The notes beneath the pieces were generated by a model, which was not told where the DNA came from, searched no databases, and saw nothing but the letters and a program-made list of their open reading frames with translations. DNA of 64,000 bases from Syntrophomonas sp. GTDB lineage: Bacteria > Bacillota > Syntrophomonadia > Syntrophomonadales > Syntrophomonadaceae. How positions within the stretch are numbered: the stretch's first letter is position 1; every line of letters starts with the position of its first letter. Position numbers and translations under genes: made by a program. The DNA is taken from contig NZ_JAQVZX010000002.1 of NCBI RefSeq assembly GCF_028707975.1, forward strand, positions 1 to 64,000, given 5' to 3'. Shown piece after piece: positions 1 to 64,000 of the stretch.

Positions 1-126
1 CGCTTAGTTATGCAGGATAAACCATGCAAGGCATGCGCCAAGTTTACTTTAGCCGAACCGCCGCTTGCGGAACCGCATGAGCGGTGGTGTGAGAGGACGG
101 GGGTTAGTCACCCCCTCCTACTCGAT
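1..126 (+). mobile_element. 3' end of a group II intron (domains V and VI)
   Basis: The first 126 bases look like the 3' terminus of a bacterial group II intron, cut by the window edge. Domain V is visible as a hairpin at about 58-87: CCGCC pairs with GGTGG, GCTTGCG pairs with CGCA..AGC across a two-base TG bulge, and the loop is a GAAC-like tetraloop. Domain VI follows as GGGGG/CCCCC at 99-115, then TCCTACTCGAT. This string closely matches the 3' ends of many bacterial group II introns as I recall them. The intron-encoded reverse transcriptase, if present, lies left of the window. The exact splice point near 126 is an estimate. Confidence 0.8.
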
Positions 127-214
127 TATCGCAGGGACGGTTCTGTTGATATATGATCAGCTTTTGCAGGGAAAAACCGGCTTAATGAAGAAAAGTACTG
201 CAGGAGGTGTAAAC

Positions 215-535
215 TTGAAGGGAAAGGTTAAAGAACTGGATATTGCCCAGAATTTAAAAACTATCGAATGGCTCAAGGCAGAACTGGTGGATTCGATGGC
301 AGCACTCTTCAAAGCTCTACTGCAGAAGGGAAATGATGCTATTCAGGATGCGGCCAGCACCATTATTATTATTACCTATTTGCTGACACGGCGGGTAGGA
401 GTGACTTACTCCGTTTTGGATCAAGCCATTAAAGACAAATTAAGCACCAGCATAAAGGAGTCAGAGGAAACAGGTAGTTGGTCGGGTGATCTTTCCGAAT
501 TATTTAAGTACCTTGAGAGCAAGAAGAGGTGGTAA
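215..535 (+). CDS. MazG-like family protein
   Basis: Small all-alpha protein of 106 residues, matching the MazG-like family that sits just upstream of the DUF2232 gene in many Clostridia. MazG-type folds hydrolyse nucleoside triphosphates, but this short family is uncharacterised. I chose the TTG at 215 because AGGAGGT ends seven bases upstream. The longer ORF from 65 runs through the group II intron and cannot be real. A hydrophobic stretch (IIIITYLL) lies mid-protein. The stop falls a few bases before the next start, so it is probably co-transcribed with the following genes. The intron lies about 90 bp upstream and may separate the gene from its original promoter. Confidence 0.75.
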   Translation: MKGKVKELDIAQNLKTIEWLKAELVDSMAALFKALLQKGNDAIQDAASTIIIITYLLTRRVGVTYSVLDQAIKDKLSTSIKESEETGSWSGDLSELFKYLESKKRW

Positions 536-539
536 TTTG

Positions 540-1505
540 TTGGCATTTATCAAGCTTTTCCTTATCAGTTCCCTGGCCCTGTGCTTGACCGCCCTGCTCC
601 CCTCCCTGACCTTTATTATAGCCATTGGCTGGGGTGCGCTGCTTATCAGGGGAAGTTTATCTCTCTCACAGCGCCAGATAGGCTTGATTTACCTGCTAAA
701 CTTCGCCCTGCTCTATGGGATTGCTGGAGCCAGTACCCTGTTTTTTCATGCCGCCTTTTTTGGCTTGCCCGCTCTGGTCATGAGCTGGATGTTAAATCGC
801 CATCAAGGCTATTATACCTCACAGAAATGGGGAGTAGGCGTTGCTATACTAGGGGTTTCATTGTTTTTAGCTGTACTTTATTTGAATAGCGGGCAGATTG
901 CTATGGAGCAAATGGAATCTCAGATAAACAATTATGTGCAGGATTCATTAAATGCCTATGAAGATTCTGGATTTATTAGGTTCTATGAAGCCCAAGGATT
1001 AAGTCGGGCGGAGCTCGAAAAGAGCTTTATGGCCATGACCCGGAGCATAGTCAGGCACTTGCCGGCTCTGTATTATGTTCAGGCTATTTTGGAAGTATTT
1101 TTCATGCTTCTTCTGGCCTCTTTCTTAAGCCGAAAAAGCCCGGATGAGCGTCTAAAAAGGAAAGCCTATACTGAGGAAATGATGCCCTGGCCATTGGTAT
1201 GGGTATTAATTGCGGGTTTGGCATTGTGGTTATGGGGCCGGGATGAGATGGGTTCCCTGTATTATACTGGCTCGAATATTATGGTTGTTATGGCACCGGT
1301 CGCAGTTTATTATGGCCTGGCCGTACTAATGTTTGAACTTAAACGACTTCCTTCTAAAAGCAAAAGCAAGCTATTTGCCACATTGCTTATCATTTTGACT
1401 CTGTTTTTTCCGTTATCAGCCATAATATTCTTAAGCCTGATGGGACTGTTCGACTCCTTGCTTAATTTTAGAAAAATAGCTTTGGAACGGGAGGTTGAAA
1501 AATGA
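540..1505 (+). CDS. DUF2232 (YybS-like) multi-pass membrane protein
   Basis: Integral membrane protein of about 321 residues with roughly seven to eight hydrophobic segments and a basic C-terminus. It matches the YybS/DUF2232 family in both sequence character and position directly before rplI, as in Bacillus and Clostridia. Function is unknown; the fold resembles small-molecule (ECF S-component-like) carriers, which is inference. Two TTG codons (537 and 540) follow the Shine-Dalgarno AGAGGTGG; 540 has the better spacing. The track start at 486 lies inside the upstream gene and is rejected. The end overlaps the rplI start by four bases (ATGA), indicating translational coupling. Confidence 0.75.
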
Positions 1506-1948
1506 AAGTGATATTAAAGCAGGATGTAAAAAACTTGGGAAAAGCTGGGGAAATTAAAGAGGTATCCGATGGTTATGCCAGGAACTTTCTGATTCCCCGG
1601 GGTTTTGTGGAGGAAGCTACCAAAGACAAGGTCAAGGAAAACGAAGAAAAAAGGTTAAAGTTGCAACGAAAAATGGATAAGGAATTAAGCGATGCCGAAA
1701 AAATCAAAGATAAGCTACAGGGCAAATCCATAACGGTTAAAGCCCGTGCTGGCGGTGTTGACCGCTTGTTTGGAGCGGTAACTTCGCGGGAAATTTCCGA
1801 GGTTTTACAGCAGGAATTAGGGGTAGCCATCGATAAAAAGAAAATTGAACTGCCCAATCCCATAAAGCAACTGGGAGAATACAAGGTCAAAGTAAAAGTC
1901 TACCCCTCCATGCAAGCGGAAATAAAGGTGATAGTTGCCGCAGAATGA
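1502..1948 (+). CDS. rplI: 50S ribosomal protein L9
   Basis: Ribosomal protein L9, 148 residues, the usual family length. The N-terminal domain starts [17 protein letters not shown] and carries the conserved NFLIPRG segment that contacts 23S rRNA. A long charged connecting helix (residues ~40-75) leads to the C-terminal domain. The start overlaps the DUF2232 stop, and a Shine-Dalgarno (GGGAGG) lies upstream. It belongs to an operon with the following Lon-type protease, a common clostridial arrangement. Nothing is odd about it. Confidence 0.97.
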
Positions 1949-1964
1949 TGCTAGGAGGATAAAA

Positions 1965-3929
1965 GTGAAGCAGTATTCGGTCACAACTGAGATTAACCAG
2001 GAGTCGGAGCAAAGCCGCGAAATACAATTACACTGGAAAATTGAATGCTTGTACAAAACCCTGGGGAACATCTACGGGACCCAGGGGCTTGTACTGAGGG
2101 CCAGCAAACTGGATGCTATCGATCTGATGGGTTCGCCAGATTTGGAGGAAAGAATAGTAGCCCTCCAAAGGATTCTGCAAGAAGACCCGACCATAAATGA
2201 AATAGAGCCGCCGGGCAATCTGGGACTGGCTCTGGATCGTTTGGAAGAAAGGGTGGCGGAAATTTTCGCCAGAAAGAGCATTGAAGATAAAATTCAACAA
2301 CGCATTCAGGAAAAGATGGATGAAAAATACAGCGAATATATCCGGGATTTGAAATTAGAGGTTTTAAAGGAGCAAAACAGCAGTCCGGAGAACGCCCAGA
2401 CTCTAAAAAAACTGGGCAGGCTGGAGAAAATGGAGCATAGCAATCTCAGTTGCTCAGCTCTGGATATTCTCCGACCATCCTGCCGGGAGGATATAATTGG
2501 GCAGGGGAAAGCCCTTAGTTCGATAATATCCAAGCTTAACAATCCCTATCCCCAACATATTCTGCTCTACGGCCCTCCCGGGGTGGGCAAAACCAGCTGT
2601 GCCCGCCTGGCCCTGGAAATGGTCAAAGGCCAGAAAGGGAACCCGTTTAAAGAAGATGCTCCGTTTATTGAAGTTGACGGAACTACCTTGCGTTGGGATC
2701 CGCGTGAATCCACCAATCCGCTTCTGGGCTCGGTACACGATCCCATATACCAGGGAGCCAAAAAAGAACTGGCGGAAGAAGGCATTCCGGAACCCAAGCT
2801 GGGTCTGGTATCTGATGCCCATGGCGGTATTCTCTTTATTGATGAATTGGGGGAAATGGATCCATTGCTGCAAAACAAACTATTGAAAGTCCTGGAAGAT
2901 AAGCGGGTATTTTTTGAATCCTCCTATTATGACCCCCATAATGAGAGGATTCCCCAGTACATAAAACAGCTTTTTGAAAAAGGGGTGCCAGCAGATTTCA
3001 TATTGATAGGAGCTACCACGAAAAGCAAGGAAGAAATCAACCCGGCTTTCAGATCCCGTTGTATGGAAGTTTTTTTTGAACCGCTTAGAGCCGATCATAT
3101 CCGACAGATGGTAGTAAAATCAGCGCAAAAGCTTAAAATAAGCATTGAAGCCGGGGTTGCCGATATTACCGCTGATTATACCAGTGAGGGGCGCGGGGCC
3201 AATAAGATTCTGGTTGATGCCTATGCTCTGGCAGTAAACGAAGGCAGCGAAGAGGAAACCCCGCTGGAAGTGCAGTGCCAGCATGTATACCAGGCCATTC
3301 GCAACAGCCGCATCACTCCCAGGATACTAAGCCGGGCCTCTGACCGCAGCGAAGTTGGCAAGATTTTTGGTGTAGGGGTTTCCGGCTACCAGGCCAGCTT
3401 GATAGAATTGGAGGCCATAGCCTTCCCGGCTGAAGAGCGTGGGAAAGGGAATATTCGTTTCAATGACACCGCCGGTTCCATGGCCCGGGATTCCCTTTTT
3501 AATGCCACCTCTTTGTTTAGAAAAGAAACCGGGGAAAACCTGAAGAATTATGACCTGCATATAAACATAGTGGGTGGAGGCAATGTGGACGGACCGTCAG
3601 CCGGAGCCGCCATCTACCTGGCCATATTGAGTGCGATAAAGGGAAGGGCTCTGCGCCAGGATGTAGCCATTACTGGTGAAGTATCCATACAGGGCCGCGT
3701 CAAAGCTGTGGGAGGGATTTATGAAAAAATCTCCGGTGCCCGCCAGGCGGGGATAAAAAAACTGCTCATTCCCCGGGAAAACCTGAAGGATGTTCCCGAA
3801 GACATAAAGGGCTTGAAGATTATTGCCATTAGTTACATAAAGGAAGCATACTCCCATGTTTTTAGCCCAAGCAATGAAGAATCCGGCGGCGAATTGCCCC
3901 TATATAAGCTTATGGGTATGGTGGATTAA
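1965..3929 (+). CDS. lonC: ATP-dependent Lon-family protease (LonC type)
   Basis: AAA+ protease of about 654 residues. It lacks the large N-terminal substrate domain of LonA and starts with a helical segment. Walker A is GPPGVGKTS (~residues 202-210), Walker B is ILFIDEL (~288). The C-terminal Lon protease domain has the Ser-Lys dyad: Ser545 in DGPSAGAA and Lys580 in GRVKAVGG. Architecture and location between rplI and purA fit the clostridial LonC proteins, which are often linked to sporulation; that role is family knowledge, not visible here. GTG at 1965 is preceded by AGGAGGAT; the track start at 1935 lies inside rplI. It should degrade misfolded or regulatory proteins in the cytosol. Confidence 0.9.
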   Translation: MKQYSVTTEINQESEQSREIQLHWKIECLYKTLGNIYGTQGLVLRASKLDAIDLMGSPDLEERIVALQRILQEDPTINEIEPPGNLGLALDRLEERVAEIFARKSIEDKIQQRIQEKMDEKYSEYIRDLKLEVLKEQNSSPENAQTLKKLGRLEKMEHSNLSCSALDILRPSCREDIIGQGKALSSIISKLNNPYPQHILLYGPPGVGKTSCARLALEMVKGQKGNPFKEDAPFIEVDGTTLRWDPRESTNPLLGSVHDPIYQGAKKELAEEGIPEPKLGLVSDAHGGILFIDELGEMDPLLQNKLLKVLEDKRVFFESSYYDPHNERIPQYIKQLFEKGVPADFILIGATTKSKEEINPAFRSRCMEVFFEPLRADHIRQMVVKSAQKLKISIEAGVADITADYTSEGRGANKILVDAYALAVNEGSEEETPLEVQCQHVYQAIRNSRITPRILSRASDRSEVGKIFGVGVSGYQASLIELEAIAFPAEERGKGNIRFNDTAGSMARDSLFNATSLFRKETGENLKNYDLHINIVGGGNVDGPSAGAAIYLAILSAIKGRALRQDVAITGEVSIQGRVKAVGGIYEKISGARQAGIKKLLIPRENLKDVPEDIKGLKIIAISYIKEAYSHVFSPSNEESGGELPLYKLMGMVD

Positions 3930-3980
3930 CTCCCCCTTTTTTTGGGCCGAAGGTACCGTCTTATGGGGAGATGCCTTAAG

Positions 3981-4009
3981 TTGACACACCCTGGTGCTTC
4001 TGCTAATAT
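3981..4009 (+). promoter_or_regulatory. sigma-A type promoter of purA
   Basis: TTGACA (3981-3986) and TAATAT (4004-4009) are separated by exactly 17 bases, a near-consensus vegetative promoter. It lies about 50 bases upstream of purA, so purA starts its own transcript rather than depending on the rplI-lonC unit. Confidence 0.8.
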
Positions 4010-4012
4010 TAG

Positions 4013-5341
<1,329 letters not shown>

Positions 5342-5370
5342 TTGAACTGCTAAGAAAAAAATGATAAAAT
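5342..5370 (+). promoter_or_regulatory. promoter of tRNA-Val
   Basis: TTGAAC (5342-5347), a 17-base spacer and TAAAAT (5365-5370) lie 12 bases before the mature tRNA 5' end. The -35 box overlaps the purA stop codon. Confidence 0.7.
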
Positions 5371-5382
5371 TCATCACATAAA

Positions 5383-5457
5383 GGGCGCGTAACTCAGCGG
5401 GAGAGTGCTACCTTCACACGGTAGAAGTCGTGGGTTCGAAACCCTCCGCGCCCACCA
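5383..5457 (+). tRNA. tRNA-Val (CAC anticodon)
   Basis: A 75-nt cloverleaf. The acceptor stem GGGCGCG pairs with CGCGCCC. The anticodon stem CTACC/GGTAG encloses the loop TTCACAC, giving anticodon CAC (codon GUG). The T-arm contains GTTCGAAAC, and the 3' CCA is encoded. It stands alone with its own promoter and a downstream terminator hairpin. Confidence 0.95.
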
Positions 5458-5473
5458 TAAGAAGTAAAGTAAT

Positions 5474-5508
5474 AGCGGGGGTTGCAGGCCCCCGCTAGTT
5501 TTATATTT
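5474..5508 (+). terminator. Rho-independent terminator after tRNA-Val
   Basis: AGCGGGGG (5474-5481) and CCCCCGCT (5489-5496) form a perfect 8-bp stem with a 7-base loop, followed by a T-rich tract (AGTTTTATATTTT). Confidence 0.8.
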
Positions 5509-5525
5509 TAAGTGGATTTTGCCAT

Positions 5526-5557
5526 TTGCCCACAAAATTGCCCACAAGTTAGAACCA
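5526..5557 (+). repeat. left copy of 32-bp direct repeat flanking the fic gene
   Basis: TTGCCCACAAAATTGCCCAC followed by AAGTTAGAACCA. It differs at two positions from the copy at 6863-6894 on the other side of fic. The unit itself contains two tandem TTGCCnACAA motifs. The pair brackets an AT-rich segment beside a tRNA and could mark a past insertion. Confidence 0.8.
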
Positions 5558-5736
5558 CTTTGTTATCATCTCATAAATAATTTATAAAATTCCGATTATA
5601 ACGATTTGTAAATAGGTTTATTTGCATCAATGAATATAAAGATTGCGTTGTTTTCAAAATAGGCTTAAAATGAAAATAAAGAACTTCAAACTCTTTTTTA
5701 TTAGTTTTCATGCAAATAAGAGAGGGGTAAATTAAA

Positions 5737-6855
5737 ATGCGGGCTGGAACATATATTCGTCAGATAGAGAGTTACAAAGCTTTTATTCCCAATAGGTTAC
5801 CACCAGACCCTATAAACATAGACTGGGAAATACAGGAATTATTGTCTAAAGCAGATCGAGCCTTAGGTAGACTGGATGGTATTACAGAAATTTTACCAAA
5901 TCCCGATTTATTTGTAACAATGTATATAAGACAGGAAGCTGTATTATCAAGTCAGATAGAGGGTACACAAGCATCTTTAGTAGATGTACTTGAATATGAA
6001 AGTAAAAATCAAAGGGGCCAAATTAAAGACGTTTCTGAAGTATTAAACTATATTAATGCTATTAATTATGGTCTAGAGCGATTACAAGTTTTGCCCCTAT
6101 CATTAAGACTAATGAAAGAGATTCATGCTAGATTACTCGATAATACCCGCGGTTCGAATAAGAATCCGGGTGAATTTAGAACTAGCCAAAATTGGATAGG
6201 TGAGCCTGGATGTATGCTTAAAGATGCTATTTTTGTTCCACCACCGGTAAATGATATGAATAAGGCAATGGGCGATCTCGAATTGTTTTTACATAATAAT
6301 GAGCTAAAAATGCCTTTATTAATTAAAGTAGGACTGGCACATGCTCAATTTGAGACTATACACCCTTTTCTGGATGGAAATGGTCGTATGGGACGGTTAT
6401 TAATCACGTTTTTGTTATGTAGTATGGGTGTATTAAAGCGACCTTTATTATATCTATCTTATTACTTTAAGAAACATCGTAAATACTATTATGAACGCTT
6501 ACAATCTATAAGAGACAATGATTCATGGGAAGAATGGCTGAAGTTCTTCTTGACCGGTGTTCATGAAGTTTCTCAGGAAGCAACCGACAAAGCTAGGCTA
6601 ATAATTCGTATGAGAGAGGACCACAGAGCTAAAGTCAACGGGTTAGGTACATACTCTTTGCCACTATTAGAATACCTTTACGAGAACCCTATAATTACTG
6701 TCAATAATATCAAAGATGAGTTTAATATCAATTACTCAACAGCAAATCGTTTGACCAACTCTTTTGAACAAGTAGGGATATTAGTTAATATAAGCGGGAC
6801 ATCTAGAAATCGTCAATATGCTTATAAAGACTATCTTGATCTGTTTAAAGATTAA
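5737..6855 (+). CDS. Fic-domain protein (AMPylator-type) with C-terminal winged helix
   Basis: Fic family protein of 372 residues, predicted to transfer AMP (or another nucleotide moiety) to target proteins. The catalytic loop HPFLDGNGRMGR is at about residue 208, with all canonical residues. An inhibitory helix motif of the [ST]xxxE[GN] type (SSQIEG) is at about residues 72-77, so this is an N-terminally self-inhibited class II Fic. An N-terminal Fic_N-like segment precedes it and a helix-turn-helix segment (~315-360) closes the protein. GAGAGGGG precedes the ATG. The gene and its flanks are clearly more AT-rich than their neighbours and sit between 32-bp repeats next to tRNA-Val, so acquisition by transfer is likely. 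The target is unknown. Confidence 0.9.
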   Translation: MRAGTYIRQIESYKAFIPNRLPPDPINIDWEIQELLSKADRALGRLDGITEILPNPDLFVTMYIRQEAVLSSQIEGTQASLVDVLEYESKNQRGQIKDVSEVLNYINAINYGLERLQVLPLSLRLMKEIHARLLDNTRGSNKNPGEFRTSQNWIGEPGCMLKDAIFVPPPVNDMNKAMGDLELFLHNNELKMPLLIKVGLAHAQFETIHPFLDGNGRMGRLLITFLLCSMGVLKRPLLYLSYYFKKHRKYYYERLQSIRDNDSWEEWLKFFLTGVHEVSQEATDKARLIIRMREDHRAKVNGLGTYSLPLLEYLYENPIITVNNIKDEFNINYSTANRLTNSFEQVGILVNISGTSRNRQYAYKDYLDLFKD

Positions 6856-6862
6856 TAAAAAG

Positions 6863-6894
6863 TTGCCAACAAAATTGCCAACAAGTTAGAACCA
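6863..6894 (+). repeat. right copy of 32-bp direct repeat flanking the fic gene
   Basis: TTGCCAACAAAATTGCCAAC followed by AAGTTAGAACCA, starting eight bases after the fic stop codon. It matches 5526-5557 at 30 of 32 positions. Confidence 0.8.
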
Positions 6895-6941
6895 AAGGGT
6901 GTTTCTTATTTGTTTAAACATTATTTATGGGTCTATACCCG

Positions 6942-9900
6942 TTATTCGTCTGACATGGTAGCCTTCATTTGCTCATTTAAAAAACTCTTTATTTCCTCAA
7001 AGACTGCAGTTATATTTTCTAAGGTATCGGGGGTATGGCCGCTATCAGGTAGATAGAGTACCTGGGGCGTATTCCCTGCTTCTGTGAGCTCTTTGATGGC
7101 CCTTATATTTTGACTGGGATATACGGCATCATCTTGGCCGGCGTAGATAATTAAAATTGGGGATTTGAGTTTATCGGCGTAGCTTGACGGAGACAATACT
7201 TGGGCCAGCTCAGTACCAGGTTCAGGTGCAGAACATCTATGATAATCTGGAACAGGATCATCTTCTATTAATTCAAGCCCCAAATCCGTCCAGTCCCATA
7301 CGCCCATCAGAGAAATGACCGCTTTGTAGGCATCTGGATGAACTGCTGCTTGATAAAAGGAAATATATCCTCCGTAGGAGTGTCCCATAATTCCAATGCA
7401 TTCAGGATCTGCAATGCCGTTATTTATAGCCCAATTAACACTTTCGAAAACATCTTGTTGGGCTAGCAGCATATTTTGACTGGCTGAATCGGTGTATTCG
7501 TTACCATATCCGATGGAAAAGCGGAAATCAACAGACAATACCCCAATATCAAGGTTTGAAACCAACAAGGCATATTCGTTTGGGGTCCACACATATCTGG
7601 CTTGAGGTCCACCATGGACATTTACTATTAATGGTAGATTGCGCGGACTTTTGCCCAGTGGCAAGGTCAGATATCCAAATACGGTTTGACCATCACTTGC
7701 TTTGAAAGATACTGGATAGGTATGCCCAACATCCTTTACCGGTATATCCGATGACAAAAGAAGGGTATCCTTCCTGCTTTCAACATTATACAGCCTGTAA
7801 CTGCCATAATCGCGGTCATCCCGGTGCAGCAATACCAAATAGTCAAAGTCCGGACTAATGGCCACCGGGAACTGGTTTTCTCCCAAATCTGCCCGGACAT
7901 TATCCATGATGCTGGCCATTTCATCCCTTAAGCATACCAAGCGGGTTTTATCATCAATATATATAGCAGTTAAAAGTTCACCTGTTTCCGGATTTTTCAA
8001 GCTAACAACCGGAGTGCCCGCAAGTACCGAGATCAGTTCTACGGCTACATCAGCATGAGGATTATGGTAGATCAATTCTCTGCTCATGGTTTTTGGGTCA
8101 ACTTGATAAAGGCTGGCATAATTATCATAGAAATTGGTTTTCACAATCATTTTTGTATTATCTGCGGTAAAGCCGATAATTTCATAATCCCGGGTTAAAG
8201 ACAAGTCGAATTCTATCAAACGCTTCCATGGCTTTTCCGGGCTCTCCCGGTAAAGAATATATTTATCAGTAACATAATTTCTGCGTTTGGAAAGCTCAAT
8301 GGAAACAGCTCGTAAAACCTGGGAATTATCATAGATATTTATTGCGCTTTCGCCATCCTGGGCAGGGTACTCCTCTTTGGGAGAACCGTTACTCGGAACC
8401 TGATCAGACTTGCTTGCGTCTGATACAGTTATAGCTTTCAGCTCCCCTCTTTCTGTATACCATAGAACCTGACCGTCATCAGAAAATATAAATTCAGGAT
8501 AGGTATAAGTGGAGTTTGAAATATAGTAATTTATCAAGTTCAATTGTTCGGCGGGCTTTTCCGCCTCAAGTCTTTCATACCAGGCATTACGCGCGTTGAT
8601 CATCATCTGAAGAGCAGTATTTGCCGTGATTTTAATGTTTTCTTCCTGTATGGTTTTATCATTCTCAGAAATAATGCCATATTCTTTTGCCAGTTGTAGC
8701 AAATCAGCGTCTGGGGGGATGGGGACATAGGTCATTCGCAAAAGTGAATAAAGAATATCATCCCGATAAACTTCTCCTCTGGGTTCGTCTTTTATGAAGC
8801 CCTGTTTTTTGGCAATATAACCAGGGTCCTCTCCCTGCTCAAATGTAATATAAGGAATGGCCATCTTAAGAAAGCTTTCCATGTCTATAAATGAGTCTGG
8901 GGTTTGTTTATCACCCCCACCACTGCTTCCAGAGGCTGCGCCAGCAGCGGTTTGTTCTGCCTGGGCTAGGGCCTGGTCAAGCTTATAGGTCAGAAGGTCA
9001 CGGCCGGGGTCAGCCCCCTGTTCTTGGCTCCCACTGCCGGTTTGGCCTGCTTCCTGCTGGCTCTGCATCTCAGCGGCGCGTTCTCCTAACCAGCTGCGCT
9101 GCTGAGTCCAGCCGCGCGCTTCAGATGGGCTCATGAGGTGGGGAAGCGATGGCGGTCTGCTGTCACTACCACTCACGGAACTTTGTCCGGGGGATAGGTT
9201 TCGGGTCACACCGCCGCTGGTTAAGCTCGCTTCTCCCTGTAACAGGCTCATGCTGCCGCTGCTGCTGCTCGTATGATTGCTCCAGAAGCTACCATGGATA
9301 GCGGTTACTCCCCAGGGCATAGCTATTTTTATCTTGTCTTTTTTCTTATCGGCGGTTTTATACCAGGGCTGGGGGCTTGATTGAGCCGCCGCCAGCTTAG
9401 AGTGATTATCCCGACTGGCTATTTTGCTGAATTTATTATCGGCTATGCTTTCTTCGTCAATATCTTTGCTGCTGACGGTATACTTACTGGCCAGGGCGCC
9501 AAACACTTGGCCCCTAGTCAGTTCTATTTCCAGCTTGTCTACTGCCGTTCCAGGTTCTCCGCCTTTTACTATATAGGCTCGGCCGCTGGCAGTTTTAATT
9601 ATAAGCTGACTATTAGGTTTCAATAGTATACCGCTTCCGTCGGGATAGTTTATTTCGGCTTCTCCATCATTGGCGGTTATTAAGGTATCTCCTGCTCTTA
9701 CCGTAGTAGTTGTGTTTAGGGGTTGAGTTTTTTCACTGCCATCTCTTTTAAGCTTTACAGTTCCGGTTTTTATTATTAGTTGACCGGTGAGTTCCTGCCG
9801 GTTCAAGTCGGGGGCTTTGGTTAAGAGCAGGCTCAAGGACCGGGTCAGGTCTCCCCGGTTAAATGCCTGGTCGGGTTTAAAGGTATTGTTTTCGGTATCT

Positions 9901-10442
9901 ATCATGCCTGCCGCTATGGCAGTAGCTATAGCGGCTGCCGCCCAATGGTTGGGGTCTACATCCTGTAATTGGGGCAATTCGGCCTCGGTTAGGCTCTGCT
10001 CGCTTAAACGCAAAAGAAGGCTTATTCCCTGAGCCCTGGTCAGGATTTCATCGGGATGAAAGCTGCCATCCGGGAAACCAGCTATGTATTTTGCTGCTAC
10101 TGCGGAATTAATATAATTTGCTGCCCAGTGGGATGAGTCTATATCACTAAAGCTGCTGTTGCCAGGCTTAGCTTTTTGTCCTGACACCTTGCTTACTAAT
10201 ACTGCTGCTTGAGCTCGGGTTAAACCCTCACTTGGATGAAAACTGCCATCGGGGAATCCGCTGATAATGTCCCGTTTGGCCATATAGTTTATATATACAA
10301 GATTGGCATCACTACTGCTAACATCATAGAATGCTGTGACGATTGCCTCTTGCTGCGGAGCAGCTGTAGCAATTCCCGTTAGTATTAACAGGAGCAAGAA
10401 AGTAAAACTGTAGATAAAAATATTCTTCAATGATTTTGACAT
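6942..10442 (-). CDS. S-layer-anchored S9 (prolyl oligopeptidase-like) peptidase with FecR domain
   Basis: A very large exported protein of about 1166 residues. A signal peptide (IYSFTFLLLLILTGIATAA) is followed by three SLH domains (~25-200, each with a GFPDGSF- or TRAQ/NRGD-like core) that should bind secondary cell-wall polymer. A FecR-like domain (~215-300) and a low-complexity Ser/Gly/Gln linker follow. The C-terminal half is a beta-propeller plus alpha/beta hydrolase of the S9 type: nucleophile Ser1022 in GHSYGG, Asp in GQDDAVYP, His in DSGHTPD. I chose ATG 10442 because AAAGGA lies eight bases upstream; the track start adds 11 residues. No operon partner is seen. The substrate is presumably extracellular peptides. 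The FecR insertion between SLH and peptidase is unusual. Confidence 0.85.
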   Translation of the reverse strand: MSKSLKNIFIYSFTFLLLLILTGIATAAPQQEAIVTAFYDVSSSDANLVYINYMAKRDIISGFPDGSFHPSEGLTRAQAAVLVSKVSGQKAKPGNSSFSDIDSSHWAANYINSAVAAKYIAGFPDGSFHPDEILTRAQGISLLLRLSEQSLTEAELPQLQDVDPNHWAAAAIATAIAAGMIDTENNTFKPDQAFNRGDLTRSLSLLLTKAPDLNRQELTGQLIIKTGTVKLKRDGSEKTQPLNTTTTVRAGDTLITANDGEAEINYPDGSGILLKPNSQLIIKTASGRAYIVKGGEPGTAVDKLEIELTRGQVFGALASKYTVSSKDIDEESIADNKFSKIASRDNHSKLAAAQSSPQPWYKTADKKKDKIKIAMPWGVTAIHGSFWSNHTSSSSGSMSLLQGEASLTSGGVTRNLSPGQSSVSGSDSRPPSLPHLMSPSEARGWTQQRSWLGERAAEMQSQQEAGQTGSGSQEQGADPGRDLLTYKLDQALAQAEQTAAGAASGSSGGGDKQTPDSFIDMESFLKMAIPYITFEQGEDPGYIAKKQGFIKDEPRGEVYRDDILYSLLRMTYVPIPPDADLLQLAKEYGIISENDKTIQEENIKITANTALQMMINARNAWYERLEAEKPAEQLNLINYYISNSTYTYPEFIFSDDGQVLWYTERGELKAITVSDASKSDQVPSNGSPKEEYPAQDGESAINIYDNSQVLRAVSIELSKRRNYVTDKYILYRESPEKPWKRLIEFDLSLTRDYEIIGFTADNTKMIVKTNFYDNYASLYQVDPKTMSRELIYHNPHADVAVELISVLAGTPVVSLKNPETGELLTAIYIDDKTRLVCLRDEMASIMDNVRADLGENQFPVAISPDFDYLVLLHRDDRDYGSYRLYNVESRKDTLLLSSDIPVKDVGHTYPVSFKASDGQTVFGYLTLPLGKSPRNLPLIVNVHGGPQARYVWTPNEYALLVSNLDIGVLSVDFRFSIGYGNEYTDSASQNMLLAQQDVFESVNWAINNGIADPECIGIMGHSYGGYISFYQAAVHPDAYKAVISLMGVWDWTDLGLELIEDDPVPDYHRCSAPEPGTELAQVLSPSSYADKLKSPILIIYAGQDDAVYPSQNIRAIKELTEAGNTPQVLYLPDSGHTPDTLENITAVFEEIKSFLNEQMKATMSDE

Positions 10443-10660
10443 TATACATATCCTTTCTAAATGTGATATTTGCATCTATATCCGAACAATTCCTGTGATA
10501 AACCTTATTCTTTCCCTAAAGAGATAATCCTGCTACGAAGATTATAATTTTTTAGGATTAACAAACAACTCTACTTATGCTGCCGGGGATTGCTACAATC
10601 ATAAACCGAGGTTGATATCTATTATCTTATTCCCAGCCAATACTCAATCGAAAATAGTTT

Positions 10661-10684
10661 GGTGGCGTTAGCCGCCTTTTTTAT
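10661..10684 (+). terminator. orphan Rho-independent terminator
   Basis: GGTGGC-GTTA-GCCGCC (6-bp stem with one G-T pair, 4-base loop) is followed by six T residues. No plus-strand gene ends upstream between the fic gene and here. Confidence 0.7.
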
Positions 10685-10788
10685 GAGCTGTGCAAACACT
10701 AAAAATCAGATTGATGTGGGGCTACCTATCGCTGTGGAATGCGGGAATGGGAAATAAAGTTATTTCAAGTTGTGGTATGATTTATCCA

Positions 10789-10816
10789 TTGACCCTTTTA
10801 TAATCCGGGGTATTAT
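10789..10816 (+). promoter_or_regulatory. candidate promoter for the Ig-like surface protein gene
   Basis: TTGACC and TATTAT are separated by 16 bases. The predicted transcript would have a leader of about 160 bases before the 10983 start. Confidence 0.45.
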
Positions 10817-10982
10817 AGAAAGGGGATTATTATTTTTTCCATGAATAAACCAAAACTTTTGGGTACCAAGCATCTTATAGGTTTACAGGTAAGTTTAAGG
10901 GGAAATCAGCTCCAGTGCGGTATCTGATTTTCAGGGTTTTTGGGTAAATTTGGCCATGAAGATTTAAAGGGGGTTGCTATTG

Positions 10983-11840
10983 GTGATTAGTAAAATGAAG
11001 AACAAGTCAAGCCTATGGACCATTATAGTGCTGGCGGTGCTGGCTTGTGCACTATTGGTGCTGCCGGCAATGGCAGAAGGTGATGGCGATGGTAGCGGCG
11101 GAGGCAAGGGTGTCCCGCTGGGACTGGCCTCATCTAATCCTGCGGATGGACAGAAGGATGTTCCAGTAAAGGGAGACATACAACTTACTTTTAACAAGAA
11201 TGTAATATTTTTAGGGATAAGGGAGGCCAATAAAACCTGTTTTTCACTGTTCTCTGCTGATGGCAGCAAGGTGCCGATTGAAGTAATAATGGCTGATGAC
11301 CAGCTGGAATTCGAAAAAAGAAGGGATATTGCGCTGCGACCTTTAGAAGAGCTTAATCCGGGAACGGCCTATGTGGTAAGAATTTCACCCCAGTTGCAGG
11401 CGAAAAATGGTACCAGTCTGGATCATGAGGTAACGGTCAATTTCGTTACCGCAGGAAAGGCTGCGGCTGTCGAAAAGCCGGTGAGTGAACCGGTGGTTGA
11501 AAAAAATCCGGCTGAGGTAAAAAAACCAGCAGCCAATCTGACAGATAATGCTGGAGTAAGCTCTGGAGATAGCCAAGCAGCGACGGAACCGGTTGCGGAG
11601 ACTGAGAATAAAGCGCCAGCAGCAGAAAATAGCGGCAAGACGGTAAGCGAGGATAATAAAGAGGTAAAAAGCGAAGAGAACAGGACAGTAAAGGAGCCAA
11701 CAGAATCCGCCGATAAAGCGCCGCTTAAAGAAACAGAGGAAGCTGATAAGAGTCCTTTTCCAGTTTATGCAGCTATAGCCGGAGTGGTATTGGTGGCCGG
11801 AGCGGGATATATCTTTTATAGAAGAGGAAAAATGAAATAG
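10983..11840 (+). CDS. exported Ig-like (Big_5/SbsA-type) protein with C-terminal membrane anchor
   Basis: Protein of about 285 residues. An N-terminal signal segment ends near PAMAEG. One Ig-like domain of the Big_5 type follows (~residues 40-155), with the family features SSNPADGQKDVP, LTFNKNV and a closing TVNFVTAG strand. Next is a Pro/Ala/Glu/Lys-rich stalk (~160-260) and a C-terminal hydrophobic helix (YAAIAGVVLVAGAGYIF) with a basic tail (YRRGKMK). It should be displayed on the outside of the membrane. AAAGGGGG precedes several candidate starts (TTG 10974, TTG 10980, GTG 10983). The domain is paralogous to the protein at 50938. The next gene encodes a solute-binding lipoprotein, so the pair may form one transcript. 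Confidence 0.7.
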   Translation: MISKMKNKSSLWTIIVLAVLACALLVLPAMAEGDGDGSGGGKGVPLGLASSNPADGQKDVPVKGDIQLTFNKNVIFLGIREANKTCFSLFSADGSKVPIEVIMADDQLEFEKRRDIALRPLEELNPGTAYVVRISPQLQAKNGTSLDHEVTVNFVTAGKAAAVEKPVSEPVVEKNPAEVKKPAANLTDNAGVSSGDSQAATEPVAETENKAPAAENSGKTVSEDNKEVKSEENRTVKEPTESADKAPLKETEEADKSPFPVYAAIAGVVLVAGAGYIFYRRGKMK

Positions 11841-11874
11841 AGGGGTAGAATAAGAAGAAGGGAACACAATTAAG

Positions 11875-12987
11875 ATGATAGAAAAATATAATAATAAAAC
11901 TGCTTTGCGTAGCTTGCTAACTGTATTCCTACTATTGAGTTTACTGTTATCCAGTGCTTGCAGTAAAGAGGGAAACAGAGAAACACCGCCCCCACCTGAT
12001 ACTAAGACCAGGATGATTACGGATTGTATAGGACGAGAAGTAAAAGTCCCGGTCCAAATAAGCCGGATCGCCTGCCTCTGCCCGGAATCAGCTTATGCTC
12101 TGGCCATGTTTGGTGAGGGAAACAAAATGGTGGCGGTGGTAGGTGGGGTTAAGAGAGACCTTATCCTTACGGAAATGTATCCCGGGATAAAAGACCTGCC
12201 GGTACCCAAGAGCAGTGCGGTAATAAATATTGAGGAATTGGTAAAAACTGACCCCGATGTAGTTTTTGTTAAGAAAGACAGCTTCAGCAGTGAAGCGGAA
12301 GTTCAGAAACTAAACAAAAGCAAGATTCCCTTTCTGGTAGTAGATTTTAATAGTATGAAAGGGCAGCAGTACGCCATAGAAATGATGGGCCTGGTGATTG
12401 GGGCAGAGGATAAAGCCCAGAAATACAATGAATATTATCAGAATTGCATCGACCGCGTGCAAAAGCGGGTAGCAACTATTCCCCAGGAAGAACGGGTAAA
12501 GGTTTACCACTCCATTAACGAAGCTACCCGAACTGATATAAAAGGGAGTCTTTCGGCGGATTGGCTAGAGGCGACCGGAGCTGATAATGTTTCTTTAAAT
12601 AAGGATTTGAAGAGCTTGGAGGGAAAGTATTTTGCCAGTCTGGAACAGATTTTATTATGGAATCCTGAGGTAATATTGGTAAATGAAATGGGAGTAGCTG
12701 ATTATATCTTGACCAATAAACAATGGTCACCCTTGCAAGCGGTAAAAAACAAGAAGGTCTGGCAGTTACCCAATGGTATATCACGCTGGGGTCATCCTTC
12801 TTCGCCCGAAACCCCCCTGGCAATTTTGTGGACGGCCAAGACCCTGTATCCGGAAAAATTTCTAGACCTGGATATGGCGGCAGAGACCAAAGCATTTTAT
12901 AAGGATTTCTTCGGGCTGGAATTGTCGGATGATGTAGTTGACAGGATTATAGCTGGTGAAGGGATGAGAATAGCTCGTCCCCAGTAA
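11875..12987 (+). CDS. BtuF/FepB-type ABC transporter substrate-binding lipoprotein (orphan)
   Basis: Lipoprotein of 370 residues with lipobox LLSSAC. It then shows the two-lobe periplasmic-binding fold of iron-siderophore, haem and cobalamin importers: CIGREVKVPVQISRIACLCP, the NIEELVKTDPDVVFV segment, and WGHPSSPETPLAILW near the C-terminus. No permease or ATPase gene follows, so it must borrow one. The FecCD/FepC-type pair at 37275-39118 is a candidate, and its own binding protein at 36048 is a distant paralogue. Ligand is unknown: corrinoid, haem or a metal chelate. The gene starts 34 bp after the Ig-like gene; GGGAACA is a weak ribosome site. Confidence 0.8.
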   Translation: MIEKYNNKTALRSLLTVFLLLSLLLSSACSKEGNRETPPPPDTKTRMITDCIGREVKVPVQISRIACLCPESAYALAMFGEGNKMVAVVGGVKRDLILTEMYPGIKDLPVPKSSAVINIEELVKTDPDVVFVKKDSFSSEAEVQKLNKSKIPFLVVDFNSMKGQQYAIEMMGLVIGAEDKAQKYNEYYQNCIDRVQKRVATIPQEERVKVYHSINEATRTDIKGSLSADWLEATGADNVSLNKDLKSLEGKYFASLEQILLWNPEVILVNEMGVADYILTNKQWSPLQAVKNKKVWQLPNGISRWGHPSSPETPLAILWTAKTLYPEKFLDLDMAAETKAFYKDFFGLELSDDVVDRIIAGEGMRIARPQ

Positions 12988-13166
12988 ATAAATAAAGAAA
13001 ATAAAGGTTTTTTTTCAACAGATCAAGCTAAATAAGTGAAAGGCGCCCCCGTGGCGATGGCCTCAACAACAATGGAATACCGAATTTTCAGGGAGTAGTT
13101 GGGCTGATTGGCAACGGGCAGGGCGATGTTCAGGTCCGACCCTGGAAGATCGGGAGGAATTATTGG

Positions 13167-13895
13167 ATGGAAATATATGTTGCTATAGACGATACGGACA
13201 GCCTGGAACTTGGGGCTACCGGTCAATCTGCCAATGAACTGCGCAGGCTCATTGAAGACAGGAACTGGGGGAAAACTGAAGCGGTAACCCGGCACCAGTT
13301 ATTATTGCATCCGGATATACCGTATACTTCCCATAACAGCGCCATGTGTTTTAAGGCCGTTATGGGGGTTGACAAATTAGATGAATTCATTGCTTGCGCG
13401 GGCAAATTTCTCCAGGAGACCAGTGCACCGGGTTCGGATCCAGGATTATGTGTGGCCGTAAAAGAGAATATAAAAAACATGGAAGAACTGCTGAGCTTTG
13501 GATACAAGGCAAAAGAGGAAGTATTAACCAAGGCAGAAGCCTATAAGACGGCAGAACATTGTGGCCTGCATATCTCGGAACACGGCGGTACCGGACTGGG
13601 CATAATCGGGGCGTTGGCCGGCATTGGATTGCGAATAACTGGAAACGATGGAAGGTTCCAGGGGAGAATGCAGTTGGGAAATAGTGGAGAAAAAATTGCT
13701 GTAGGAGAAATTATTTCGAAAACAGAAATAGATGAAGTACAATCGATTGACGGGCAGGTACTGGCTAACCACGAAACAATGGTAATTGGTGAGAAAATTA
13801 AAACCGTTCTACTTGAGGGTAAAAGGATACTTTTGGTCTATCGTCAGGGAGGAGCCTGGCATAGCTGTAATAATAAGCAACTGAAGAATTATTGA
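13167..13895 (+). CDS. TiaS catalytic-domain-like protein, copy 1
   Basis: Protein of 242 residues. The start VAIDDTDS and the later segment RHQLLLHPDIPYTSHNSAM resemble the N-terminal kinase-like domain of archaeal TiaS (tRNA-Ile2 agmatidine synthetase; DDTDS followed by an N-P-x-I-P-x-K-T motif). GTGLGIIGALAGIGLRITG in the second half also fits TiaS. The RNA-binding OB-fold and zinc ribbon of TiaS are absent. Bacteria normally use TilS for this tRNA, so a different role is likely; this is inference. GGGAGGAATT precedes the ATG. A divergent paralogue follows at 14132, and a binding-protein gene lies upstream. Confidence 0.55.
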   Translation: MEIYVAIDDTDSLELGATGQSANELRRLIEDRNWGKTEAVTRHQLLLHPDIPYTSHNSAMCFKAVMGVDKLDEFIACAGKFLQETSAPGSDPGLCVAVKENIKNMEELLSFGYKAKEEVLTKAEAYKTAEHCGLHISEHGGTGLGIIGALAGIGLRITGNDGRFQGRMQLGNSGEKIAVGEIISKTEIDEVQSIDGQVLANHETMVIGEKIKTVLLEGKRILLVYRQGGAWHSCNNKQLKNY

Positions 13896-14131
13896 CTCTA
13901 TTGCGAATACCCCTTTTGTTGATAAGGGTTGCAAGCGGAAGCTGTTGTTCATTTGCCCTGCGGGCATAACCGGTACTCCCTGGGTAAGCTATTAAGGTTA
14001 TTGGAATGAGTATATTTAGAACTATTGGCAATGCCATCATTATTAGATTATGGGGATCATACCCAGTGTAAATACTATAGCTGTACAGATGGTTAAAAAA
14101 CAAGTATTTCAAAAGATGGAGGTTGCCGCGA

Positions 14132-14872
14132 ATGAAAATTTTTGTAGCTATTGATGACTCTCGGCAGCTTGATGGAGGTAAAGCGGGAGAAACCGCTTCT
14201 TTATTAGGTAAATTCATAGAAGAAAATGGCTGGGGCAAATGTAGCATTCCCAGCCGGCACCGGCTTTACCCTCATCCTGATACAGCTTGTAAAAAACATA
14301 ATACCGCTCGCAGTTTTTCGGCAGACATTGACGAGCAATACCTGGCAGATTTTATTGACTATGCCTGCAAACTGGTAAGATCCACGGGCACTCCTGATTC
14401 AAATGCCGGATTGGTAGTGGCTATCCCGGAGCTGATGGAAAATATTGATGAGCTGATCGAATATGCCTACCGGGTTAAAGAAGGATTGGTAAGCAAGGAT
14501 GAAACACTCAAATTCAAGAATAAGCCCGGCCTATATCTATTCGAATTAAATGGTAGTGGACGAGGAATAATCGGGGCGCTAGCCGCAGCAGGACTTCGCA
14601 TCACCGGAAATGATGGGCAGTTTAGAGGAAAATTGCAAATAGGTACCGGGGAAGACTATATAGCCTCAGTAAAGGAAATTATAGATAAAAGCTATGTAGA
14701 ACAAGTTAAAAATATGGATTTTGAAAATATCTGCGATAGTGAATATGTTCGTATGGGGGAAAAAGTAAAAGTAGTATTGCTGGATAATAAATACACCTTA
14801 ATGGTGTTTCCTACCGAGATCGAACATCCGAAGTGGCAGACCAGCACCACTCACATGCTGCGGGTATTCTAA
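14132..14872 (+). CDS. TiaS catalytic-domain-like protein, copy 2 (divergent)
   Basis: Protein of 246 residues, clearly paralogous to the 13167 product along its length: VAIDDS start, GKFIEENGWGK, SRHRLYPHPDTACKKHNTA, and GSGRGIIGALAAAGLRITG. The acidic DDTDS motif has changed to DDSRQ, so two of the residues expected to bind nucleotide or metal are altered while the glycine-rich segment is kept. ATG 14132 follows GGAGG at nine bases; the track start (TTG 14123) overlaps that site. About 235 bp separate the two copies, so they may have separate promoters. Function is unknown. A heteromeric pair with one degenerate subunit is one possibility. Confidence 0.5.
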   Translation: MKIFVAIDDSRQLDGGKAGETASLLGKFIEENGWGKCSIPSRHRLYPHPDTACKKHNTARSFSADIDEQYLADFIDYACKLVRSTGTPDSNAGLVVAIPELMENIDELIEYAYRVKEGLVSKDETLKFKNKPGLYLFELNGSGRGIIGALAAAGLRITGNDGQFRGKLQIGTGEDYIASVKEIIDKSYVEQVKNMDFENICDSEYVRMGEKVKVVLLDNKYTLMVFPTEIEHPKWQTSTTHMLRVF

Positions 14873-14900
14873 CGGCTGCCTGCAAATAGCACCTCCCCTC

Positions 14901-14929
14901 GGTGTCAAGGGGACGGTCCTTTTGACACC
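14901..14929. repeat. short palindromic element
   Basis: GGTGTCAA...TTGACACC forms an 8-bp inverted repeat around GGGGACGGTCCT. It sits in a 335-bp non-coding gap (14873-15207). The GGGGAC core resembles the short hairpins at 18712 and 22790, so it may belong to a dispersed family. Confidence 0.6.
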
Positions 14930-15059
14930 GCAACCCCTCACCCCTTACTTTTCTTACTAACCACCTATGGTTCAGGGGCCACAACCACCGATGAAAATAG
15001 GGGAAGCAACAAGTGCAAATTTTTTTGACGCTGATTATCGCTGATTTATTAAGATTTTA

Positions 15060-15200
15060 TAAGATAGTATCAGCGTTAATCACCCTGCGGGTACCACTGA
15101 TGCTCCCTGCGGTTGCTATTAAGGTTGCTGCGCCCGAAGGGTCAGCGTCCTTCTGCGTCTAAACCCAAATTTTCTTATTAACTTAATAGCGACTGCAGGG
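15060..15200 (-). repeat. partial copy of a modular interspersed repeat
   Basis: Read on the minus strand, this stretch contains CTTAATAGC..CGCAGGGAGCATCAGT and TACCCGCAGGGTGAT. The same modules recur at 60340-60540 (plus) and 27086-27232 (minus). Copies are diverged and rearranged. No ORF is present. Confidence 0.6.
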
Positions 15201-15207
15201 AGCAAAA

Positions 15208-17520
15208 TTACATCAGTTTGCAAAAAGTTTTAACCAACTCGGGGTCGAATTGGGTACCGGCACATTTTCTTATTTCTTCGCGGGCTTCGGCAATACTCAT
15301 GGCTTTTTTATAAGGACGACCCGAAGTCATAACATCAAAGGCGTCAATTATGGCCAGGATGCGAGAGATAAGGGGTATTTCTTCTGCTTTTAAGCCCAGG
15401 GGGTAACCCTTGCCATCCCAGCGTTCATGATGGGCCAGGATGGCTCCGGCAATGGGTGCGAGTTCGGGTAGGGTTAAAGCAATGCGGTAACCGGTTTCGG
15501 GATGTTTTTTAACTACTTCCCATTCATCCGGGGAAAGCGGAGCAGGTTTACTCAGGATTTCATTGGGAATGGCGATGTTCCCCACATCATGCAAGACGGC
15601 CAGAAGCCTGAGATCGTCTAAATCGCTCTCGGGTAAGCCCAGCCTGGCACCTAATTGTTCGGCCAGCTCTTTTACCTGCTGGCAATGTTCTTCCGTTTCG
15701 TGGCTTTTGGCCCAGAGGGTCTGCTGCAAGGAAAGCAGGAAGGAGCTACGGGCACTCTTGCTCTCCAGTAATTTATTGCGGTACATCTTATCTTCTGCTT
15801 CCTTAATAATAGTTTGTACATCCTGCAGGCGGTCATTTTTGCTGGCAGTCCCCAGGGAGATGCTTATGGGAATGGGAAAATCGCTGCTGCTTTGGGATTT
15901 TTCTTGAATTCGCTCACATATTATTTCCGCACAATGGGCCTTGGTTTTAGGCAGCAATATTATAAACTCGTCCCCCCCCCAGCGAGCTATTATATCCTCT
16001 TTGCGACAGGAATTTCTAAGTATTTCCGCGGCCTTTCGCAATAGCCGGTCGCCACTTTCATGTCCCAGGGCATCGTTGATGAGCTTCAAGCCGTTGACAT
16101 CACCCATAATCAGGCTCAGGGGCAATTGTCTTTCCGTGTCGAGGCGGCTTAATTCTTCTTCGAAAAAGGCCCGGTTATATAGTCCGGTTAGTTTATCATT
16201 AAAGCTTAAATACTTGACCTGGGCTTCGGCTTTTTTGCGCTCGGTGATGTCCATGAAGGAAACTACGGAGTCGCTGGTTCCAGGAATCAAATCTACCGTG
16301 ATGAAGATATCTTTGATTTTTTGTTCTTTGTCCAGCAGTTTAAATTCATAGTGGGAAGGACCAAGCTCCGGGTCGATTCTCCGTTGTTGATGATATCCTA
16401 TCATTCGTTCCCGGTCGTCCGGGTGTACGAAAACAGGCCATTTCATTTTCTTTTCAATCTCTTCTTTGCTATAACCGGAAAGTTCTTCAAACTCACTGTT
16501 AACCAGGGATATCATTAAATCTTTATCAAAAATCATCATGGCCGTTCCCGTGGTCTCAAAAATGGTGCGGTAAAGAACTTCGGACTGGCGCAGGGCCTCC
16601 TCAAAGTGCTTGCGTTCGCTGATATCAAAGAGGGAACCGATAAGGGCCGGCTGTCCTTCATATTGAATGGGGTTGGCATATATTTCCACCCAGATTTCTT
16701 TCCCGCTCCGGGTTAGCAGTTTCATTTCATACTTTTCAAATTCGCTTTCCCCACTTTGCCAGGCCAGTGCTTTATTTATAACCGAGTCCCGGAAATCAGG
16801 ATGAATAAAATCTCCAAAATCCATATCCAGGTACTCTTCTTCATCGTATTCAGTTAGGGCGGAAAATCGGGGATTGACATAACGCAAGCGGTTGTTTTGC
16901 AGGACAAATATCAGGGCGGGAGATGATTCGGCCAGCCCGCGGAAACGGGCTTCGCTGTCCCGCAAGGCCTCCAGGGTTTGGCGGAAATCACTTATATCGC
17001 GAAAAGACTCAATGGCTCCGGCTTTTGAACCGGAATAATCATAGAGCGGGGAAGCGGAAATACGCACAAAAATGCCAGACTCACCAATATGGGGGCAAAA
17101 GGCTTCCGCCGTCAGGGTTTCATCTTTTTTATTCAAGCAATCATATCGGCCGGAAAGCGAAATCTCTGGGTTGAGAATTAGGTCAATCAGCACGGGCCTG
17201 CGTTCACCGTAAAAGGGAAGGCTGTAGGCATAATTATCTTTTCCGATAATATCTTCTGCTTTTACTCTAGTCAAATCCTCCATGGCTCGGTTCCAGGAAA
17301 AGACTTTCCCCTGTTTATCTACCACAAAGGTAGCATCAGGCAGGAAATCGATTATGTTTCTTAATTGCTGCCTGGAATCCTGCAGGGCTTTTTCTAGCTC
17401 TTGGTACTGGGCCTGTTCCCTGAGCAGGTTTTGACAGTTTTCCCTGGCCTGTTCTAACTCTTTTTGCAATTTCGTAATCTCATTCAGCAAAGCCATCGAT
17501 GGCTTGTCTTTATTTTCCAT
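15208..17520 (-). CDS. PAS-PAS-PAS-GGDEF-HD-GYP signalling protein
   Basis: Cytoplasmic protein of 770 residues with no membrane segment. A short coiled coil (residues 5-55) is followed by three PAS domains with PAC-like tails (~56-180, 185-305, 310-430). A GGDEF domain carries an intact WGGDEF motif (~514), and a C-terminal HD-GYP domain carries HDVGNIAIP (~643) and HHERWDGKGYP (~697). It could both make and hydrolyse cyclic di-GMP, responding to a ligand or redox signal through PAS. The gene stands alone. A scrap of a closely related PAS sequence (ALTEYD.EE) occurs near 27060, so a paralogue once existed there. GGGGA precedes the ATG. Confidence 0.92.
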   Translation of the reverse strand: MENKDKPSMALLNEITKLQKELEQARENCQNLLREQAQYQELEKALQDSRQQLRNIIDFLPDATFVVDKQGKVFSWNRAMEDLTRVKAEDIIGKDNYAYSLPFYGERRPVLIDLILNPEISLSGRYDCLNKKDETLTAEAFCPHIGESGIFVRISASPLYDYSGSKAGAIESFRDISDFRQTLEALRDSEARFRGLAESSPALIFVLQNNRLRYVNPRFSALTEYDEEEYLDMDFGDFIHPDFRDSVINKALAWQSGESEFEKYEMKLLTRSGKEIWVEIYANPIQYEGQPALIGSLFDISERKHFEEALRQSEVLYRTIFETTGTAMMIFDKDLMISLVNSEFEELSGYSKEEIEKKMKWPVFVHPDDRERMIGYHQQRRIDPELGPSHYEFKLLDKEQKIKDIFITVDLIPGTSDSVVSFMDITERKKAEAQVKYLSFNDKLTGLYNRAFFEEELSRLDTERQLPLSLIMGDVNGLKLINDALGHESGDRLLRKAAEILRNSCRKEDIIARWGGDEFIILLPKTKAHCAEIICERIQEKSQSSSDFPIPISISLGTASKNDRLQDVQTIIKEAEDKMYRNKLLESKSARSSFLLSLQQTLWAKSHETEEHCQQVKELAEQLGARLGLPESDLDDLRLLAVLHDVGNIAIPNEILSKPAPLSPDEWEVVKKHPETGYRIALTLPELAPIAGAILAHHERWDGKGYPLGLKAEEIPLISRILAIIDAFDVMTSGRPYKKAMSIAEAREEIRKCAGTQFDPELVKTFCKLM

Positions 17521-17940
17521 ATTAAAGTCCCCGCTTTTTAGTTCTTTTAAGGATTATTAAATTCTTTGAAAGGTTATTACACCGGGAGCGATGTTTTAAT
17601 AAAAGCTTGGTGATGAATGCTATGATGAATGCTATGATGAAAGTGCAAAAAAAGGCTAAATACCTATGTTTGTAATAGAATCCTTTGGAAAAAGTAGGAC
17701 AAATTGCCCGTTATTCTATCTGATAATTGTCTTATTCAACGAAAAACGAGCTCTTTCCTGCAAAAATAAAAAAATGTAATTAGTTTAAGTTATGTTTTGT
17801 GGAAGAGCCTTCTTAAAAAATCTTCAACTCCGCACTGCCTCATCATTACGAAATTTCTTTCTATCAAAATATTTTTTATAATGCGACTTTTGGGGGGAAG
17901 CTTTGCCTAAATATTGGTGATTCAGAGCCCCTTGGCCCTC
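17521..17940. other. intergenic region with a short tandem repeat
   Basis: About 420 bp without a supportable gene. A 12-bp unit (GATGAATGCTAT) is repeated slightly more than twice at 17612-17640. The rest is AT-rich and carries no clear terminator or riboswitch that I can recognise. Confidence 0.5.
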
Positions 17941-18579
17941 CTATCCAATTGGCGGGATAACTGTCCATTTTACATCCGCGGAATGGTTATAGGCTACAGG
18001 GTATACTTTGCCCATTTTGATAGCCTCAATCAAATCTTTTTCATCTCTTAGTCCATTCGGGAATACGGTGGCAAACTTGCCCAGTGCCTCCGTGTTATGA
18101 GCATCACTGGCTCCAAAAACCGGGATGCCCAGTTCCATGGCCAAATCATAGGCTTTCATATTGTTGGCATGGTCGGTACTGCCATTAAAGGCTTCAACCC
18201 CATGAAGGTCTTTATGCTCCCGGATAGAATTGCCCATACCCCGGTTGTTCTGTCTGAACGGATGAGCACTTATCGCTACGCCGTTTGCTTTATTAACCAA
18301 ATCCAGCAGATAACGGGCCGATACTCTTTCTTCGGGAAGGCGTTCCAGACCAAATACAATCACATCACCTTCCCAAGTAAAAACCTCCGCACCAACAAAG
18401 ATTGGATAACCCATCTGTTTCCTGTACTCATGCGCCCTGGTCATTATTTCCTTGCTATCATGATCGGTTATGCAGATGCCATCCAGACCAATAATCCTGG
18501 CCTGGGCAACGATTTCCGCCAATGTCATCTTACTATCGTCCGAAGTTGGATAGGCGTGAATATGGGTATCAATAATCAT
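17941..18579 (-). CDS. PHP-domain metal-dependent phosphoesterase
   Basis: Protein of 212 residues with the PHP fold: DTHIHAYP motif 1, ITDHDS, GAEVFT, AISAHPF and GASDAHN, which together supply the His/Asp metal ligands. PHP proteins hydrolyse phosphoester bonds of small molecules or nucleic acids. The second ATG (18579) is preferred because GGAAGG ends nine bases upstream, whereas the first ATG abuts the ribosome site. It lies about 120 bp beyond the last gene of two tandem Fbp-type importers on the same strand. It may process a phosphorylated substrate brought in by them, but this is inference. Confidence 0.85.
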   Translation of the reverse strand: MIIDTHIHAYPTSDDSKMTLAEIVAQARIIGLDGICITDHDSKEIMTRAHEYRKQMGYPIFVGAEVFTWEGDVIVFGLERLPEERVSARYLLDLVNKANGVAISAHPFRQNNRGMGNSIREHKDLHGVEAFNGSTDHANNMKAYDLAMELGIPVFGASDAHNTEALGKFATVFPNGLRDEKDLIEAIKMGKVYPVAYNHSADVKWTVIPPIG

Positions 18580-18699
18580 TATTATCATCCTTCCTTACAG
18601 AATAATCCTCCCCATCAAGCGGGGACGGGTTTTGACTTTTAAAAAAATGTAAATGCCGCAACAAAACCTGGTTTTGTTGTCATGAGACTTTTTAAGCTC

Positions 18700-19686
18700 C
18701 TATTTTAATTCTGGGACAACAAACCTGTCCCCCTGTCCCGTCTGTCCCAACTGATGGGTGATGGTCACATTGACGCGATCGCCCTGCATGAATTTACTGT
18801 TTTCTTTGCCCACGACAACTACCTCCAGGGTGGTATCTTCAGCTGAAATGATGTATTCGGTATGCTGACCCATGAAGATAATAGATGATATGGTATAATC
18901 GCCTTGAGCATTTTTTGCCATTTTAATATCTTCCGGTCGAACCATAATAGTCTCCCCTACCCGGGTTAAAATGTTCGATTTTCCTATAAAACCGGCCACA
19001 TAATCACTTATGGGGTAGAAATATATCTCCCGCGGGGTTCCAATCTGGATGGCATATCCTTTATCCATTACGACTATTCTATCCGAAAGACTTAATGCTT
19101 CAGATTGGTCGTGTGTTACGAAGATCATCGTAATACCCAATTGCCGCTGCAAACTTTTTAACTCTTCGCGGAGACTTTGACGTAAACTGGCATCCAAATT
19201 ACTTAATGGTTCATCCAACAGCAGTATCCTGGGATTCGTGGCCATCGCCCTGGCCAGAGCCACTCTCTGCTGCTGACCGCCGCTGAGATTGCCAACTTTG
19301 CTTTTTTCATATCCCTCCAGGCGAACAATATTTATATACTCCCGGGCCAGGCTTAATGCCTGTTTCTTTTTTTCTTTTCTATAAAAACGAATTCCATAGG
19401 CCACGTTTTCCAGCACATTCAGGTGAGGAAAAAGAGCATAGCTTTGAAACACGGTGGAAACAGGCCGCTTCTCCGGCGGCAAATGAGTAATATCTCTCCC
19501 CTCGATCCATATTTCTCCTCGGTCTGGCTGCAGAAAACCTCCGATAAGATTCAGGGTGGTGGTTTTTCCACAACCGGATGGCCCTAACAGGGTGATGAAT
19601 TCTCTTTCCGCTACCGTTAAATAAAAATCCCTTATGCCATTGTCTTTATCAAACAATTTGGTTATTCCTTTGAGTTCAAGCAACAT
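18700..19686 (-). CDS. Fbp/Afu-type ABC transporter ATP-binding protein, system A
   Basis: ATPase of 328 residues for a ferric-ion/phosphonate/thiamine-type importer. Walker A GPSGCGKTT (~36-44), signature LSGGQQQRVALARA (~134), Walker B ILLLDEP and the switch His in VTHDQ are intact. A C-terminal TOBE-like regulatory domain follows. Its start overlaps the permease stop by 11 bases. The last 15 or so codons (GQTGQGDRFVVPELK) are written by a short hairpin repeat, GGGACAGGTTTGTTGTCCC, similar to one beyond the paralogous gene at 22817. The C-terminus may therefore have been extended by a repeat insertion. Confidence 0.9.
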   Translation of the reverse strand: MLLELKGITKLFDKDNGIRDFYLTVAEREFITLLGPSGCGKTTTLNLIGGFLQPDRGEIWIEGRDITHLPPEKRPVSTVFQSYALFPHLNVLENVAYGIRFYRKEKKKQALSLAREYINIVRLEGYEKSKVGNLSGGQQQRVALARAMATNPRILLLDEPLSNLDASLRQSLREELKSLQRQLGITMIFVTHDQSEALSLSDRIVVMDKGYAIQIGTPREIYFYPISDYVAGFIGKSNILTRVGETIMVRPEDIKMAKNAQGDYTISSIIFMGQHTEYIISAEDTTLEVVVVGKENSKFMQGDRVNVTITHQLGQTGQGDRFVVPELK

Positions 19687-21382
19687 ATTGTTTGCCCCCT
19701 TCCCGACCCAGATATTTTATGGCTGCTAAATTAACCGCTACCGTAACAATAATCAGAACACTGGCTACAACAGCACCTAAACCGTAATGTCCATTAGTTA
19801 TATCTTTAAACATCAATACACTGGCAACTACATTTCGGGGTGAAACCAGGAAAATAATGGCCCCCACCGTGGTCATACAAGCGGTAAAGGTATTGATAAA
19901 ACTTAGCAGGAAGGTTGATTTGAGCAGCGGGAAAATAACCGTGGTTAAAATTCTTACCGGCGATGCCCCTAAATCCCGGGCAGCCATTTCCAGGCGCCGG
20001 TCGAGATTCTCGAAAGCGGCATTGGCTGCCTTATTTCCTACCGAAATATGTCTGAAGGTACAGTTAAGTACCAAAATAGCGGTTGTTCCAGTCAACAACA
20101 GGGGATGATTATTAAATCCAACAATATAACCCAAGCCAAAAAATATCCCTGGTATTATATAGGGCAAAGAAGCGATAAATTCTATGGGTTTCATCAGCGG
20201 CAGCTGCCGCCTATGAGTGTAATAGGACAAAAGAATTCCAATAACAGAAGCCAGTATTCCTGCTATAACCGCTATGTGCAAACTGCGATAAACCGCCGGC
20301 AGATAAGCAAATTGGAATGCTTCGATATGTTTCCAGGTAAAGGTCAATTTTCCTGAAACATTTATGGTTACTGCTGACAAAAATATATTTCCATATTTTA
20401 ATAACATGAGGAAAAAGAACAATCCGGTTATTATTCCCAGAGCAATCCTGATAAAAAGCGGCAATCTAAAATCCAAGCCTTCTCCTCCCAGAGCTTTTAC
20501 TCCATCTGCCAGGGAATTGTTTTTCTCCAAATTTTTTCGATAAAAATAGAAGGCAATAATAGCCGGCGGAATCAACAGCACCGACATGGCTGCTGCCTTG
20601 CCCAAATCTGCTGCGGAAAAAATCGTCATATAGGCTTCAGTGGCCAGAACCTTGTATTTTCCGCCAATAATAATAGGTGTCCCGAAATCCGCCATATTTA
20701 TCGTAAACAGCAAAAATAAAACCGACAAGATAGCGGGATAGATAGACGGAAGAATAACCCTGTGCAGGGTTTGAAGCGTACCTGCACCAAGGTCTCTGGA
20801 GGCCAGAATCAAGCGTTTGTCAATTGCGTTCAAGGTAGATATCAACATAATTGCAGCCAGAGAAATCAAACCCAGGGTTTGGAGAAGAACAATTCCCTGC
20901 CATCCATAAGGATTAACACTTAATCCTAAAAGATTATAAGTAATAAGCCCCCTCCTGCCAAACAGCATTATAAGTGCTAGAGCTGACACAAAAGGAGGGG
21001 AAATCAAGGTAATCATCAAGAGACGATAAATTAATGCTCTTATCCTTTCTTTTTGCAGGAAGGTATAAAGAGCAATACATAGCGCAAAAAAAGTCCCCAG
21101 TACCGAGGATAATGTGGAAACGAAAAGACTGTTCTTGATTAATTTCAAATTCCCCGGGCTTAATAAATCCCGATAATTATCGAGCGAAAAAACACCATGC
21201 CGATAAACACTGGTGGAAATAACCATGAAAATAGGATACAGGATAAAGAGGAGCAGACTCCCTACTACCAGAAAAAGTATAACCCTATCGATTAATACAT
21301 CGAAGGAAAGAGGGCTTTTATTCCCTCTTCCCTTCCATATGATTTTATTTTTCAGTAACGTCATATTCCTTGGACATCGCAT
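19676..21382 (-). CDS. Fbp-type ABC transporter permease (fused two-domain), system A
   Basis: Permease of 568 residues with about twelve membrane helices arranged as two homologous halves, as in FbpB/AfuB. Each half carries an EAA-like loop (ASRDLGAGTLQTLHRVILP and AARDLGASPVRILTTVIFP) that contacts the ATPase. It overlaps the downstream ATPase gene. The paralogue is the 23848 product. The start is uncertain: ATG 21382 has GAGAGA nine bases upstream, while ATG 21364 has AAGGA too close. Confidence 0.9.
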   Translation of the reverse strand: MRCPRNMTLLKNKIIWKGRGNKSPLSFDVLIDRVILFLVVGSLLLFILYPIFMVISTSVYRHGVFSLDNYRDLLSPGNLKLIKNSLFVSTLSSVLGTFFALCIALYTFLQKERIRALIYRLLMITLISPPFVSALALIMLFGRRGLITYNLLGLSVNPYGWQGIVLLQTLGLISLAAIMLISTLNAIDKRLILASRDLGAGTLQTLHRVILPSIYPAILSVLFLLFTINMADFGTPIIIGGKYKVLATEAYMTIFSAADLGKAAAMSVLLIPPAIIAFYFYRKNLEKNNSLADGVKALGGEGLDFRLPLFIRIALGIITGLFFFLMLLKYGNIFLSAVTINVSGKLTFTWKHIEAFQFAYLPAVYRSLHIAVIAGILASVIGILLSYYTHRRQLPLMKPIEFIASLPYIIPGIFFGLGYIVGFNNHPLLLTGTTAILVLNCTFRHISVGNKAANAAFENLDRRLEMAARDLGASPVRILTTVIFPLLKSTFLLSFINTFTACMTTVGAIIFLVSPRNVVASVLMFKDITNGHYGLGAVVASVLIIVTVAVNLAAIKYLGREGGKQYVA

Positions 21383-21490
21383 GAATGACTTATCTCTCTT
21401 CCCCTGTACTCCACAATATAATAAACAGTCGGTATCCCCAAAATCAAATCCTGCGGATTTCCTATCCTGACAATAATGGAACCTCCCTGA

Positions 21491-22534
21491 TTATTTTTCG
21501 CCAACAAGGCCTTTCCATTTTTCCAGAATTACTACTCGTTCTTTTCCCATACGCTCCAGATCAAATTTAACCAGTTTGCTTTTATCCAAACCGCTCATGA
21601 TTTCAGGTGCATCCACATCACTTCTGGCCATTATTCTGGCATCGGCTTCCCTTAAAATATTTTGTCCGTCATAGGAAAGGTACCAGTCGATAAGAGCCTT
21701 AGCAGCATCGAGATTTTTTGTATTTTTAAATATAGCAATAGGTGCCGGTGTCCAGGGAATCAAATCTTGCGGATATACCACCCTGGTTGGTCTGGTTTCT
21801 CCTACATTGAAGGTTCCTCCAGTAATGGCTACAACACCAACGGCGAATTCGCCGGCCCCTACCTTTTCAAGAGGTTCCCCGCCGCCTTTGGCATAAAAAT
21901 CAATATTACTGTCAAATGCTTCGAAATACTTCCAAGCTTTTTCTTCACCCCAGGCTTGAATCAAGCCGCTTACAATAGCGTAGCTGGTACCTGAAATAGC
22001 TGGATTGGGCATGCTTATTTCGCCGCGATATTTAGGATCAGCCAAGTCTTCCCAGGTCTTGGGGGCTTCCAGGCCCTTTTCTTTTAGAATATCTTCGTTA
22101 ACAATAAAACCTGCTGGCACAAGGGCTAAACCTGAAAAATAGCCATCTTTATCCACATATTGAGGATCAATCGCGGAAAGTTCCGGAGATTTATATGCTT
22201 CCAGATATCCCAAATCCCTGGCATTAAGATAGCTATCTACCCCGCCGCCAAACCAAATGTCTGCGGTAGTTTTTCCATCTTCAGCCTGCAGCTTGGCCAA
22301 AGCGGAGCCGGTTGACATCTCCAGCCACTCTATTTTGATACCAGTGGCTTCTGTAAAAGCATCAAAAGACTTGTCTGCTCCCCCATAGGCTACCAATAGC
22401 TCCAGGGTAGTCCCGGCAAAAGGTTTTTCATCCGTTTTTCCCTGCTCTGCGGGCTCGGTCTTGCCGCACCCGGTCAGGGCAAGAGCCATTACCAGCATCA
22501 TTGCCAGTATTAACAGCTTCCAATTTTTCATCAT
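21491..22534 (-). CDS. Fbp-type ABC transporter substrate-binding lipoprotein, system A
   Basis: Lipoprotein of 347 residues with lipobox LALTGC. It is a class II binding protein of the FbpA/AfuA/PhnS group: LELLVAYGG, ADIWFGGGVDSYLNA, and the SMPNPAISGTSYAIV hinge region. The tyrosine ligands of true ferric-binding proteins cannot be confirmed by eye, and the PNPAxSGT segment fits several ligands (iron, phosphonate, thiamine, phosphosugars). It is encoded directly upstream of its permease. It is paralogous to the 25652 product. AGGGG lies six bases before the ATG. Confidence 0.9.
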   Translation of the reverse strand: MMKNWKLLILAMMLVMALALTGCGKTEPAEQGKTDEKPFAGTTLELLVAYGGADKSFDAFTEATGIKIEWLEMSTGSALAKLQAEDGKTTADIWFGGGVDSYLNARDLGYLEAYKSPELSAIDPQYVDKDGYFSGLALVPAGFIVNEDILKEKGLEAPKTWEDLADPKYRGEISMPNPAISGTSYAIVSGLIQAWGEEKAWKYFEAFDSNIDFYAKGGGEPLEKVGAGEFAVGVVAITGGTFNVGETRPTRVVYPQDLIPWTPAPIAIFKNTKNLDAAKALIDWYLSYDGQNILREADARIMARSDVDAPEIMSGLDKSKLVKFDLERMGKERVVILEKWKGLVGEK

Positions 22535-22816
22535 TATATTCCCCTCTCCAATACTTTTTTGTGCAATCTCACCTGTTTCTGTGTACCTGCAATTGTTTTT
22601 ACAGGTATTAACCGCATTTCATAATTAACACACCCTTTCTTAAGCACCAGTGGGAACATTCTTTGCCTGCGCATATTTTAAACTCAACAAGTTTTTTATA
22701 AAGAACAGAGCCAGAGTATAGTCATATATTGTCCATAGCCTGGTATCAATTGCCGGGAGAGCGAACCTGGTGCCATGTCCCTATCCGCATCTCCCTGGGG
22801 GACAATGAACCTGTCC

Positions 22817-23872
22817 CTAATTCGGAACAATGTGGCTGTCACCAGCTAAATCTATATTAAAGCGGATTTTTTCTCCGGTTGTGCAATTGATGCCGCTTTT
22901 ATAGTAATTTCTAATTTCGGCAATAATCTCATTGCCTGCAAAGTCAATGGTTACCCGGGTTACGGAGCCAATCGTTTCATGCCAGATGACAGTCCCTTCG
23001 AATCTGCCCTCTGCGCCAACTTCAACATCTTCCGGCCTGAATAGCAGACAACGCTTTTGCCTGTTATTTGACGCGCCGACCGGGCAATTATCTCTGGAAC
23101 TTGCCCACTTTCCGCATTCCAGCAGCTGAATAATCCTATCGTGTTCATTCAATTCCAAAAGGTTGGCCGTTCCCATAAATTCCGCCACAAATCTGTTCCG
23201 AGGTTTCAGATAGACTTCGCCGGGCAGGCCTATTTGCTGGATAACACCATCTTTCATTACCACAATTCGGTCCGAAATGGACATGGCTTCTTCTTGATCA
23301 TGGGTAACGTATATACTGGTAATCCTGTATTCCTGTTGAATCTTGCGTATCATTCGCCGCATTGAAACCCGTAAATTCTGATCCAGATTGCTTAATGGCT
23401 CATCAAACAGCAGCATGGCAGGCTCAATAACCAGGGCTCGGGCTAAAGCAACTCGTTGTTGCTGCCCCCCGCTTAATTCACTGATTTTTCGCTGATTTAA
23501 TCCCGGCAGCTCAACTTTGTCCAGTATTTCTTCAACCTTTTTTTTAATTAGCGATGGTTCACATTTGTTTATTTTGAGCCCGTAAGCAACATTTTCTGCT
23601 ACTGTCATATGCGGAAATAAAGCGTAGTTTTGAAAAACCATAGCGGCATTTCTGGCCTGAGGCGGCAGTTTGCTTATATCCTTCTCATTGGACAAGATTG
23701 ACCCCTGATGCAATGGAAGCAGCCCGGCAATTGTTTTCAGCAAAGTTGTTTTGCCACACCCGGAAGGTCCCAGGAGAGCAATCATTTCCCCATCTTCAAT
23801 AAATAAATTGGCATTATTGACTGCGATTAAATCACCGTATTTCTGAGTTATTTCCTTAAGCTCGATACCCAT
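22817..23872 (-). CDS. Fbp-type ABC transporter ATP-binding protein, system B
   Basis: ATPase of 351 residues, paralogue of the 18700 product. Walker A GPSGCGKTT, Q-loop FQNYALFPHM, signature LSGGQQQRVALARAL, Walker B MLLFDEP and the VTHDQ switch are intact. A TOBE-type domain (~250-351) ends in GDSHIVPN. The start overlaps the permease gene by 25 bases and is preceded by GGGAGG. Just past its stop lies GGGACAGGTTCATTGTCCC, the same hairpin type that forms the end of the system A ATPase. Confidence 0.9.
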   Translation of the reverse strand: MGIELKEITQKYGDLIAVNNANLFIEDGEMIALLGPSGCGKTTLLKTIAGLLPLHQGSILSNEKDISKLPPQARNAAMVFQNYALFPHMTVAENVAYGLKINKCEPSLIKKKVEEILDKVELPGLNQRKISELSGGQQQRVALARALVIEPAMLLFDEPLSNLDQNLRVSMRRMIRKIQQEYRITSIYVTHDQEEAMSISDRIVVMKDGVIQQIGLPGEVYLKPRNRFVAEFMGTANLLELNEHDRIIQLLECGKWASSRDNCPVGASNNRQKRCLLFRPEDVEVGAEGRFEGTVIWHETIGSVTRVTIDFAGNEIIAEIRNYYKSGINCTTGEKIRFNIDLAGDSHIVPN

Positions 23873-25542
23873 TGCCGGGCCTCCCTTAAACGTTTGAATA
23901 TTTCTTCATAATTAAGGAGCAGTTGAAATGCAGCCAGGAAAACAAGTGACAGCAATGAAAGCAATAAAGCCATCATGGCGGCTGCACCGATTTCACTGCT
24001 GGTCATTATTTGAAAGATTTGCTGCACCGCTACTTTATTCTTGGGCAATAACAAAAAAACGATTGCCCCCAATGTTGTCATGGTGGAAGTGAAATTCTTC
24101 AAAAAGGCGGCATTAAATGCCGGTTTCAGCAGGGGGAACATGATATCGAAAAAGACCCTGCGCTCACTCGCACCCAGATTAATCGCGGCCAGTTCCAGAT
24201 TGGGATTTACATGTTCCATCAAAGCGTAGCCTGCTTTCATCCCAATATATATGTAGCGGTAAATACAAATTAAATAAATTATAATGCCGGTACCAAGCAG
24301 AATTACCGGTTCAAAGCCAGTTAAAACATATTTGCCGATACCCAGCAGGGGATATCTGAAAGTCACCAGATAACCGATACCCAGCAGTATTCCTGGCGTA
24401 GCGGCCGGTAAAGTTACCACCAAATCGAGCTGCCTGGTAAGGGGATAATCCTTCGTTTTTATAATATAAGCCAGCAAAACTCCCAGCAAAGAGGAAATAA
24501 AACCGACTGTAACGGCCAATTTAACACTATTTACAAATGAAGCCAGGTTTTTGTTTAGAATATTTTCCAAATGCCGCAGGGTAAAGGCATAATTGTAGCC
24601 CCAATGTTCGGTAAATGCACCTATAACAATAAATGCATATTGAAAAACCACAAATATAACAAACAGACTGCTTAATCCAATCAGCATGAATTTTATAATC
24701 GGTTTCACCTGCCGGTATTCAATCATTTCAGGAGTAACGTACTGGCTGTAGACCAGATTTTTACCGGAATAATAACGCTGAATAAAAAAGGCGGCAAAAC
24801 AGGGAATAAAGAGAAAGATGCCGGTAATTGAAGCCATCTGCACATTATACAAGCCGGTAATCTGAATATATAAATCCGAGGCCAGGGTTTGGTAGGCGCC
24901 CCCAATAATTATCGGCGTTGCAAAATCCGCCATTGAAGTCAAAAAAACCAGCATGGCTGCTACGGTTATTTCAGGTATCATTAACGGCAAGGTTATAGTC
25001 AAGAAAACCTTCTTTTCCGATGCCCCCAGATTCCTTGCAGCTTCTTCCAGGGAAACATCCGTTTTTCTGATTGCACTGGATATAAGCAAATAAGCCAAAG
25101 TAGCCAGTCCGATGGATTGCATGGTTACAATCCCATGGAACCCATAGGGGCTAATCTCCAGGCCCAGGAGTGAATGAGTAATAAGGCCCCTTTTGCCAAA
25201 TAACATGATAAAGGCCACCGTTCCTACAAAGGGCGGGCTGATCAAGGGCATAAGCACTAATACCCGCATCAGCTTACGGCCCCAGAACTTCACGCGCCAC
25301 AATGTAATGGATGCCAGCAAGCCGAATGAAGTCGACACTATCGTTACAAACAAGGCCACCTGCAGGCTATTCTTCATATATTTCCATACCTGGGGCAGTA
25401 TTTGATTGGACAAATCAGCACTGCTGCCCGATAACAGTCCATAAACAAACACACTTACGATGGGCAATAATACGAAATAGATGATAGTAAGCGATATCAA
25501 TATATAGAAAAGCTTGAATATAAAACTTGGTCTGCTTTGCAT
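23848..25542 (-). CDS. Fbp-type ABC transporter permease (fused two-domain), system B
   Basis: Permease of about 564 residues, two homologous membrane halves with EAA-like loops (AARNLGASEKKVFLTITLP and AAINLGASERRVFFDIMFP). It is paralogous to the 19676 product throughout. I chose the ATG at 25542 because AAGGA is nine bases upstream; the first ATG (25548) is too close to it. A terminator-like hairpin separates it from the upstream binding-protein gene, which probably sets a higher level of the binding protein. Confidence 0.9.
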   Translation of the reverse strand: MQSRPSFIFKLFYILISLTIIYFVLLPIVSVFVYGLLSGSSADLSNQILPQVWKYMKNSLQVALFVTIVSTSFGLLASITLWRVKFWGRKLMRVLVLMPLISPPFVGTVAFIMLFGKRGLITHSLLGLEISPYGFHGIVTMQSIGLATLAYLLISSAIRKTDVSLEEAARNLGASEKKVFLTITLPLMIPEITVAAMLVFLTSMADFATPIIIGGAYQTLASDLYIQITGLYNVQMASITGIFLFIPCFAAFFIQRYYSGKNLVYSQYVTPEMIEYRQVKPIIKFMLIGLSSLFVIFVVFQYAFIVIGAFTEHWGYNYAFTLRHLENILNKNLASFVNSVKLAVTVGFISSLLGVLLAYIIKTKDYPLTRQLDLVVTLPAATPGILLGIGYLVTFRYPLLGIGKYVLTGFEPVILLGTGIIIYLICIYRYIYIGMKAGYALMEHVNPNLELAAINLGASERRVFFDIMFPLLKPAFNAAFLKNFTSTMTTLGAIVFLLLPKNKVAVQQIFQIMTSSEIGAAAMMALLLSLLSLVFLAAFQLLLNYEEIFKRLREARQWVSSLRK

Positions 25543-25597
25543 TATCATAATTCCTTAATTTACAGCGTTTTTCTAATTCAACCAGATATCAAACAAG

Positions 25598-25633
25598 AAT
25601 AAAGAGCCAGAATAACTGCGCTACTCTGGCTCT
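25598..25633 (-). terminator. intercistronic terminator/attenuator, system B
   Basis: On the minus strand AGAGCCAGA pairs with TCTGGCTCT (9 bp, 13-base loop) and is followed by TTTATTC. It lies between the binding-protein and permease genes and could allow partial readthrough. Confidence 0.7.
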
Positions 25634-25651
25634 CTATTAAAGCATTATCGA

Positions 25652-26746
25652 CTATTTACCGGCTGCAGTGACGTATTCAGACCACTTAGCCAGTATAGTA
25701 TCCCTTTTTTCAGCATTTGCTTTGAAATCTGTCGCAAAAAGCTTAACTGTATTAATATCTATAATACCTTCCGGTCGCTCCACATCGGTTCTGGCCACGG
25801 CTGCATTTCTTTCTTTGGCAATGGTTTCCATGCCTCTTTTGGAAAGTATCCAGTCAATAAACACTTTAGCCGCATCTTCGTTCTTGGTACCTTTAACAAT
25901 AGCTACCGGCTGCGGCCACCAACCTGTTCCGTCTGTGGGATATACCAGGGCAACATGAGGATTATTTGCTTCCAGGTCTCTATCTCCATTGCTGGCATTT
26001 ATCCCTACTATTGCTTCTCCCTGTACCACTAGATTCGCGGGATCACTGCCGCGCGGGGTAAAGAATGGAACCTGGTCAATTAGTTTATCCAGATAATTCC
26101 ATCCCTTATCTTCTCCTTTAACCTCCAGCATGGCGGTAACCACATTATAAGCCGTACCTGAAGAAGCGGGATTGGGCATGGATACTTCACCTTTCAGACC
26201 AGACTGCAGCAAATCATCCCAGGTTTCCGGCATTTTCAAGCCTTTTTGGGCAATCAGATCTTTATTAACTACCCAGTTAACGAGCGTAAGGGAGGTACCA
26301 TGCCAGTATCCATCAGCATCTTTCATGGCAGCATCCAGAACTTCTCCGCTGGGAGATTTATAAGGAAGCAAAAGGTCTTTCTGGGATGCATTGATAAATG
26401 TATCCGCACCACCTGTAAACCACAAATCAGCAATGGAAACACCTGATTTGCCTTCGTTCTCCAATCTCTGCAGAATCTCTCCATTTTGCATCGTAAGATG
26501 TTCAACTTTTATACCGGTATCTTCCTGAAAAACATCAACAATCGGTCTTACATTATCGGTTACACCATAAAGATTTAAAGTCGTTCCCTTCATTGACTCA
26601 TCATAATATTCGGATGACCAATCCTGTCCCACATAACCAGTTGATTTAACATCACCATTATCTTTATTTGTATCTGTTTTGGCTCCACAACCAGCCAGAC
26701 TAAATACCAAAACCAATGACAATACCAAACATATAAATTTTTTCAC
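25652..26746 (-). CDS. Fbp-type ABC transporter substrate-binding lipoprotein, system B
   Basis: Lipoprotein of about 364 residues: signal peptide KKFICLVLSLVLVFSLAGC, then a class II binding fold with LNLYGVTDN, ADLWFTGGADTFINA and SMPNPASSGTAYNVV. It is the close paralogue of the 21491 product, with the same ADxWFxGG and PNPAxSGT segments, so both systems probably bind related ligands. GTG 26746 is chosen because it begins the signal peptide; the track start adds 22 residues with no signal character. It is the first gene of the six-gene minus-strand run. Confidence 0.88.
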   Translation of the reverse strand: MKKFICLVLSLVLVFSLAGCGAKTDTNKDNGDVKSTGYVGQDWSSEYYDESMKGTTLNLYGVTDNVRPIVDVFQEDTGIKVEHLTMQNGEILQRLENEGKSGVSIADLWFTGGADTFINASQKDLLLPYKSPSGEVLDAAMKDADGYWHGTSLTLVNWVVNKDLIAQKGLKMPETWDDLLQSGLKGEVSMPNPASSGTAYNVVTAMLEVKGEDKGWNYLDKLIDQVPFFTPRGSDPANLVVQGEAIVGINASNGDRDLEANNPHVALVYPTDGTGWWPQPVAIVKGTKNEDAAKVFIDWILSKRGMETIAKERNAAVARTDVERPEGIIDINTVKLFATDFKANAEKRDTILAKWSEYVTAAGK

Positions 26747-26870
26747 TGTTAACCCATTCCCCTTTTTTATAAAAATTATTATCCTATCCTTAATCAAGAT
26801 GGAGCGCACCACTCCCTCCTATAAGGTTTTTAATCAGCTGCCCGTTTAATTTAGTTTAAATGATTATTTA

Positions 26871-27085
26871 TTATACGCTATCATACAGACAGTTATATTG
26901 CAAGATGGCGTCGAAGGGACGTAGTGGACCTGTATCCTTAACCCCCAGCCCTTGTCCGTTGGCCAATCCAATAATATGCGCCAATACTTTATCTCCCGGC
27001 TTGAGATTGGTAACATTCAATACTTTGCGATAATAGTGTTCTTCCTTATCATATTCCGTTAGGGCGGAAAATTGGGGATTGACAG
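26871..27085 (-). pseudogene. scrambled gene fragments, including a PAS scrap
   Basis: The ORF at 26871-27146 is not a real gene. Its N-terminal part is written by an interspersed repeat. The middle (NPQFSALTEYDKEE) is a scrap of a PAS domain nearly identical to residues ~220-233 of the 15208 protein. The end (LNVTNLKPGDKVLAHIIGL...) is a fragment of something I do not recognise. Confidence 0.6.
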
Positions 27086-27235
27086 GATGTCGCGAGAGCG
27101 CTATCACCCTGCGGGTACTACTGGTGTTCCACCCTGCGGGTGTCACTATTAAGGTTGTGACCAGGATGGGAGATTAGCGCAGTACCCCTCGCGAGACAAG
27201 CCGCAAGTGTTGCCCATGCGTAGACTGCGAGCGGT
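27086..27235 (-). repeat. modular interspersed repeat, copy near 27 kb
   Basis: The minus strand reads CTACGCATGGGCAACACTTG, CTAATCTCCCATCCTGG, AACCTTAATAGTGACACCCG and CAGGGTGGAACACCAGTAG. It matches 60388-60535 on the plus strand nearly module for module. Non-coding. Confidence 0.85.
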
Positions 27236-27344
27236 ATAAATATGCACTCTAATGCATATTTATAACTTTTTGCAGTAACATCACCTTTATATTTATTGTT
27301 AAATTCAGCATATACAAACATAAATACAGTCTCATCTGCAATAC

Positions 27345-27720
27345 GACGGGCCTGAAAGAACCCCGGGTATTACTCCTGGATGGTACTCCGGACATGCTCT
27401 GTACCAGCAGGCTTACCATCTCCGCTAATCGCCCGTTACACCCGTATTCACTCAGATAGACTGCTGTTAACAGCCCCGGCACTATGGAGAAAACCAGGGC
27501 CAGCAGAACCAACCACAGGGTTCCTTTTATCGCCGGAAATATTCCCCCTTCACTTCCCAGCGGAGTTCCAGCCGGGCTGCCCACTATAAACTGGCTGCTG
27601 ATATAAGGTCCCCCGCGCCAGATTAGATACAAAATGATAGCCAGTAAGACCAGCAATATAAAAATGCCGGATAGCCAGAAAAACGATTTTAATAATAGAT
27701 CAGCACACTTTAGATAGTGT
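27345..27720 (-). pseudogene. pstA-like phosphate permease fragment
   Basis: On the minus strand an open stretch encodes FFWLSGIFILLVLLAIILYL, then GSPAGTPLGSEGGIFPAIKG, LLTAVYLSEYG and LVQSMSGVPS. This is the start of a PstA-type phosphate ABC permease. It breaks off right after the VQSMSGVPS segment and runs into unrelated sequence, so about two thirds of the gene is missing. No other pst genes are in the window. Confidence 0.75.
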
Positions 27721-28140
27721 GGTGCTGTACAGAAGATGAGGGAGGGCCCCTCGGAGTCGGCTTGCCGGTGTAGGCTTCAAACCACCTTAAGCTGCTGGGG
27801 TAAAGAGTTCTGGATGACCCGTAATTTATCCCCGACTTGAGCCCGGTTTCCGTCTCCAGGATATTGAAGCGACTTTTGCTTCATGGCCAGATCAAAAAGT
27901 TGTGCGAACCCACAAATACTATCTTACGAAACTCGGGAAAGCCGTCATCACTACAGGGCTTAAGACAAAAGCGCTTTTTATCATTCCCAGTCTGGCTGAA
28001 ATAGAGGTTTCTGTTGCTTAATTTACTTTCCAGTTTGCGAAGATCTTTGGGATTAAGGGACTAAAATACAATAATTAGTTATACTTTATATAATAATATA
28101 TTGTATTATAGTACTTATATTTATAGTTTTATGGATTAGA
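27721..28140. other. decayed intergenic sequence upstream of the corrinoid operon
   Basis: The minus strand contains short open stretches with in-frame stops (for example FRKIVFVGSHNFLIWP-stop, then QYPGDGNRAQVGDKLRVIQN) that look like remnants of genes I cannot name. The last 80 bases are very AT-rich (TATAATAATATATTGTATTATAG) and probably hold the promoter of the 28151 operon. Confidence 0.5.
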
Positions 28141-28150
28141 GGTGTATCAA

Positions 28151-29227
28151 ATGAACGCTATACCCAAGGATGAAATGACACCCAAAGAAAGGATGGCCGC
28201 TTTTGCCGCAGGCAAGGCGTACGACCGGATTCCTTGCATGCCGTTGGTTGGCGAACATGCTTGCCGTTTGATTGGTGCGACCGTATCAAGCTACAGTCAT
28301 TCGGCCCGATTGATGGCAGAAGCACAGATCAAGGCTTTCCAAACCTATCGTACCGATTCGGCCGGTATAGGGCCGGGCCTTTTTGGAATCGCCGAGGCAA
28401 TGGGTACCAAATTGACCTTTCCCCAGGATGGAATGCCGTATGTATCTGAACCGGTTTTAACGGATTGGAATGATTTTGAACGACTGGCTCCAGTTGACCC
28501 TCATAAGGATGGCAGGTTGCCTTTGTATCTCGAAGCTCTGCAAATAATAAAAGATGCCATCGGAGATGAAGTAGGAGTTGGAAGCTCGGTGGGAGGTCCC
28601 TTTACAGCAGCCGCGTCAATACGGGGAACCGAAAGATTCCTAAAAGACCTGCGCAAGAATACGGAAATGGCACATCGTCTATTGAAACTGGTTACCGAAA
28701 GTGCTTTGCGCTATATTGATGCAGTTTGCGAACTGGGCCTCAAACCCAGCATATCAGAACCTACTGCGTCTGGAACCTTGATCAGTACCAAGCAGTTTAG
28801 GGAATTTGCCCAGCCCTATCTGAAAATCTATGCGGATCGCATCAAAGAGCGTTGTGGTAGCGGTCCGATGTTGCATATTTGCGGCAACAGCAGTCGGATA
28901 TGGCCTGAAATGGTTGAACTCGGGGCGACTATTCTAAGCCTGGACAATGTTATAGATCTGGAAGAGGCCAAAAACATGGTTGGGGACAAGGCATGTCTGG
29001 CAGGTAATGTTAAACCGATCGATACCTTAATGAAAGGTAACCGGGAACAGGTATATGCTGAATCCAAAGAGTGTCTGCGCAAGACCTACGATAGCCCCAA
29101 AGGCTATATATTATCATCCGGTTGTGGTATTGCTCTCGATACACCACCGGAAAATATCATAGCCCTTATGGATGCGGCCAGGATATACGGAAAATATCCA
29201 ATTGAGCCAGATAGATGGGACAATTAG
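28151..29227 (+). CDS. MtaA/UroD-family corrinoid methyltransferase 1
   Basis: Protein of 358 residues with the uroporphyrinogen decarboxylase (TIM-barrel) fold. It carries the zinc-thiolate pattern of MtaA/MtbA-type methyltransferases, HIC in GPMLHICGNSS (~240) plus a later Cys in LSSGCGIALDTP. Such enzymes move methyl groups between a corrinoid protein and a thiol or other acceptor. The neighbouring gene encodes a corrinoid protein, which supports methyl transfer over haem synthesis. ATG 28151 follows AGAGGTG at six bases. It is the first gene of a four-gene set with corrinoid protein, second methyltransferase and reductive activator. Methyl donor and acceptor are unknown. Confidence 0.88.
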   Translation: MNAIPKDEMTPKERMAAFAAGKAYDRIPCMPLVGEHACRLIGATVSSYSHSARLMAEAQIKAFQTYRTDSAGIGPGLFGIAEAMGTKLTFPQDGMPYVSEPVLTDWNDFERLAPVDPHKDGRLPLYLEALQIIKDAIGDEVGVGSSVGGPFTAAASIRGTERFLKDLRKNTEMAHRLLKLVTESALRYIDAVCELGLKPSISEPTASGTLISTKQFREFAQPYLKIYADRIKERCGSGPMLHICGNSSRIWPEMVELGATILSLDNVIDLEEAKNMVGDKACLAGNVKPIDTLMKGNREQVYAESKECLRKTYDSPKGYILSSGCGIALDTPPENIIALMDAARIYGKYPIEPDRWDN

Positions 29228-29248
29228 TACATTTGGAGGTGTTATAAA

Positions 29249-29911
29249 TTGGATTCCCAGCAGGAGATATTGGATCGTCTGGCCGAAGGGGTCAGGGAAA
29301 TGGATGAAGAGTTGGCGGTACAGGCTTCGTATGAGGCTTTGGAAAACAAGATTGATGCATTGACCGCTATAAACCAGGGACTTGTGGTTGGGATGAATGA
29401 GGCCGGTTTTTTATATGAACAAGAGGAATATTTCGTGCCGGAGCTTTTATTGTGCTCGGATGCCATGTATGCGGGCCTGGATGTGCTCAGTCCCCATATC
29501 CAGAGAAATACGGCGGAGAGCAAGCAGAAGGTAGTTATTGGCGTAGTCGAGGGTGATACCCATGACATAGGCAAGAATCTGGTCAAGCTTATGCTGGAGG
29601 TTGCTGACTTTGAGATATATGATCTGGGGCGCGATGTTCCTGCAGTGGATTTTATCAGCAAAGTCAAAGAGGTTGGTGCCGACATAGTCTGTCTCTCTAC
29701 CTTGATGTCTACCACTATGGATAGAATGGCTGATGTTATCGAATTGCTCAAAAAAGAAGGTTTGCGGGAACAGGTATTGGTTATGATCGGTGGGGGTCCC
29801 ATATCCCAGGCATTTGCAAACCGCATCGGTGCCGATGCTTACTCGGAAAATGCTATCGGAGCTGTGAAAGATGCCAAACGCTTATTATCTGAGAAAAGGG
29901 TGGCTATATAG
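29249..29911 (+). CDS. B12-binding corrinoid protein 1 (MtaC-like)
   Basis: Protein of 220 residues. The helical cap domain (~1-85, with YFVPELLLCSDAMYAGL) is followed by a B12-binding Rossmann domain containing DTHDIGKN, whose His replaces the lower axial ligand of cobalt, and MIGGGPIS. It carries the methyl-cobalamin intermediate between methyltransferases. TTG start with GGAGGTG eight bases upstream. It sits between two MtaA-type genes and is about as long as other MtaC/MtmC-type proteins. The paralogue at 43191 shares the same motifs. Confidence 0.93.
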   Translation: MDSQQEILDRLAEGVREMDEELAVQASYEALENKIDALTAINQGLVVGMNEAGFLYEQEEYFVPELLLCSDAMYAGLDVLSPHIQRNTAESKQKVVIGVVEGDTHDIGKNLVKLMLEVADFEIYDLGRDVPAVDFISKVKEVGADIVCLSTLMSTTMDRMADVIELLKKEGLREQVLVMIGGGPISQAFANRIGADAYSENAIGAVKDAKRLLSEKRVAI

Positions 29912-30958
29912 GTGTATACAGCCAAAGATAGATTAATCAAAGCCCTAAAAGGGGAAATCGTTGACCGCCCCCCCTGTATTTGTCCGGGCGGCATGATGAA
30001 TATGGTCACTACCGATGTTATGCAGCAAGTAGGCAGCATGTGGCCGGAAGCTCATCGTAATCCCCGGGAGATGGCCAGGCTGGCCCTGGGAGTACATAAT
30101 TTGACCGGGATAGAGAATTTGGGAGTGCCTTTTTGTATGACCGTGGAAGCCGAGGCCATGGGCGCAAAGATTGTCCTGGGCTCTCTGGAAAATGAACCAC
30201 GGGTAATTGAATACCCCCTGCTGAAGCTTGAGGATTGGCCACGCCTGTCTGAAATAAGACTGGAAGGCGGAAGAAGCGCTGTGCTTGCTGAAGCAGTCGG
30301 AATTTTGACCACCCAAAATCCTGATATGCCGGTAATTGTTAATCTAACCGGGCCAGTCAGCCTGGCCAGTTCACTTATCGAGCCCATGAGCTTTTTTAAA
30401 GCCATGGGCAAACAACCGGAAATAGTCCACGAAATTTTATCCTTTATTACTGATAATCTGATTGTCTTTGGCAGGAGCCTGCTTAATGCCGGGGCCCAGA
30501 TTATAAATATAGCCGACCCCAGCGGAACCGGAGAAATATTGGGGCCACATCGCTTCAGGGAGTTTGCCCTGCCCTATATAAACCTCATCCTGGCTGATTT
30601 AGAAGGCAGTTATCAAGCCAGTATGGTACATATCTGCGGCCGCTTGTCGAGCATATTCGCGGAAATCAACCAGTTGAAAACAAAAGCGATAAGCATAGAT
30701 TCAACGACCAGTATAACCAAGCTTAAAGCTGCATTGGATAACAAAATAATTGTCGGCAATGTCAGCACCTTGCTGCTGCAAAATGGTCAGCCCGACCGGG
30801 TCAAAGCCGTTGCCTTGAACTGCCTGCAAAAAGGCGTGGCGGTATTGTCACCTGCCTGTGGAATCAGCACCGCCACCCCGCTGGCCAACCTCCAGGCAAT
30901 GGTATCAGCAGTACACGACTTTGATTACCTGAACCGGGAGGTATTATGCTTTGACTGA
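29912..30958 (+). CDS. MtaA/UroD-family corrinoid methyltransferase 2
   Basis: Protein of 348 residues with the same TIM-barrel family and zinc motif: HIC in MVHICGRLSS (~240) and the distal Cys in LSPACGIS. It starts immediately after the corrinoid protein stop (GTG at 29912) and overlaps the start of the activator gene, so translation is coupled. Having two methyltransferases around one corrinoid protein fits the usual three-part system: one demethylates the donor, one methylates the acceptor. Which is which cannot be told. Its N-terminal half resembles the truncated gene at 41132 (CMTVEAEAMGAK versus CLTVESEALGAH). Confidence 0.88.
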   Translation: MYTAKDRLIKALKGEIVDRPPCICPGGMMNMVTTDVMQQVGSMWPEAHRNPREMARLALGVHNLTGIENLGVPFCMTVEAEAMGAKIVLGSLENEPRVIEYPLLKLEDWPRLSEIRLEGGRSAVLAEAVGILTTQNPDMPVIVNLTGPVSLASSLIEPMSFFKAMGKQPEIVHEILSFITDNLIVFGRSLLNAGAQIINIADPSGTGEILGPHRFREFALPYINLILADLEGSYQASMVHICGRLSSIFAEINQLKTKAISIDSTTSITKLKAALDNKIIVGNVSTLLLQNGQPDRVKAVALNCLQKGVAVLSPACGISTATPLANLQAMVSAVHDFDYLNREVLCFD

Positions 30959-32783
30959 ACAGCTTAATGATCGGAATGGGGTACATGTAGTCTGCAACAG
31001 CAATGGCGAACTGCAACTGCTTATGGATATATTGGATAGTGCCGGTATTGAACTGGAAAGCTCATGTGCAGGTAATGGCACCTGCGGCAAGTGCCGGGTC
31101 CGGATTATTGGCGGAAAATGTCTGCCTCCCGGACCCGAAGAAGTGGAATTATTGTCATCCCGGGATCTCAATAAAGGGATTCGTCTAGCCTGTCATTGTC
31201 TGGTGCAGGGCGAGGTTATATTGTCGGTAGAAAATGCCGCCAAAGATCTCAGGATACTGGAAAAAGGTATGCTTGCTGATTTCAAGATAGAAGTCGAAGT
31301 AAGCAAACACCTATTGACCATGGTACAGAATGGACAAAAACCATCATTACTTGAGAATATCCTACAGCAATTGAACATAAAACAATCTGTTCCAGACTCG
31401 CTTGATGTTCTCCGTTTGATTGCCAGGTTCAAGCCGGATGATACAACCGCAATCGTCGCCGATAACAAGCTTATTGGCTTGGAGCATGGTGATACCACAG
31501 CAAATTGTTTCGGTATCGCAGTCGATATTGGCACTACCACCGTTGTAGCTTCGCTTCATAACCTTGCTGATGGCAAAGAATTGGCGATAGCTTCGGCCCT
31601 AAATCCTCAAACCCAATATGGTCTGGACGTCCTTAGCAGAATTCAGTACGCCGGCAAGGGTTTGAACAATCTCGATAAGCTGAATAGTCTAATTATTGAC
31701 TGCCTCAACGGATTGATTTCGGATCTCTGCTGTCAAAGCGGGATAGATTCCCAGTATATTTACAAAATCGCGGTGGCAGCAAATACGGTAATGATGCACC
31801 TGCTGCTGGGAGTCAGTCCTGTGCCGATGGGAAGGGCACCGTATCATCCGGTATTTCGACAGGGACAAGTATTAGCGGCAGATAACCTGGAACTTAAGGT
31901 ATCACCTTTTGCGAGTTTATGTTGCCTGCCATCAGTTTCCGGATTTGTGGGGGCTGATATTGTAGCTGGGATCGTTGTCAGCAATTTGGGCCGGGAAGAA
32001 GAAACCGTGCTGTTTTTGGATTTAGGCACCAATGGAGAGATGGTCCTCTGCAGGGATGGAAAGCTTATGGCCTGTTCAACTGCAGCCGGGCCGGCTCTTG
32101 AAGGGATGAATATCGCCTGCGGGATGCGCGCCGCAAACGGAGCGGTCGAAGAGGTATGGATTCAGGGAAAATCCATAGAGTGGCGAACCATTGACAATGC
32201 CCCGCCGCTTGGTTTATGTGGCAGTGGACTACTGGATCTGGTGGCGGTTATGCTGGACTGTGGTTTGCTCAACTCGAACGGAAGAATTACTGACAAGAAT
32301 AGATTCGCATCGATCTATCCGCAGAATCCTCTAGCCGGTCAGATTGATGAAATAGCTGGAAAGAGAAGATATTGGCTGATACCACCCTCAGGAAATTGCC
32401 CCAACGGGATATTTATCAGCCAGGCCGACATCAGGCAGGTGCAGCTGGCCAAAAGCGCCATAGTCACGGGTATAAAAATCCTGATGGAACAGACCGAACT
32501 GGATGAAAGCATGGTAAGCAAAGTATATGTTGCCGGGGCTTTTGGTGCCTATCTCAAGCCGGCCAGCCTGATTCGCCTGGGGTTTTTTCCTGACAACTGG
32601 CGTGATCGCATAATTTTTGTTGGCAACACATCCAGGATGGGTGCCGTTATGGCTCTCTTATCAAGCAGCACCCGTTCTCGTATGGAGGAAACAGCTCAAA
32701 GGGTTCGCTATATTGAACTTGAATCCTGTCCGGGGTTTGAAAAGATGTTTGTGGAGAATATGAATTTCCCGGTTAGCTTCTAA
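30951..32783 (+). CDS. RACE-type reductive activator of corrinoid proteins (2Fe-2S, DUF4445)
   Basis: Protein of 610 residues. The N-terminal ferredoxin-like domain has Cys ligands in SSCAGNGTCGKCR and a distal ACHC. A linker follows, then an ASKHA-type ATPase/DUF4445 region (~190-600) with AVDIGTTTVVASL and FLDLGTNGEMVL. Members of this family (RamA, COG3894 activators) use ATP and low-potential electrons to bring cobalt(II) corrinoid back to cobalt(I). Its start overlaps the preceding methyltransferase gene. Only one activator is present, so it probably serves both corrinoid proteins in this window. A terminator is not obvious before the ABC transporter genes. Confidence 0.92.
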   Translation: MTEQLNDRNGVHVVCNSNGELQLLMDILDSAGIELESSCAGNGTCGKCRVRIIGGKCLPPGPEEVELLSSRDLNKGIRLACHCLVQGEVILSVENAAKDLRILEKGMLADFKIEVEVSKHLLTMVQNGQKPSLLENILQQLNIKQSVPDSLDVLRLIARFKPDDTTAIVADNKLIGLEHGDTTANCFGIAVDIGTTTVVASLHNLADGKELAIASALNPQTQYGLDVLSRIQYAGKGLNNLDKLNSLIIDCLNGLISDLCCQSGIDSQYIYKIAVAANTVMMHLLLGVSPVPMGRAPYHPVFRQGQVLAADNLELKVSPFASLCCLPSVSGFVGADIVAGIVVSNLGREEETVLFLDLGTNGEMVLCRDGKLMACSTAAGPALEGMNIACGMRAANGAVEEVWIQGKSIEWRTIDNAPPLGLCGSGLLDLVAVMLDCGLLNSNGRITDKNRFASIYPQNPLAGQIDEIAGKRRYWLIPPSGNCPNGIFISQADIRQVQLAKSAIVTGIKILMEQTELDESMVSKVYVAGAFGAYLKPASLIRLGFFPDNWRDRIIFVGNTSRMGAVMALLSSSTRSRMEETAQRVRYIELESCPGFEKMFVENMNFPVSF

Positions 32784-32862
32784 TCCAAGTATGAGTGGGT
32801 GGGCTTGTATTGGGGTTTGATTAAATACGAGAGAAACCGCCAGGAAAAGGGGTGAGTATTAT

Positions 32863-33630
32863 TTGAGATTCTTAAAGGGTTTACTAATTCCTTTCGTGGT
32901 ATTGGCAATCTGGTATACCGGATCAAAGTCGGGAATTTGGAATTCATTTATTCTTCCTTCTCCCGTTCAAACCTTTGAAACTGGGCAATACTTAATTACT
33001 TCCGGTATTTTGCTTAAACATGTATTGATAAGTCTCTATCGGGTCTTTGCCGGATTTGCGTTAGCTTTCTTATTGGCTTTTCCATTAGGAATAATTCTGG
33101 GCATGAAAAGACAGCTTATAGACTATTTCGAACTTATTATTGAATTTGTTCGCCATGTTCCACCGTTGGCTACGGTTCCCATGTTAATACTCTGGTTCGG
33201 AATAGGTGAGATTTCTAAACTAGTTGTAATCGTATTGGCTTCATTTTTCCCAATATTTCTTAATACCCTGGATGGAGTCCTACGCTGTGATGAGCATTTA
33301 CTGGAAGTAGGAGAATCTTTCGGGTTTGCAGCTAGGGACAGGTTTAAATACATAATTTTTCCCGCCACTTTCCCCTATATACTCATGGGCATGAGGCTGG
33401 GGCTTGGATACAGTTGGAGAGCCTTGATTGGTGCAGAAATCATAGCCGCCACCGCTGGCATTGGTTATATGATTCTTGATGCAGAGCTATTGTCCCGACC
33501 TGACATCATGATAGTAGGGATACTTACTATAGGCATTTTAGGGACGCTTATAGACTTTGTCTTTTTTAGAATAACAAATGTATTTGTTATATGGAAAGAA
33601 GGTGAAAAGACACAGAATGGCTGGGGTTAG
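32863..33630 (+). CDS. Ssu/Tau-type ABC transporter permease
   Basis: Permease of 255 residues with six predicted membrane helices and the family loop VGESFGFAARDRFKYIIFPA. It matches the permeases of nitrate, sulfonate, taurine and pyrimidine-precursor importers. TTG start with AGGAAAAGGGG upstream. The end overlaps the ATPase gene. It lies 80 bp after the corrinoid activator gene, so the importer may deliver the methyl donor or acceptor used by that module (inference). Confidence 0.9.
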   Translation: MRFLKGLLIPFVVLAIWYTGSKSGIWNSFILPSPVQTFETGQYLITSGILLKHVLISLYRVFAGFALAFLLAFPLGIILGMKRQLIDYFELIIEFVRHVPPLATVPMLILWFGIGEISKLVVIVLASFFPIFLNTLDGVLRCDEHLLEVGESFGFAARDRFKYIIFPATFPYILMGMRLGLGYSWRALIGAEIIAATAGIGYMILDAELLSRPDIMIVGILTIGILGTLIDFVFFRITNVFVIWKEGEKTQNGWG

Positions 33631-34354
33631 AATAACAGGTTTGAGTAAAAGGTATGTAATTGGAAAGGAGGCATTTTTTGCTCTTGAAAAAATGAATTTA
33701 TTTATCGAGGATGGAAGTTTTACAGCAATTGTTGGAAAAAGCGGATGTGGTAAAACAACATTGTTGCGACTATTGTGTGGGTTGGAAGAAAAGACTTCCG
33801 GCGACATTAAATTTATCAACCGTGGTAGCGAAAGCAATGGTTCAGATGAAATGCGCATAGGTATAATGTTTCAAGAGCCCCGTCTGATGCCCTGGCTTAC
33901 CATAAGGGAGAACATTGCTTTTTCATTATTCCCCAAGCAAAAGGAGATAAAGAAGGATGCCGATCGGCACCTGCAAACACTGGGGTTGGAGCTATTTAAG
34001 GATGCATATCCCTGGCAAATATCCGGAGGTATGGCTCAAAGAACCGCTTTGGGGCGTGCCCTCTATTATGATCCCGATATAATTCTGATGGACGAACCGT
34101 TTGGTGCCCTGGACTATTTTACTCGTAAAAAGTTACAGAATGAAATGGTCAGTCTATTTCTTAACCAAAAAAAGACGTTTGTATTTGTTACCCATGATAT
34201 TGAAGAAGCGGTCTACTTGAGCGAAAAAGTTATTGTTCTGGAGGCAGGCAGGATAGTTCAAGAATTACCGGTTGAACTGCCTTATCCTCGAAAGACAAAC
34301 TCGCCAGAATTCCTTAATATTACGGAAGGTATTTATAAAGCTATTATTGCTTGA
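33617..34354 (+). CDS. Ssu/Tau-type ABC transporter ATP-binding protein
   Basis: ATPase of about 245 residues. Walker A GKSGCGKTT, Q-loop MFQEPRLMPWL, signature ISGGMAQRTALGRAL (SGGM rather than SGGQ, as is common in this subgroup) and Walker B IILMDEPFGALD are intact. I prefer the ATG at 33617, overlapping the permease stop by 14 bases; the track start is farther inside the permease. A GTG at 33602 is an alternative start. It pairs with the preceding permease and the following binding protein. Confidence 0.9.
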   Translation: MAGVRITGLSKRYVIGKEAFFALEKMNLFIEDGSFTAIVGKSGCGKTTLLRLLCGLEEKTSGDIKFINRGSESNGSDEMRIGIMFQEPRLMPWLTIRENIAFSLFPKQKEIKKDADRHLQTLGLELFKDAYPWQISGGMAQRTALGRALYYDPDIILMDEPFGALDYFTRKKLQNEMVSLFLNQKKTFVFVTHDIEEAVYLSEKVIVLEAGRIVQELPVELPYPRKTNSPEFLNITEGIYKAIIA

Positions 34355-34430
34355 GTTGATGGCAAATGTTTAACTTGTCAGTCCATACAGACATTTTAGT
34401 GAAAGTAATATATTAGGAGGGTTTCTATTC

Positions 34431-35426
34431 ATGTTGAAAGGCAAAAAGTATCCTGTAATTTTATTAACCTGTTTGCTTGCGTTCGCTCTTTTGGCCGGAG
34501 GATGTCAAAAAAGCTCTAAGACATCAGACAACAACCCAGCAACAGATAAATCCAGTAAATTGAGTGCAATAAACATTACCTATGTAAAATCCCCGCTAAA
34601 TGTTCCTTCTATTGTAGAAAAACAAAAAGGAATTGTCGAAAAAGAATTTGCAAAAGAAGGGTTGCAAATTAATTATCCGGAAATAACCTCGGGTGCCAAG
34701 CAGACGGAGGCTCTTGCAGCCGGTTCTGTCGATATCTGTAACGCAGTTGGGGGGACATCCTGTATTTTGGCTGCATCCAATGGGGTTGATCTTAAAATTA
34801 TCAGCATGTATAGCCGCGCTCCAAAGGCGTTTATGATAATAACCAAGTCCCCCAACATAAAGACGATAGCTGATCTGAAAGGTAAAAAAGTAGCCGGACC
34901 AAAAGGTACGGTTCTTCATCAGATGCTTTTAACCGCATTAGTAAAAAACAATATAAAACCGGAAGATGTTGAACATGTTGCGATGGAACAGCCTGCAGCA
35001 GTGGCAGCTTTGATTAATGGTAGCGTTGATGCTGTCTTGGCTGCCGGCGGATCTGCTGAGCAAGCCATTAAGGCTGGAGGACGGGTTTTAATTAATGGTG
35101 AAGGACTTGTAGATGGGGCCAGCGTAGTTGCAGTAAGCGGGAAGTTTCTTAAAGAGCATCCTGACTTTGTAAAACGATTCAAACAGGTTCACTTAGCTAG
35201 TCTACAGTTTATTAAAGATAATCCTGAAGAGGCATATAAAATGGGAGCTGAACAATTGGGAATTACCGTTGACGAGGTGAAGCGAATGTATTCCTGGTAT
35301 GATTTTGACCCGACCATAAAGCCAAGTGATATACAAGAGTTAAAAAACACACAGGACTTTTTAATCAATACAAAAATGCAAACCAAAACTATAAATATTG
35401 AAGATTTAATAGCTGAAGTAAAATAA
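34431..35426 (+). CDS. Ssu/NMT1-type ABC transporter substrate-binding lipoprotein
   Basis: Lipoprotein of 331 residues with lipobox LLAGGC. The body is the NMT1/SsuA-type fold: INITYVKSPLNVPSI near the N-terminus, AAGSVDICNAVGG, and LKGKKVAGPKGT. The family binds small organic molecules such as sulfonates, pyrimidines or aromatic acids. The ligand cannot be deduced. AGGAGGG precedes the ATG. It completes a three-gene importer downstream of the corrinoid methyltransferase operon. Confidence 0.9.
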   Translation: MLKGKKYPVILLTCLLAFALLAGGCQKSSKTSDNNPATDKSSKLSAINITYVKSPLNVPSIVEKQKGIVEKEFAKEGLQINYPEITSGAKQTEALAAGSVDICNAVGGTSCILAASNGVDLKIISMYSRAPKAFMIITKSPNIKTIADLKGKKVAGPKGTVLHQMLLTALVKNNIKPEDVEHVAMEQPAAVAALINGSVDAVLAAGGSAEQAIKAGGRVLINGEGLVDGASVVAVSGKFLKEHPDFVKRFKQVHLASLQFIKDNPEEAYKMGAEQLGITVDEVKRMYSWYDFDPTIKPSDIQELKNTQDFLINTKMQTKTINIEDLIAEVK

Positions 35427-35471
35427 TCCCTAAATCTGTTTGAGTAAATCAACACCATGGGGGCAGGCACT

Positions 35472-36011
35472 ATGAATACTATATCTATTAAAGACAGGGA
35501 CGTTATTTTAAATATATCTTATGAGGATATGATTAAATACCACGGTCGTTTTTATATCGGAGGAGTAGCTATGGCCTATAAGGCTTTGGAGCTTGCCTTT
35601 GCTAAGCTACCTCATTTGGGGATTCCTTCGCGAGAGAAAATAACCTTTGCGACAGCCATGGGAATGGAGGGAATGGGAGTAATAGATGGAGTGGAAATGG
35701 TTACTAGAGCCAGATCCAGAGAAAAGTTGATTGCAGACATTGGAATAATTCCCAAAATCCCAGCTCCTGATGCTCCTAATGGCGGCAAGTATTATTTTGA
35801 GTTGAATTATGATAGGACGATGATTGCAATTGCAGTAAAGGAAGGACTTATTCCTGAAGAGTTTATTATTCTATCGGGAAAAGCACTTTCCAATACAATT
35901 TCGGAAGAAGAAGCGATAAGAATCCAAATAGTAAAGGAAGACCTTGCTTCCTTAATTATGACCAATGCTGCCGAGGATCTTTTTAATTGGTCATTATGTG
36001 AGTCAAGATAA
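35472..36011 (+). CDS. FmdE-like protein lacking the metal-binding cysteines, copy 1
   Basis: Protein of 179 residues. The segment YHGRFYIGGVAMAYKALELA aligns by eye with the HGHxCPGxxxGYRA start of FmdE-domain proteins, and MGVIDGVEMVTRARSREKL aligns with their CGVDAIQVxTGCTxGKGN block. The three cysteines that bind metal in FmdE are all replaced (Phe/Tyr, Met, Arg/Ala). It is therefore probably a binding or regulatory derivative. ATG 35472 begins the region shared with its paralogue at 40463. It lies between two ABC importers. Function is unknown. Confidence 0.5.
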   Translation: MNTISIKDRDVILNISYEDMIKYHGRFYIGGVAMAYKALELAFAKLPHLGIPSREKITFATAMGMEGMGVIDGVEMVTRARSREKLIADIGIIPKIPAPDAPNGGKYYFELNYDRTMIAIAVKEGLIPEEFIILSGKALSNTISEEEAIRIQIVKEDLASLIMTNAAEDLFNWSLCESR

Positions 36012-36047
36012 TTTAAATAATAATTAAAAAAGAAAGGCTGATAACGA

Positions 36048-37133
36048 ATGAAATGGATAAGTAAACCAATGACTTTAATCTTATTTATTGCACTTATCGG
36101 GTTGATATTTGTCGGCGCAGGTTGTAGCAAGACAACAACCCAGACAAGTCAAGTTAATGATAAAAAGTCGATAATTGACCAATTAGGTAGATCAGTTGAA
36201 ATACCCAATAAAGTAGAACGAATTGTTACTTTGCCTATGCCATTGCCTTCAATTATCTATGCCGTAGATGGGAGTGGCAGTAAGGTTGTGGGCATGCACC
36301 CTACCTCTGCAAAAGCTCTTAATACCGGAATCCTGGCTACCCTTGCCCCCGAATTAAAGAAGACACCTACATCTTTTGTTCAAGAGGGATTTACGGTTAA
36401 CATTGAAGAATTGCTTAAACTTAAACCGGATGTGGTAATTCAATGGGGTACCGAGGAAAAAGAAATCAAAAAAATGGAAGTTGCAGGTTTACCCGTAATA
36501 GCACTCACACAGGGAACCCAGGGTGACCTTGAAGGTTGGATAAAAATTATTGGGCAAATACTTAATAAAGAAGACCGAGCCTCAGAACTAATAGCGTTTC
36601 AGCAGAAAACCATCAACGACATCAAGTCAAAAACTTCCAGTATTCCCGCTGAAAAGAAACCTAAAGTCTATTATTTTCTAAATGAAAATCTGCAAACGGC
36701 AGGTACAGGTACACACCATAATAACTGGATTGGTATTGCCGGCGGAAAAAATGTGGCCGCAAGTCTCAATGGATTTCCGAATGTTAATATGGAACAGCTA
36801 CAAACATGGAATCCGGATATAATCCTAATCAGCAATTTCACTGATCTGCAACCTGACGATATTCTTCAAAACAAGATCAAGGGGCAGGACTGGAGCAAAA
36901 TAGATGCTGTTAAAAACAAAAAAGTCTATAAGATTCCTCTAGCAGGCTATAGATGGGATGCTCCCTCGGTTGAATCACCGCTGATGTTAAAATGGTTGGC
37001 GCAAGTGCAGTACTCAGATATTTTTAAGGATTATTCCATGGTCGATGAGTTGAAAAACTTCTGTTCTACTTTCTATAAATATGATCTTTCTAACGAAAAG
37101 GCCGCTGAAATCCTAAATATATCTAAGCAATAA
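36048..37133 (+). CDS. BtuF/FecB-type ABC transporter substrate-binding lipoprotein
   Basis: Lipoprotein of 361 residues, lipobox VGAGC. Features of the cobalamin/siderophore binding family are DQLGRSVEIPNKVERIV, TVNIEELLKLKPDVVI, and YRWDAPSVESPLMLKWLA near the C-terminus. It is followed by the matching permease and ATPase, so it defines a complete importer. With corrinoid proteins nearby, a corrinoid or cobalt chelate is a reasonable ligand, but haem or iron chelates remain possible. No cobalamin riboswitch is visible upstream. Confidence 0.88.
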   Translation: MKWISKPMTLILFIALIGLIFVGAGCSKTTTQTSQVNDKKSIIDQLGRSVEIPNKVERIVTLPMPLPSIIYAVDGSGSKVVGMHPTSAKALNTGILATLAPELKKTPTSFVQEGFTVNIEELLKLKPDVVIQWGTEEKEIKKMEVAGLPVIALTQGTQGDLEGWIKIIGQILNKEDRASELIAFQQKTINDIKSKTSSIPAEKKPKVYYFLNENLQTAGTGTHHNNWIGIAGGKNVAASLNGFPNVNMEQLQTWNPDIILISNFTDLQPDDILQNKIKGQDWSKIDAVKNKKVYKIPLAGYRWDAPSVESPLMLKWLAQVQYSDIFKDYSMVDELKNFCSTFYKYDLSNEKAAEILNISKQ

Positions 37134-37156
37134 TCAACGCATCGATGATGGACATA

Positions 37157-37195
37157 AGGAGGGGCTGTAACCAAACAGTCGCTCCCTTCCTTCTT
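37157..37195 (+). terminator. possible attenuator between binding-protein and permease genes
   Basis: AGGAGGGGCTGT and ACAGTCGCTCCCTTCCTT form an imperfect stem (bulge CG) around AACCAA, ending in TTCTTTG. It lies in the 140-bp gap between the BtuF-type and permease genes. Confidence 0.4.
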
Positions 37196-37274
37196 TGATA
37201 AGGCATCATTCCAAGTAGTAGTCAATTGGAATAAATTACAATGAAGAATTTAGAGCATAGGGGACAAATAATTA

Positions 37275-38315
37275 ATGCTTAATAAAACGTATGTGCAAAC
37301 AAATTCCAGTTCCGTATTTTCAATAAAACTTGCTCTAATTTATCTATTACCTCTGGTAGCATTATTTCTGGGTCTTTTTTTGGGAAGATACCAGGTTTCA
37401 ATCGAGAATGTGTTCAAGATTCTTCTCTCTCCCATTTTTCCACTTGAACCGGGAATATTGGACATAGAAAAATCCGTTGTTCTCGGTCAAAGACTGCCAA
37501 GAGTTCTATTAGCTATGTTGGTAGGGGCAGGTTTGTCAGTATCGGGAGCAACGTTTCAAGCGCTCTTCAGGAACCCGATTGTAAGTCCTGATATACTTGG
37601 TGTGACCCAGGGTGCCAGTTTTGGGGCCATACTGGCACTACTCCTGTTCGGGCAATTAGCAATCATCCCATTTGTTGCCTTACCGTTTGGATTATTGAGT
37701 GTGTTTATGATCTATGCCATGAATAGAAATCGGCAGATTGCATCCCGTTTATACCTGGTATTAACGGGGATCGTGGTGTCATCAGTATTTACCGCCTTGA
37801 TATCGCTTATAAAATATATTGCAGATCCATTCAATAAATTACCAACCATCACTTATTGGTTAATGGGAAGTTTTGCTAGCACTTCTTATTCCGATCTCAG
37901 GCTGGTTTTCTTGCCAATTATAAGCGGAATAGTTTTTTTATTGCTTTTGCGGTGGAGAATAAATATTTTGTCTCTGGGTGATGAAGAGGCCCAATCTCTG
38001 GGGATTAATATCGAGAAATTGAAGTGGTTACTTATTGGCGCTGTAAGCGTGGTGTGTTCCTCGGCGGTTACTGTTTCAGGCATAATTGGATGGGTCGGCC
38101 TGGTAATTCCCCACATCGGAAGATTACTGGTTGGGCCCGATCATAAAATATTACTGCCGGTAAGCACTATATTAGGTGCATCATTTATGGTTTTTATCGA
38201 TATTATTGCTCGGACCGCCACCGCTGCGGAGATACCTATTGGAATACTTACGGCTATAATCGGGGCACCCTTTTTCGCTTATCTATTAATGAAGTCAGGA
38301 GGTAGCTGGATGTGA
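37275..38315 (+). CDS. FecCD-family ABC transporter permease
   Basis: Permease of 346 residues with about ten hydrophobic segments. Family hallmarks are RLPRVLLAMLVGAGLSVSGATFQALFRNP (quoted in part: LSVSGATFQALFRNP), LGVTQGASFGA, and the GIIGWVGLVIPHIGR segment that touches the ATPase. It transports cobalamin, haem or siderophores. It overlaps the ATPase gene by four bases (GTGA). Confidence 0.93.
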   Translation: MLNKTYVQTNSSSVFSIKLALIYLLPLVALFLGLFLGRYQVSIENVFKILLSPIFPLEPGILDIEKSVVLGQRLPRVLLAMLVGAGLSVSGATFQALFRNPIVSPDILGVTQGASFGAILALLLFGQLAIIPFVALPFGLLSVFMIYAMNRNRQIASRLYLVLTGIVVSSVFTALISLIKYIADPFNKLPTITYWLMGSFASTSYSDLRLVFLPIISGIVFLLLLRWRINILSLGDEEAQSLGINIEKLKWLLIGAVSVVCSSAVTVSGIIGWVGLVIPHIGRLLVGPDHKILLPVSTILGASFMVFIDIIARTATAAEIPIGILTAIIGAPFFAYLLMKSGGSWM

Positions 38316-39118
38316 AACTTGAGGTCTTATCCGGTGAGTTTGGGTATGCCAATCAGAAAAATCTATTTAAAAACTTATCTTTTACATTAAAAGAGGGAGA
38401 GATTCTGGCTATAGTTGGGCCCAACGGAGCTGGGAAAACCACTCTTCTCAAATGCATAATTTCTATCTTGAAGTGGAGATCCGGGAAGACAGTAATTAAT
38501 GAAAAGGAACTGGAATCCATGAAAATGGCAGATGTATGGAAAAATATTGCTTATGTTCCTCAGAGCCACGAGGTGGTCTTTGCCTACACTGTATTGGAAA
38601 TGGTGCTTATGGGACGGGCCCCGCATTTGTCCTTATTTGCCATGCCCTCATCCAGGGATTTGAAGATTGCTAAAAAGTCAATCGAAACAATAGAAATATC
38701 TCATCTGGCTGACAAGCCCTGTTCAGAGTTAAGCGGTGGAGAAATGCAACTAGTTCTGATTGCCAGAGCCTTAGCGTCTGAGCCTGATGTACTGGTTCTG
38801 GACGAGCCCGAATCACACCTGGACTTCAAAAATCAGATGTTGATCCTTCGAATATTGGAAAGATTGGCTAAGGAAAATAAGATTTCCTGCATAATTAATA
38901 CTCATTATCCAGACCATGCTCTGCGTATTGCAGATAAGGCTTTGATGCTGGGAAAAGGTCAAAAACATGTTTTTGGTAAGGTGGATGAGGTTATTACTGA
39001 ACAAAACCTTCGAAACTTCTTTGCTGTTGACGTAAAAATAGTTTCTTTAATCTTTGAAGGAATGGAAATAAAAACTGTTGTTCCAATAGATTTCAATAAA
39101 AAAATAGCTAATTTTTAA
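38312..39118 (+). CDS. FepC/BtuD-type ABC transporter ATP-binding protein
   Basis: ATPase of 268 residues. Walker A GPNGAGKTT (~36-44), Q-loop YVPQSHEVVFAYTV, signature LSGGEMQLVLIARAL, Walker B VLVLDEPESHLD and the H-loop NTHYPDHAL are intact. GTG start translationally coupled to the permease. It completes the importer with 36048 and 37275. Genes for two GATase1-like proteins follow 16 bp later in the same direction. Confidence 0.92.
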   Translation: MKLEVLSGEFGYANQKNLFKNLSFTLKEGEILAIVGPNGAGKTTLLKCIISILKWRSGKTVINEKELESMKMADVWKNIAYVPQSHEVVFAYTVLEMVLMGRAPHLSLFAMPSSRDLKIAKKSIETIEISHLADKPCSELSGGEMQLVLIARALASEPDVLVLDEPESHLDFKNQMLILRILERLAKENKISCIINTHYPDHALRIADKALMLGKGQKHVFGKVDEVITEQNLRNFFAVDVKIVSLIFEGMEIKTVVPIDFNKKIANF

Positions 39119-39134
39119 TGGGAGGTATCGAAAG

Positions 39135-39767
39135 ATGAAAGAAGTAAATTCCCCAGTCAATATAGGTTTTGTGTATTCTGGAATAAGCTATCAGAGTGGA
39201 CTGCTGGATAAAGAAAAATATCAAAAGCAGTTAAACATTATTCCGGTTTGCTTGTTGGCAGATGTAGATCTGTTAAGTTATGATGCCCTGGTTTTCCCAC
39301 GAGGCACCGATCAAGAGATGGTATTTGCCATTCAGCAAAAGATCAAAGATTTTCTTGATGCAGGAAAAATTCTGATTTCTTTTGGCGAAGTCACTAAACC
39401 ATGGTTGCCAGCTTGCGAATGGGACGGGGTGATACCTGAGGATGATGGCCCCCTGGTAATTACTAAAGTACATCCAATTCTTCAAGGTTTGAGTGCTGAC
39501 GACCTGCACTGGCATAAGGGAGTAACCGGTTGGTGCTGCCATGGTCATTTCAAAAAATCGCTCACTTCAGAAGTATTGGTGACCAACGAAATCGGAGATC
39601 CCATAGTATATGTCGATAGCGAATCAACCAAAGGCTTAATCTTAGCCTTGAGTCAATTAGATGCCGACTGCCATCTTTATCATGGAATTCCAGCTGCAGA
39701 GCTTCTATTTGATAATATTTTGGATTGGGTAAGGACAGAAGGCGAAAGAACGAGAGGAGTTGCTTAG
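39135..39767 (+). CDS. GATase1/ThuA-like protein, copy 1
   Basis: Protein of 210 residues with an alternating alpha/beta pattern: IGFVYSGISYQ, then YDALVFPRGTDQEM, LISFGEVTKPWLP and a Trp/His-rich LHWHKGVTGWCCHG. This fits a flavodoxin-like class I amidotransferase or ThuA-like fold, with SFGE where GATase1 enzymes have their nucleophile elbow; no catalytic Cys is evident there. It has a tandem paralogue (39769) and overlaps no other gene. It follows the ABC importer directly. Function is unknown; a small-molecule-binding role is inference. Confidence 0.5.
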   Translation: MKEVNSPVNIGFVYSGISYQSGLLDKEKYQKQLNIIPVCLLADVDLLSYDALVFPRGTDQEMVFAIQQKIKDFLDAGKILISFGEVTKPWLPACEWDGVIPEDDGPLVITKVHPILQGLSADDLHWHKGVTGWCCHGHFKKSLTSEVLVTNEIGDPIVYVDSESTKGLILALSQLDADCHLYHGIPAAELLFDNILDWVRTEGERTRGVA

Positions 39768-39768
39768 T

Positions 39769-40386
39769 ATGGGAAAAATCGCTGCAGTATATTCCGGAAG
39801 TCAATGGCAATATGATCTGTTTTATTCAGGAAAATACCGCCCTTATTTTGATACTGTAATTCATGCCTGCAATCTGCAAAAAGAATCCCTGTCCAATTGC
39901 GATGTGCTGGTAGTACCGCGCGAATCAAATCAAGAAATGCTGTTGTTGATAAAAAACGAAATCATTCAATTCCTTGATAATGGCGGCACAGTAATATCCT
40001 TTGGGGAAGTAACCAGGCCCTGGCTTCCCAAATGTACATGGGAAGATAAAAACCCTCGGTTTATGTATGATGGTAAGAGCAGGTGGGATAAGGGTGAACT
40101 GGACGGTAAGCCCTATAAAATGATGATTCCTAAACATCCTTTATTTAAGGGCTTGGAGATAGAAGACCTGCAATGGCATTTTCATGGAATGTTTCATGCC
40201 GCCGATAATACCGATGTCTTATTAAAATACGGGGAGGAAGGAGACATAATCTACCTGGATGCAAAAAATTTTAAGGGAAGGATTCTAGCCACAACCCTCG
40301 ACCCTGAGGTTCATGCAGGGTATGGAGTTGTTAAAAAGACTCAAAAATTTCTTGACAATGTTCTAAATTGGGCTCGTACAATATAG
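39769..40386 (+). CDS. GATase1/ThuA-like protein, copy 2
   Basis: Protein of 205 residues, tandem paralogue of the previous gene: IAAVYSGSQWQ, CDVLVVPRESNQEM, VISFGEVTRPWLPKC and LQWHFHGMFHA. The shared PR(G/E)(T/S)(D/N)QEM and FGEVT(K/R)PWLP blocks are the most conserved parts and probably mark the active or ligand site. ATG 39769 follows GAGAGGAG; the track start at 39760 lies inside the upstream gene. The stop of copy 1 and start of copy 2 almost touch, so they are co-translated. Function is unknown. Confidence 0.5.
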   Translation: MGKIAAVYSGSQWQYDLFYSGKYRPYFDTVIHACNLQKESLSNCDVLVVPRESNQEMLLLIKNEIIQFLDNGGTVISFGEVTRPWLPKCTWEDKNPRFMYDGKSRWDKGELDGKPYKMMIPKHPLFKGLEIEDLQWHFHGMFHAADNTDVLLKYGEEGDIIYLDAKNFKGRILATTLDPEVHAGYGVVKKTQKFLDNVLNWARTI

Positions 40387-40462
40387 CTTTATCCAGACAA
40401 TTAGCCAACAATAGCAGATTTTTGGCTGAGCAATAATGAAGCACAGCAAGGAGATATGTGTA

Positions 40463-40993
40463 ATGAATAGTTTTAATATTAAGGACAGAAATGTTGCTTT
40501 AAACATTTCTTATGATGATATGATCAAATATCACGGACGTTACTACATTGGTGGCGTAGCTATAGCTTATAAAGTTCTGGAACTGGCATTTGCCAAATTG
40601 ACACCGGGGGAGATTCCTGCACGAGAAAAAATCAGCTTTGCATCAGCGATGGGATTGGCTGGAATGGGGGTAATTGACGCGGTAGAGATGATAACCAGAA
40701 CCTGGACTAGAGGCAAATTTATTGCAGATGCTGGTCTAGTACCAAGGATTCCTGCCCCTGACCTTCCTAATGGAGGCAAGTATTATTATGAGTTAGTTTA
40801 CGATGGGACTAAAATTGCCATTGCTTTGAAAGATGGACTTATTCCCGAAGAATTCATGATTCTATCGAGAAAAGCAACTGCCCAAACAATTACTGAAGAG
40901 GAAGCAATAAGACTCCAAGAAGTTAAGGAAGATCTGGCTTCCACACTTATGGCAAATAAAGCCGAGGATCTTTTTAATTGGGTAATTGTATGA
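40463..40993 (+). CDS. FmdE-like protein lacking the metal-binding cysteines, copy 2
   Basis: Protein of 176 residues and a close paralogue of the 35472 product along the whole length (NIKDRNVALNISYDDMIKYH, then GGVAIAYKVLELAFAKL). Like copy 1 it lacks the FmdE cysteines. The two copies bracket the BtuFCD-type importer and GATase1-like pair, which ties them to that system. AAGGAG lies ten bases before ATG 40463. Function is unknown; a chaperone or sensor for the imported compound is possible. Confidence 0.5.
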   Translation: MNSFNIKDRNVALNISYDDMIKYHGRYYIGGVAIAYKVLELAFAKLTPGEIPAREKISFASAMGLAGMGVIDAVEMITRTWTRGKFIADAGLVPRIPAPDLPNGGKYYYELVYDGTKIAIALKDGLIPEEFMILSRKATAQTITEEEAIRLQEVKEDLASTLMANKAEDLFNWVIV

Positions 40994-41131
40994 GTCAATG
41001 TCATCTATCTAGAACAAACTGGGTGCAGATTAATTGCTTTTTCCTGGGCAATCATAAAAGGGCTAATCCTTTAGGATGGAAGGTATAATACAACTATTTG
41101 AGCTCTGGTCGGGAGAAGGGGAGGTGAAAAT

Positions 41132-41632
41132 ATGACGGTTAGCGGAATCGATTTTATTTGCGCGGGAAGAGATACGCTTGAAATACCCGGGGAAGTATTG
41201 AGAACCGGGGGATTTAATTTTCCCGAGATTCATAACAGCTGCGAAGAAATGGCGAGGCTGGCAAGGAAGATCAAACAGCATAGTAAAAACACCATTTGCA
41301 TGCTGCCGTTCTGTTTGACGGTGGAGTCTGAAGCGCTTGGTGCCCATGTGAATCTCGGCAATGAAAAGGCAGGACCCCGGATTAGCACTTTTTCCAATAA
41401 CAGCATTGAAGAGCTTAAAGAAATAGGAATGATGGATTTTGCCTCCGGCAGGATCAAGGAGGTGCTTGATGCGGTTGAGGCTTTGAGCCAATCCGGGGAA
41501 ATCGTGGCTCTCAATGTGGGGGGGCCGTTTACGGTAATAACTTCTCTTGTAGATCCAATGATCTTCTACAAAGCAATCAAAAAGAACAGGGAAGATGTTA
41601 AATATGTACTAAAAATAAGGGCAGATATTTGA
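41132..41632 (+). pseudogene. truncated MtaA/UroD-family methyltransferase
   Basis: The N-terminal half of another corrinoid methyltransferase: MLPFCLTVESEALGAHVNLG and VALNVGGPFTVITSLVDPM match the 29912 product. It stops after about 160 residues at a junction with unrelated sequence near 41615. The zinc-binding HxC and distal Cys are missing, so it should be inactive. GGGGAGG precedes the ATG, so the start is intact. Confidence 0.85.
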
Positions 41633-42100
41633 GAGGATTGAGCATAAGCTCGCTTTTCGGCAATAGGCTGGTACGCAGGCCCCAGTATACCGGCAGCAGG
41701 GACCAAAGCACAATCAATGCGATAAGAGCAGGGTTAAAGAACTTGTAATCCTTGTTTATGTAGGTAACCGGGAAATCATTGTAGATGGGAATGGTTATAT
41801 AGTGATCCTTGTACTTGAAAAGATCTTTGGTACTAATGTCCTCAAAAAAATCACTTGTAAAATGATCATTTAGAGGCTCACACCAGCCAGCCGCCCCGAA
41901 TTTTCTGACCCAATCCCAGTCCATAATCTGGAGATCTACTTTGATTCCGCTTGGAGAAAATTCATACCAGGGCGGGAGGAGAACGGTGATGCGGATGCCC
42001 GCCAATTTGTTAGCACCGGCTTCTTTTGCAGGGTCGGCCTGATTGTCTTTTGTGCCGCAACCGGTAAAACATAGCATGGAATGTGAGACTTCTATTCCTT
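41600..42100 (-). pseudogene. remnant of a sugar-type ABC transporter (binding protein joined to permease)
   Basis: The minus-strand ORF joins three pieces. A damaged lipoprotein start (FTGCGTKDN) is followed by family 1 binding-protein blocks (KYKDHYITIPIYNDFPVTYI), separated by deletions. A MalF/UgpA-like permease start (LIALIVLWSLLPVYWGLRTS) follows. The signal peptide upstream of 42077 contains a stop. This is a decayed locus with internal deletions that ends against the truncated methyltransferase. Confidence 0.75.
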
Positions 42101-42207
42101 TTTAATCTTAAACCCTCCTGTTCTTATTTTGTGGTTGAACAAATGCAAATGATAGTATCCTGCATAGATAGATTAATCAAATTCTGTTCAAGTGTTATTG
42201 CTAAAGC

Positions 42208-43200
42208 TTACAAATTGCTGAAACAAGTCCGGGATGCTTCCATGGCGGCTCGGATATTGTCCAGCGGGGTGTCGGGAGTGCAGTCGCAGCCGAAGGAAAA
42301 CAGGTAATTGGGCCGGCCTTTCATACTGCGCAGGAGCTCCAGGGTGCGCTCCCGAACCTGGCCGGGGGAAAGCTCCCGCAAGACATGGATGGGATCGAGA
42401 TTGCCGAGCACAACCATATCCTCAGGAACCATTGCCATTACCGCTGGGAGGTCCATAACCTGATCCAGGCTCAAGCCCTCAGCCCCACAGTTGAGCATCT
42501 GCGGCAAGAGCAAGCTGGTATCCCCGCAGATGTGCAGCACCTTCCAAACATCCGGGCCCAGGCTGTTGTATATCTCCCGGAGATTGCCGGCCACCATCTT
42601 TTCAAAACGCGCGGGAGATAAAATAACTGCGGTCGGTTCGCAAATACATAAGAATTTTGTACCCATATTGACTGTAGCTCGAACATATTCACCTACGACC
42701 CGGGTCGTAAAATCCAGGACTTTTTCTACAAAATCCGGATTGCGGATAATCGCCCGCACAAAGTCCGTGGCTCCAACCAACTCAACGGCCAGCGTAAAAG
42801 GTCCCTGAACTGATAGTGCCAGGGGCTTATCAATCCGGCTGGCAATGAGCTCAAGGGCTTCCAGGTGAAGGGGCATGCGCCCATCTGTATAGGGATTGAG
42901 GACATGAAGCAATTCCAGGTCCGGGATGCTTTTAACTGGATTCTCCAAAACACTGGGGAAGTCAAAATCCGGTTTGAGCAAGGGGAGACCCAGGGTATCG
43001 ACAAAAATAACCCCGTCATCCATGGGATACGTAAAATCGGCATCGAACTCCTGATCCATCCGCAGGGCTATTTCCAACTGTTTTTGCGGAGAAAGATAGA
43101 CATCATACAGGGTGCATCCACAAAGACGCAAACCGGCCGTGGCCATCCAGGGAAAGTTAAGATAGCGGTCTCTTCCGGAAATGTAATCAATCAGTCGCAT
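42208..43200 (-). CDS. MtaA/UroD-family corrinoid methyltransferase 3
   Basis: Protein of 330 residues with the TIM-barrel family signature and zinc motif: HIC in VLHICGDTSLLLP (~220) and Cys in FSFGCDCTPDTP. The start overlaps the end of its corrinoid protein gene by ten bases. This second module runs on the opposite strand, has no activator of its own and probably relies on the 30951 product. The G/C-rich codon use (for example CTGCGGCGG-type blocks) is somewhat higher than in the neighbouring transporter genes. Substrate is unknown. Confidence 0.87.
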   Translation of the reverse strand: MRLIDYISGRDRYLNFPWMATAGLRLCGCTLYDVYLSPQKQLEIALRMDQEFDADFTYPMDDGVIFVDTLGLPLLKPDFDFPSVLENPVKSIPDLELLHVLNPYTDGRMPLHLEALELIASRIDKPLALSVQGPFTLAVELVGATDFVRAIIRNPDFVEKVLDFTTRVVGEYVRATVNMGTKFLCICEPTAVILSPARFEKMVAGNLREIYNSLGPDVWKVLHICGDTSLLLPQMLNCGAEGLSLDQVMDLPAVMAMVPEDMVVLGNLDPIHVLRELSPGQVRERTLELLRSMKGRPNYLFSFGCDCTPDTPLDNIRAAMEASRTCFSNL

Positions 43201-43853
43201 CGCGTTTCTCCTTTTCGCTCCATCAGCTGCCGGGCCATCTTTACCGCTGCCGGGGCATTGGCTGCGTAAGCATCAGCTCCGATCGAATCCGCAAAAGACT
43301 TGGAAATGGGTGCTCCTCCCACCATGCAATAAGGTCGTTGCCCCTCACCATTTTTTCTAAGCTTCTCGATAACAATCTTCATTTCTTCCATAGTGGTAGT
43401 CATAAGTGACGACATGGCAACGATGTCAGCGTCAACCTGCAAAGCTCGATCTACAAATTGCGCTGCGGGTACATTGCGGCCCAGATCATGAATTTCAAAA
43501 CCGGCTGACTCCAACAGCATTGCAACGATATTTTTGCCGATGTCATGGGTGTCGCCTTCTACTACACCGATTACGATTCGCCCCTTTGGTTCCGGTGCTT
43601 TAGTGACAGCCGTTTTTAAAACCTCCAGACCTTTGTACATGGTGTCAGCACAGACCACAACTTCAGGAATAAAATATTCATTGCTGTCAAATAGCTCGCC
43701 CACTTTGGCCATTCCCTGTGAAAGTCCATTTTCGATGGCATCTTCGGCACTTATTCCAGCCTGTAACGCCAATCTTGAGATCCTTACAGCATCCTCTTCG
43801 TCCATCACCACTACCGCCTGGGCCAGTGCCTCCAGAATTTCCTCCCGCTTCAT
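43191..43853 (-). CDS. B12-binding corrinoid protein 2 (MtaC-like)
   Basis: Protein of 220 residues, paralogue of the 29249 product. The helical cap (NEYFIPEVVVCADTMYKGL) and B12-binding domain with DTHDIGKN and YCMVGGAPIS are intact. GGGGAT precedes the ATG. It is the first gene of the minus-strand module; the region between it and the plus-strand Mop gene (43854-44022) must hold its promoter. Confidence 0.93.
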   Translation of the reverse strand: MKREEILEALAQAVVVMDEEDAVRISRLALQAGISAEDAIENGLSQGMAKVGELFDSNEYFIPEVVVCADTMYKGLEVLKTAVTKAPEPKGRIVIGVVEGDTHDIGKNIVAMLLESAGFEIHDLGRNVPAAQFVDRALQVDADIVAMSSLMTTTMEEMKIVIEKLRKNGEGQRPYCMVGGAPISKSFADSIGADAYAANAPAAVKMARQLMERKGETRCD

Positions 43854-43971
43854 GTCTTTATCCCCTTTTTTAACCGTAAATACACCGAGCTATTATCAAT
43901 ATTAATTCTCGTTATAGATAAATTTACCTGCATACTAATCATAATATTATGTTATATGTCTTTAGCCAATT

Positions 43972-44000
43972 TTGTGGTAAATGTTAAATACTAGTATAAT
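43972..44000 (+). promoter_or_regulatory. promoter of the Mop-type gene
   Basis: TTGTGG, a 17-base spacer and TATAAT (43995-44000) lie 22 bases before the Mop start codon. Confidence 0.65.
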
Positions 44001-44022
44001 AGTGTCAAAAGGGGGTGAAAAT

Positions 44023-44226
44023 ATGCAGGCAGGGGTACGCAATAAATTAAGCGGCAGCATAATAGAAATAAAAACAGGCGATATAATGTCCGAAGTTGTA
44101 ATCCAAGTAGGGGATAATCAAATTACCTCAGTAATGACTACCGATTCACTGCTACAGGTAGACTTTAAAGAAGGGGATACGGCAACTGCTTTGATTAAAG
44201 CTATTAATGTAGTATTGGTGAAGTAA
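44023..44226 (+). CDS. molbindin-like (Mop/TOBE) molybdate-binding protein
   Basis: Small protein of 67 residues consisting of one Mop domain: QAGVRNKLSGSI, VVIQVGDNQITSVMT and DTATALIKAINVVLV. Such proteins form hexamers that store molybdate or tungstate in the cytosol. GGGGGTG lies just upstream of ATG 44023; the track start adds 14 residues from the leader. It has its own promoter and terminator. Molybdate or tungstate supply would serve formate dehydrogenases in a syntroph, which is inference. Confidence 0.9.
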   Translation: MQAGVRNKLSGSIIEIKTGDIMSEVVIQVGDNQITSVMTTDSLLQVDFKEGDTATALIKAINVVLVK

Positions 44227-44241
44227 ATATCAATCGTATTA

Positions 44242-44272
44242 AAGCCTCCGCGCCTCGGACGGAGGCTTTTTT
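44242..44272 (+). terminator. Rho-independent terminator of the Mop gene
   Basis: AAGCCTCCG/CGGAGGCTT forms a 9-bp stem followed by TTTTTT. Confidence 0.9.
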
Positions 44273-44352
44273 ATCGGGATGCATCAGTGCATTTAAAACT
44301 TCTGTCAAAACTTCTGTCAAATTTAATTTCAATAGTGTATAATGACGTTGAT

Positions 44353-44427
44353 GCGGGAGTAGCTCAGTGGTAGAGCACCGGCTTCCCAAGCCGGGTGTCG
44401 AGGGTTCGAACCCCTTTTCCCGCTCCA
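44353..44427 (+). tRNA. tRNA-Gly (CCC anticodon)
   Basis: A 75-nt cloverleaf: GCGGGA acceptor, anticodon stem CCGGC/GCCGG with loop TTCCCAA (anticodon CCC, codon GGG), GGTTCGAACC T-arm and encoded CCA. TATAAT at 44338 with a weak TGTCAA -35 at 44315 is a probable promoter. A 13-bp tandem duplication (AACTTCTGTCAAA) overlaps the -35 region. Confidence 0.95.
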
Positions 44428-44495
44428 ATTATTTAACGCAAGCGATGATTTCTGCTACCTGATATTTTTCTTTTACATAGGGGGAGGTTAGAACT

Positions 44496-44639
44496 ATGAA
44501 GAAGCATCTGGTGACAGTGGTAAAGCCGGTTTTTTGCCGAGAGCAGGAGGAAACAAATTGCCGCGAATGCGCTACTTCCTGCCAGTCGGCCTGTAAGACT
44601 TCTTGTACAGTAGGCAATCAGCATTGTAAGAAACAGTAG
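44496..44639 (+). CDS. scfA: SCIFF ranthipeptide precursor
   Basis: Peptide of 47 residues, absent from the ORF track. The sequence MKKHLVTVVKPVFC... continues with CRECATSCQSACKTSCTVGN, the hallmark of the SCIFF (six cysteines in forty-five residues) family found across Clostridia. Seven cysteines are present (14, 22, 25, 29, 33, 37, 44). The maturase gene follows 70 bp downstream, and it introduces Cys thioether links. GGGGAGG lies upstream of the ATG. A strong hairpin terminator follows, which limits maturase expression relative to the peptide. Confidence 0.95.
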   Translation: MKKHLVTVVKPVFCREQEETNCRECATSCQSACKTSCTVGNQHCKKQ

Positions 44640-44647
44640 TCCTGGCG

Positions 44648-44671
44648 AAAGGGGCGAAAGCCCCTTTTTTT
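44648..44671 (+). terminator. terminator/attenuator between SCIFF and its maturase
   Basis: GGGGC-GAAA-GCCCC followed by seven T residues; a compact, strong hairpin. Confidence 0.9.
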
Positions 44672-44710
44672 ATGCCCGGAAACGGGAGATAGCATGGGGG
44701 AGGAAAACAC

Positions 44711-46087
44711 TTGCGGAGTTTGAGGGAATATGATTTTGCGGCAGGTATTCATTTGTACCGCTATAAAGAACAGAATATCCTGTTGGATGTAAACTCGGGG
44801 GCTATTCACTTGCTGGATGAGCTGGCCTATCAGCTGCTGGAAAAACTGGCCGTTCTTCAGGGTGATTGGGAGAGGGCTTTAGCTGAGCTGGAAGCGGAGT
44901 TCCCGGCAGAAGAGATTGCTGAGGCTGCCCAGGAAATTGAAGATGCCTGGGAAAGCGGCAGCCTGTTCAGTGAATTTGCAATTCCCTTAGTGGAGCTTTC
45001 CCGGTTATCTGTAAAAGCTTTATGTCTTAATATGGCTCACTCCTGTAATATGAAGTGCAGCTATTGTTTTGCCAGCCAGGGCAATTTTGGGCAAAGACCA
45101 GCATTGATGTCGCTGGAAACGGCCCAAAAGGCCCTGGATTTTTTATTGGAGCAAAGTGGGGAAAGGCAAAACCTGGAGGTGGACTTTTTCGGTGGTGAGC
45201 CTTTGCTGGTCTTTCCGGTTATTAAGGAATTGGTGGCCTATGCCCGGGAAAGGGAACAGGAAACAGGCAAAAGATTTAGTTTTACCCTGACCACTAACTG
45301 TCTCTTGCTTAACGAAGAGGTGCAGGAGTTTGTCATTGATCATAGTATCGGGCTAATAATGAGCCTGGATGGCCGGAAAGAAACCCACGACCGGCACCGG
45401 CTTATCCATAACGGACAGGGGAGCTATGAGCTGGTTTTACCAAAAATACGAGAAATGCTGGCGAAAGAACCGGTCAGCTATTATGTCCGCGGTACCTTCA
45501 CCCGGGACAACCTGGACTTTAGCGAGGACTTGCGCCATATGCTGGAACTGGGTTTTACCTGTGTTTCGCTGGAACCGGCGGTGGGAGCGGACAACCCTCT
45601 GGCTATTAGCCATGACGATTTGCCCCGGGTACTAAAGGAGTACGACCGCCTGACGGATATCTTGCTGGAATACCGGGAACCAGGGCAGGATATTCATTTT
45701 TTCCATTATAACCTGGACCTGCAGAAAGGCCCTTGCCTGGCTAAACGAGTCACCGGTTGCGGCGCCGGAATCGAGTATCTGGTAGTAACCCCGGAAGGGG
45801 ATCTCTATCCCTGTCACCAATTTGTGGGGGAACCCCGTTTTTTCATGGGTAATATAGAAAATGCTGAAATAGACCACTCGGTTCGCCACATCTTTGAAGA
45901 TAACCAACTGGTTAATAAAGAGTGCCGAAATTGCTGGGCTCGGTATTTCTGTGGGGGCGGTTGCCATGCCGGGGCTTATTTTCAGGGTGATATAAGCAAA
46001 CCTCATGAAGTTAGCTGTATTATGCATAAAAAGAGAATCGAAGGGGCTATTTATCTAGATTTGTTTAAAAAGTTGCCTTTAATATAA
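44711..46087 (+). CDS. scfB: SCIFF radical SAM maturase
   Basis: Radical SAM/SPASM enzyme of 458 residues that forms sulfur-to-alpha-carbon thioether bonds in the SCIFF peptide. A peptide-binding RRE-like N-terminal part (~1-90, HLYRYKEQNILLDVNSGAI) precedes the cluster motif CNMKCSYC (~111-118). C-terminal SPASM cysteines occur in GCGAG, LYPCHQF, CRNCWARYFCGGGCHAG and the final CIMHKK, binding auxiliary Fe-S clusters. TTG start with GGGGGAGG ahead. The peptide gene is immediately upstream, confirming the pairing. Confidence 0.95.
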   Translation: MRSLREYDFAAGIHLYRYKEQNILLDVNSGAIHLLDELAYQLLEKLAVLQGDWERALAELEAEFPAEEIAEAAQEIEDAWESGSLFSEFAIPLVELSRLSVKALCLNMAHSCNMKCSYCFASQGNFGQRPALMSLETAQKALDFLLEQSGERQNLEVDFFGGEPLLVFPVIKELVAYAREREQETGKRFSFTLTTNCLLLNEEVQEFVIDHSIGLIMSLDGRKETHDRHRLIHNGQGSYELVLPKIREMLAKEPVSYYVRGTFTRDNLDFSEDLRHMLELGFTCVSLEPAVGADNPLAISHDDLPRVLKEYDRLTDILLEYREPGQDIHFFHYNLDLQKGPCLAKRVTGCGAGIEYLVVTPEGDLYPCHQFVGEPRFFMGNIENAEIDHSVRHIFEDNQLVNKECRNCWARYFCGGGCHAGAYFQGDISKPHEVSCIMHKKRIEGAIYLDLFKKLPLI

Positions 46088-46296
46088 ATATTTTTAAATA
46101 TTTCGACATCTTCTCACGGACAACAAAATATGCCTAAGATGCCAAGGCCACATACAATATATTGTGGAAGGGAGCCCTGGAAATCAGGCCAGTAAATCCC
46201 GCCGGGAGAAAAAAAGGGTAAAAAAGCAGGAATTTATAGCCGATTGGTCGAAGCAATAGCAAGATAAAAAAGAAAAATATTAATTGGAGATTTAAA

Positions 46297-47637
46297 ATGT
46301 GGAAATTTTTGCAGCAGTATCGCCGTTACACGCCCTTGGGACTGATTTTAGGTGGACTTATTTTCCTTTTTGTGATGTCCTCACTGGGAGTGCAGATGCC
46401 AGCTTATTCAGTCTATATTGACCAGCAGGAAAAGTTCCAAACCGATGACCCCGAGGCGGTTAATCTGGCGCTGGTACATATAATAGCTCAGGAAAGAAAC
46501 CGATGTCAGCAGGACATAGACCTGGTTAACCAGGTGGAAATAGAAAAGGTTTTTGCCAACCGGGAGAATATTATTCCGGCGGAAGAAGTGGAAAAAGAGC
46601 TTCGTAAAAACCTGCAGTTTGAAGCCCAGGCCACCGCCATTGTGGTAGATGGCCAGGCTATAGCTTCACTTAAAAGTCGGGAACTGGCGCAAAAAATATT
46701 GAACAATTTAAAAAGGGAATATTCCTGGCTGGATGAGGGGGAAGAACTGCTGGAAGTTACCTTTGCGGAAAAGGTAGAATTGCGAGATACCAAAGTGCCT
46801 TCCCAGGAGATAATTGAACCCCCACAGGCTTATCAATTGATTAAGATTGGCACTAATAATCCGGAGAAATACCTGGTTAAAGAGGGGGATTCCCTCTGGT
46901 TGATAGCCCGGCGCAATGATATGTATGTTAATGATATTGTGGTGGCCAACAACCTGAATTCCGACAAGCTATCTCTGGGACAGGAATTACTGCTGGTTAA
47001 AAGCAAGCCCTATATAACGGTAATGACTCAGGTTAAAGGGGAAAGAGTGGAGGCCATTCCTTTCCAGACCAAGGTGGTAGTGGACACCGCAGCCGGTACT
47101 GCGGTGCGGGTCAAACAGGAGGGTAAAAACGGGGAGAAACAAGTGGTTTATCAGGCTACCAAGCTCAATGGCGTACTCCAGCAAAAGGATGTAAAAAGCG
47201 AAAAGATTTTGCAGGCAGCTGTGGATAAGATAATTATCAAAGGCAATCGGGTAGTACAAGTTGCTTCCCGTTCCGGCTCAGGAAATCTGGAATGGCCTAG
47301 CTATGGCCCAATCACCCAGTATTATCGCGGAGGAGGCCATACGGGATTAGATATTGGAGCTCGTAGTGGGACCAGTATAAGAGCCGCGGATGCCGGTTAT
47401 GTAACTTCGGCCTGCTATCAAGGAGGATATGGTAAGTTCATTGTTATCAACCACAATAATGGTCTGGTCACCCGCTATGCACATTGTTCCAGTATAGCAG
47501 TATCTGAAGGACAGAGTGTTTCCCGGGGAGAAGTGATTGGTGCAGTGGGTTCCACCGGGAGAAGTTCCGGTCCTCACCTGCATTTTGAAGTACTGTCCGG
47601 TGGGTCTTTTCAAAATCCGTTGAACTACTTGCCTTAA
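46297..47637 (+). CDS. cell-wall M23 peptidase with LysM and G5 domains
   Basis: Protein of 446 residues. One N-terminal membrane helix (LGLILGGLIFLFVMSSLGV) holds it to the membrane. A charged region is followed by LysM (~190-235, YLVKEGDSLWLIARRND), a G5-like domain (~240-320, EAIPFQTKVV) and a C-terminal M23 domain with HTGLDIG and HLHFEV zinc ligands. It should cleave peptidoglycan cross-links. The G5/LysM/M23 combination is common in Clostridia. The 210-bp leader (46088-46296) contains a small hairpin (CCACA..TGTGG) but no riboswitch I can name. Confidence 0.92.
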   Translation: MWKFLQQYRRYTPLGLILGGLIFLFVMSSLGVQMPAYSVYIDQQEKFQTDDPEAVNLALVHIIAQERNRCQQDIDLVNQVEIEKVFANRENIIPAEEVEKELRKNLQFEAQATAIVVDGQAIASLKSRELAQKILNNLKREYSWLDEGEELLEVTFAEKVELRDTKVPSQEIIEPPQAYQLIKIGTNNPEKYLVKEGDSLWLIARRNDMYVNDIVVANNLNSDKLSLGQELLLVKSKPYITVMTQVKGERVEAIPFQTKVVVDTAAGTAVRVKQEGKNGEKQVVYQATKLNGVLQQKDVKSEKILQAAVDKIIIKGNRVVQVASRSGSGNLEWPSYGPITQYYRGGGHTGLDIGARSGTSIRAADAGYVTSACYQGGYGKFIVINHNNGLVTRYAHCSSIAVSEGQSVSRGEVIGAVGSTGRSSGPHLHFEVLSGGSFQNPLNYLP

Positions 47638-47647
47638 GAAGGCTTGT

Positions 47648-47682
47648 ACCCTGACCGTAAGGGTCGGGGTTTTTATTTTTTA
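47648..47682 (+). terminator. Rho-independent terminator after the M23 peptidase gene
   Basis: ACCCTGACC pairs with GGTCGGGGT (one T-G pair) around GTAAG and is followed by a T-rich tract. Confidence 0.85.
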
Positions 47683-47696
47683 GGGGGGTAATAGCT

Positions 47697-48650
47697 ATGA
47701 ATGATGTGGCAATAATGCGGGTAAAAGAACCGTCCCCATGCCCGTATGATGTGGTGATAATTGGCAGCGGTCCCGCCGGTTTAACGGCAGCTATTTATAC
47801 CAGCCGGGCCAAATTAAAAACCCTGGTATTGGAATCATCGGTTTTTGGCGGCAATGCGGCTTTAATCGATCATATTGATAATTATCCGGGATTTCCCTTT
47901 GGCATAAGTGGGGCAGATTTAATGGAGAACTTTCGGCTTCAGGCGGAACGATTCGGGGCTGAACTCCGCATGGAGGAAGTTATAGATTTGCAAAATGCGT
48001 CTGGAGCAATAAAAACAGTGGTAACAAATATGCAAGAATACCAGACCAAAAGCGTAATTATAGCTATGGGAGCGAAGCGCCGGGAACTGGAGGTAGATGG
48101 AGAGAAGGAATACCTGGGGCGCGGCGTTTCTTACTGTGCCACCTGCGATGGAGCTTTTTTTCAAGGGACCTCGGTAGCGGTTGTCGGGGGTGGAGACTCG
48201 GCAGTAAAAGAAGCATTATATCTGGCCGGAATTGCCTCCAAGGTTTATCTTATTCACCGTAGAGAAGGCTTTAGAGCCAACCAGACAGCCCTGGAGAAAA
48301 TGATGAATAACGAGAAGATAGAACTCAGATTAAACCGGGTGGTAAAACAGGTAGAAGGCGATGCCCTGATGAAAAGCCTACTGCTAAAGAATCTAAAAAC
48401 CGGGGAAGAGGAAAGGCTGGAGGTAGAAGGGCTTTTCGTTAGCATAGGACTGGTAGCAGGAACTGAGCTGCTTGGCGGCATGCTGGAGAGCAGGGAGGGG
48501 TACATAGTAACCGATGATAATATGATGAGCTCTATTCCCGGAATTTTTGCCGCCGGTGATGTACGCGCCAAAAAGGAACGGCAGGTGGCAACCGCCGTTG
48601 GGGAAGGAGCTCTGGCAGGAATAGCCGTAAGTGAGTATTTGCAGGAATAG
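47697..48650 (+). CDS. trxB: thioredoxin reductase (TrxB family)
   Basis: Flavoenzyme of 317 residues. FAD-binding GSGPAGLTAAIY (~24-35), redox centre CATCDGAFF (~148), NAD(P)H-binding GGGDSAVKEA and the C-terminal FAD motif GIFAAGDVR are present. It passes electrons from NAD(P)H to thioredoxin-like proteins. In some clostridia related enzymes take electrons from ferredoxin; the cofactor preference cannot be read here. GGGGGGTA lies upstream of the ATG. A second in-frame ATG (47715) would give a shorter N-terminus. Confidence 0.93.
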   Translation: MNDVAIMRVKEPSPCPYDVVIIGSGPAGLTAAIYTSRAKLKTLVLESSVFGGNAALIDHIDNYPGFPFGISGADLMENFRLQAERFGAELRMEEVIDLQNASGAIKTVVTNMQEYQTKSVIIAMGAKRRELEVDGEKEYLGRGVSYCATCDGAFFQGTSVAVVGGGDSAVKEALYLAGIASKVYLIHRREGFRANQTALEKMMNNEKIELRLNRVVKQVEGDALMKSLLLKNLKTGEEERLEVEGLFVSIGLVAGTELLGGMLESREGYIVTDDNMMSSIPGIFAAGDVRAKKERQVATAVGEGALAGIAVSEYLQE

Positions 48651-48720
48651 AAACCACTATTTGCTTGCCCCTCTGCCATCAAGCCCATAGTATAATGAGG
48701 CTCAGAGAGGAGAGGGGGAA

Positions 48721-49560
48721 ATGTGGGGAATAAAGTCGGTTGATGCTGGCAAGGGTCTTATTTTGCTTCTCCTGCTGGCCTTGCTGCTTACGCTGCTGAT
48801 AAATAAGCATGGCTATGGCATCATGCGCGTAATGGTAGGACAAGAAGTCAAGTTAAAGACCGCCGGGTTTGAAAAGTTACAAAGCGAACATTTTGATATC
48901 AGATACATGGCCCAAGATAGTGCTCATATAGAAATGATTGCCCAGGTATCAGAAGAAGCCTATTCGGCTGTAGTGGAAAAATTTGGCCGGGAACCGGCCG
49001 GAAAAACCATAGTGGTGGTTTATCCTGATACCGCCAGCCTGGCCGGTAGTATTGGCTGGAACCGGAATGAGAGTGCTATGGGAGTATACTGGGCAGGTTC
49101 CATCCGTATCCTGTCGCCGGGTGAGTGGATAAAAGGCGATGAACTGGAGAAACAGTTCAAACAGGAAGGACCCATGGTACACGAGTTTACCCACCTGATG
49201 GTTGACGAAATCACGAAGGGGAACTATAATCGCTGGTGGACAGAGGGAATTGCCCAGTATTTAGAGAAGAAGATCACAGGCTTTGAATTTGCTGACCCTT
49301 TTGCCCGGGGGAGAGAATTGGAGTATTATGAACTTTTGACCCTGGAGCAAAAATTTGATGAAGTTGATCAACAGATTGCTTATTGGGAATCTTTGCAGGC
49401 AGTACAGTATATAGTTGATATATATGGGGAAGAAAAGTTGTTTGCGGTATTGGCGGAGCAAGGAAAGGGGAGCAGCCTGAACACTGCTCTGGAAATTTGC
49501 CTGGGAACAAGTTACCAGGGATTTGAGCAAGGATTTTACCAGTACTTGCAAAAGAAATAA
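48721..49560 (+). CDS. membrane-anchored MA-type zinc metallopeptidase
   Basis: Protein of 279 residues. An N-terminal membrane helix (LILLLLLALLLTLLI) is followed by an extracytoplasmic domain with HEFTH (residues 154-158) and a downstream glutamate in WWTEGIAQYLE, the gluzincin pattern of the peptidase MA family. GAGAGGAGAGGGG precedes the ATG. It ends 17 bp before murA in the same orientation, so the two may be co-transcribed and linked to envelope maintenance. The substrate is unknown. Confidence 0.85.
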   Translation: MWGIKSVDAGKGLILLLLLALLLTLLINKHGYGIMRVMVGQEVKLKTAGFEKLQSEHFDIRYMAQDSAHIEMIAQVSEEAYSAVVEKFGREPAGKTIVVVYPDTASLAGSIGWNRNESAMGVYWAGSIRILSPGEWIKGDELEKQFKQEGPMVHEFTHLMVDEITKGNYNRWWTEGIAQYLEKKITGFEFADPFARGRELEYYELLTLEQKFDEVDQQIAYWESLQAVQYIVDIYGEEKLFAVLAEQGKGSSLNTALEICLGTSYQGFEQGFYQYLQKK

Positions 49561-49577
49561 GGCGAGAGGTGTAGTTC

Positions 49578-50837
49578 TTGAAAGACTGTTTAATTATCGA
49601 GGGAGGGCATCCCTTGAATGGCCGGGTTCGGGTAAGCGGCGCTAAAAATGCCGGACTGGTATTACTGGTAGCCAGTACATTGGCTGATGGAGAGACTATA
49701 CTGGATAACATGCCCCGGATAAGGGATGTTGAAGTGATGGTGCAGATTCTCAATGGGCTTGGGGTTAATGCGCGTTGGAATGAGGATGGAAGTCTGTCTA
49801 TCTGCCCGCCGCCACTGGGCAGCATGAAGGTCAAAACCTCATATGAATTATCCAAAAAATTAAGAGCTTCTAACTTGTTATTGGGTGCACTACTGGGTCG
49901 GGAAAGGGAAGCAGTTATTTCCTTGCCGGGAGGTTGCGATATCGGCTCGCGGCCTATGGATTTGCATATAAAAGGGATTCAAGCCCTGGGAGCAGAAGTG
50001 GATATAGAACACGGTTTTATTTATGCCCGCAGCAAAACGCCGTCGGGAGCTCGGGTATACCTGGATTTCCCCAGCGTAGGGGCCACCGAAAACATAATGA
50101 TGATGGCCTCCCGCACACCAGGACAGAGCGTGATCGAGAATGCGGCCAAAGAGCCGGAAATCGTGGATTTGGCTAACTTCCTCAATTCCATGGGGGCCCG
50201 GATTCGGGGAGCCGGAACTGATCTGATAAAAGTTGAAGGAGTACCGGAACTCAAGGCCTGTCGTTATGCTATTATTCCTGACCGGATTGAAGCCGGGACT
50301 TATATGGTGGGGGCAGCTATTTCCGGGGGAGATGTGCAAGTGGAAAATGTAATCCCTACCCATCTTCATCCTATAGTGGCCAAGTTGCAGGAAACCGGAG
50401 CTATGGTAGAAGAGACCGACCAGGGCGTACGGGTGAGAGCGGGCCGGCAGGTTCTACCGGTAGACATTAAAACCTTACCCTATCCAGGATTCCCTACCGA
50501 CATGCAGTCCCAGATGATGGCCTTGCTGTCTCTGGCGGAGGGTTCCAGCGTCATAGTAGAGAATGTTTTTGAGAACCGTTTTCAAATTGTGGATGAACTG
50601 AAGCGTATGGGTGCGAGTATACAGGTGGAGGGACATACCGCCGTGGTAAGAGGGGTGAAAACCCTTTTTGGGGCTCGGGTCAAAGCCACCGACCTGCGGG
50701 CTGGAGCTGGCCTTATCCTGGGAGCACTGGCTGCTCGGGGAGAAACCACCATCGAAAATGCCATTCATATTTTTCGGGGTTATGAGAACATTGAAGAAAA
50801 GCTCAGCCAACTTGGGGCCCAAGTAAAAACGAAATAG
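49578..50837 (+). CDS. murA: UDP-N-acetylglucosamine 1-carboxyvinyltransferase
   Basis: Adds enolpyruvate from PEP to UDP-GlcNAc, the first committed step of peptidoglycan synthesis. Full length at 419 residues. GAKNAGL near the N-terminus holds the conserved Lys, and LPGGCDIGSRP holds the catalytic Cys (~120) that fosfomycin alkylates. Later GFPTDMQSQ and the GYENIEEKL end are typical. TTG start with GAGAGGTG upstream. Firmicutes often have two MurA copies; which one this is cannot be decided here. Confidence 0.96.
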   Translation: MKDCLIIEGGHPLNGRVRVSGAKNAGLVLLVASTLADGETILDNMPRIRDVEVMVQILNGLGVNARWNEDGSLSICPPPLGSMKVKTSYELSKKLRASNLLLGALLGREREAVISLPGGCDIGSRPMDLHIKGIQALGAEVDIEHGFIYARSKTPSGARVYLDFPSVGATENIMMMASRTPGQSVIENAAKEPEIVDLANFLNSMGARIRGAGTDLIKVEGVPELKACRYAIIPDRIEAGTYMVGAAISGGDVQVENVIPTHLHPIVAKLQETGAMVEETDQGVRVRAGRQVLPVDIKTLPYPGFPTDMQSQMMALLSLAEGSSVIVENVFENRFQIVDELKRMGASIQVEGHTAVVRGVKTLFGARVKATDLRAGAGLILGALAARGETTIENAIHIFRGYENIEEKLSQLGAQVKTK

Positions 50838-50879
50838 AAGGTGAATCAAAGCACCCTTTCGCTTTGTCACGCTACCAAG

Positions 50880-50920
50880 AAGGGAGGAATGAAATGCGTT
50901 TAACATTTCACTCCTCCCTT
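50880..50920. terminator. bidirectional terminator between murA and the convergent Ig-like gene
   Basis: AAGGGAGGAATGAAATG and CATTTCACTCCTCCCTT form a 17-bp stem (one mismatch) with a 7-base loop, lying between convergent genes. Confidence 0.85.
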
Positions 50921-50937
50921 ATGTTTTGGCAAAAAGT

Positions 50938-51339
50938 TTATTCCTGCACTACCACTGTTGGTGTAACCGCCGCTTTTTTCCCGGTGGTAAAGGAAATTAC
51001 CACAGATTTACCTAGTTTTTCTCCGGCTTTGGAGGCGAGATCAGCCAGTATTACTACAGTGTATTTGGTGTTGGGTGCCAGAGCGTTAACCGGTTTGACA
51101 TAGATATTCCGGCGCTTGCTAAAATCTACGGTATCGGGAATCCTCCTTACCCGGATAGCAATTCTTTCACTTCCTTTAAACATTCTTATTTGTTTGCGAT
51201 TATTACTCCAAACCAGGTCGTTCACTACATTCTTATCAAAAACCAGTTTAATTTCTTTGAGGCGGGTAGAAACATTACGCGCCCCATTGGCCGGCACTGA
51301 AGAAACAAAGTTTAATGGTTTTTGTCCAGGTACAGCCAT
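50938..51339 (-). CDS. stand-alone Ig-like (Big_5) domain protein
   Basis: Protein of 133 residues consisting of one Ig-like domain: SSVPANGARNVS, LKEIKLVFDKNVV, then DFSKRRNIYVKPVNALAPNT and a closing SFTTGKK strand. It is a paralogue of the domain in the 10983 product (LTFNKNV, EFEKRRDIALRPLEELNPGT). Unlike that protein it has no signal peptide, stalk or anchor, so it may be cytoplasmic or exported by another route. ATG 51339 is chosen because AAGGGGGA lies seven bases upstream; the track start adds 11 residues. Confidence 0.75.
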   Translation of the reverse strand: MAVPGQKPLNFVSSVPANGARNVSTRLKEIKLVFDKNVVNDLVWSNNRKQIRMFKGSERIAIRVRRIPDTVDFSKRRNIYVKPVNALAPNTKYTVVILADLASKAGEKLGKSVVISFTTGKKAAVTPTVVVQE

Positions 51340-51437
51340 TAATATTCCCCCTTTTGGTGAACATATTACCAATGCTGGTTTATACTATGGGAAATGACCA
51401 GAAAGTGTTCAGTAAAGAGAGCAGGAAATATATGTTT

Positions 51438-51565
51438 ATCCGATGACTAACTCGCTCTAAGACTCCCGCCTCTATAGGCAGGAGTAAGAGCGACTAAGTC
51501 CCTGGATAAGTGCGACTAAGCTTCAGATGGAGTTAAAACTCCACCTGAAGCAAGTCTTACTTTAT
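51438..51565 (+). repeat. 128-bp structured repeat, copy 1 (omegaRNA/HEARO-like candidate)
   Basis: Begins ATCCGATGACTAACTCGCTC and ends CAAGTCTTACTTTAT. It is 124/128 identical to 54975-55102. It folds into a long hairpin (GCTCT..ACTCC.GCC/GGC.GGAGT.AGAGC), a CCCTGGATAAG linker, and a second hairpin (CTTCAG..GGAGT/ACTCC..CTGAAG). Size, shape and the ATGA near the left end recall the HEARO/IscB-type guide RNA scaffolds, but no nuclease ORF is adjacent. It lies upstream of rlmH. Confidence 0.75.
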
Positions 51566-51651
51566 ACAACCATTAGATGATATAGTGCAGAGCAGGAAAA
51601 TCCTTTATCCAACCCAGAACACTGGAAGCAAGCTGCGAGGAGGAATACTAT

Positions 51652-52131
51652 TTGAAATACCGCATTATTTCCGTGGGAAAGATTCGTGAGCCCTTTTATT
51701 TGGAGGGAGTTAGGGAATATTTGAAACGGCTGGGTGCTTACACCAGCATTGAGCTTATCGATGGGTTGGAAGAAAAGATAGGCCCCCGGGCCGGAGAAAA
51801 AGAGGTTCAAGCCATCCTGCAAAAAGAAGCGGAAAAAATCAAGAGATGGCTCGATAAAGATGAAATCCTGGTGGTGCTGGACCTGGAAGGCCAAGTTCGT
51901 AGTTCGGAAGAAATAGCCCGGCAACTGGAGAAATGGAATGCTTCCGGGAAAAGCCGGGTCACTTTCCTGCTCGGTGCTGCCCATGGCCTGGCCAACGAAA
52001 TAAAGCAACAGGCCCAGGAAACCATCTCTCTTTCAAGAATGACCTTTCCCCACCAGATGGCAGTGCTAATCCTTGCCGAGCAAATCTACCGGGGCTTCAA
52101 GATTTTAAAGGGTGAACCGTATCATAAGTAG
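51652..52131 (+). CDS. rlmH: 23S rRNA pseudouridine-1915 N3-methyltransferase
   Basis: SPOUT-class methyltransferase of 159 residues, usual RlmH length. The start KYRIISVGKIREPFY, central LVVLDLEGQVRSSEE, the SAM-binding knot TFLLGAAHGL and the end RMTFPHQMAVLILAEQIYRG.. followed by EPYHK are all typical. It methylates the pseudouridine at position 1915 of 23S rRNA in assembled 70S ribosomes. TTG start with GAGGAGG upstream. The 128-bp repeat inserted about 85 bp upstream might affect its promoter. Confidence 0.95.
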   Translation: MKYRIISVGKIREPFYLEGVREYLKRLGAYTSIELIDGLEEKIGPRAGEKEVQAILQKEAEKIKRWLDKDEILVVLDLEGQVRSSEEIARQLEKWNASGKSRVTFLLGAAHGLANEIKQQAQETISLSRMTFPHQMAVLILAEQIYRGFKILKGEPYHK

Positions 52132-52497
52132 CATTGGGCGGCGGAGGACGGAAGACGGAAGGGGAGGAGTGATTGCTCGTCCGGCGTCTAACCAACTTTT
52201 ATCGGTGGTTGCGGTCCTCGGCTATGGGGGGTAGAGTGGTTTTAGGAAAGGAAGCCGAAGGGATTTTGGCAGAAAAATAATGGAAACATATTATAAGACG
52301 GAAGGAATTACCCAAATATAAGAAGAATTAAATAAAATAAGCCTTTTTACCAGGAGAAAGTATTGTTTGTCTTAGTGTAGTCCAGAATCTTGATAAGATT
52401 CATGATTCCTTATCCGGATCAGTTTGATTAATTGATAAATATTTGCGGATACCAGGCGGTGTTGTGAACAGGAAAAAATTAATACTGGGGGGATAAT
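52132..52497. other. intergenic region after rlmH
   Basis: About 365 bp without a supportable ORF. The first part is purine-rich (GGCGGCGGAGGACGGAAGACGG) and resembles dispersed junk seen between genes in related genomes. The end holds GGGGGG before the 52498 TTG/ATG. I see no RNA gene. Confidence 0.4.
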
Positions 52498-54077
52498 ATG
52501 TTGTCCATACTGGAAACCTGCCAGCCACGACCGGAGATTCTGGCAGGAACCTTTAATCCGGAAGTTTTTACCGTATCACTGAGCCCGATTATTAAGTATT
52601 ATGCACAGGGTGGTAGCGGGGTTGACAACGTCTATACCAATGCCAGCCTTTTTTTCAAAGATGCCACTTATCCTACCCAGGGGTTAAAGCAGGCATTAAG
52701 CGAAGTCTTTGCTCGTCTCAGTGGTGATATGACCGTCCCGGCCATACATCGGCTGGAAACCGCTTTTGGCGGAGGTAAAACCCACACCCTGATTGCCTGT
52801 ACCCATATAGCCTATCAGGGCACTAATTTGGCTGCAGATGTGGCCGGGATTATAGATGAATCGCTACTTCCAAGCCCAGGGTCAGTAAATGTAGTGGGCA
52901 TAGCCGGAGATGAAATACCCGTACATAAACCACAGGGGGATCGTCTCATACCCTATACCCTGTGGGGGGAGATCGCCTACCAGATCGGTGGGGAGACCCT
53001 GTACAAAGAAGTTGAGGCGGAAGCTGCCTCCCACGCTGCCCCGGGGCTACCTTATTTAGAAAGGGTTTTTAGCGGTAGACGGGTACTTATTATGTTGGAT
53101 GAGTTAGCTCAATATGCCGCCCGCTTGGAAGCAGCCCATCCGGAAGGAGCACAACAATTAGCCGCCTTTCTAATGTCCTTAATCGGTTATGCCCGAAATA
53201 ATCCAGGCATCGCTGTCATACTCACATTAGCCAGTGCGGCGGACGCCTTTGCCCGGCAAACCGCCCAGCTGGCGCTATTGATTAGTCAGGTCAAGGGCGA
53301 AGAGGTCAGCGAGGATGCCGCATTAGGTTTAGGGGAGCAGGCGGTTAAAGGGATAAGCAGTGTGGTGGCCCGCGATGCCGTACAGGTGACTCCGGTTCAG
53401 GCGGCTGAAATATCCTCGGTCTTTGCCAAACGGCTCTTTATATCGGTTGACCGCGAGGCAGCGCACATTACGGCTGACGAATACCTGCAGCTCTATAAAC
53501 GCAACCAGCACAGTCTGCCCGAGGAAGCCAGCAGTGATAATATGAATAAACGCATACGGGCCAATTATCCATTTCATCCTACACTGGTTGATTTCCTTAC
53601 CCACAAACTGACCAGTGCCGAGAACTTCCAAGGGACCCGGGGCGTCTTGCGGGTTCTGGCCCTGGTGGTGCGCAACCTGTGGTTGGAACAGGCTGCGGTG
53701 CCGATGATTCATGCCTGTCACCTGGATATGCGTTCGGATCGGGTGGTGAACGAACTGCTGGGCCGCACGGGCAGCTCCAATCTAATGTTTATTTTGAATG
53801 CCGATGTGGGCAGCATTGATACGCAAGACCTGGAGGGCGGACGCAGCAACGCCCAACAGGCTGATGTCAGGAATCCCCATCCAGCTGGGTATCCCCTCTA
53901 TGAATATACCTGGAAGACGGTTTTTTTGCATAGCCTGGTAGGCAGGAACGAGGGGTTGAATTCCAACCTCTTTGGTATTAGTGAAGCGGGAGCGTGGGCC
54001 TAGGCGCGATCTTACTGTGGCTACCATGTTGCGCCGCTTGCAGGCGGAAGCGGATAAACGACAACGGGAATTGTAAG
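52498..54077 (+). pseudogene. C-terminally truncated DUF499-type ATPase
   Basis: The first 501 residues encode a P-loop ATPase with Walker A TAFGGGKTHTL (~93) and a Walker B-like RVLIMLDELAQYA. It resembles DUF499 proteins, which are normally about twice this length and belong to DUF1156-methyltransferase defence-type cassettes (family knowledge). The frame stops at 54003 (EAGAWA-stop). The next reading frame continues with RDLTVATMLRRLQAEADKRQ to 54077, so at least one frameshift and a large deletion have occurred. No partner methyltransferase or helicase is present. It lies between the two 128-bp repeats. Confidence 0.65.
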
Positions 54078-54146
54078 AATTAGTACAGTCGATAAAAGAT
54101 GCAAATTACCCAACTGCTTAAGCTGCGAGCCGGCGTTTAAGGTTAT

Positions 54147-54887
54147 TTATTTCAGGATTTGGTCGAGCTCGGCTGATAATCCCGGGAAGATAAATGATTG
54201 CGCGGTTTCGGATTTCCGGTAGGTGATGTTGTCGATGATATTTTGGTCTTCAAAAAGATAAACGCTTACTTCTTTGTTTAACGGGTTTACGATCCAGTAC
54301 TCCCTCACCCCGCAGGACATATAAAGGTCGAGCTTTTTTATCAAATCCTTGCTGCGGGTTCCGGCCGACAATATTTCCACGACCAGGGAAGGGACCCCCA
54401 TGTAATAATCGTTTTCATTCAGGTTTTCCTCCAAATCGCAGATTACCATGATATCGGGCTGGACAACATTGATATTTTCCGGGTTTCGTCTGAGAGTAAT
54501 GTCATAAGGGGCGATCATAGGGGTGCACTTTTTCCCCTGAAACCAGTTGTAAAAAAGAACAAGGATTTCGGTCAAAGCCTTTTGATGCGCGGTTTTGGGT
54601 GAGGCCAGCAGGTAGATTTCACCGTCAATGTATTCGTATCTTTCTTCGGAATTCTGGCTCAGTTCCAAAAACTCCTCGTAGGAAGCCTTTCTCCCGCCAT
54701 AACGGTATTCTTCCGCCCTCTCCCTTATGGTGGCAGCGGTTTCCGGGTCGTACTCTGCCGGTACATCGCTTAAGGCCGATAATTTTGCTATCTCCGTACC
54801 GTTCCGGGTAATGATGATGTCTTCCCGGGCCGCCAGCATCAGATATTTTCCGAAGTTGTTTTGTAGTTCCGTTGAGTTGACTTTCAC
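54147..54887 (-). CDS. Phd-type antitoxin domain fused to Uma2-family nuclease
   Basis: Protein of 246 residues. An N-terminal Phd/YefM domain (VNSTELQNNFGKYLMLA, TRNGTEIAKL, ~1-45) is followed by a Uma2/DUF820 PD-(D/E)xK-like domain (~70-246) with YIDGEIYL, VVQPDIMVICD and LVVEILSAGTRSKDL..K. Uma2 domains are often found alone in large paralogous sets. Fusion to an antitoxin-type DNA-binding domain suggests self-regulated expression. GTG 54887 follows AGGAG at eight bases; the track start extends through the TTAGCTA repeats and is rejected. Whether it cleaves DNA is unknown. Confidence 0.8.
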   Translation of the reverse strand: MKVNSTELQNNFGKYLMLAAREDIIITRNGTEIAKLSALSDVPAEYDPETAATIRERAEEYRYGGRKASYEEFLELSQNSEERYEYIDGEIYLLASPKTAHQKALTEILVLFYNWFQGKKCTPMIAPYDITLRRNPENINVVQPDIMVICDLEENLNENDYYMGVPSLVVEILSAGTRSKDLIKKLDLYMSCGVREYWIVNPLNKEVSVYLFEDQNIIDNITYRKSETAQSFIFPGLSAELDQILK

Positions 54888-54903
54888 AGCGTCATCTCCT
54901 TTG

Positions 54904-54930
54904 TTAGCTAGTTTAGCTAAATTAGCTAAT
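54904..54930. promoter_or_regulatory. three 9-bp iterons upstream of the Phd-Uma2 gene (candidate operator)
   Basis: TTAGCTA recurs at 54904, 54913 and 54922, an exact 9-bp period, directly upstream of the ribosome site of the Phd-Uma2 gene. TTAGCTAA is itself palindromic. Phd proteins bind short repeats in their own promoters, so this is a plausible autoregulatory site. Confidence 0.6.
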
Positions 54931-54974
54931 ACGAGCATAACTTATGGGGGGAGCCGTGTCAAAGTAATTTATTC

Positions 54975-55102
54975 ATCCGATGACTAACTCGCTCTAAGAC
55001 TCCCGCCTCTATAGGCAGGAGTAAGAGCGACTAAGCCCCTGGATAAGTGCGGCTAAGCTTCAGATGGAGTTAAAACTCCATCTGAGGCAAGTCTTACTTT
55101 AT
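54975..55102 (+). repeat. 128-bp structured repeat, copy 2 (omegaRNA/HEARO-like candidate)
   Basis: Same orientation as copy 1, with four substitutions in 128 bases. Two of them lie in the second hairpin: one turns a G-T/A-C style mismatch into a pair (CCACC to CCATC opposite GATGG), consistent with RNA structure. It lies between the divergent Phd-Uma2 and YbjQ genes. Confidence 0.75.
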
Positions 55103-55252
55103 TGCTAGCATCATGCTCGGCTGGTCAGTTTACTTTCGGTTCAATACAAAAAAGTCACGAAAGCAAGATATTTGCCTTCAGTATAATATGTGGTCCTTTT
55201 GTCGAAGGTATTTATGATAATATTGAGTAAATCAAGAAGGAGGTAGTGAGCG

Positions 55253-55567
55253 ATGATTATGACCACAACCCCGAACATCGAGGGGCAAAGGATACTTGAA
55301 TACCTGGGCCTGGTAACCGGAGAAGCAATCATGGGCGCCAATGTAGTCAGGGACATTTTTGCCAGTATTACAGATATTGTGGGAGGACGATCCGGGGCCT
55401 ATGAGAGTAAGCTGGGTGATGCGCGCCGCATTGCCATAGGGGAGATGCAGGAACAGGCGCGCCGTCTGGGGGCCAATGCCGTGGTTGGAATTGACATTGA
55501 TTACGAGGTTATTCGCGATGGGATGTTGATGGTGGCCGCCAGCGGAACCGCGGTGAAGACGGCTTAA
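55253..55567 (+). CDS. YbjQ/UPF0145 family protein
   Basis: Protein of 104 residues, the usual length of this family, predicted to form pentameric rings. Conserved blocks are [42 protein letters not shown] and the SGTAV end. The function is unknown; heavy-metal binding has been suggested by fold. AGGAGGT lies eight bases before the ATG. A single gene with no obvious partners. Confidence 0.92.
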
Positions 55568-55694
55568 ATGAAATGCCCGTGGGGGCAATGCCGTGGGCTC
55601 GAGGAAAAAAATATTCATGAGAAGTACTGCCAGTTGAAGAGCATAGAGCATAGGATAAGAAATATTGAGGATAGGGAATTCTCAGTATGGGGGA

Positions 55695-55835
55695 ATGAGC
55701 TTGAGACATAGAAAAGTGACCCAATCACTAATCTTCGCCGGTCTTGTGGCCCTGATTTACGGGCTCTGGCGTGGTGAGGCGGGACAGGTTTTCCTTAAAG
55801 GGGCCCGCATCTGCCTGGAATGCATAGGCCTATAA
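55695..55835 (+). CDS. CD1871A-like CxxC micro-protein
   Basis: A 46-residue protein missing from the ORF track. One membrane segment (SLIFAGLVALIYGLW) is followed by RGEAGQVFLKGARICLECIGL, ending in a CLEC redox motif. This matches the CD1871A family of CxxC-containing short membrane proteins as I recall it (xxRGExxxVxxKAxxICLECIGxG). ATG 55695 lies right behind GGGGGA; TTG 55701 gives better spacing. The next genes encode a NapH-like ferredoxin protein and a thioredoxin-like lipoprotein, so it belongs to a redox module. Confidence 0.7.
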   Translation: MSLRHRKVTQSLIFAGLVALIYGLWRGEAGQVFLKGARICLECIGL

Positions 55836-56104
55836 TATTAGCCCGCTGCCAGGCAATTAGTTGTTAAACCCTCCATACCCAGAGGACACAAGCACTGACT
55901 ATCAACCCCCCATGACCGAGGGGTACAACTGATGAAAAGTGAGTTTTTAGGTATTTGGAATAGTATGATGTAGTAAAAAAACCTTAACCCCTTACTTCCT
56001 AACCCGTCACTTTTCTTATCAACATATTGGTGAATGCTACAAACCTAGCGTAAGAATGCAAGCGGGTATGAGCGGGGTTTCTGGAGGATGGGAAGGAGCG
56101 ATGC
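55836..56104. other. non-coding gap with pyrimidine-rich repeats
   Basis: About 270 bp. It contains AACCCCTTACTTCC and CACTTTTCTTATCAAC, similar to CCCCTTACTTTTCTTACTAAC in the gap at 14940, so another dispersed repeat may be present. No terminator is clear. GGAAGGAG at its end is the ribosome site of the next gene. Confidence 0.35.
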
Positions 56105-56962
56105 TTGCTGATGGATACCCGCCGTCTGGTGCAATGGTTCTCCGCTATTATCTCCAATGCTTATTTCAAGGGATTTGCCAGCTTGAGTATATATCAGGGA
56201 GTGGGTAAGAGAGTCTGCGTGCCGGTCTTAAATTGCTATTCCTGTCCCGGTGCTCTGGGTTCCTGCCCGGTGGGTTCCATGCAATCCCTCCTGGGGGGGT
56301 ACAAGCAGCAGTTCTCCTTTTATGTAGCGGGTTTATTAACTGTGGTCGGCGCGGCCAGCGGGCGTTTGGCCTGTGGCTGGCTTTGTCCTTTCGGCCTGGT
56401 TCAGGAGCTACTGGCCCGGTTTTCCCAGCGCAAGTTTCATTTGCCAGAGCTAGTAAAAAAATTAAAATATCTGGTCTTACTTTTAACCGTAGTGCTTCCG
56501 GTTCTGTGGGTCAATCAAGCCGGGCTGGGGAGTCCTTATTTCTGCAAGTTTATCTGTCCGGCTGGAACATTGGAGGCTGGGCTTCCTCTGGGTTTGGGGC
56601 GGCCGGAATTGCGGGCTCTCCTGGGGAGTCTTTTTGCCTGGAAAGCGGCGGTTTTATTTTTGATTTTGTTTCTGTCTATTATATATTTTCGCCCCTTTTG
56701 CCGCAGCCTTTGCCCGTTGGGGGCTTATTATGCTTTGTTTAACCGGGTTAGCTGGTGGCGCCTGGAAATTAACCCCGAAGACTGTATTGATTGCGGTTGC
56801 TGCAGCCAGGTCTGCCCGGTAGAGATAAATGTGCGGGAAGACCCGAACAGCCCGGAATGCATCCGTTGCCTGCGCTGCAGAGACAACTGCCCGGGCCGGG
56901 CTATAAGTTTTGGTCGCAGGGATGAAGCGTTGCTGGCAAGAATGGAGTGGCCGGAGAGATAA
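56105..56962 (+). CDS. NapH/NosR-like membrane ferredoxin protein
   Basis: Protein of 285 residues with four or five membrane helices and many cysteines. Two membrane-proximal CP motifs (CGWLCPFGLVQELL and CRSLCPLGAYYALF) mark the NapH/NosR/YccM family. A C-terminal ferredoxin domain has CIDCGCCSQVCPVEI and CIRCLRCRDNCP for two 4Fe-4S clusters. Additional cysteines occur near the N-terminus (LNCYSCPGALGSCP). It should carry electrons across or along the membrane. It lies between the CxxC micro-protein and the TlpA-like protein, which suggests a thiol-reduction route to the cell surface. TTG 56105 has better spacing to GGAAGGAG than ATG 56111. Confidence 0.88.
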   Translation: MLMDTRRLVQWFSAIISNAYFKGFASLSIYQGVGKRVCVPVLNCYSCPGALGSCPVGSMQSLLGGYKQQFSFYVAGLLTVVGAASGRLACGWLCPFGLVQELLARFSQRKFHLPELVKKLKYLVLLLTVVLPVLWVNQAGLGSPYFCKFICPAGTLEAGLPLGLGRPELRALLGSLFAWKAAVLFLILFLSIIYFRPFCRSLCPLGAYYALFNRVSWWRLEINPEDCIDCGCCSQVCPVEINVREDPNSPECIRCLRCRDNCPGRAISFGRRDEALLARMEWPER

Positions 56963-57127
56963 GCTGACCGGACGCTTATCCTATTCCTCAACACTTATTT
57001 TTATCAGAAGGCGAAAAAGATAAGCCGATGGTAAACTGGTACCGCTATTAATCCCCCAGAAATACAGATTAAAAAGAAAATGCTTTATTTTTGGTGTCTG
57101 TTCGTTTATGAAAGGAAGCTTATTAAC

Positions 57128-57691
57128 ATGAGAAGAAAAGTTTTTACCCTCTTGACGCTTATCTTCATATTTTGTTTCTCGCTGCTATCTCTTGGCGGGT
57201 GCGGGAACTCAAGCCCGGGGCCGACCGGTGAGCAGCAGGAGGAACTGCCAAAGGATAAAGAGGGGAAGAGCCAGGAGGAGGCTCCGGCTTTTACCCTGTC
57301 TCAATTGGGGAGCGGGGAAGAGACGGATTTCCCGCTTGATTTCCGGGGGCAAAAGATCCTGCTTACATTCTTCTCTTTGGGATGACCCGGCTGTGTGGAC
57401 GAAGTGCTGCAGTTGCAGCCATTAATCAAGGAGTGGAGTCAAAAAGACAACTTCCAGGTGGTCTTGGTTAGTTCTGATGCAGCCGAGGATATGCAGGCTT
57501 TTCTGGAGGAGAACCCGCTGGAGGCAGTTAGCGTGTTAATGGACCCAGGGGGTGAAGCGGGCAGAATCTACCGGATTCAGTTCCTGCCTACCAGCTTTTT
57601 GCTTAACGAAGAGGGGCAAATCGAGCAGTCCTTGGTAGGCTGGGATAGCAAAAAGGGTCCGACCAGGCTGGAGGAATGGTTGAAAAGTTGA
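57128..57691 (+). CDS. TlpA/ResA-like thioredoxin lipoprotein, candidate selenoprotein (UPGC)
   Basis: A 187-residue protein if TGA at 57383 is read as selenocysteine. The ORF track shows it as two in-frame pieces (57080-57385 and 57395-57691). A lipobox (LSLGGC) is followed by a linker and a thioredoxin fold: FTLSQLGSGEETDFPLDF, ILLTFFSLG, then U-PGC, VVLVSSDAAEDMQAFLE, and the cis-Pro region FLPTSFLLNEEG. The TGA falls exactly where the first Cys of CxxC belongs (U86, C89). A downstream hairpin could act as SECIS. ATG 57128 follows AAAGGAAG. It should reduce or oxidise extracytoplasmic thiols with the NapH-like protein. Confidence 0.85.
57386..57422 (+). promoter_or_regulatory. candidate bacterial SECIS element
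   Basis: Directly after the TGA, GGCTG (57389-57393) can pair with CAGCC (57416-57420), and inside it GCTGC-AGTT-GCAGC (57406-57419) is an alternative tight hairpin with its loop 26-29 bases after the TGA. Bacterial SECIS elements lie in this position, but the fold has not been tested. Confidence 0.45.
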
Positions 57692-57846
57692 TTGGCGGGT
57701 GAGCAGGGGATATAATTGTAAAGAGCGCTCTGGTTGAAACTGCCCTGCAGTTTCTTCCGATGCTTAAAGTTAATGAGAAATATACACAGGCAAGCTGTTC
57801 CGGATAGGGTAGAGCAGGGAGGCCTTTTTGAGGGAGGATGCTGCAG
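57692..57846. other. short gap upstream of glnS
   Basis: Contains a perfect hairpin GAAACTGC-CCT-GCAGTTTC (57736-57754) without a T tract. AGGGAGG at the end is the glnS ribosome site. Confidence 0.5.
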
Positions 57847-59601
57847 ATGGAAGATAAAAGCAATATCAAGGAAAATAAGGAGAAGACTCCGGCGGCGGAA
57901 AATATTTCTGCCCTGCCGGTTAATTTCATCCAAAATATCATCAGCGAAGACTTGAAGGCAGGCAAGAACGGGGGCCGGGTACATACGCGCTTTCCTCCCG
58001 AGCCCAACGGCTACCTCCATATCGGACATGCCAAGTCCATTTGCCTGAATTTCGGCCTGGCGGCGGCCAATGGGGGCATTACCAACCTGCGCTTTGATGA
58101 TACCAACCCCAGCAAGGAAGAGCTGGAATATGTGGAATCAATTCAAGAAGATGTCCGCTGGCTGGGGTTTGATTGGGAGGACCGCCTTTTCTATGCTTCC
58201 GATTACTTTGAAGACCTTTACCAGTATGCAATCGGCCTGATAAAAGCCGGCAAGGCTTATGTCTGTGATTTGAGTGCCCAGGAAATCAGAGACTACCGGG
58301 GTACGCTGACGGAAGCGGGCAAAGAAAGCCCTTACCGCAATCGTTCGGTGGAAGAAAACCTGGAGCTTTTTGCCCGTATGCGGTCGGGGGAATTCGCTGA
58401 TGGTTCCCGCGTGCTTCGCGCCCGTATAGACATGGCTTCGCCCAACTTGAATATGCGCGACCCGGTACTCTACCGAATTTTGCGCGCCACCCATCATCGC
58501 AGCGGGGACAATTGGTGCATCTATCCCATGTATGATTATGCCCATCCCCTCTCCGATGCTTTTGAAAATATAACCCATTCGGTCTGTACGCTGGAATTTG
58601 CCGACCACCGGCCTCTATATGACTGGGTCTTGGATGCGCTGCCCTTGGAAGCATACCCGCGGAAAGTCGAGGGACGTCCGCAGCAGATTGAATTTGCCCG
58701 TCTTAACTTGAGCTACACGGTTATGAGCAAGCGCAAGCTCCGGGAACTGGTGGAAGAGGGTTATGTTGAGGGTTGGGACGACCCGCGCATGCCGACTATT
58801 TCCGGGCTGCGGCGGCGGGGCTACACGGCGGAATCCATACGCGACTTCTGCGAGCGCATCGGTGTGGCCAAAAGGAACAGCATGGTGGATATTGCTCTTC
58901 TGGAACATTGCATCCGGGAGGATTTAAATATCCGGGCACCCCGGATAATGGCCGTGCTCCGGCCTTTGCGGGTGATAATAGACAACTATCCCGCGGGACA
59001 GGTGGAATGGCTGGAAACAGAGAATAACCAGGAGAATCCGGCCATGGGCAGCCGGCAAATACCCTTTTCCCGGGAAATATATATCGAGCAGGAAGACTTT
59101 ATGGAAGACCCGCCGAAGAAATTCTTCCGCCTGCGGCCAGGCGGGGAGATCCGGCTGAAAAGCGCCTACATTATTAAGTGTGAAGAAGTGATAAAGGACG
59201 AAAGAACTGGGGAAATAATCGAGCTGCACTGCAGTTATGACCCGGATTCCCGCAGCGGCGGCCCCAACAGCGGTCGCAAGGTCAAAGGGACTTCCCACTG
59301 GGTGTCTGCTGCTCATGCCGTAGCGGCTGAAGTCCGGCTTTACGAGCAGCTCTTTTTGCACGAAAATCCGGACGAAATAGAAGGGGATTATAAGGAGCAA
59401 TTGAACCCTGATTCGCTGCTGCGATTATCCTCCTGTATGCTGGAGCCCAGTATCAGGGAGGCGGCTCCGGGAAGCCGCTTCCAGTTCCTGCGCCAGGGTT
59501 ATTTCTATATTGATCCCGTTGATTCCAAGGAGGGGCGATTGTTTATAAACCGCATTGTCTCCCTGCGCGACTCCTGGGCCAAAGCGCAAAAAAAGATGTA
59601 G
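57847..59601 (+). CDS. glnS: glutaminyl-tRNA synthetase
   Basis: Class I synthetase of 584 residues. HIGH-type motif [12 protein letters not shown] (~52-60), the KMSKS-type VMSKRKL (~292), the acceptor-binding [11 protein letters not shown] and the two C-terminal beta-barrels ([12 protein letters not shown]) are typical. It charges tRNA-Gln directly. Most Firmicutes lack GlnRS and use GatCAB, so an acquired gene is likely. The ATG at 57847 is preferred over 57838, because AGGGAGG abuts the first ATG and is nine bases from the second. A copy of its last codons and terminator recurs at 62130. Confidence 0.95.
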
Positions 59602-59735
59602 AGGCGGGTACAGTAAGTCAGGGGACGCTTCTTCGACAAAAAATAAAGAGCTCAGCAAAACCCTGGATAGGGTGGAGCTGAGCTTAATATCTCAGATAAC
59701 AAACCCCTGTTTATGGTTTTTATGATAGACTGAGC
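59602..59735 (+). terminator. glnS terminator region, duplicated at 62 kb
   Basis: GAGCTCAGC and GCTGAGCTT, with inner ACCCT/AGGGT, form a strong hairpin (59648-59685). This stretch, together with the last ~45 bases of glnS, is repeated with minor changes at about 62130-62308. Confidence 0.8.
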
Positions 59736-59825
59736 CTTAATTAAGCTGGCAGGATAAGGGACATAGTATATTACCGCTTGCAGCGGCATCCATCGGAGCA
59801 GTTCCCTGGTATTCAATATATTGTA

Positions 59826-60053
59826 TTATTCAGGGTTGGGAACGATCAACGTGCCCTCGTGGATTAAAGCATCTATGAGTGCGTCAAATAGGTCATCTTC
59901 ATTGGCGAAACTAAAATAGACATCTACCCACTTGGTCTGGTTGGGTGAAAACTTATCCCGTAAATCAAACGGAATTTCTACGCTCCAATTATCATCGACT
60001 TCAAGCTTCTGTAATACCGGAATTATTACTTTGTGGTTATCTGTTTTGCTCAT
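59826..60053 (-). CDS. hypothetical 75-residue acidic protein
   Basis: I do not recognise this protein. It is small and acidic: IIPVLQKLEVDDNWSVEIPF, then KWVDVYFSFANEDDLFDALI and a final HEGTLIVPNPE. No signal peptide, membrane segment or cysteine is present. GGAAGG lies six bases before the ATG, which supports translation. It stands alone between the glnS terminator and a repeat-rich gap. Confidence 0.6.
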   Translation of the reverse strand: MSKTDNHKVIIPVLQKLEVDDNWSVEIPFDLRDKFSPNQTKWVDVYFSFANEDDLFDALIDALIHEGTLIVPNPE

Positions 60054-60658
60054 AGCAACCTTCCTTTCATTCCTTTCAGTCCAAGCGACTCAATAATTTT
60101 GCCTATTATCAAAACGTCCGGATTATATAAAATTTAATTTTCACCCCCTTCTAGTCCCTTTCCGAATAAGATCAGCCTCAAGGTACAAGCAATATAACAA
60201 GGGCAGAATTATGTCAATATAGAACACTTGACGTTGACAGCAATCCGTAGATATAAAGTATCTTCATTTCTTGCAGATATTGATTCCGCTGCAAAAAGTA
60301 ATAATTATGCGTTCGCTTGCGTAAATATTCCGCTCCAGCGTCCTTAATAGCGACCGAAGGGAGCATCAGTTGTGCCCGACAGGGCGCTACGCATGGGCAA
60401 CACCTACGGCTTATCTCGCGGCTCAAGGGGTACCGTGCTAATCTCCCGTCCATGGGAGGCAACCTTAATAGTGACACCCTCCAGGGTGGAACACCAGGCG
60501 TACCCGAAGGGTGAAGCGCTCTCGCGGCCTCCTGTCGCTCGCCCCCTTTCGCCTGTTCGCCTTCGCCGGGTGTTGCATCCATGCTTCGCCAACGCTCGCT
60601 TTGTATATTTATGCAACCCTTATGCAACAAAAAGGGGTTTTTGCAGTAGAACCATAAT
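60054..60658. repeat. repeat-rich non-coding region with modular interspersed repeat
   Basis: The track ORFs here are artefacts of repeats. The modules CCTTAATAGCGACCGAAGGG, GGCGCTACGCATGGGCAACA, GCTAATCTCCCGTCCATGGG, CCTTAATAGTGACACCCTCC and GTACCCGAAGGGTGAAGCGC correspond to the minus-strand copy at 27086-27235 and, partly, 15060-15200. A GC-rich tail (60530-60620) follows. Confidence 0.8.
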
Positions 60659-61234
60659 TCAGATTATTACATACCTGCCTTCCTTTCTTTGGGGAGCTTT
60701 TGGTGTGTGGGCAGGATAGCCGAAAGTTACAGCTGCAATAAACTCACCATGTTCAGCTGCATATTTGCGGCGTAATTCTTCATCCATTCCCGCGCGCATG
60801 GGCGCAGTCATCCAGCAGGAACCGATGCCCATGTCATAGGCCGCTAAGAGCATATTCTGGACTGCGGCGCTTACGCCCTCAATGACACTTTTCTTGTCAG
60901 GATAATCTTGTTTTAACATAAAGGCGAGAATGCAACACTGTGCGCCCCCCAGGCTTTTTAGAAATACCTTTGTTTCGGCGATAGTCGCAGGGTGATTGGC
61001 AAAACGTTCATTTAGCACAGGTTCAAATTCATCATATACATCGCTCATGAAAGTACGGAATTCTTCAAGTTTTTCCGTACTCTTAATCACGACAAAGTAC
61101 CATGGTTGAAGATCTATGGCCGAGGGAGCATATAAGCCGGCTGTAATTATGTCCTGAACATCCGAGTCGTTTAAGGATTGGTCTGTATACCTTCGCACAC
61201 TTCTTCTACCGATAATGGCATCTTTTGTTTCCAT
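60659..61234 (-). CDS. nitroreductase-family flavoprotein
   Basis: FMN-binding oxidoreductase of 191 residues. The start GRRSVRRYTDQSLNDSDV, the FMN-contacting APSAIDLQPWYFVVI and YDMGIGSCWMTAPM, and the C-terminal GYPAHTPKAPQRK are family-typical. It reduces nitro compounds, quinones or other electrophiles using NAD(P)H. ATG 61234 follows GGGGAGG at seven bases; earlier in-frame starts are rejected. An 18-bp palindrome 93 bases upstream also lies in front of the TetR gene, so this gene is probably under that repressor. Confidence 0.92.
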   Translation of the reverse strand: METKDAIIGRRSVRRYTDQSLNDSDVQDIITAGLYAPSAIDLQPWYFVVIKSTEKLEEFRTFMSDVYDEFEPVLNERFANHPATIAETKVFLKSLGGAQCCILAFMLKQDYPDKKSVIEGVSAAVQNMLLAAYDMGIGSCWMTAPMRAGMDEELRRKYAAEHGEFIAAVTFGYPAHTPKAPQRKEGRYVII

Positions 61235-61326
61235 AATCATCCTCCCCGAAATAGTTTGATACCGCAGCTGCAGATGTAACATAAACCAACTAACCCATAT
61301 GCCAGCCTACATCCCAGCTATGGCTC

Positions 61327-61344
61327 TGAATGTACGTACGTTCA
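61327..61344. promoter_or_regulatory. TetR-type operator upstream of the nitroreductase gene
   Basis: TGAATGTACGTACGTTCA is a near-perfect palindrome (one mismatched pair). It differs in one base from the copy at 62008. Confidence 0.75.
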
Positions 61345-61378
61345 CTCAAGAAAACAAACAACCCTTTTACCGTCTTGT

Positions 61379-61990
61379 TCAGAATTCTTCTGGCTTTTTT
61401 AATAATCCTTTAGCCAGTGTTTCATGGAAAGATACGACCATTTCAATCATCTCTTGTTTTGATATGGTCTTTAGAACGACCCACTTATACAAAAGGAATT
61501 TCTCCGTAGCCAGGATAGAATGAGCCAGGGGGGAAATCCAAACTTTATTAAAAACACCTTTCTGTATACCAAACTCGATATTATTTGAATAGAATTCAAT
61601 TAATTTATCTTCAAATTGCTTTATACATTGATCAATAGGGTCACTTGCTCCTGCAACTCTGCTATATATTTCCGACAGGGCTTCGTTTTCGGCAAATAAT
61701 TCCATGGTAATTCGCTTGGTCTCAACAAATCTTTTATAAAGGTCTTGTTCTTTTGTCCAGTATTCAGAGAATTGTTTAATAATTCGTTCGGCAAACTCTT
61801 CTAAAAGCGCCTTTAAGACATCTTCCTTGTCAATGAAGTAGTTATAAAATGTGCCTGTTCCGAAACCCGATCTGGCAATAATGTCGCGAATGGCCGTATT
61901 ATAATAACCCTTCTCGACAAACAGATGCATTGCGCATTCCAGGAATATTTGGCGTTTTTCTTTGTCTTGCTTGAATTCAGGTAGTGGCAC
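61379..61990 (-). CDS. TetR/AcrR-family transcriptional repressor
   Basis: Protein of about 203 residues. The N-terminal helix-turn-helix domain (~10-56) includes FVEKGYYNTAIRDIIARSGFGTGTFYNYF and then KEDVLKALL. The C-terminal helical domain is the ligand sensor and is not informative. GTG 61990 follows AAAGGAGG at a good distance; the track start lies upstream of the operator and is rejected. A consensus promoter and operator precede it, so it is self-regulated. The adjacent nitroreductase gene carries the same operator. Confidence 0.9.
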   Translation of the reverse strand: MPLPEFKQDKEKRQIFLECAMHLFVEKGYYNTAIRDIIARSGFGTGTFYNYFIDKEDVLKALLEEFAERIIKQFSEYWTKEQDLYKRFVETKRITMELFAENEALSEIYSRVAGASDPIDQCIKQFEDKLIEFYSNNIEFGIQKGVFNKVWISPLAHSILATEKFLLYKWVVLKTISKQEMIEMVVSFHETLAKGLLKKPEEF

Positions 61991-62007
61991 TTCCACCCCT
62001 CCTTTAG

Positions 62008-62059
62008 TGAGTGTACGTACGTTCACCAAAAGTATAACTCCATTCTCTTTAGTAGTCAA
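62008..62059 (-). promoter_or_regulatory. TetR promoter with overlapping operator
   Basis: On the minus strand TTGACT (62059-62054), a 17-base spacer and TATACT (62036-62031) form a near-consensus promoter. TGAGTGTACGTACGTTCA (62008-62025, plus-strand reading) covers the expected transcription start, an ideal repression site. Confidence 0.8.
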
Positions 62060-62129
62060 GAGAAAAAGTGCGGAAATGCAGTTGGCTTAAACAGGATAAG
62101 CTGTAGCTTGGGCAGAATGTGGGAGGATA

Positions 62130-62308
62130 TCCCTACGCGGCTCCTGAGCCAAAGCGCAAAAAAAGCATAGAGGCGGGCACAGTTAGCCAGGAGACGCTTC
62201 TTCGACAAAAAAATAAAGAGCTCAGCAAAACCGTGGAGAGGGTGGAGCTGAGCTTAATATCTGGCAGATAACAAACCACTGTTTATGGTTTTTATGATAG
62301 ATTGAGCT
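62130..62308 (+). repeat. duplicate of the glnS 3' end and terminator
   Basis: CCTGAGCCAAAGCGCAAAAA and GACGCTTCTTCGACAAAAAA followed by AGCTCAGC..GCTGAGC and TTTATGGTTTTTATGAT repeat 59560-59735 with few changes. Here it has no open reading frame and lies after the convergent MacB-type permease gene. The hairpin could end transcription of either strand. Confidence 0.85.
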
Positions 62309-62315
62309 TTTCGAA

Positions 62316-63500
62316 TTAATCTCTCCTCAGGGCTTCGATGGGGTCCATTTTGGAGGCTTTATTGGCCGGGTAAATGCCGAAGAACAGGCCGACCGCTACG
62401 GAAAACCCCACGGCCAGCAATACCGTCCATCCGGAAACCAGCGGCGGCCACTTGGCCAGCCGGGCTACCAGCAAAGCCCCGCCATATCCCAGAATTATGC
62501 CAATGAACCCCCCCAGGAGGCAGAGGACAATTGATTCAATGATAAATTGCACCAGGATGTCCTTGCGGCGGGCGCCCAGGGCCATTCTAATGCCTATTTC
62601 GCGGGTGCGCTCGGTTACTGATACCAGCATTATGTTCATTACCCCGATTCCCCCCACCAGCAAGGATATGCCTGCTATACAGCCGATAATAAGGGTCATA
62701 ATCCCCGTTACTTTGTTAGCCGACTCCATCTCCTGTTCCAGACTGTAGGCATAGTAATGATTGGGGGCATGATGCCTTCTTTCCAGGATCTTCTTGCTCA
62801 GGTTCATGGCTGCTTCGACCTCTTCTTTGCTGCTGGCGCTGCCCTGCAATTCATGGATTACTTCCCAGCCGTTAAGCCGGCTTAAAAATGACCAGGGCAG
62901 ATAGGCTATTTGCTGGGAATTAAAGCCCAGCATGGAACTGTCGCTTTTTATTACCCCCACTACTACTGCCGAATTGCTCATGAGCATTACCTTTTTACCC
63001 ACCGGGTTGCCAGGCCCAAAAAGCTTTAAGGCGGTTCTTTCATCAAGCACAATAACCCTTCTGCCTACTGCCGCATCATCATCACGGATGAACCTGCCCC
63101 AGACGGTTTCCAGGTTTCTAACCTGGGCATAGTCGGCAGTGGTGCCTATCACCTGTACGGATTTATGGCCCTTGCTGCCCCTTAACTGCATCTGGCCATA
63201 GCTTGCCGGAGCCAGGTATTTCACCTGGGGGACATTTTCCTTGATAACTGTTATATCATTAATCTGCAGGTCGTCCAGGCGGAAGCTTTCACCATCCCGG
63301 TAATTTACCCAGATGCCGAACATATTGGTGCCGAATTTCTCCATTTCCTGCATCAACATGGCCCGGCCGCCCTGCCCGATGCCCACCACGGCAATTACCG
63401 CGGCAATGCCGATAACAATTCCCAGGGTGGTAAGAAAGGATCTTAGTTTATTGCTTTTTATACTCTCAATGGCGACCAGAATCAGTTCCCCGATATTCAT
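62316..63500 (-). CDS. MacB/FtsX-family ABC transporter permease
   Basis: Permease of 394 residues. A first membrane helix near the N-terminus (IGIAAVIAVVGIGQG) is followed by a large MacB_PCD extracytoplasmic domain (~50-260). Three C-terminal helices include the FtsX core GGIGVMNIMLVSVTERTREIG and RMALGARRKDI. It likely exports peptides, lipids or antibiotics, or transmits mechanical force. It overlaps the ATPase gene by four bases. Its expression may be with an upstream membrane-fusion protein beyond the window. Confidence 0.93.
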   Translation of the reverse strand: MNIGELILVAIESIKSNKLRSFLTTLGIVIGIAAVIAVVGIGQGGRAMLMQEMEKFGTNMFGIWVNYRDGESFRLDDLQINDITVIKENVPQVKYLAPASYGQMQLRGSKGHKSVQVIGTTADYAQVRNLETVWGRFIRDDDAAVGRRVIVLDERTALKLFGPGNPVGKKVMLMSNSAVVVGVIKSDSSMLGFNSQQIAYLPWSFLSRLNGWEVIHELQGSASSKEEVEAAMNLSKKILERRHHAPNHYYAYSLEQEMESANKVTGIMTLIIGCIAGISLLVGGIGVMNIMLVSVTERTREIGIRMALGARRKDILVQFIIESIVLCLLGGFIGIILGYGGALLVARLAKWPPLVSGWTVLLAVGFSVAVGLFFGIYPANKASKMDPIEALRRD

Positions 63501-64000
63501 GCCCTGCCCCCCTTTTCCCGGAGTGCCTGGATTTCGTTATGGGCATCAAGGGGCCGGGCTATTTCCTCATCGTTTATTATCAAGCCGTCAGCCATACGAA
63601 GTATGCGCCGGGAGTGCCGGGCAATGTTTAATTCGTGAGTAACCAGAACTATGGTGGTTCCCTGGCGGTTTAATTCTTGAAATATGCTCATTATCTCCAG
63701 GCCGGTCTGGCTATCCAGGGCTCCGGTAGGCTCGTCAGCCAGGATTATGGCCGGGTTGTTGATCAGAGCCCGGGCGATGGCCACCCGCTGGTTCTGCCCC
63801 CCGGACAATTCATTGGGAAAATGATGCAGCCGGTCTTCCAGGCCCAGTAGGGTCAAGACTTCCAGCGCTCTCTTCCGGCGCTCTTCGTGCTTTGTGCCTG
63901 CATAAAGCATGGATAACTCTACATTTTTCAAGGCAGTCAAACGCGGCAGGAGATTAAAAGCTTGAAAAACAAAACCGATTTTGCGATTTCTTAAGCGGGC
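63497..64000 (-). CDS. MacB/LolD-type ABC transporter ATP-binding protein (partial)
   Basis: The C-terminal 167 residues of an ATPase; the N-terminal part with Walker A lies beyond the right edge. Visible are the Q-loop region [24 protein letters not shown], signature [16 protein letters not shown], Walker [13 protein letters not shown] and the switch His in VTHE. It pairs with the overlapping permease gene. The track begins at an internal codon, but the reading frame is open to base 64000. Confidence 0.93.

Follow-up and report, generated by a model that had tools for sequence, protein, structure and literature searches.

What a relative of an archaeal tRNA-modifying enzyme might be doing in a bacterium, in two neighbouring copies and next to a transporter gene, is the question raised by a locus in a 64,000-nucleotide stretch of a Syntrophomonas genome (hereafter, the window; contig NZ_JAQVZX010000002.1). 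The first of the two genes (13167..13895, plus strand) encodes a protein of 242 amino acids, A, in which an intact TiaS-like kinase domain (TCKD, residues 1-156) is followed by an 85-residue C-terminal domain; the second (14132..14872, plus strand) encodes B, a degenerate TiaS-like paralogue of 246 amino acids, for which we favour the ATG at 14132, with a GGAGG just 5' of it, over the TTG at 14123 that would open the longer reading frame. A and B share 39% identity over their length, and between A and the corresponding protein of S. wolfei subsp. methylbutyratica the identity is 88%; a contig search with one protein as query returned matches in Syntrophomonas only. Synonymous divergence from that subspecies across window positions 11875-18588 ranges from 0.05 in a PHP gene to 0.43 in A and in the BtuF gene upstream of it, with 0.18 for B within the same 7 kb, and this unevenness is possibly the mark of a recombination mosaic.

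The kinship with TiaS, the archaeal tRNA-Ile2 agmatidine synthetase (NF040849, PF22641; PDB 3amt, 4rvz), which an earlier note had read from shared motifs, is borne out by domain, profile and structural comparisons alike. A lies narrowly over the Pfam cut-off for TiaS_TCKD (27.5 versus 27 bits), and in NCBIfam both A (methanogenesis marker protein 11, Mmp11, E 1e-14, 54.3 bits; TiaS, E 4e-10, 39 bits) and B (Mmp11, 2.5e-7; TiaS, 1.2e-7) match the same two families, with scores far under the equivalog cut-offs and confined to the catalytic domain. A profile of 19 A-type sequences retrieved TiaS entries only from the PDB (E 3.5e-7 to 1.1e-6), and Foldseek ranks 1-8 were all TiaS for A (E 1.5e-8) as well as for B, the query models being poor AlphaFold predictions built from four sequences only (pLDDT 62.6 and 57.4, respectively). 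The NCBIfam, PDB profile and Foldseek matches rule out a chance likeness. A has the kinase domain, the DDTD motif, Thr18 and the GxGIIGALA block in common with TiaS, but the similarity ends near residue 156 (the model match reaches 153 of 422), TiaS is about 420 residues long, and the 39 bits of A compare with a TiaS cut-off of 600; the OB and zinc-ribbon domains are missing in both A and B, so that the RNA-binding domains are indeed absent, as had been claimed. A search of the genome for the ferredoxin-like domain PF08489 gave no match, B alone having one below the cut-off (E 0.015).

Two archaeal proteins besides TiaS resemble A. Mmp11 (TIGR03280) is its best NCBIfam match and contains the same domain in its C-terminal part, although the match covers only profile positions 135-282, scores 54.3 against a cut-off of 255.8 bits, and leaves to Mmp11 about 130 additional N-terminal residues that A does not have. 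The stand-alone TiaS-like protein of Pyrococcus furiosus, a tungsten-dependent archaeon, is close to A in length (PDB 3u02, 252 residues) and heads the PDB matches in the sequence comparison and, for A, in the fold comparison too; its entry title, tRNA modifier, differs from the role that we propose for A below.

TiaS is needed for AUA decoding where TilS is absent. TilS matches were found in 63 of 63 genomes of the class, the present one included (58 over the cut-off), and tRNA-Ile2 therefore needs no TiaS in these organisms; A differs from TiaS both in sharing its genomes with TilS and in sitting in operons related to molybdenum and tungsten. The homology to TiaS would by itself argue for a conventional bacterial tRNA-Ile2 modification enzyme, but the class-wide presence of TilS, the missing OB and zinc-ribbon domains and the lack of any tRNA gene closer than 7 kb to the pair, a linkage that the earlier note had proposed to look for, leave this reading scarcely credible; we regard it as ruled out, and the non-tRNA role that had been suspected as probable.

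When 53 A-type proteins, among them one haloarchaeal and one actinobacterial relative, are aligned with 11 of B type, the two groups separate at the active site. Residues D8, D9, T10, D11, T18, R42, Q44, Y53, N57, D91, P92, G93 and G141, among others, are invariant in the A-type proteins that have a residue there, and T18 aligns with Thr18 of TiaS, the autophosphorylated residue of that enzyme. In 11 of 11 B proteins, conversely, D11 is replaced by R, H or L, T18 by A, Q44 by R and D91 by N. P92 is among the losses too, and B of the window has HPDTAC in the place of HPDIPY. The earlier statement that B has lost the acids of its DTDS motif is thus correct in part: D11 is gone, and of the group D8, D9, T10, D11 and T18 only D8 and D9 remain, both in all 11 proteins, together with R42, N57, G93 and the GxGIIGALA block. 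The B proteins form one clade (100/100 support), every genome with a B gene also has an A-type gene, and between the window and S. wolfei subsp. methylbutyratica Ka/Ks is 0.087 for B versus 0.142 for A, indicating purifying selection on B. The single clade and this ratio rule out a decaying pseudogene. Since B has lost T18 and D11 yet stays constrained, it is probably a pseudoenzyme derived from A, whose partner or regulator it would be, and we infer that the two proteins interact.

The binding protein that precedes the pair had been taken for an orphan, which it is not: the Syntrophomonas operon is split. The window carries, all on the plus strand, the gene that leads the conserved operon, encoding a Big_5 (Ig-like) surface protein with a signal peptide, a GDGSGGG motif and a C-terminal membrane anchor (10974..11840), followed by a BtuF/MolA-type lipoprotein substrate-binding protein (11875..12987; Peripla_BP_2), A and B, whereas the BtuC and BtuD genes that belong to this BtuF lie on contig 78 (G000:C78:7219-9047), where they adjoin a third, intact TiaS-like gene (L022). 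Elsewhere in the window, a 1177-residue protein on the minus strand (6942-10475) shows by eye S-layer homology repeats, a FecR-like segment and a prolyl-oligopeptidase domain, a weak group II intron match occurs at 27738-27822 (RF01999, 39.7 bits against a threshold of 36), and a further BtuF-BtuC-BtuD set (36048-39118) lies upstream of genes resembling those for corrinoid proteins and methyltransferases.

Of 399 genomes sampled across the phylum, 28 have A-type genes (a few matches being fragments), as do 29 of 63 genomes of the class; B turned up in no GTDB family other than the window's own. Across the neighbourhoods of 55 loci the conserved order is anchored Big_5, BtuC, BtuD, BtuF and TiaS-like gene, the A-type gene usually coming last; the three importer genes stand next to an A-type gene at 26 loci from 11 GTDB families, usually with Big_5 in the lead, and the expected linkage to transport genes is thereby confirmed. 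The arrangement tolerates substitutions, in that a secreted protein with an Oxidored_molyb domain takes the place of Big_5 at L098 and L109, and an ECF-type importer that of BtuCDF at L103 and L107, with an S-component similar to those encoded next to the TiaS-like genes at L104 and in the actinobacterial record L115. A TiaS-like frame adjoins a BtuCDF transporter even on a haloarchaeal plasmid (L114).

Some lesser neighbours deserve to be recorded. S-component-like proteins of ECF type with an LPGH/LPGR...W motif adjoin TiaS-like genes in three lineages (L103:4427-5029, L104:8770-9357, L115:733-1323; L115, whose 3.8 kb were deposited as a plasmid of Pimelobacter, is maybe an assembly fragment), and a protein of 83-90 residues with a CYNCRxRxW...C motif does so at L087:1635-1901, L091:4233-4487, L100:7067-7339 and L108:7923-8174, its L100 copy being without a Pfam or NCBIfam match. 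TrmO-like proteins, which add another family of tRNA modifiers to this setting, occur near TiaS-like and molybdenum or tungsten genes at L024:5512-6318, L029:13223-14035 and L111:3726-4529.

An indication of what these operons handle comes from their regulation in relatives of the window. The Moco/Tuco riboswitch RF01055 heads the transcript containing the TiaS-like gene at 28 of 48 loci scanned with Rfam, in 8 GTDB families, and in ten of these 28 switch-led transcripts the TiaS-like gene is the first behind the switch; at L026 and L027 the order is RF01055, B and MobB. All 28 TiaS-linked switches are 116-123 nt long and without the P3 stem, while the best 70 switches of the phylum survey, a list ranked by score and not a neutral sample, form two size classes separated by a gap between 124 and 129 nt, the longer class (129 nt or more) holding 45 of the 70. 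P3-less members of RF01055 have been proposed to sense the tungsten cofactor (Regulski et al., PMC2408646), a proposal that rests on a published correlation with tungsten-cofactor use and not on biochemical fact; the operons of the window's relatives are therefore led by members of the proposed tungsten class, and the TiaS-like family goes unmentioned in the available part of that paper's account of the regulon. At the window's own copy the switch is absent or has been lost: none was found at 10300-15300 at a relaxed threshold, and of the genome's 10 RF01055 switches none lies on contig 142 or on contig 78, where the third TiaS-like copy is. The same genome also has two BtuCDF-type loci behind Moco riboswitches with P3 (L116, G000:C65; L117, G000:C33), one of them with a DUF364-like gene; these two loci may be the TiaS-linked system's equivalent for molybdenum.

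The neighbouring genes tell a similar story. TupABC-like transport genes, MobB, XdhC, DUF364 and a molybdopterin oxidoreductase occur near the TiaS-like genes, as do the molybdate transporter MOT1 (L092 and L100 by Pfam, L071 by clustering) and a homologue of molybdenum-storage proteins (E 3e-76 to MosB); at L102 a single run comprises the switch, TupA-TupB-TupC, two Big5 genes, BtuC-BtuD-BtuF and the TiaS-like gene. TupA-like proteins score under the NCBIfam TupA cut-off (222 versus 400 bits). At the level of genomes, tungsten-type aldehyde oxidoreductases (AFOR_C) were found in 28 of 28 genomes with TiaS-like genes versus 200 of 371 others (p 9e-8) and RF01055 in 27 of 28 versus 193 of 371 (p 1e-6), the values becoming 1e-5 and 2e-4, respectively, when the window's family is excluded, and all of them overstating independence because the compared genomes share ancestry. 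A search of the open-access literature returned no text linking TiaS-like proteins with molybdenum or tungsten.

The note had assigned the binding protein to the cobalamin/siderophore type and suggested a neighbourhood survey for metal versus corrinoid transport; this survey pointed to molybdenum and tungsten genes. Among the best PDB matches of the window's BtuF is HI_1472 (2.3e-27, behind two unnamed entries), the molybdate- and tungstate-binding protein MolA, which is also the top match of the relative at L029 (1.7e-29); the match is not unique, as other members of the class show it too, but the vitamin B12-binding BtuF is reached at 5e-4 only. In Haemophilus, molybdate and tungstate are imported by MolABC (HI_1472; PDB 3psa, 3psh), a transporter of BtuCDF type like that of the window, but its operon is not known to contain an anchored Big_5 gene or a TiaS-like one. 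That A might be a salvage enzyme for corrinoids or siderophores would suit the BtuCDF family and a permease whose best NCBIfam score is BtuC; with 28 transcripts led by a molybdenum/tungsten riboswitch, with molybdenum and tungsten neighbours, and with no cobalamin riboswitch at any scanned locus, however, this is very improbable, and a corrinoid role is ruled out on the riboswitch and neighbour evidence.

The reading that we favour, with fair but far from complete confidence, is that the A-type proteins are cytosolic, ATP-using enzymes beside a dedicated importer for molybdenum or, probably, tungsten, with B as a pseudoenzyme partner. The anchored Ig-like protein and BtuF would capture a ligand that BtuCD would bring in, and the substrate of A would then be either this ligand or the pterin cofactor to which the metal is delivered. 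TiaS phosphorylates a ring carbonyl with ATP, thereby enabling the attack of a nucleophile, and by analogy A might phosphorylate a carbonyl of a small non-RNA substrate ahead of a nucleophilic attack. The position at the end of the operon, the persistence across importer types and the intact pattern of the ATP site make a cytosolic ATP-using enzyme the best reading of A, and the exchange of BtuCDF- for ECF-type importers may mean that the ligand is organic or chelated and not a bare oxyanion. The missing riboswitch at the window's copy and at the third copy speaks against the favoured reading, as does the presence of MogA- and MoeA-like genes in the same genome, with which the cofactor should already be made; that A replaces either of them is accordingly unsupported.

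Two other accounts assign A differently. In one, the importer carries a plain oxyanion, A performs an additional ATP-dependent step of tungsten-cofactor synthesis on molybdopterin or its dinucleotide, and the transporter link reflects co-regulation only; TiaS-like genes standing alone behind the riboswitch, away from BtuCDF (L024, L082, L083, L085, L086, L088, L108), the co-transcription of B with MobB at L026 and L027, and the TrmO-like, XdhC-like and molybdopterin oxidoreductase genes that come next at L029 all speak for it, but at most loci the TiaS-like gene ends a transporter operon, and it also stands beside the ECF-type importers of L103 and L107, so that we hold this account to be unlikely. 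In the other, A is no enzyme but an ATP-binding protein that regulates the importer in the manner of PII, a family known for gating transporters; PII (GlnK) structures indeed rank behind the TiaS entries in the Foldseek lists, at about 5e-4 to 1e-2. These matches are weak and the models poor, however, and catalysis accords better with the strictly conserved D8, D9, D11 and T18, which form the catalytic pattern of TiaS, so that such a regulator is distinctly improbable. Beyond the favoured reading of A as an enzyme beside an importer, one may tentatively conceive of a new pathway for tungsten uptake and cofactor supply, possible although we would not count on it, in which the Ig-like protein and a BtuCDF or ECF importer bring in an organic complex of tungsten, or the pterin cofactor, in place of bare tungstate, a TiaS-type kinase processes it chemically inside with the aid of its pseudokinase paralogue, and Mmp11 and the 3u02 protein are the archaeal counterparts.

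These findings caution that naming such TiaS-like proteins agmatidine synthetases is unsafe. With its riboswitch control, its dedicated importer and its pair of intact and degenerate enzymes, the system provides a testable gene set for asking how cells discriminate between tungsten and molybdenum and by what route they make the tungsten cofactor. The family, which annotation places among tRNA-modifying enzymes, appears to be part of a tungsten/molybdenum pathway, in which it would represent an unrecognised step, and its study may also illuminate methanogenesis marker protein 11.
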